Below are positions 1-20,000 of a stretch of 20,000 nucleotides of DNA, one piece after another. A model generated the notes under the pieces. The model was not told the origin of the DNA and ran no database searches. It saw nothing but the letters and a program-made list of their open reading frames with translations. Position 1 is the stretch's first letter, and each line of letters begins with the position of its first letter. Position numbers and translations under genes: made by a program. The stretch is from Zygnema cylindricum (lineage: Eukaryota; Streptophyta; Zygnematophyceae; Zygnematales; Zygnemataceae): the NCBI GenBank assembly GCA_037447655.1, contig JBBHKE010001891.1, positions 236,639 through 256,638 on the forward strand, in the 5' to 3' direction.

Positions 1-514
1 GAGTTTTTACAGTTGTCATTAAAATGGACAAAAGTTTGTATACTATAGTTATTAGAGACAACTTGATAATAGAAAAAGAAAAAAAATTGATAATCTCAAT
101 TATGGCGATATAGACTGAATAACCGGTGATGCTTAGTTTCTCTTTTTTTTTTAGTATCTTACCACAATTTTTTTTATAACTTGTCTTCTGAGCCTTAATC
201 GGATAGGCTTTTTTTTCGTGAATTCACGTCAATTATTATTATTATTATGGTTCTTGATATATGAGTGGTTGCGATTAATGGCTGGTCACGCTTTACTGTC
301 TTTTTTTCCCTTTGTTTTGTCAGGTCTTGCTTTTAAGGATGATGTGGATCCTGTCCTATCGTAGCTTGTTTTTCTGTATTTATTAAACTTTTTTTTATAC
401 TTATGATGTTCTATGTTAAATGTCTATGTCTATGTATATTATTTCGATTTTTATGTATATACATATATATATGATATTCGACAAATTGTCGTTATAGTGT
501 AGTGGGTATGGAGT
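1..514. repeat. left arm of perfect mirror (non-complementary) repeat
   Basis: Base i equals base 1419-i for every i from 1 to 514, compared row by row without a mismatch or gap. The partner arm is 905-1418. This is reversal on the same strand, not a reverse complement, so the arms cannot pair as a hairpin. The arm is AT-rich, with T runs, a short ATT microsatellite near 232-247, and an embedded dyad CGTGAATTCACG at 217-228. It starts at the first base of the window, so its true outer end may lie outside. No coding content was recognised. See the findings for why this is anomalous. Confidence 0.98.
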
Positions 515-904
515 ATGTCCTCCACTCCGTCTTCAAAAGGAAGCCGCCGTTGGGGACGCCGTAAATTCCGCCGCTCGCTGCTAGTGCGTTGAACTTTTCA
601 GTTTTTTAGGGTATTGAATATTTAAATTTTTTGAAATCTGTAAGTCAAAATAAGGTACGAATTTTAAAAATTCCGAAATCGTTTGATGCGCACTTTACGT
701 AGTAATCGTTAGTTTAATCCGTGCGTGTTATGCGCATGGGACTTCTATGCTAAATACTGGTTTCCTTAGGTTTTAATAGGTTTGTTTTTTGGGGTTTTTC
801 AGGGTTTTTTTTTACGGTTTATTAAGGTTTTTTTTAAGGTTTTTAGGCTATGTTCTCCAAACGCTGAGTATGTATTGTTGATTAGTCTTTATACCCAACT
901 CAAT
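515..904. other. 390-bp spacer between mirror arms
   Basis: The mirror relation stops sharply: 514 matches 905, but 515/904, 516/903, 517/902 and 518/901 all mismatch. The spacer has a GC-richer patch around 540-590 (several GCCG motifs) and, from about 770 to 845, runs of T mixed with GGTTT and GGGTTTT. I found no gene, and the two halves of the spacer are not mirror or reverse-complement copies of each other. Confidence 0.8.
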
Positions 905-1418
905 TGAGGTATGGGTGATGTGATATTGCTGTTAAACAGCTTATAGTATATATATACATATATGTATTTTTAGCTTTATTATATGTATCTGTATCTGTAA
1001 ATTGTATCTTGTAGTATTCATATTTTTTTTCAAATTATTTATGTCTTTTTGTTCGATGCTATCCTGTCCTAGGTGTAGTAGGAATTTTCGTTCTGGACTG
1101 TTTTGTTTCCCTTTTTTTCTGTCATTTCGCACTGGTCGGTAATTAGCGTTGGTGAGTATATAGTTCTTGGTATTATTATTATTATTAACTGCACTTAAGT
1201 GCTTTTTTTTCGGATAGGCTAATTCCGAGTCTTCTGTTCAATATTTTTTTTAACACCATTCTATGATTTTTTTTTTCTCTTTGATTCGTAGTGGCCAATA
1301 AGTCAGATATAGCGGTATTAACTCTAATAGTTAAAAAAAAGAAAAAGATAATAGTTCAACAGAGATTATTGATATCATATGTTTGAAAACAGGTAAAATT
1401 ACTGTTGACATTTTTGAG
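905..1418. repeat. right arm of perfect mirror (non-complementary) repeat
   Basis: Reading this arm from 1418 down to 905 on the same strand reproduces 1-514 exactly. It therefore carries the reversed versions of the same landmarks: the dyad becomes GCACTTAAGTGC at 1191-1202 and the ATT microsatellite lies near 1172-1187. Open frames here are chance readings of reversed DNA. My hand count of CpG and GpC (11 and 9 in the left arm, so 9 and 11 here) does not show which arm is the original. Confidence 0.98.
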
Positions 1419-2760
1419 AATCAAATGGTATTGCTTCTTAGTGTCATATATCTGAGGTTAGAGTAAGGGCTCCTGATGGTTTAACCTCACACACTATTTT
1501 GTGATTGAATGTTTGTGTTCAGGACGAGTTTTCGCCACGGATTTCTATGGAATGAAACTTTCAATTATCTGTTTTTGTGCCGGACAGAGGACGGTTCTAT
1601 CGGTTCTGTCCGTTAAAGGACCTTAATTCACATATCAGCAAATGTGACGCCTCTAATGCATTATTTATTTATTTGTGCTCTGTAATTCGACATATGACCA
1701 AGTAGTTAAAATAATTCACAGACAAAACCCTAATTGAACCATATTTTTTTCATAAACAGGTATCCAGATACTTCTGGCTGTCAAAGATACTTTTGGCTGT
1801 CAAATGAGACCCTTTTCGTGTTTTTTAATAATTGCCCATACAGGCCAAAATGTTTACCAACACCAATTAAACAAGACGCAAACATCTGTCTAATGTGAGT
1901 CAACATTATTCACAATTCTAACGAAATTGAAAATTTTAAACTTTTATTTCATTTCATCTTCATGCGTTTAACTGTCATACCAGCCAGAATAGGAATTAGA
2001 TGTATGACAAAATAATAATAATATTAATGTTCGAGGACATGTAGCATCGACAAACGGTTCATCTCTCGAGCCAGTCTTAGTAAAATTTTGATAATGGTAC
2101 TCGCGAGTCAGTATTAGTACAATAATGAGGTTGAAGCACATAAGCACACAACGCAGGTTTGGCATTATATGGTAAGAATAAGTGACCAGTGTGAACACAG
2201 AATCGGTTGTGTAGGGGAAAGGGGTGTTGTTGATATAATATGTTTCCAATGTGACAATGGGACATAAGGAGACTTTTGCATTCATATTTGCCAGCACCCA
2301 AATCCGAGTTTCCGTGAAGGTATTGCAATATTAGCCAACGTTTCTTGTGTCATCCTACATTGTTTGCAGAGTTTGGGTGAAATTGATGGCCCTATTTTCC
2401 TTACGATGGGTGATAATGCAGCAACAAGGAGCTGTTTTTAGAATGGACATTGTTTTTTAATGCGCAATGACCTTACCCTATGCCCTTCTCAATGAGAATC
2501 AGCCTAAAATATAGTTACCAAATGGATTACCATGAGTTTTGCGAGGCTCACCTGTTTCATATCCCATGGTGGGAATCTGAGTGGCCAAATGGTTAAGGAA
2601 AAGTTGTTTAGGCTTTTTCACGCTGCCCGTGTCTCCCAGGCATGGCGGAATTCACTTTTCCTTTTCGTTTTTTGCATAGTTGTTCAAATCGCATATCACG
2701 CACGAAACGAACGCGCGGATACTAAGTACGATTCGCATCTAACAATTTTCAAAAATTGAT
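1419..2760. other. intergenic DNA, no gene recognised
   Basis: Several short open frames occur on both strands but none shows a domain, codon pattern or conserved segment I recognise. The only clear structure is a head-to-tail duplication of 19 bp at 1767-1785 and 1786-1804 (GATACTTCTGGCTGTCAAA, one mismatch between copies). If the left mirror arm extends beyond the window, its partner would continue into the first part of this stretch. Confidence 0.6.
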
Positions 2761-3275
2761 AAAATACGTTTCTGACTATGTACCTGCACATTTTTATTCA
2801 TATACGTAGTGTGTCCGTATTTATTAGTACTTTTAGGGTTATTTAAGGGGGGTTTTAGAGTTTATAGGGTACATTCCCTTACATTTGCGTATATTTCAAG
2901 ACAACTGTCGTCTATTTTTCGTACATTTAGGTACAGTATTTGTATATTTCTGTACTTTTGACAGCTATAATTTTAAGGCTTTTAAGGTACACTCCTACAT
3001 ATCCGTATAATTCTGTTATACTGCATTAAAGTCTCTGTACATGTACGTACAGTGTCCGTGTATTTCTGTCCTTTTTAGGGTTATTTAACGGGTGATTTTA
3101 CAGTTTTAGGGTACATTTTCGTACACTACGTACAATACCGCATATATCAGTACAACTGCCCTACATTTTACGTACTTTTAGGATTTTTAGGGTACACTCT
3201 CCGGATAGTTTCGCACATTTCCGTATATTTTCCGTATTTAGGATTTTTATAGGATTTTTTAGTGTTAAGGGGACA
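2761..3275. repeat. degenerate repeat region rich in GTAC and TTTTAGGG-like motifs
   Basis: Two diverged copies about 240 bp apart can be aligned by eye. One runs from about 2803 and the other from about 3043; both read TACGTA, then GTGTCCGT, then TTTTAGGGTTATTTAA, then a G-rich patch, then TAGGGTACATT. Shorter GTACA/CGTAC and TTAGGATTTTTAGG motifs recur until about 3270. No open frame is conserved between copies. This may be a decayed satellite or an old transposon fragment. Confidence 0.5.
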
Positions 3276-4203
3276 ATTTCCGAAAAAAATTGTATACCCT
3301 ACAGCGAAAACTAAACAAAATTTACGAAAAGTATAGAATCGACGATTACTACGTAGAAATGGGAAAAAGGTTGAACTTCGCATGAATCGAACAACTATGG
3401 TTTTTTGTTACGGTGCTCTTGTTCTCTTCACGGTGTCCATGAGTAGATGATTTACAATCATACTTTTATAATGAAGCTTAATATTTTAGTTTGGTGATTT
3501 GTTTTTCAATTATTGGTAATTGACTATTCTCACCAATACTGATAAATCACATGCAATGATGATCCGTGGATTGAAGTCTGATTAGCTATACCATGTCAAG
3601 CATGCTTTACTGTGTCATCTTTGTATTTCAAGGCTCTGTTTCTGAAAACCGGAAACCTTTCAATATACTCATATGGGCTAACTAGATGGTACAAAGCTGC
3701 AATAGTATCCTTCTTGCCAGTTTTAATGACCAAATTCTGCCCATTGTTACATTTGTTTTCTTCAAATTTCAGCTTAATGACTCGATGTGTCAATTTTAGT
3801 ACTGGGCTCCAAATAATAATGAGCAAAATAAAAATGACATGGTAAGCGAAAAATACACATTTCCAGTACCTTTCCAATACAGATACCCAATATAACCACT
3901 TGCTTCCATCCACAAAGTGACATGAATATATACATCAACAACACAAATTGAGGAATTATGGTAACACATGGTAGATTACACAACAGTTACTGATCTCTTC
4001 TAGTAATCGTACTTTTGCAACAACACACTCATATTGACTTTGCCTTTTAAAAAAAAAGCCACAACCTACGTCTCCATGTGAAACTGCCTTATAATGACAA
4101 CAAAGGCATGCTTTCTCCATACCCTAAGCATCAACGTTTCACATGTCCGTACATGTCCCTACAGATTCCCACATGTCTTTATATGTCCCAAAACGACCTA
4201 CAA
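3276..4203. other. 3' flank of RPN5 and intergenic DNA
   Basis: No gene was recognised. The part nearest 4203 should include the 3' untranslated region of the minus-strand RPN5 gene, though I could not place a poly(A) site. At 4141-4190 the motif ACATGTCC recurs several times with small changes (ACATGTCCGT, ACATGTCCCT, ACATGTCTTT, ATATGTCCC), a short degenerate repeat just past the RPN5 stop. Confidence 0.5.
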
Positions 4204-7200
4204 TCACACTTTCAGGGCCACTTTGTGAACCATGGTCTCCTTATGAATCTGGTGACAGCTCGCCTCCACCAAGTCTAATAGCTTCTCTATATTTCCTGCC
4301 CACGAGTTCAAAATCTCATTGCTGTCCTGCCTTCCTCGGAAAGAAACTATTCCCACTGGTCGATCAATTTTGGCATATAACGCCTTAGAGACGACCATGT
4401 CCGACAGATTTTTCTCAGCATCCTGTCAAATACGATTGACTTCGGATCAATTTTCTTCTTACTATTCTTACATATTAATACTTCATATAATATTTATTCG
4501 TATTCTTAATCTTATTCTTATTATTTTTCTTATCCTTACTCTTACTTTTATTCTTGTTCTTGAAGTTATTATCTTTTTTATTCTTTTATTTATTTTGTTC
4601 ATGTTGCTGCCCAAAAATATCGACAAGTCGTCGCAACTCCAATACACTTTGCGTTTTTTTAAAGATTATGAAACGAGGATTTATAGTAGGGTTTAAATAA
4701 GGGAAATTAAAGTTTATACTAAGAATACAAAGGAAAAGACTAAAGAGTCTCACCTGAACCGAGAGATCCAAGAGTTCTGCAAGTCGCTGAATGGTGATGC
4801 GCGAGTAATATTTTGACACCACTAAAACATTCTGAACCACTCCCCAGCATATGAATGAATAAACGTTAAAAGACAACAAAAAACGGGTATTGCGCGTTCT
4901 ACCCTTAGAATAAATGAAAACCAGCACAACTGAAGGTGCATTAGTTCCCTTTATTTTCCGAAAGAAGATAGAACAACATGTATGCGGGCCATATGCTCTC
5001 TAACGTGTCCTGATAAGCCCTTATTCTGTATAAAAGTTTTAGATTTAAATTTAAGGTCCATAATTACGCGTACATGTAACACTGAAGTACACTGAGTATC
5101 ACTGTTTGAGTTAAACTTTGTTTTTCACCTGTCAAACTTGCTTTTATTTCTGTGTTTTTTTTTCTAGCAAGTTTGCCAAATTTTCAAATGACCAGCCAAA
5201 CGTAAGGCTCTTATCTCTTAATCACAATATTCCTAAGACAAGCAATACAGGACACAAAGAGGAAAATGAGGTCAAGAGAGGGTTTTTCTTTTACTCTAAG
5301 ATAGATAATTCAATATCTATAATCACCCTGTTATATCCCAATAGGTCTATCCAAAACACCAATAATATCCCTATATCCACATCCAATACACCCTATAGTA
5401 TCGAAATACCTACGTCCAATACACCCGACATAATAGGACTATTACAGTATAGGGTACACTGGATTTGTATATTGTCACACCTGTTCAGTCACTCGTTGTC
5501 GTAAATCATCCATAGCTTGTTTCCCAGCTGGTCCCCCAAAAACCGATGTTTCCTCCTCCATCTCCACACGGTAGTTGCTCGCCAACTGAGGCCATCGAAT
5601 CACCTCGAGGGTTGTGAACTGTTTCAATAGGGCACTGTACCACCCAAATACAACGAAAGTAAGAAAAGTATGACATTTAACAAGTATTGATATTATTCAA
5701 GGGCTGTGAACTGCTTCAATAAAGCACTAAATACAACAAAAATAAGATATGACATATAACAAGTATTCACATTATTCGAGGGTTGTAAACTGTTTCAATA
5801 AGCACCGTATCACTCAAACACAATGAAAGTAAATGATGAAATTTAATACATATTGATAGTATTCAAAGATTGTGAACTGTTTCAGTAGGGCATGAAACTA
5901 AAACTGAAAGTTATATAGAGCTTAAAGAATAAGATAAGCATGTGAAATGAAGTTCTGTCATGGAACTTGTTGTACATCAAATAGCTTGGACCACGAAACG
6001 TTAACTAACAAATGAAAGCTAGCTATCACGAGAGAAGAGGGGAAGATGGGTGGGGGGAAGAGGGAGGCAAGAGAGGAGGGGAGGGGGGGGGGGACTCACT
6101 TAAACTTTAGGGAGGGGAGACGGTGAAAGTAGAGGGACAGGGGAGGAAGAGTTGGGGAGGGGAAGAGGGAGAGAAGACAGCAAGGTAAGAGGGGGGGAAG
6201 AGAGCAAGAGACGAGGGGAGAAAAAAGCTCACCGAAATTTAGGAAGTTCCTGTAAACGCTTGTCTTCAGAAGTTGAATGAAGAAGGCTTGATTGCATACT
6301 TCCATGAGCAGCTAGGACCAAGTACCAACAGATCTTCTTCAATACCTACAAAAACATAACCACCAGATCGAGCATTTATATATCTTATAGAAAATGAAGA
6401 AAAAAAAAGTCCAAACAAACCAGTATAATGCATGCACTCCAACTACCTTTCCCTTGTCAAAGAACATAAGTTGATACTAATAACTGACTGCAAAAAGTTC
6501 TACGGACTAAACCAAAGGCATACGGGCATCCAAAGAGAAGGAAAAAAGTACCGAGGACCAATACTTACCAGTATCTGCTCATTCACAGCAAAATTACCCT
6601 AAAAGAAGTCATAGAAAATAGTCCTAAGAACTGAAAATACTTAAACCGGAAACATACTGGCATCCAAAGAGAAGGATCTTCTTTCACAGCAGGTGTATCG
6701 TATATGGCCTGGTAGCACCGGCTGATCTCAAGGTAGTCTTTTGAATGACCATAATATCTGCCATTGTCACAAATAATGTATCAAAGTCAGACGAGCCACA
6801 CCATACAATACAAACAATTCTTGAGAAAAAATACCTTCGTCAAAAAAAAAACTTCTGCAATTGAAAAATCAATTAAACTTTGATAATCAAGAGACTTATC
6901 CTATAGACCCTAAGTAATTTTCAGTGCTTTCGTTCAGATTTCAGGATAAGAGCTCAGAAAGAGAAGTTATGGCATTTTTGTCAGTTAGCCATACGCAGCA
7001 ATTATACCGTTTGCGCTAGAAAAAACTTGATAACCTAGAGTCTTATCCTGCAGACCCTTTAAACTCTAGTGCTATAGATCAGCTTTCAGAATAGATTTCA
7101 AGCAAACCATACATCGCCATTAGAGTTAGAAAATTGCTAGAATTAAAAGCAGATTTAGTATTCAATTAAGTAGTGTGAACTAAATTATGTTTGGCCACAT

Positions 7201-10200
7201 GGCTCATTATGAACTAAATAGTGTTATTAATACTAATTTATGATGGTCAAAATAAAACGTTATTTGAATAGTGTTATTGACTCGAACAGTGATGGCCAGT
7301 GTAGTTCAAAAAGAGATTTTTTTGTGATTTCACCAGTTAGTCCATCAACATTAGTGTTCCTTTTGTGCCACTATCGTCAATTCTTCAACACATCCCCCTG
7401 ACGTGCAGGTGAAACAAGTCTAATTTTCTCAGGGGATTGCCGGTTACCAAACGTCAGTCTTATTCAGGAGAAAAAAAAAATCAAAGATGTGCCCGAGGCA
7501 ATAGTCTTGAACACACCTATTTATAACATATAGATAAAGAGTTTTAAACCCACCTTATCATTAACTCATAGAATTTGCGCTTCAAAACAGGCATTTCTGG
7601 CACATCTGGTGCGGCAGCCTCCACTGCAGTGTCACCCTCACGAACTTTCTTCTTTTCGTTGTCCTCTACAAAAACACGGGGATTTATCTTTTTGGCGAGA
7701 ATTTGTGCTCGCATGTAATCCTCATGGTCCAAACACAAACGAACCTGTCAAACATAAAAGACCTTCACAAATCAGCATTTATCCAAATCCAGTCTCCTAA
7801 TAGAGACTTCCAGCTGAATATGCGCAGCCTCCATAGGGAAAAATCCTAGAAGCAAACTTCACATTCACTTGCATGATTTTCTGAAGACACCTACTCTAAA
7901 AAGGAAATCACAAGCTTCTGCTGCAATGCACTACACCGTGTATTACTATCAACGCTAATGTTTAATTCGCCACTTAAATCAACTTTTCTTCGTGCACATG
8001 TCTAATAGCTTTCAATTAAAGGTAAGGATTTTAACTTCCCATCACAGCCTTCAAATTGATAATCCGATAAGTGTGCACAGAGAAAAATGAGTTTAAAGGC
8101 TGAGAAAAATAATAATAGGATAGGTTAGCAACAAGAACAGTATTACATGAGTCAAGCTACAATTCACAGACATAATACAAAGTGCATATACTGATGCATT
8201 CAAAATCAGCTCCACTTCAACCAAGTACGTGCCTAAGTCTTTGCATAATGTGGGTTAAACGAGAGGGAAAAAACAGAGGAAAAAAATCACCTGTTCAAGA
8301 ATGAAGGCGATTTTCTCTGTCTTGGCCATGGCACCAAACGTCTCCACCTACACCAAAAAATCCAAACGAGTCCCACACAATATAATGGTCGTCCAAATGT
8401 TTCCTTTATTTCAGGATTTAAGGAAACATTTATAAGTTGCCATAAATAAGCCAAAGAACGGAGAAAAAAGAATGCCTTTTTTCTAGTCCAAAGGGAATAA
8501 AATTATACAACAGCAAATCCAGCACCTGAAATCTCTGATGTGTAGACCCATATATTCTTTCACAACTTACTCTCCAAGGACTAATAATTGGACAACAAGG
8601 AAGAAACCTATTACACTTAACTGCAGTCAGCTTATGAAAAGAAAGATAAATATATGGTGAAAGAGAAACATGTATGGTTGTCTATGGATACTCACAGCTT
8701 CTAAACATACGCACCAGGGACTAATAATTGGACTGCAAGGAGGACATGTATTACACTTGACTGCAGTCTATTTACAAAAAAAAGGAAAATACATATGAAG
8801 GAGTCATAAATATGGTTGTGTATGACTACTCACAGCAACTTCTTGCATGATGGAGGCAGCTTCCTTTATCTGACCCTGTTGTTCTCTAATAGCCGCCAAC
8901 TTCTTTGTCAACCGAGCCCTCTCTATCTCAACATATATCTGAACAGCAACCCCAATAAAACAATAACAACCCCAGTTAGAAAATATAACCGGTTGAAAAA
9001 TATTAACGGATAGCCACCCCTGTTAAAGCAAAGCAGCCCCAGTTAACAATTAAAAAATAGCAATCCTAAAGAACAGTAACCCTAGTTACTAAAGAATAGC
9101 AACCCCTGTCAAAAAAAAAAAATAGCAACCCCAGTTGAGGGTTAGGAGACCAAATTTGAGGTCAGCAAAAGCAGTCCATCAGTCAAAATACCATTCCGAT
9201 TGTAAGGAAACTACGCGTACGCTGTAACTGATTTTACTGGCGCAATACTCATAGTAATCGTCCTGTATTATATATATTGTTCTGTACAGTTACGCTCATT
9301 ACTCTCCAGTATAGCCAGTAGTAGCATACATAGAATTACACACAGTTAAACATCCGTTATGTAAGAGCGGTAGCCCGGTCCTTCTCAAGAATGAGCTTTT
9401 CCATTGGCTGTTTTATATTCTGGGAATTATGATTTAGGTTTGAAAGTTGCTGCATTGTAGGTTAATAAGAAAAATATAACAGTAACGGAACCTATACAAC
9501 TTCTTTCAGAAAGCCTTCAAACACTGAAAAACATCACAGGAACAGCCAGCCACAACAAAACGTCCACCAACTTCTATGAAAATATAGGAAAACGAACCAT
9601 AACATCTATGAGAGGACGAACCTTCGCTGTACTTCTACTTCTTTCTTATTCTTGTTCTTGTTCTTCTTCATCTTTTTTTGCTTCTTCTTTCTTCTTCCTT
9701 TCCTCCTCCTCCTTTCCTTTTCCTTCTCCTTCTCCTTCCCCTTCCTTCTCCTTCTTCTTCTTCCTCCTTTCCCCTTTCTTCTTTCTTCTTCTCCTTCTTC
9801 ATCCTTCTCTTTTTATTTTTTCTTTTACTTTGTCTCTTTCTCCTTCGTCTACTTATTCAGAGACAGCTGCGAGCAGATAAACCTTTGCTATTTTTCAAAG
9901 ATTTTTTGATTGAAAAAAAGGATTTAAAGAAAATTTTAAAATATTTTTAATGGTGTTTTAAGGATCTCTCTCACCTTGCCTGCGGTAACGACGCCAAGGG
10001 TTTTAATAAGCTCTACTCGAGTATCCAAATCCGGTGCAGAATCTACATACTTCATGGCCTCCTGGACCACAGCAGCTACAGCCTGTGACAACTCCCAACC
10101 ATCCATAAAACCGATAAATAATTCATGAACACCATCGGAAAATAATTTATGAACACCATCGGAAGTAATTTATGAACACCATCAATAAAATCGATAAACA

Positions 10201-12263
10201 GTCCATGAACACCATCCATAAAACCAATAAATAATTCATGAACACCATCCCTAAAACAGATGAATATTTCATGAACAGCATCCATAGAACTGATAAGTAT
10301 TTCATGCACAACATCCATATTCATAATAAATAAATTCATGAACAACCGAAACAGTACAATCCTGTTTTCTTCTTTTCTGGCATTTCTGACAGTGTTCAAT
10401 GTAAGCATAAATTAGAAACGCTATATCTTATTAACCCATAAATTACGCATATAAATAAATAAATAAATTATAACAAGTGTATCGAATGGCGTAACAAGAT
10501 ATAGCATTTCCAATTGTTTTCGCACATTTTAACTATGATATATACCAACTCCCATTGCAAAATACCACTACACATCTGAGCGCCGAAATCTTTACACCAC
10601 ACAACAAGCTACAGTGCCCACCCCTATCAGTGTAAAGGCATGAGTAGTATTAAAGTGAAAACAGTATCAATACTAATTTAAGGTAGGGACATATGGCCGA
10701 TTTTCAGTCCACTCCCATGAAAAGTGTTATTAACATTCTTTTATAATTTTCGGCCAAGTAAGTGTTAATAACACTAAAAGTGATGGGCAGTGTACTGCCA
10801 CAAACATGAATTGTCTACATTAGGAAAAGTCTACTCATATATAAGAATGGCCATAGACAAAATTGACCAATGCCTTCAAAATTCCAGAATCAACATTCAT
10901 TATAGTGGATTCCTGGTGAATAACCAAACCTGTTTTAACTGTGCCCTGCGTTTCGAAAGAAGAACAATGTTGTCATTTAGCGCCTTCCAGTTGTTTGTTT
11001 CTCGGCAAATCTGAATGATTGCAAGTACAACACTTTTCGTACCGGTGACATCTGCCGCCTGCAAGCTCAAAATACACTTTACATGGCTATTATTACAGGT
11101 ATTTAAAGGTTCCCGGTTTTTTTGCCCTTTGATCACAAAATAGGGTTTAAAATAAAACTGTTTTTTAGTCAGTAAATGACATTAATTCGATCCTTGTAGT
11201 TGATAATCATCCACATCATTTGAATAGGAAGAACAATTATTAATATTAAAACATTCCTCATACTATTTAAGGACGCTAATAAACACAAATAGAAATTGAC
11301 GGAGTTGCTTATCAAATACAGCAAAATTTAAGCCTATTATACATAGATAGGCATAAATAGGCATGAAGGAATGGGCACATTTACACAATTAAGCATAAAT
11401 ATTGTGTCAGGTAATCAGGCAACTGCCAACTCTGTTTCTATAGAAAAATCATAAACTAAAATGTGAATAGTAAAAAAATTCTTTAAATACTACAAAAAAA
11501 AAAACAGTGATGTTACTGAGAACGAAACCATAACAATAATAATAGTAAACTGACCTAACAGAAAAAGGAATAAATTTTGCAATAAACTAAGAAAGAATCA
11601 GTTGCTCTTTCTCAAAGAAACAAAACGAACTGATGAGATGCTCATTTTTTTTCTTTTTTCTCAGTGGCCAGAAACAAACCAGTCTCATTTGCTTCTCCAA
11701 GTTGAGGAGATTTTCCAAAGCTTCACTGAGATTTCCACTCTGCAGATTCAATAGAAATAACATAAATGGACAAAAATCAGCCCTAAAGAAAGAGCTCAAT
11801 CAAGCATGTAATCATCAATGCATTTAAAAAATAAAATGGTTTACGGGAATAACAACTTTGTGATCAGGAAACACGCGAAAATACTGCATCTTGAATAGAA
11901 CCGCAGCAACTGCTAGTAGACTTAATAAAAGACATTTCACAATTTAAGACCGAATCAAATAAGAGATATTTCAAAATTTAAAACCAAATCAAACAAAAGA
12001 TATTTCACAATTTAAAACCAAATAAAATTAAAGATGTTTCACAATTTTAGAACCAAATCAAATTGAAGATATTTCACAGTTTAAAACCAAATCAAGTGTG
12101 ATACGAACAAGATCATTACTAACGAGAAAAGTACTCTATATGAACCCACCTTCAACGCAAGGTCACGTTGGACCTGAATATTAGAATCTAAAGCTTCATA
12201 ATCAATGTCAGACTTCTTTCCAGAGGTCTTTCCTTCTACAGTTTTATCCTCCTCAGCACTCAT
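4204..12263 (-). CDS. RPN5: 26S proteasome regulatory lid subunit RPN5 (PSMD12 family), 12 exons
   Basis: RPN5 is a PCI-domain scaffold subunit of the 19S lid, acting in the nucleus and cytosol in degradation of ubiquitinated proteins. My exons (minus strand) are 12263-12150, 11739-11680, 11058-10930, 10082-9975, 8938-8834, 8347-8291, 7744-7554, 6757-6658, 6345-6233, 5634-5481, 4831-4754 and 4422-4204. They total 1428 bp, giving 475 aa plus TGA, and every junction is GT-AG. Family landmarks occur in order: NLEKQMRL (51-58), [11 protein letters not shown] (91-101), [15 protein letters not shown] (138-152), [13 protein letters not shown] (about 204-216), KICWYLVLA (about 292-300), [13 protein letters not shown] (about 328-340), [10 protein letters not shown] (381-390), [14 protein letters not shown] (412-425), [12 protein letters not shown] (436-447) and HKETMVHK near the end. 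The helical solenoid is N-terminal; the PCI winged helix is about 290-445, followed by a C-terminal helix. The start ATG at 12263 opens an acidic/Lys-rich N-terminus a little longer than the roughly 440 aa I recall for angiosperm RPN5. Introns 5, 8 and 9 carry duplicated splice junctions. Exon ends were placed by eye. Confidence 0.93.
4465..4600. repeat. degenerate TTATTC/TTCTTA microsatellite in RPN5 intron 11
   Basis: The plus strand is a pyrimidine-rich mix of TTCTTA, TTATTC and TTACTC units. Since RPN5 is transcribed from the other strand, its pre-mRNA carries the purine-rich complement here. The tract is wholly within the intron between 4423 and 4753. Open frames rich in Leu, Ile and Phe across it are by-products of the repeat. 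Confidence 0.7.
5375..5450. repeat. short direct repeats in RPN5 intron 10
   Basis: The block CCAATACACCC is repeated within about 40 bp (CATCCAATACACCCTATA and CGTCCAATACACCCGACA), set in a run of ATATCC and TAATA motifs. It lies about 30-100 bp from the exon 10 donor at 5480, on the intron side. I see no copied splice junction here. Confidence 0.5.
5605..5905. repeat. four tandem copies of the exon 10 acceptor junction (RPN5 intron 9)
   Basis: A unit of about 80-92 bp is repeated, with matching points at 5609, 5701, 5780 and 5867. The first copy contains the real start of exon 10 (5634 downward on the minus strand); the other three lie upstream in intron 9. Each spans the intron end and about the first 30 coding bases. 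Copy 2 keeps an AG at 5728-5727 and encodes [10 protein letters not shown] followed by a TAA stop at 5695-5693. Copy 3 has lost a base and is frameshifted. Copy 4 keeps the frame but lacks the AG. Confidence 0.88.
6029..6230. repeat. polypurine tract with 11-G run in RPN5 intron 9
   Basis: The plus strand is almost all purine (GGGGAAG, GAGAGGAGG and similar) from about 6029 to 6093 and again from about 6109 to 6225. A run of 11 G lies at 6083-6093. The RPN5 transcript therefore carries a C/U-rich tract directly after the exon 9 donor at 6232. Such tracts can adopt triplex or G-quadruplex forms; that is inference from composition. Confidence 0.8.
6511..6676. repeat. duplicated exon 8 donor junction in RPN5 intron 8
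   Basis: GCATCCAAAGAGAAGGA occurs at 6660-6676, where it is the end of exon 8 and its donor, and again at 6526-6542 inside intron 8. Similarity continues a further 15-20 bp into the intron (ACTAAACCAAAGGCATACGG against ACTTAAACCGGAAACATACTGG). On the minus strand the copy still reads Leu-Trp-Met-Pro followed by GTATGC, so it keeps a usable-looking donor (GT at 6523-6522). Confidence 0.8.
6870..7150. repeat. imperfect tandem duplication in RPN5 intron 7
   Basis: The segment from about 6872 (AAACTTTGATAATCAAGAGA, CTTATCCTATAGACCC) recurs about 150 bp later from about 7023 (AAACTTGATAACCTAGAGT, CTTATCCTGCAGACCC). Further shared blocks are GTGCT and CAG-TTTCAGGA/CTTTCAGAA. The whole duplication is intronic and no exon sequence is involved. 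Confidence 0.7.
7196..7303. mobile_element. candidate decayed MITE in RPN5 intron 7
   Basis: The right end AGTGATGGCCAGTGTA (7288-7303) nearly matches the end of the element at 10612-10792 (AGTGATGGGCAGTGTA), with a TA at 7302-7303. The left side (CACATGGCTCATTATGAAC, then GTGTTATTAA) is a poor inverted match and lacks a clear TA. I regard it as a damaged relative, not an intact element. Confidence 0.4.
8568..8842. repeat. 140-bp tandem duplication copying the exon 5 donor (RPN5 intron 5)
   Basis: Two imperfect copies, each beginning near the shared block CTAATAATTGGAC (8581 and 8721), share TTACACTT-ACTGCAGTC and end in ACTCACAGC. The second copy ends at the real exon 5 donor (minus-strand GTGAGT, GT at 8833-8832). 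The first copy ends in a second minus-strand GTGAGT with GT at 8695-8694, deep in the intron. The period is 139-140 bp. Confidence 0.88.
8941..9140. repeat. degenerate minisatellite next to the exon 5 acceptor (RPN5 intron 4)
   Basis: About six degenerate units built on AATAGCAACCCCAGTTA recur at irregular 25-36 bp spacing. The unit nearest the exon (AACAGCAACCCC) forms, on the minus strand, the pyrimidine-rich GGGGTTGCTGTT directly before the acceptor CAG at 8941-8939. The repeat family therefore supplies the tract next to a working splice site. Confidence 0.7.
9631..9853. repeat. long CTT/CCTT polypyrimidine microsatellite in RPN5 intron 4
   Basis: More than 200 bases are almost pure C and T on the plus strand (TTCTTC, TCCTCC, CCTTTTCCTT and similar). 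The RPN5 pre-mRNA therefore has a GA-rich purine tract here, the opposite strand bias to 6029-6230. Three overlapping Ser/Phe/Leu-rich plus-strand frames here are low-complexity artefacts. Confidence 0.9.
10090..10345. repeat. 33-bp minisatellite in RPN5 intron 3
   Basis: About seven units built on ATTCATGAACACCATC plus a variable ATAAAACCGATAAATA-like half recur, mostly every 33 bp. The array begins about 10 bp from the exon 4 acceptor (exon 4 starts at 10082). Because 33 is a multiple of three, the minus strand stays open through it with an 11-residue repeat of the form [11 protein letters not shown]. There are no unique spacers, so it is not a CRISPR array. Confidence 0.85.
10612..10792. 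mobile_element. TA-flanked MITE-like element in RPN5 intron 3
   Basis: Imperfect terminal inverted repeats, CAGTGCCCACCCCTATCAG on the left against CACTGCCCATCACTTTTAG read from the right (5 mismatches over the first 22 bases), are each bordered by TA (10610-10611 and 10793-10794). Inside, a foldback pairs about 10705-10737 with 10761-10796, around GTGTTATTAACATT and AGTGTTAATAACACTAA. A TA duplication suggests the Tc1/mariner group; it has no coding capacity. Confidence 0.6.
11935..12100. repeat. minisatellite of about 34 bp in RPN5 intron 1
   Basis: About five copies of a unit such as AAGATATTTCACAATTTAA followed by AACCAAATCAAATT recur head to tail, with substitutions and small indels. 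The array ends about 50 bp from the exon 1 donor (GT at 12149-12148). Confidence 0.85.
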
Positions 12264-12744
12264 GGCTCCTCAAAAATGAAATCGATCTTTTACAATTTGT
12301 CAAATAGTTACATCCACTGTATGATTCTTTTCCTGCTTTTCAAGAAAGTCTCCGTAATAACTTATATTGAATCAAATGCTGAAAATGAATCAGCATACAA
12401 AGTATACAACCCTAAAAGATAGGTTGGGTAGGAAATGCACATGCCAACCAAGCCGTACCGTATTGTACGGTACGAGACGGTACTTAGCCTTCAGATTGGA
12501 ACGCAGTTCCGATACTGTCCGTGATCGGAATGAGTTCAACCAAATCGGGTACCATAGCGATCCAGAACGATTTAGCCCAAACAAGGGCGGCTTTTAAGAA
12601 ATAATATGGTCCGGTCTCGAATTCTGTTAAGCTCAGAATCTCAGATTGTCCAATTGAACCGATTCCCAGCCGTTCTTCATTGTACTGTACCGAACTGAAG
12701 GAACGATCTTCTGAAAGCTGTTCGTAAATTTTCTTACTCCGGTT
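12264..12744. promoter_or_regulatory. RPN5 upstream region
   Basis: This stretch between the RPN5 start codon and the inserted hAT element should hold the RPN5 leader and core promoter (minus strand), but I see no clear TATA box. A perfect 9-bp stem with a 3-base loop (CGTACCGTA-TTG-TACGGTACG) lies at 12454-12474, within a patch rich in GTAC and CGGTAC. Open frames across 12367-12756 on both strands have no recognisable product. Confidence 0.4.
12737..12744. repeat. left 8-bp target site duplication of the hAT element
   Basis: CTCCGGTT, identical to 13989-13996 on the other side of the element. The exact match suggests a fairly young insertion. Confidence 0.92.
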
Positions 12745-13002
12745 CAGAGGTCGCAAACGGTCAACCGAAACCGTGACCGACCGTTAACCGACCGTCCGCG
12801 CCGGATCCGGAACGGATTCGGTTGCCAAATTTTGGGGGTCGGGCGGTTACGGTCGGTTGATTCACCAGGAAAAAAAAAACGGTCGGTTACGGTCGGTCGA
12901 CCAAAAAACCAAAAAAAATAAAAATTTTGTATTGTCCCTATAATCCAACATTCTTGTACTTTGTACTCTTTGGCATCGTGGAAGTACGTGACATCATGAT
13001 TA

Positions 13003-13750
13003 GCGTCGCAAATCTGACACGGTACTGTAGTAAGCTATTTATTTCGCAAATCAAAGGGAACGCGACAAAGCGTCGCAAATCTGACACGGTACACCGTCAA
13101 TCGCTATTAGAGTAAAGGAATAAATAGCGTAAAAAAAAAATTAGTGTTATTAACACTAATCGGGAATTTATTTTTCTTGAAAAAAAATATATATACTAAT
13201 TAATCCCTAACTGTAATTTGGGTTGTCCTGAATAATAAATACCCGCCCTTTCAATGTCTACAGTAATATGTGTATTCGTACAGAATTTGACAATTCGTAC
13301 GCCGTCGTGATGTTCACACGGTAGACGGAGGAACATATGAGAACGTGATTTTTGTCGACGAGTTTGCATCTCTTTCTTCCAGTGCATATTCACATGTGTG
13401 CGCAATAATGTTAAGTGTCTTTTTATGCCTTTGTAATTCAAAAAGTACCATTTCGTACTGAAATATCGTTTCCGTACTCCACACTATTTCTATCTCCGTG
13501 TACTTCCATTATTAACGCTAATTGAAAAAAAAACCTAATTAGAATAATGGAAAAAATAGAATTATGGATTGTATTTCAGGTTTTTTTTTTTTTAAAAAGG
13601 GCACCGACCTGGCGTTATATACTCTAATAGCGATTGACGGTGTAGTACACTATTTATTTCGCAAATCTTAGGCAACGGGACAAAGAGTCGCAAATCTGAC
13701 ACAGTAGTACACTATTCATTTCGCAAATCTTAGGGAACGCGACAAATCGT
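13003..13750. repeat. 62-67 bp tandem repeat inside the hAT element, split by a MITE
   Basis: Three units each start with a variant of GTCGCAAATCTGACAC and continue through CTATTTATTTCGCAAATC and GGGAACGCGACAAA. Unit 1 is 13003-13069. Unit 2 is 13070-13091, resuming at 13645-13684 after the MITE. Unit 3 is 13685 to about 13750. Removing the MITE with one TA restores a 62-bp unit 2. Confidence 0.85.
13092..13642. mobile_element. 551-bp TA-flanked MITE nested in the hAT element
   Basis: A perfect inverted repeat of at least 22 bp pairs 13092-13113 (begins CACCGTCAATCGC) with 13621-13642 (ends GCGATTGACGGTG). TA lies directly outside both ends (13090-13091 and 13643-13644). The neighbouring tandem unit shows the empty site: GACACAG-TA-GTACACTATT near 13693, against GACACGG-TA before the element and TA-GTACACTATT after it. 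TA duplication points to the Tc1/mariner group. There is no transposase frame. Confidence 0.88.
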
Positions 13751-13988
13751 AATTATTGGCTTATTCCGTCGTACATTGATTAATTTTGTACTTTTTCGGT
13801 TACGGGCGGGCACGGTTAGTCGCGAAAAATCAAGTTTCGGTTATTTTTTTTTTTCGTAAACGACGGTCGGTTAACGGTTAACAATTTTGGAGCGTCACAA
13901 AACTCGGTCGGGCGTCGGTTACTCAGATTTTGAAAAAAAAAAAACGGTCGGTTTCGGGTATGAAATTTTTTGACTTTTGCGACCTCTG

Positions 13989-13996
13989 CTCCGGTT
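13989..13996. repeat. right 8-bp target site duplication of the hAT element
   Basis: CTCCGGTT directly after the terminal TTTGCGACCTCTG, matching 12737-12744. Confidence 0.92.
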
Positions 13997-14005
13997 GAGG
14001 CATAG

Positions 14006-14043
14006 AGAATTGCCGATTCACGATTTCTATGAACGGCAATTCT
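14006..14043. other. 10-bp stem hairpin in the upstream region
   Basis: AGAATTGCCG (14006-14015) and its exact inverse CGGCAATTCT (14034-14043) enclose an 18-base loop, 10 bp beyond the hAT target duplication. It may be part of the older sequence into which the hAT element inserted. No function is evident. Confidence 0.5.
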
Positions 14044-14308
14044 GCGTAGGCACAAGAATTTGCGTCAGCCGGTATGTGTAATTGTGGATAACGTTCGCTT
14101 GACAGGATTGTGAGATTTACCGTAATCCACATGTACGAAAACAAATATCTAACCCAGTCCGTACTATCCCACGGCGGAAGCTCCAAATGTATCTTCAACT
14201 GTCTACAACTGAAATTACTCAATTAGATTGTCCAGGCTAAAGAGGATGTACGATGGTTCAAATGTGCGAAATAGCTAGAAACCCTATTTGTGATCACCCA
14301 ATAATTTA

Positions 14309-14396
14309 CACGTATTATATGCTATAGAACTACAGTACGTACTGTACTGTACTGTACAGTACAGTACAGTACTGTAGCATAAATGTATAATATGTG
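14309..14396. repeat. foldback palindrome built on ACTGT/GTAC
   Basis: The core 14339-14372 is a perfect 34-bp palindrome made of tandem GTACT/ACAGT units centred between 14355 and 14356. Outer arms continue the symmetry with small gaps: CTACAGTAC on both sides, then CACGTATTATA on the left against CACATATTATA read from the right. The 88-bp structure could form a hairpin or cruciform. It lies about 75 bp upstream of the candidate TATA box of the RRM gene. Confidence 0.85.
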
Positions 14397-14400
14397 AATC

Positions 14401-14520
14401 TGACGTCGTGTCCAGATATAGCGTTTCCACGAGTTCTCGCACTAATGATCTATAACAAACAATAGATCATCTATAAGGCACAAAAGTGTACACGAGACCT
14501 TAGCTTGTCACGTCACTCCC
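14401..14520 (+). promoter_or_regulatory. candidate core promoter of the chloroplast RRM gene
   Basis: A TATAAG motif at 14472-14477 is a plausible TATA box, placing transcription start near 14500-14510 and a leader of about 300 bases. ACGT-core motifs of the kind bound by plant bZIP factors occur at 14401-14407 (TGACGTC) and 14509-14515 (CACGTCA). This is motif inference only; no transcript evidence is available. Confidence 0.4.
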
Positions 14521-14651
14521 AAACAGCCACTTCTTTCGTTGTCTTGCCCGGCGACCGCTGGATTTCTCCCCTTTGGATAGGGAAAAAAGCCGAATCGGAC
14601 GGTCAGTCGGCGTTTTCTTAAAGCAAATCTCCGCCGACCGCTGCTGTGCAG

Positions 14652-14657
14652 ATGTAA
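14652..14657 (+). promoter_or_regulatory. minimal start-stop uORF (ATGTAA) in the leader
   Basis: This is the only ATG between the candidate promoter and the true start at 14817, and it is followed at once by TAA. Such AUG-stop elements are known in plants, for example AUGUAA in the Arabidopsis NIP5;1 leader, where they stall ribosomes. Whether the transcript includes it depends on the unverified start site. A 7-bp hairpin (ACTCCTC 14733-14739 with GAGGAGT 14749-14755) lies between it and the main start. Confidence 0.5.
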
Positions 14658-14816
14658 TCGGAGCCATCCAACCTGCAGCAGAACACTTCACAAAGCCTCC
14701 TGAGGAGCATCTTCGGAAGTCCTCTCGAAGACACTCCTCCGAACCCTCGAGGAGTTTTACACTTCACTTTCTCTCATTTTCCTTGGCATCTCTTTTTGTC
14801 AACAATTCACGTAGCC

Positions 14817-17588
14817 ATGGCTGCTCTCACAGCCGCCTCTACCTCCATGGCCGTCTCAAGCAGTAAGACTGCAGTTATTGGAAGCCGTGCAGAGGTTTCT
14901 TCTGGAAAGACTATGTCAGTTCGATTTGCAGGAGCTTTCTCAGCTCCTGCCCTCCGAGCGACTCAGTTTGGACAGTCTCTTTCCAGTAACGTTGGAAGCA
15001 GGCGTGTGTTGACAGCTGTTCAAGCTTCTGAAGTGGAAGAGGAACTTGATTACGCAGACGCTCCTCTCTCTCCTCCTGATGCTGGCACCAAGCTCTATGT
15101 TGGAAACTTGCCATTCAACGTGGATAGCGCAGGACTTGCTAAGTACTTCTCTGAGGCTGGTGTTGTTGACCAAGTAGATGTAAGCGCTTCTCAAACCTAA
15201 TCTTTGATTTTAAATTTCTTGTTTTTTTGTGCTAATTAGGTCCTTTCTGCCCTTTTAACTGTGGAATTTATTTTTCTAATCATAGACCCTTTATCAATCA
15301 GTGTCCATCACGATACCTGTAATTACCGACTGAACTTTCTGATATATTCAAGATTTTGTGAGTCCAGGGGTTCAAAGGTATTTTTTACGTTTTAAGCCCA
15401 GTGAATATGAATTTCAATTTTGGTTTAGCAGCAATGTGAATGCATAATCTGAGGGAATCTAAGGAACAATTCCTTTTGCATCTTCAGGTTATTTATGACA
15501 GGGAAACTGGCAGAAGCCGTGGGTTTGCTTTTGTAACAATGGCCACAACCGAGGATGCTGAGGCAGCCATTCAGAGCTTGGACGGCAGGGTAAGCAATTC
15601 TCTAATTTAGTGTCTTATTTGAATATCTTCCGCTTCAGTTTATCTTGCTGAAGTCTGCCGAAGTCCTTAGTCTAGAGCAATTTCCTTTTTTTCTATCTTT
15701 TTGTTTAATTATTACCCGGTAATGTCTTTGCTCGATTGTCTTGTCTAGGGTTATATGATGTGAGATGTGACGGCTTTGTTTGTCATTTTTTACCCTGCTT
15801 ATTGTGCAACTGAGCATGCTTTCTTCAGCTGAAGACGTGAATTTGTTTGTCACTCTGTAAGCTGCTTGTCAGTTCTTCACAGCTTAGCCTACAATCAAGC
15901 AGGTTGAGCTCAGCTATACACGTATAATTTGGTCGTGGGTGGTACTCTCCAGTGTACAACTGAGCAAACTGAGGTCACTTGTGCTCGTTTGTTTTTCAGT
16001 TGTAGACTCTGAGTTCAATTGTACACGCGTTAGTGACTTGTATTTTGTATACATGCTACGTGTGTGTCAGCTGTATACCTAAGCTGTTTGTTAGTCGTAC
16101 CTTGTTTGCTTAACCCAGCTGAACCTGCGCAACTGAACATGTGTACAGCTGCCAGCGTTGAAGCAGCTGCTCTTAAAAGGCTCTGGCATGCTTGTTAGCT
16201 GTTCTGAATCAGCTTTCTTGTTGCAGTTAACTACCTTCAGCTCTTTTTCAACGTTTTTATTCAGTTGTAACTGCCTGTGTGAACTGATTTTTGCTGTTTT
16301 TATGGCTTACTCTGCTTTTTTTATTTCAGTATTTTTGCTGTTTTTTCTATCAAAGCAGAAGCTTTAGCTGCCTTTCCAATAATGTGTACATTTTCAATGT
16401 GGGCTGTGTTAGCCTTCGCTGCTTGTAATCATTACAGCTATTTTTTCTTCTTTGATTCTCATTACTATGCTGAGTTACATTTTTTAGCAGGAGTTGCGTA
16501 AGGCCTAAGCTGTTTTTTTGGCCCGTGATTGACTTTTCACTGGTTGTTGTACTCAGGAACTTGGCGGAAGGACCCTTAGAGTAGGGTTCCCTGTTGCTAA
16601 AAACGACCGACCACCAAGAACTGACCGACCACCAAGAGCAGCTCCTTCAGGACCTCCAGGAGTTGGCAACAAATTATATGTTGGAAACTTGTCTTGGGGA
16701 ATGGACGACTATGGTCTTGCCGACCTTTTCTCTGAGTTCGGACAGGTTATTGAAGCTAAGGTTGTGATGGACCGCGATACTGGCAAGTCGAGGGGATTTG
16801 GATTTGTCACTTTTGGCTCATCGCCAGAGGGCTCGCAGGCTGTGAACGCTTTGGATGGAGCGGTAAGCATTTTATCAACCTTTTATGTTACATTTATTTC
16901 AACCTTTTATATCTTTGTAATTTTGTGACTGTGTGATAACGGCTTTGGTTGAACATTTTCGGTGCATCTTTGATGTTGTTCTCCGGTAATGTAATTCCCA
17001 GTAAATTTCTTTATTTGCAGTCTTTTTTGGTATACACATCATCTCAAAAATTCCGAGTGAAAAGATAAGAGAAGTTGCTAAAACTATAATTTAGACTTTC
17101 ACTGTAACGCTGTCTTTGAAACTTAGCTTGACAGTCAATTTACGTGCTGTTTTGATACATTCGATTCCTTTCTATTTTCCACTCTATCTTGCTGATTTTA
17201 AATCATTTGAGTAAAGTCAATGCCAGTAAGACCTAGTGGGCATTATGTTTTATTTTTTATTGGAATCTCGTTGTGTCCTTTCAATATAGGTAATCATTAT
17301 TGGGGTTGTTTTTGGTGAACATTATCTTTTTTAGAACAAATTGTGCTGATAAAAGTGTAAGGTAGAGCCATTTACTTTCACTGAGAACTAAATGGTGAAC
17401 TGTAGGTTTGTGCGTCATTGCCATTTAAGACACTAAAGTTATTTTGATCCCTTTATTAGATTTCTTCAGTTACAATTTCTTTTTTTTTCTGATTCCGTCG
17501 TGAATTCGCTGTTTTGCAGGAGGTTGACGGTAGGACTATTCGAGTTAGTGTTGCTCAGGATAAAGCTCCTGGTCGTGGCCGCTATTAG
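14817..17588 (+). CDS. chloroplast ribonucleoprotein with two RRM domains (cp29/cp31-like), 4 exons
   Basis: cpRNPs are nuclear-encoded stromal proteins that bind chloroplast transcripts and help stabilise, process and edit them. The exons are 14817-15179, 15488-15589, 16557-16862 and 17520-17588, joined in phase 0 by three introns with GTAAGC donors. The product is 279 aa and ends at TAG. Residues 1 to about 66 are Ser/Ala-rich with few acidic residues, as in a chloroplast transit peptide; a short acidic stretch (EVEEELDYADA, 72-82) follows. RRM1 spans about 92-170, with RNP2 LYVGNL at 93-98 and RNP1 RGFAFVTM at 132-139. A Pro/Arg linker (171-192) holds a repeated DRPPR. RRM2 spans about 194-270, with RNP2 LYVGNL at 195-200 and RNP1 RGFGFVTF at 234-241. 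The protein ends in a GRGRY tail. The start ATG has good context (GTAGCCATGG) and is the first ATG not followed by a stop. The length fits the cp28/cp29/cp31 group; which member it is cannot be settled here. Confidence 0.93.
15780..16450. repeat. degenerate CAGCTG/CAACTGA-rich region in intron 2 of the RRM gene
   Basis: Variants of CAGCTG, CAGTTG, AACTGAG and GTGTACA recur every 20-50 bp through most of this 967-bp intron, without a clean period. It may be a decayed tandem repeat. Frames open across it (for example near 16158-16367) carry no recognisable protein. Confidence 0.45.
16605..16637 (+). repeat. 18-bp in-frame duplication in the inter-RRM linker
   Basis: GACCGACCACCAAGA occurs at 16605-16619 and again at 16623-16637, 18 bp apart, giving two DRPPR motifs in the linker. 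The spacing keeps the frame, so linker length could vary between relatives by whole units of six residues. Confidence 0.75.
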
Positions 17589-19018
17589 ATAGTTATTTGT
17601 AATGTGTGACCTCCTTTTCTGGAGTAGAACGAGATATGTACGCCCTGCGTCTTCAATTAGTCCTCTTTTGCAAAGAGGCTTACATGGCATGCTTCATTGT
17701 TGACCCATGAGAATTTTCATGAGCACTATATCCAATATCTCAAAAACCCTGTGACATTTTGCACGTCCAATTTGAAGGTGTGGTTTACTTTGCTTCATTG
17801 TTGAAACGATGATAAAAAAAGAGGCGTCTGTTTCTGTATCAGGTCTGAGACAGTTCAGGAGAGTCAAAGAGCTTGCATTATGAAAAGCTGAACATGTCTC
17901 AACTAGTCGGGTACAGAACAGGTGGAGAGTGTTAAATTGCTTAGACTTTTAATATTTGCAGGCCAGGAGTGGAAGGCATATTGCTTCTAATCAAAAGCCC
18001 TTTTTCAGAAAAGGGCTACTTGACGAGAATTTGGTATGTTTGTGATAGTTTATGAGAGCTTTTTTGTGAGAAATGTGTTTTTTGTTCTTTTTCTTTGATA
18101 TTGAAGATCCGCTTTTGCCTTATCGTCTTTAAATTTGATGAATATGCTGGAATCTTGAGGCCTTAATAGAGATATTTCATTCAGCTGGTTCATACTGTGT
18201 GGGCTAATAAATTATTATTACCACATTATTATGTGACTGGCTTTCCAATACCTGATCACTATTAGTCAGTTTCTTTAACAGAAACTCATCCTGACCTATT
18301 TCAAGCACAGTCGCAAGTCGCACCTTATACCTAACAGGCTTCTATCCCGTCTTTTTATTTTCTTGAAATCATGGATCTATTATTTCAATATGGACTTGGT
18401 TTTTAGTCAACTCTTCATTTTGTCGGATTTCTCTGTATTGCTGAGAATTGTATCATTTCCTGTGAGGACAATGTCATTGTCAGTTTGCCAGTAAGGGGGA
18501 TATAACTTTGAATTGTTCACTTCTTCGAAGAAACATAATAGAATTATTGAATATCAGTATGTGTTCTTGGTTTGTTTACTCTTTATTGGTGTTCTTGCTG
18601 TCCCGCCATCGCCTTTTTGACTAATTTCTACACTGCTGTGTGCCGATTTTCATTTTTGGCAATGCCACCTCTTTTGTACCCCTGGACTCAGATGCTTTAC
18701 CATCGCGCTTTTTAATTCAATCTGCTGTGATTTTAACTATCAAACAAAAAGTCATGATCATAGAATCAAGGAATTCCTGACACCATAATAAGGTACCAAT
18801 ATTCTCAGAGCCTCCACCATCACCTTACAAGTCATCAAGATAAGCTTGTTATATGGAAAGATTAAATCAAAATACAAAACAAAGAAAGCAGGTTGTAAGG
18901 TTTTTTGGTTTTAAAAGAGGTAAGCTGATGATGAAGCGGAGGGAAAGAGTTAAACGTAAAAGAAATGGGAAGAGTGGATGTGGGTATAATTAAGTCTGCC
19001 AAACAGTCAATTAGAATC
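17589..19018. other. 3' flank of the RRM gene and intergenic DNA
   Basis: No gene was recognised. A TGTAA motif about 10 bases after the stop (near 17598) and an AATAAA at 18206-18211 are possible poly(A) signals, but I cannot choose between them. Several short frames occur without conserved content. Confidence 0.5.
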
Positions 19019-19020
19019 TA

Positions 19021-19214
19021 CACTGTCGATCGTATTTAGCATGTATAAATGAGTAAAGAAAAAATTAGCGTCATTAATTCGAATTCAGTGCCAGGAGATG
19101 TGGCAAACTATGGTCCACGTCCTTAAATAGCGTCATTTATTCTATTTAAGGTTCAAGGGTCAAAATTTAGGGGTGCCGAATTAGTGTTCAACACGCTAAA
19201 TACGATCGACGGTG
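19021..19214. mobile_element. 194-bp TA-flanked MITE related to the one at 13092-13642
   Basis: CACTGTCGATCGTATTTAGC at 19021-19040 is the inverse of the right end 19195-19214 with one mismatch. TA borders both ends (19019-19020 and 19215-19216). The first bases resemble the nested MITE (CACCGTCAATCG), and GAGTAAAG and ATAGCG motifs follow in both, so I place them in one family. No coding capacity. Confidence 0.75.
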
Positions 19215-19216
19215 TA

Positions 19217-20000
19217 GCTTGTACTCAAGGATGTGCGAACTGGAGAGATTGGTATGAATAAGAATCTCAAAATGTATACTAGAATTGTGGAACAGAATCT
19301 GCCACTTAGTTTCAATGCGTGTGAGACATTTTCTAACACCTCTCATCTCCAGAGACTGTTCGAAGGGAGTTCAGGAAGTTTTTCAAGCCAGCCTAACCTG
19401 TATCAGTTGTAGGAGTGCGTGGGAGGATAGATACAGGCGCTCGTAAATCTACAGGCATTTGCTGACAATAAGAAGAAATGATATCAGAAGCGGGCGCCCT
19501 CAGGACTGATGGGGAAAGAGTGATGACCACTAGGAAGGAATTCATCCTTCTTTTTATTTTTTTATTCTATTTTATTATTGCTAGGAAGGAACTCATTCAA
19601 AGTAACTCCAGACAATCATCTACTACGTCTGCCGTTGGAAAAAAAATATCATAGAATCGCGGTGGAGAATTGAGAATTAGAGTGGAATAATAGGCAAGAT
19701 GCGAGTGAAAAAAAAAATATGAGATCAATCGAGTAAAAAATGAGGTGGTCCGGAAGATTAGGTGAGGAGAAATGGAAAATCGATGGAGCAAACAAACTCC
19801 ATGAAAAACAGTTGAAATATCATAGCATCTGAAAATTATAATTCCAATATTTACCAATGAGCGAGCAATCCCATACATGCGCGACCGTGTAAGTGTTTTT
19901 TGAGACCTTTAATAGTCTAGACAGATATTGTTGGAAGTCTACAAAAATAATAATAAAGACAATAACAATTGTGTTTGGACTTGGGAGTATAATAGATTTG
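19217..20000. other. intergenic DNA at the right edge
   Basis: No gene was recognised. A 16-bp direct repeat (CTAGGAAGGAATTCAT at 19530-19545, and 19581-19596 with one mismatch) flanks a T-rich stretch of 35 bases. A minus-strand open frame at 19597-19878 is rich in Phe, Ser and Leu with no recognisable motif. Confidence 0.5.

Follow-up and report, generated by a model that had tools for sequence, protein, structure and literature searches.

A perfect 514-base mirror repeat beside an assembly gap in Zygnema cylindricum, very probably an error of partial gap filling

Results and Discussion

The window analyzed here, a 20,000-nucleotide stretch of contig C1418 (C1418:236639-256638) from an assembly of 352.8 Mb in 2689 contigs, begins with a perfect same-strand mirror repeat that is, very probably, an in silico error of partial gap filling and not real DNA. 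We read it as an assembly artefact because the mirror begins at a gap edge at base 1, because the same pattern recurs at two other gaps, and because a dispersed repeat is cut at 514/515, precisely where the mirror starts.

Geometry of the mirror

Window bases 1-514 are identical to bases 1418-905 read in reverse on the same strand. In a pairwise comparison of the letters, base i equals base 1419-i with 0 mismatches in 514 pairs, bearing out the perfect 514-base mirror that had been claimed in a sequence-only reading of this DNA. When the arms are compared directly, 358 of 514 positions differ, and when they are compared as reverse complements all 514 of 514 differ; the arms are therefore related by same-strand reversal. 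Their composition (A 0.265, C 0.119, G 0.171, T 0.446) is that of a mixed-base sequence. Between them lies a spacer of 390 bases (515-904) in which mirroring gives scattered matches only, in agreement with its earlier description as unrelated sequence. The features of this part of the window, all given on the + strand, are the following:

1-514, +: left mirror arm, which we take to be a false extension beside a run of 1129 N; 514/514 bases are mirrored and the N run ends just before base 1
515-749, +: end portion of a dispersed repeat, cut at 514/515 where the mirror starts; it has matches in the genome, and 7/7 copies continue to the left
750-904, +: remaining unmirrored spacer, the flank past the repeat end; it has no mirror pairing and is absent from the right flanks of the seven copies
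905-1418, +: right mirror arm, taken as the native source of the left arm; it is free of N into 1419 onward and lies outside the cut repeat

The spacer part 750-904 has short, weak matches elsewhere in the genome.

Mirrors at the edges of N runs

Window base 1 is directly preceded by 1129 N (C1418:235510-236638), placing abnormal sequence immediately against an assembly gap, as would be expected of a gap artefact. The left arm begins at the first known base to the right of this run, and the sequence directly upstream, checked for a longer mirror, consists of N. From its odd length, we infer that the 1129-N run is a native assembly gap.

Recurrence was surveyed in 210 kb of this one 358-kb contig (C1418:79000-288999), a region containing six N runs of 10, 2500, 1129, 7500, 1911 and 10 bases; the 7500-N run starts directly at the window end. 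Complex mirrors were screened for with exact 18-base seeds, a dinucleotide entropy of at least 3.0 bits, and non-overlapping arms no more than 3000 bases apart. This screen yielded exact pairs of 514, 246 and 30 bases, with spacers of 390, 104 and 341 bases, respectively, and all three start on the first base to the right of an N run (1129, 10 and 10 N). The second perfect mirror pairs C1418:282290-282535 with 282640-282885 (3291-3536 with 3641-3886 of L032), and the third pairs C1418:89622-89651 with 89993-90022 (623-652 with 994-1023 of L043), each after a 10-N run. The inner end of the 30-base mirror adjoins a GA-rich simple repeat. That complex exact mirrors of at least 18 bases number just three in 210 kb, with the window mirror the longest, supports the earlier judgment against chance.

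Grouped by the mirrors at their edges, the six N runs comprise three with a complex mirror, one with simple-repeat mirrors only, and two with none. At the right edge of the 1911-N run, the only mirrors are formed by TATGG repeats (one of 61 bases that begins 38 bases in from the edge, another of 37/38 at the edge itself) and are uninformative. The 2500-N and 7500-N runs have no mirror at their edges; we suspect that these round-numbered runs are not true gaps. The left edge of the 1129-N run carries a TC-microsatellite mirror (82/85 bases). By a simpler measure, an exact 12-base mirror within 1.5 kb is present at the right edge of four of the six N runs (one of these in TATGG repeats), as against 204 of 17973 random positions.

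Mirrors become common once the complexity filter is lifted, with 5432 pairs in the 210 kb at a 20-base seed. The 60 longest of these unfiltered pairs consist of the 514-base mirror, the 246-base mirror and, for the rest, simple repeats, the longest simple one listed being 71 bases. In a mirror screen of 44 loci, the filter of which excluded the 514-base mirror itself, mirrors of 22-27 bases, mostly with overlapping arms, were seen off gaps at 8 of the 44 loci besides L043 (L009, L020, L022, L027, L034, L035, L038 and L039); short or overlapping mirrors of this kind are excluded by the complex-mirror screen. Recurrence at other gaps and not elsewhere, which a gap artefact should exhibit, accordingly holds for complex mirrors only, and on one contig.

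A dispersed repeat cut at the junction

The spacer bases adjoining the left arm (515-749) belong to a repeat with at least 39 other long matches in the genome (40 of 731 candidates scored), which start at 514-517 or 558 and end at 747-757. Seven close copies were read (L010-L016), which are 98.3-99.6% identical over 235 bases. In all seven, the repeat runs on to the left of the position equivalent to 515; there, the nearest 90 bases are near-identical among the copies, and longer stretches align in every pair. BLAST of the left arm of the window, in both readings, against the leftward continuation of these seven copies gave no match. A piece has thus interrupted a sequence that was due to continue: the seven copies run past 515 and the window does not, and none of the copies read ends at 514/515. 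Since the repeat continues leftward in the copies and is replaced by the mirror in the window, it would be the left arm that is false. It may also be that this copy of the repeat was cut by chance exactly at 514/515.

Past 749, the flanks of the copies differ from one another, except for a 224-base match (75%) between L015 and L016; 749 is therefore the repeat's own end. Because the flanks past this end mostly differ between copies, the repeat is probably a mobile element.

One copy, L013, has a tandem array (49 bp x 7.0) whose start lies 54 bases past the junction point. Tandem arrays are places where short-read assembly tends to fail, and the array past the junction suggests why the assembly broke there. 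The window would be expected to continue into an array like that of L013, and the mirrored arm stands in its place. Among the 25 of 47 inverted-repeat pairs listed for L013, inverted pieces of the 49-bp tandem unit are also seen near the array.

Assignment of the native arm

The most convincing reading is that the left arm was falsely added to fill part of the gap and that the right arm is native flanking sequence. The reverse assignment, in which the left arm is native and the right arm false, is unlikely, as it is on the left that the repeat breaks off and the right arm continues free of N into 1419 onward.

With ~250 kb of training sequence, a k-mer direction test did not point to the right arm of the 514-base pair as the native one (LLR of -1.4, -3.5, -3.2 and -1.2 for k = 4-7, with 257-261 of 277 native control blocks positive). 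The test has little power in AT-rich simple sequence, yet its outcome gives the proposed reading no help. For the 246-base pair, the same test tilts towards the right arm, with values of +2.4 to +7.4 (223-236 of 277 control blocks positive). Applied to the right arm of the 514-base mirror, an earlier test on 52 kb, in which the controls lay inside the training text, gave -0.7 (k = 2) and +2.0 to +13.8 (k = 3-6). Apart from the self-match, a genome search with bases 1-513 gave a single weak match (77% over 410-477), as compared with five weak, AT-rich matches within 942-1023 for the right arm; this tilts toward the right arm as native, although the sequence concerned is simple. The 6510 bases to the left of the gap and the 2361 bases to its right have no 16-mers in common, either direct or mirrored.

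A proposed gap-filling mechanism

We propose that a gap-filling program would have set out to lengthen the right-hand contig on its left side, into the gap, and that the repeat would have blocked its passage. The program would then have started 390 bases inside the contig and walked to the right through sequence already known. Each walked base could have been prepended, or the extension could have been reversed without complementing; both yield the same letters. The result would be that base 514 equals base 905, base 513 equals base 906, and so on until base 1 equals base 1418. With paired positions i and j summing to 1419, a leftward reading from 514 does list 905, 906 and onward to 1418 in order. 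The false extension would have reduced the N run, down to 10 N in the two other cases. Such a walk would account for the perfect identity of the arms, their position at the right edge of the gap, the variable unmirrored spacer, and the ending of the arm at the gap.

The two N runs of exactly 10 bases would fit a minimum-gap setting, and 10 is the default of the Pilon option --mingap. Command lines in two papers include this option (PMC5765664, PMC7202002), and in another project PBJelly was run with minGap 10 (PMC6829135). Pilon is described as reducing gaps by flank extension (PMC4237348). The mirror error is not typical of Pilon as tested in that study, because 13 of 14 partial fills were judged error-free there (PMC4237348). 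The faulty partial fills described in that paper, which compares Pilon, IMAGE and GapFiller, resemble our case in that misplaced sequence is added at a gap edge, at repeats, and the gap is shrunk but left unclosed; in contrast to our case, the errors in its passages on such fills are wrong repeat copies and wrong closures, and those passages mention no flank copied in reverse without complementing (PMC4237348). Among the papers listed in searches of the open-licence PMC literature, no title or opening of an abstract concerned reversed, uncomplemented copies at gap edges.

Alternative explanations

The gap edge, the two other gaps and the cut repeat together indicate an assembly artefact, and they support the sequence-only reading insofar as it held artefact or placement to be much likelier than a new process; within that claim, neither deliberate placement nor a new DNA process gained any support. 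Reversal of a string without complementing at a step other than gap filling, such as contig building, scaffolding or database export, could yield identical letters. We nevertheless consider it improbable, as a mis-oriented whole piece would not also persist in its correct reading 390, 104 and 341 bases away, nor would it directly follow an N run in all three complex cases. A mirror planted on purpose is a very improbable source: although a planted test would resemble a perfect long mirror, elsewhere on the contig, beyond the window, N runs carry mirrors that differ in length and spacer. The whole-genome record also contains the same letters as the window, a weak argument against planting given that both have the same source.

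Extremely improbable, in our estimation, is a real DNA process that made a same-strand reversed copy, for instance by templating between parallel strands. The letters of the mirror are indeed perfect, but each of the three complex mirrors begins on the right edge of a gap, the repeat is cut at the junction, and the arms are without any difference. To our knowledge, no polymerase chemistry makes same-strand reversed copies. A real mirror duplication is rejected on the grounds of the gap edges and the cut repeat. One could suppose that an undescribed form of cellular templating made the reversed copy and that assemblers break beside such copies, hence the gap-edge position; to this version we assign the slightest chance of all, the one-sided position (right edge, first base, 3/3 complex cases) and the cut repeat arguing strongly against it.

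The mirror also differs from known kinds of mirrored or reversed DNA. H-DNA-forming mirror repeats have the same same-strand mirror symmetry (PMC9171763, PMC11879447), and those named in PMC9171763 are polypurine-polypyrimidine; the window arms, in contrast, are mixed-base, 514 bases long, separated by 390 bases, and situated on a gap edge. Arms consisting wholly of purines or wholly of pyrimidines, the mark of H-DNA, are not what the window contains. Reversed ('chiral') synthetic DNA, such as the sequin controls and the reversed HPRT1 locus, is natural sequence that was deliberately reversed without complementing. The window mirror is like it in being reversed without complementing, but the window piece copies a near neighbour at a gap edge, and similar pieces of other lengths are found at two other gaps.

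Significance and other features of the window

The mirror is not a biological feature, and it changes nothing in biology. Its value is for quality control, where a long exact mirror of complex sequence beside an N run can serve as a simple sign of faulty gap extension. With three such mirrors in 210 kb of one contig, the assembly may contain many more, and annotation, primer design, repeat surveys and genome-trained sequence models can all be led astray by false flanks of this type.

Elsewhere in the window, searches against Rfam and for tRNAs gave no matches. Two adjoining 19-base units, 95% alike, are found at 1766-1803. The C-terminal end of a 134-aa open frame on the + strand (14796-15200) matches the beginning of an RNA recognition motif (Pfam RRM_1, E 0.00025); this frame is perhaps the first exon of a gene, and its N-terminal part presumably resembles a plastid transit peptide, a hint that the genome belongs to a plant or another green lineage.
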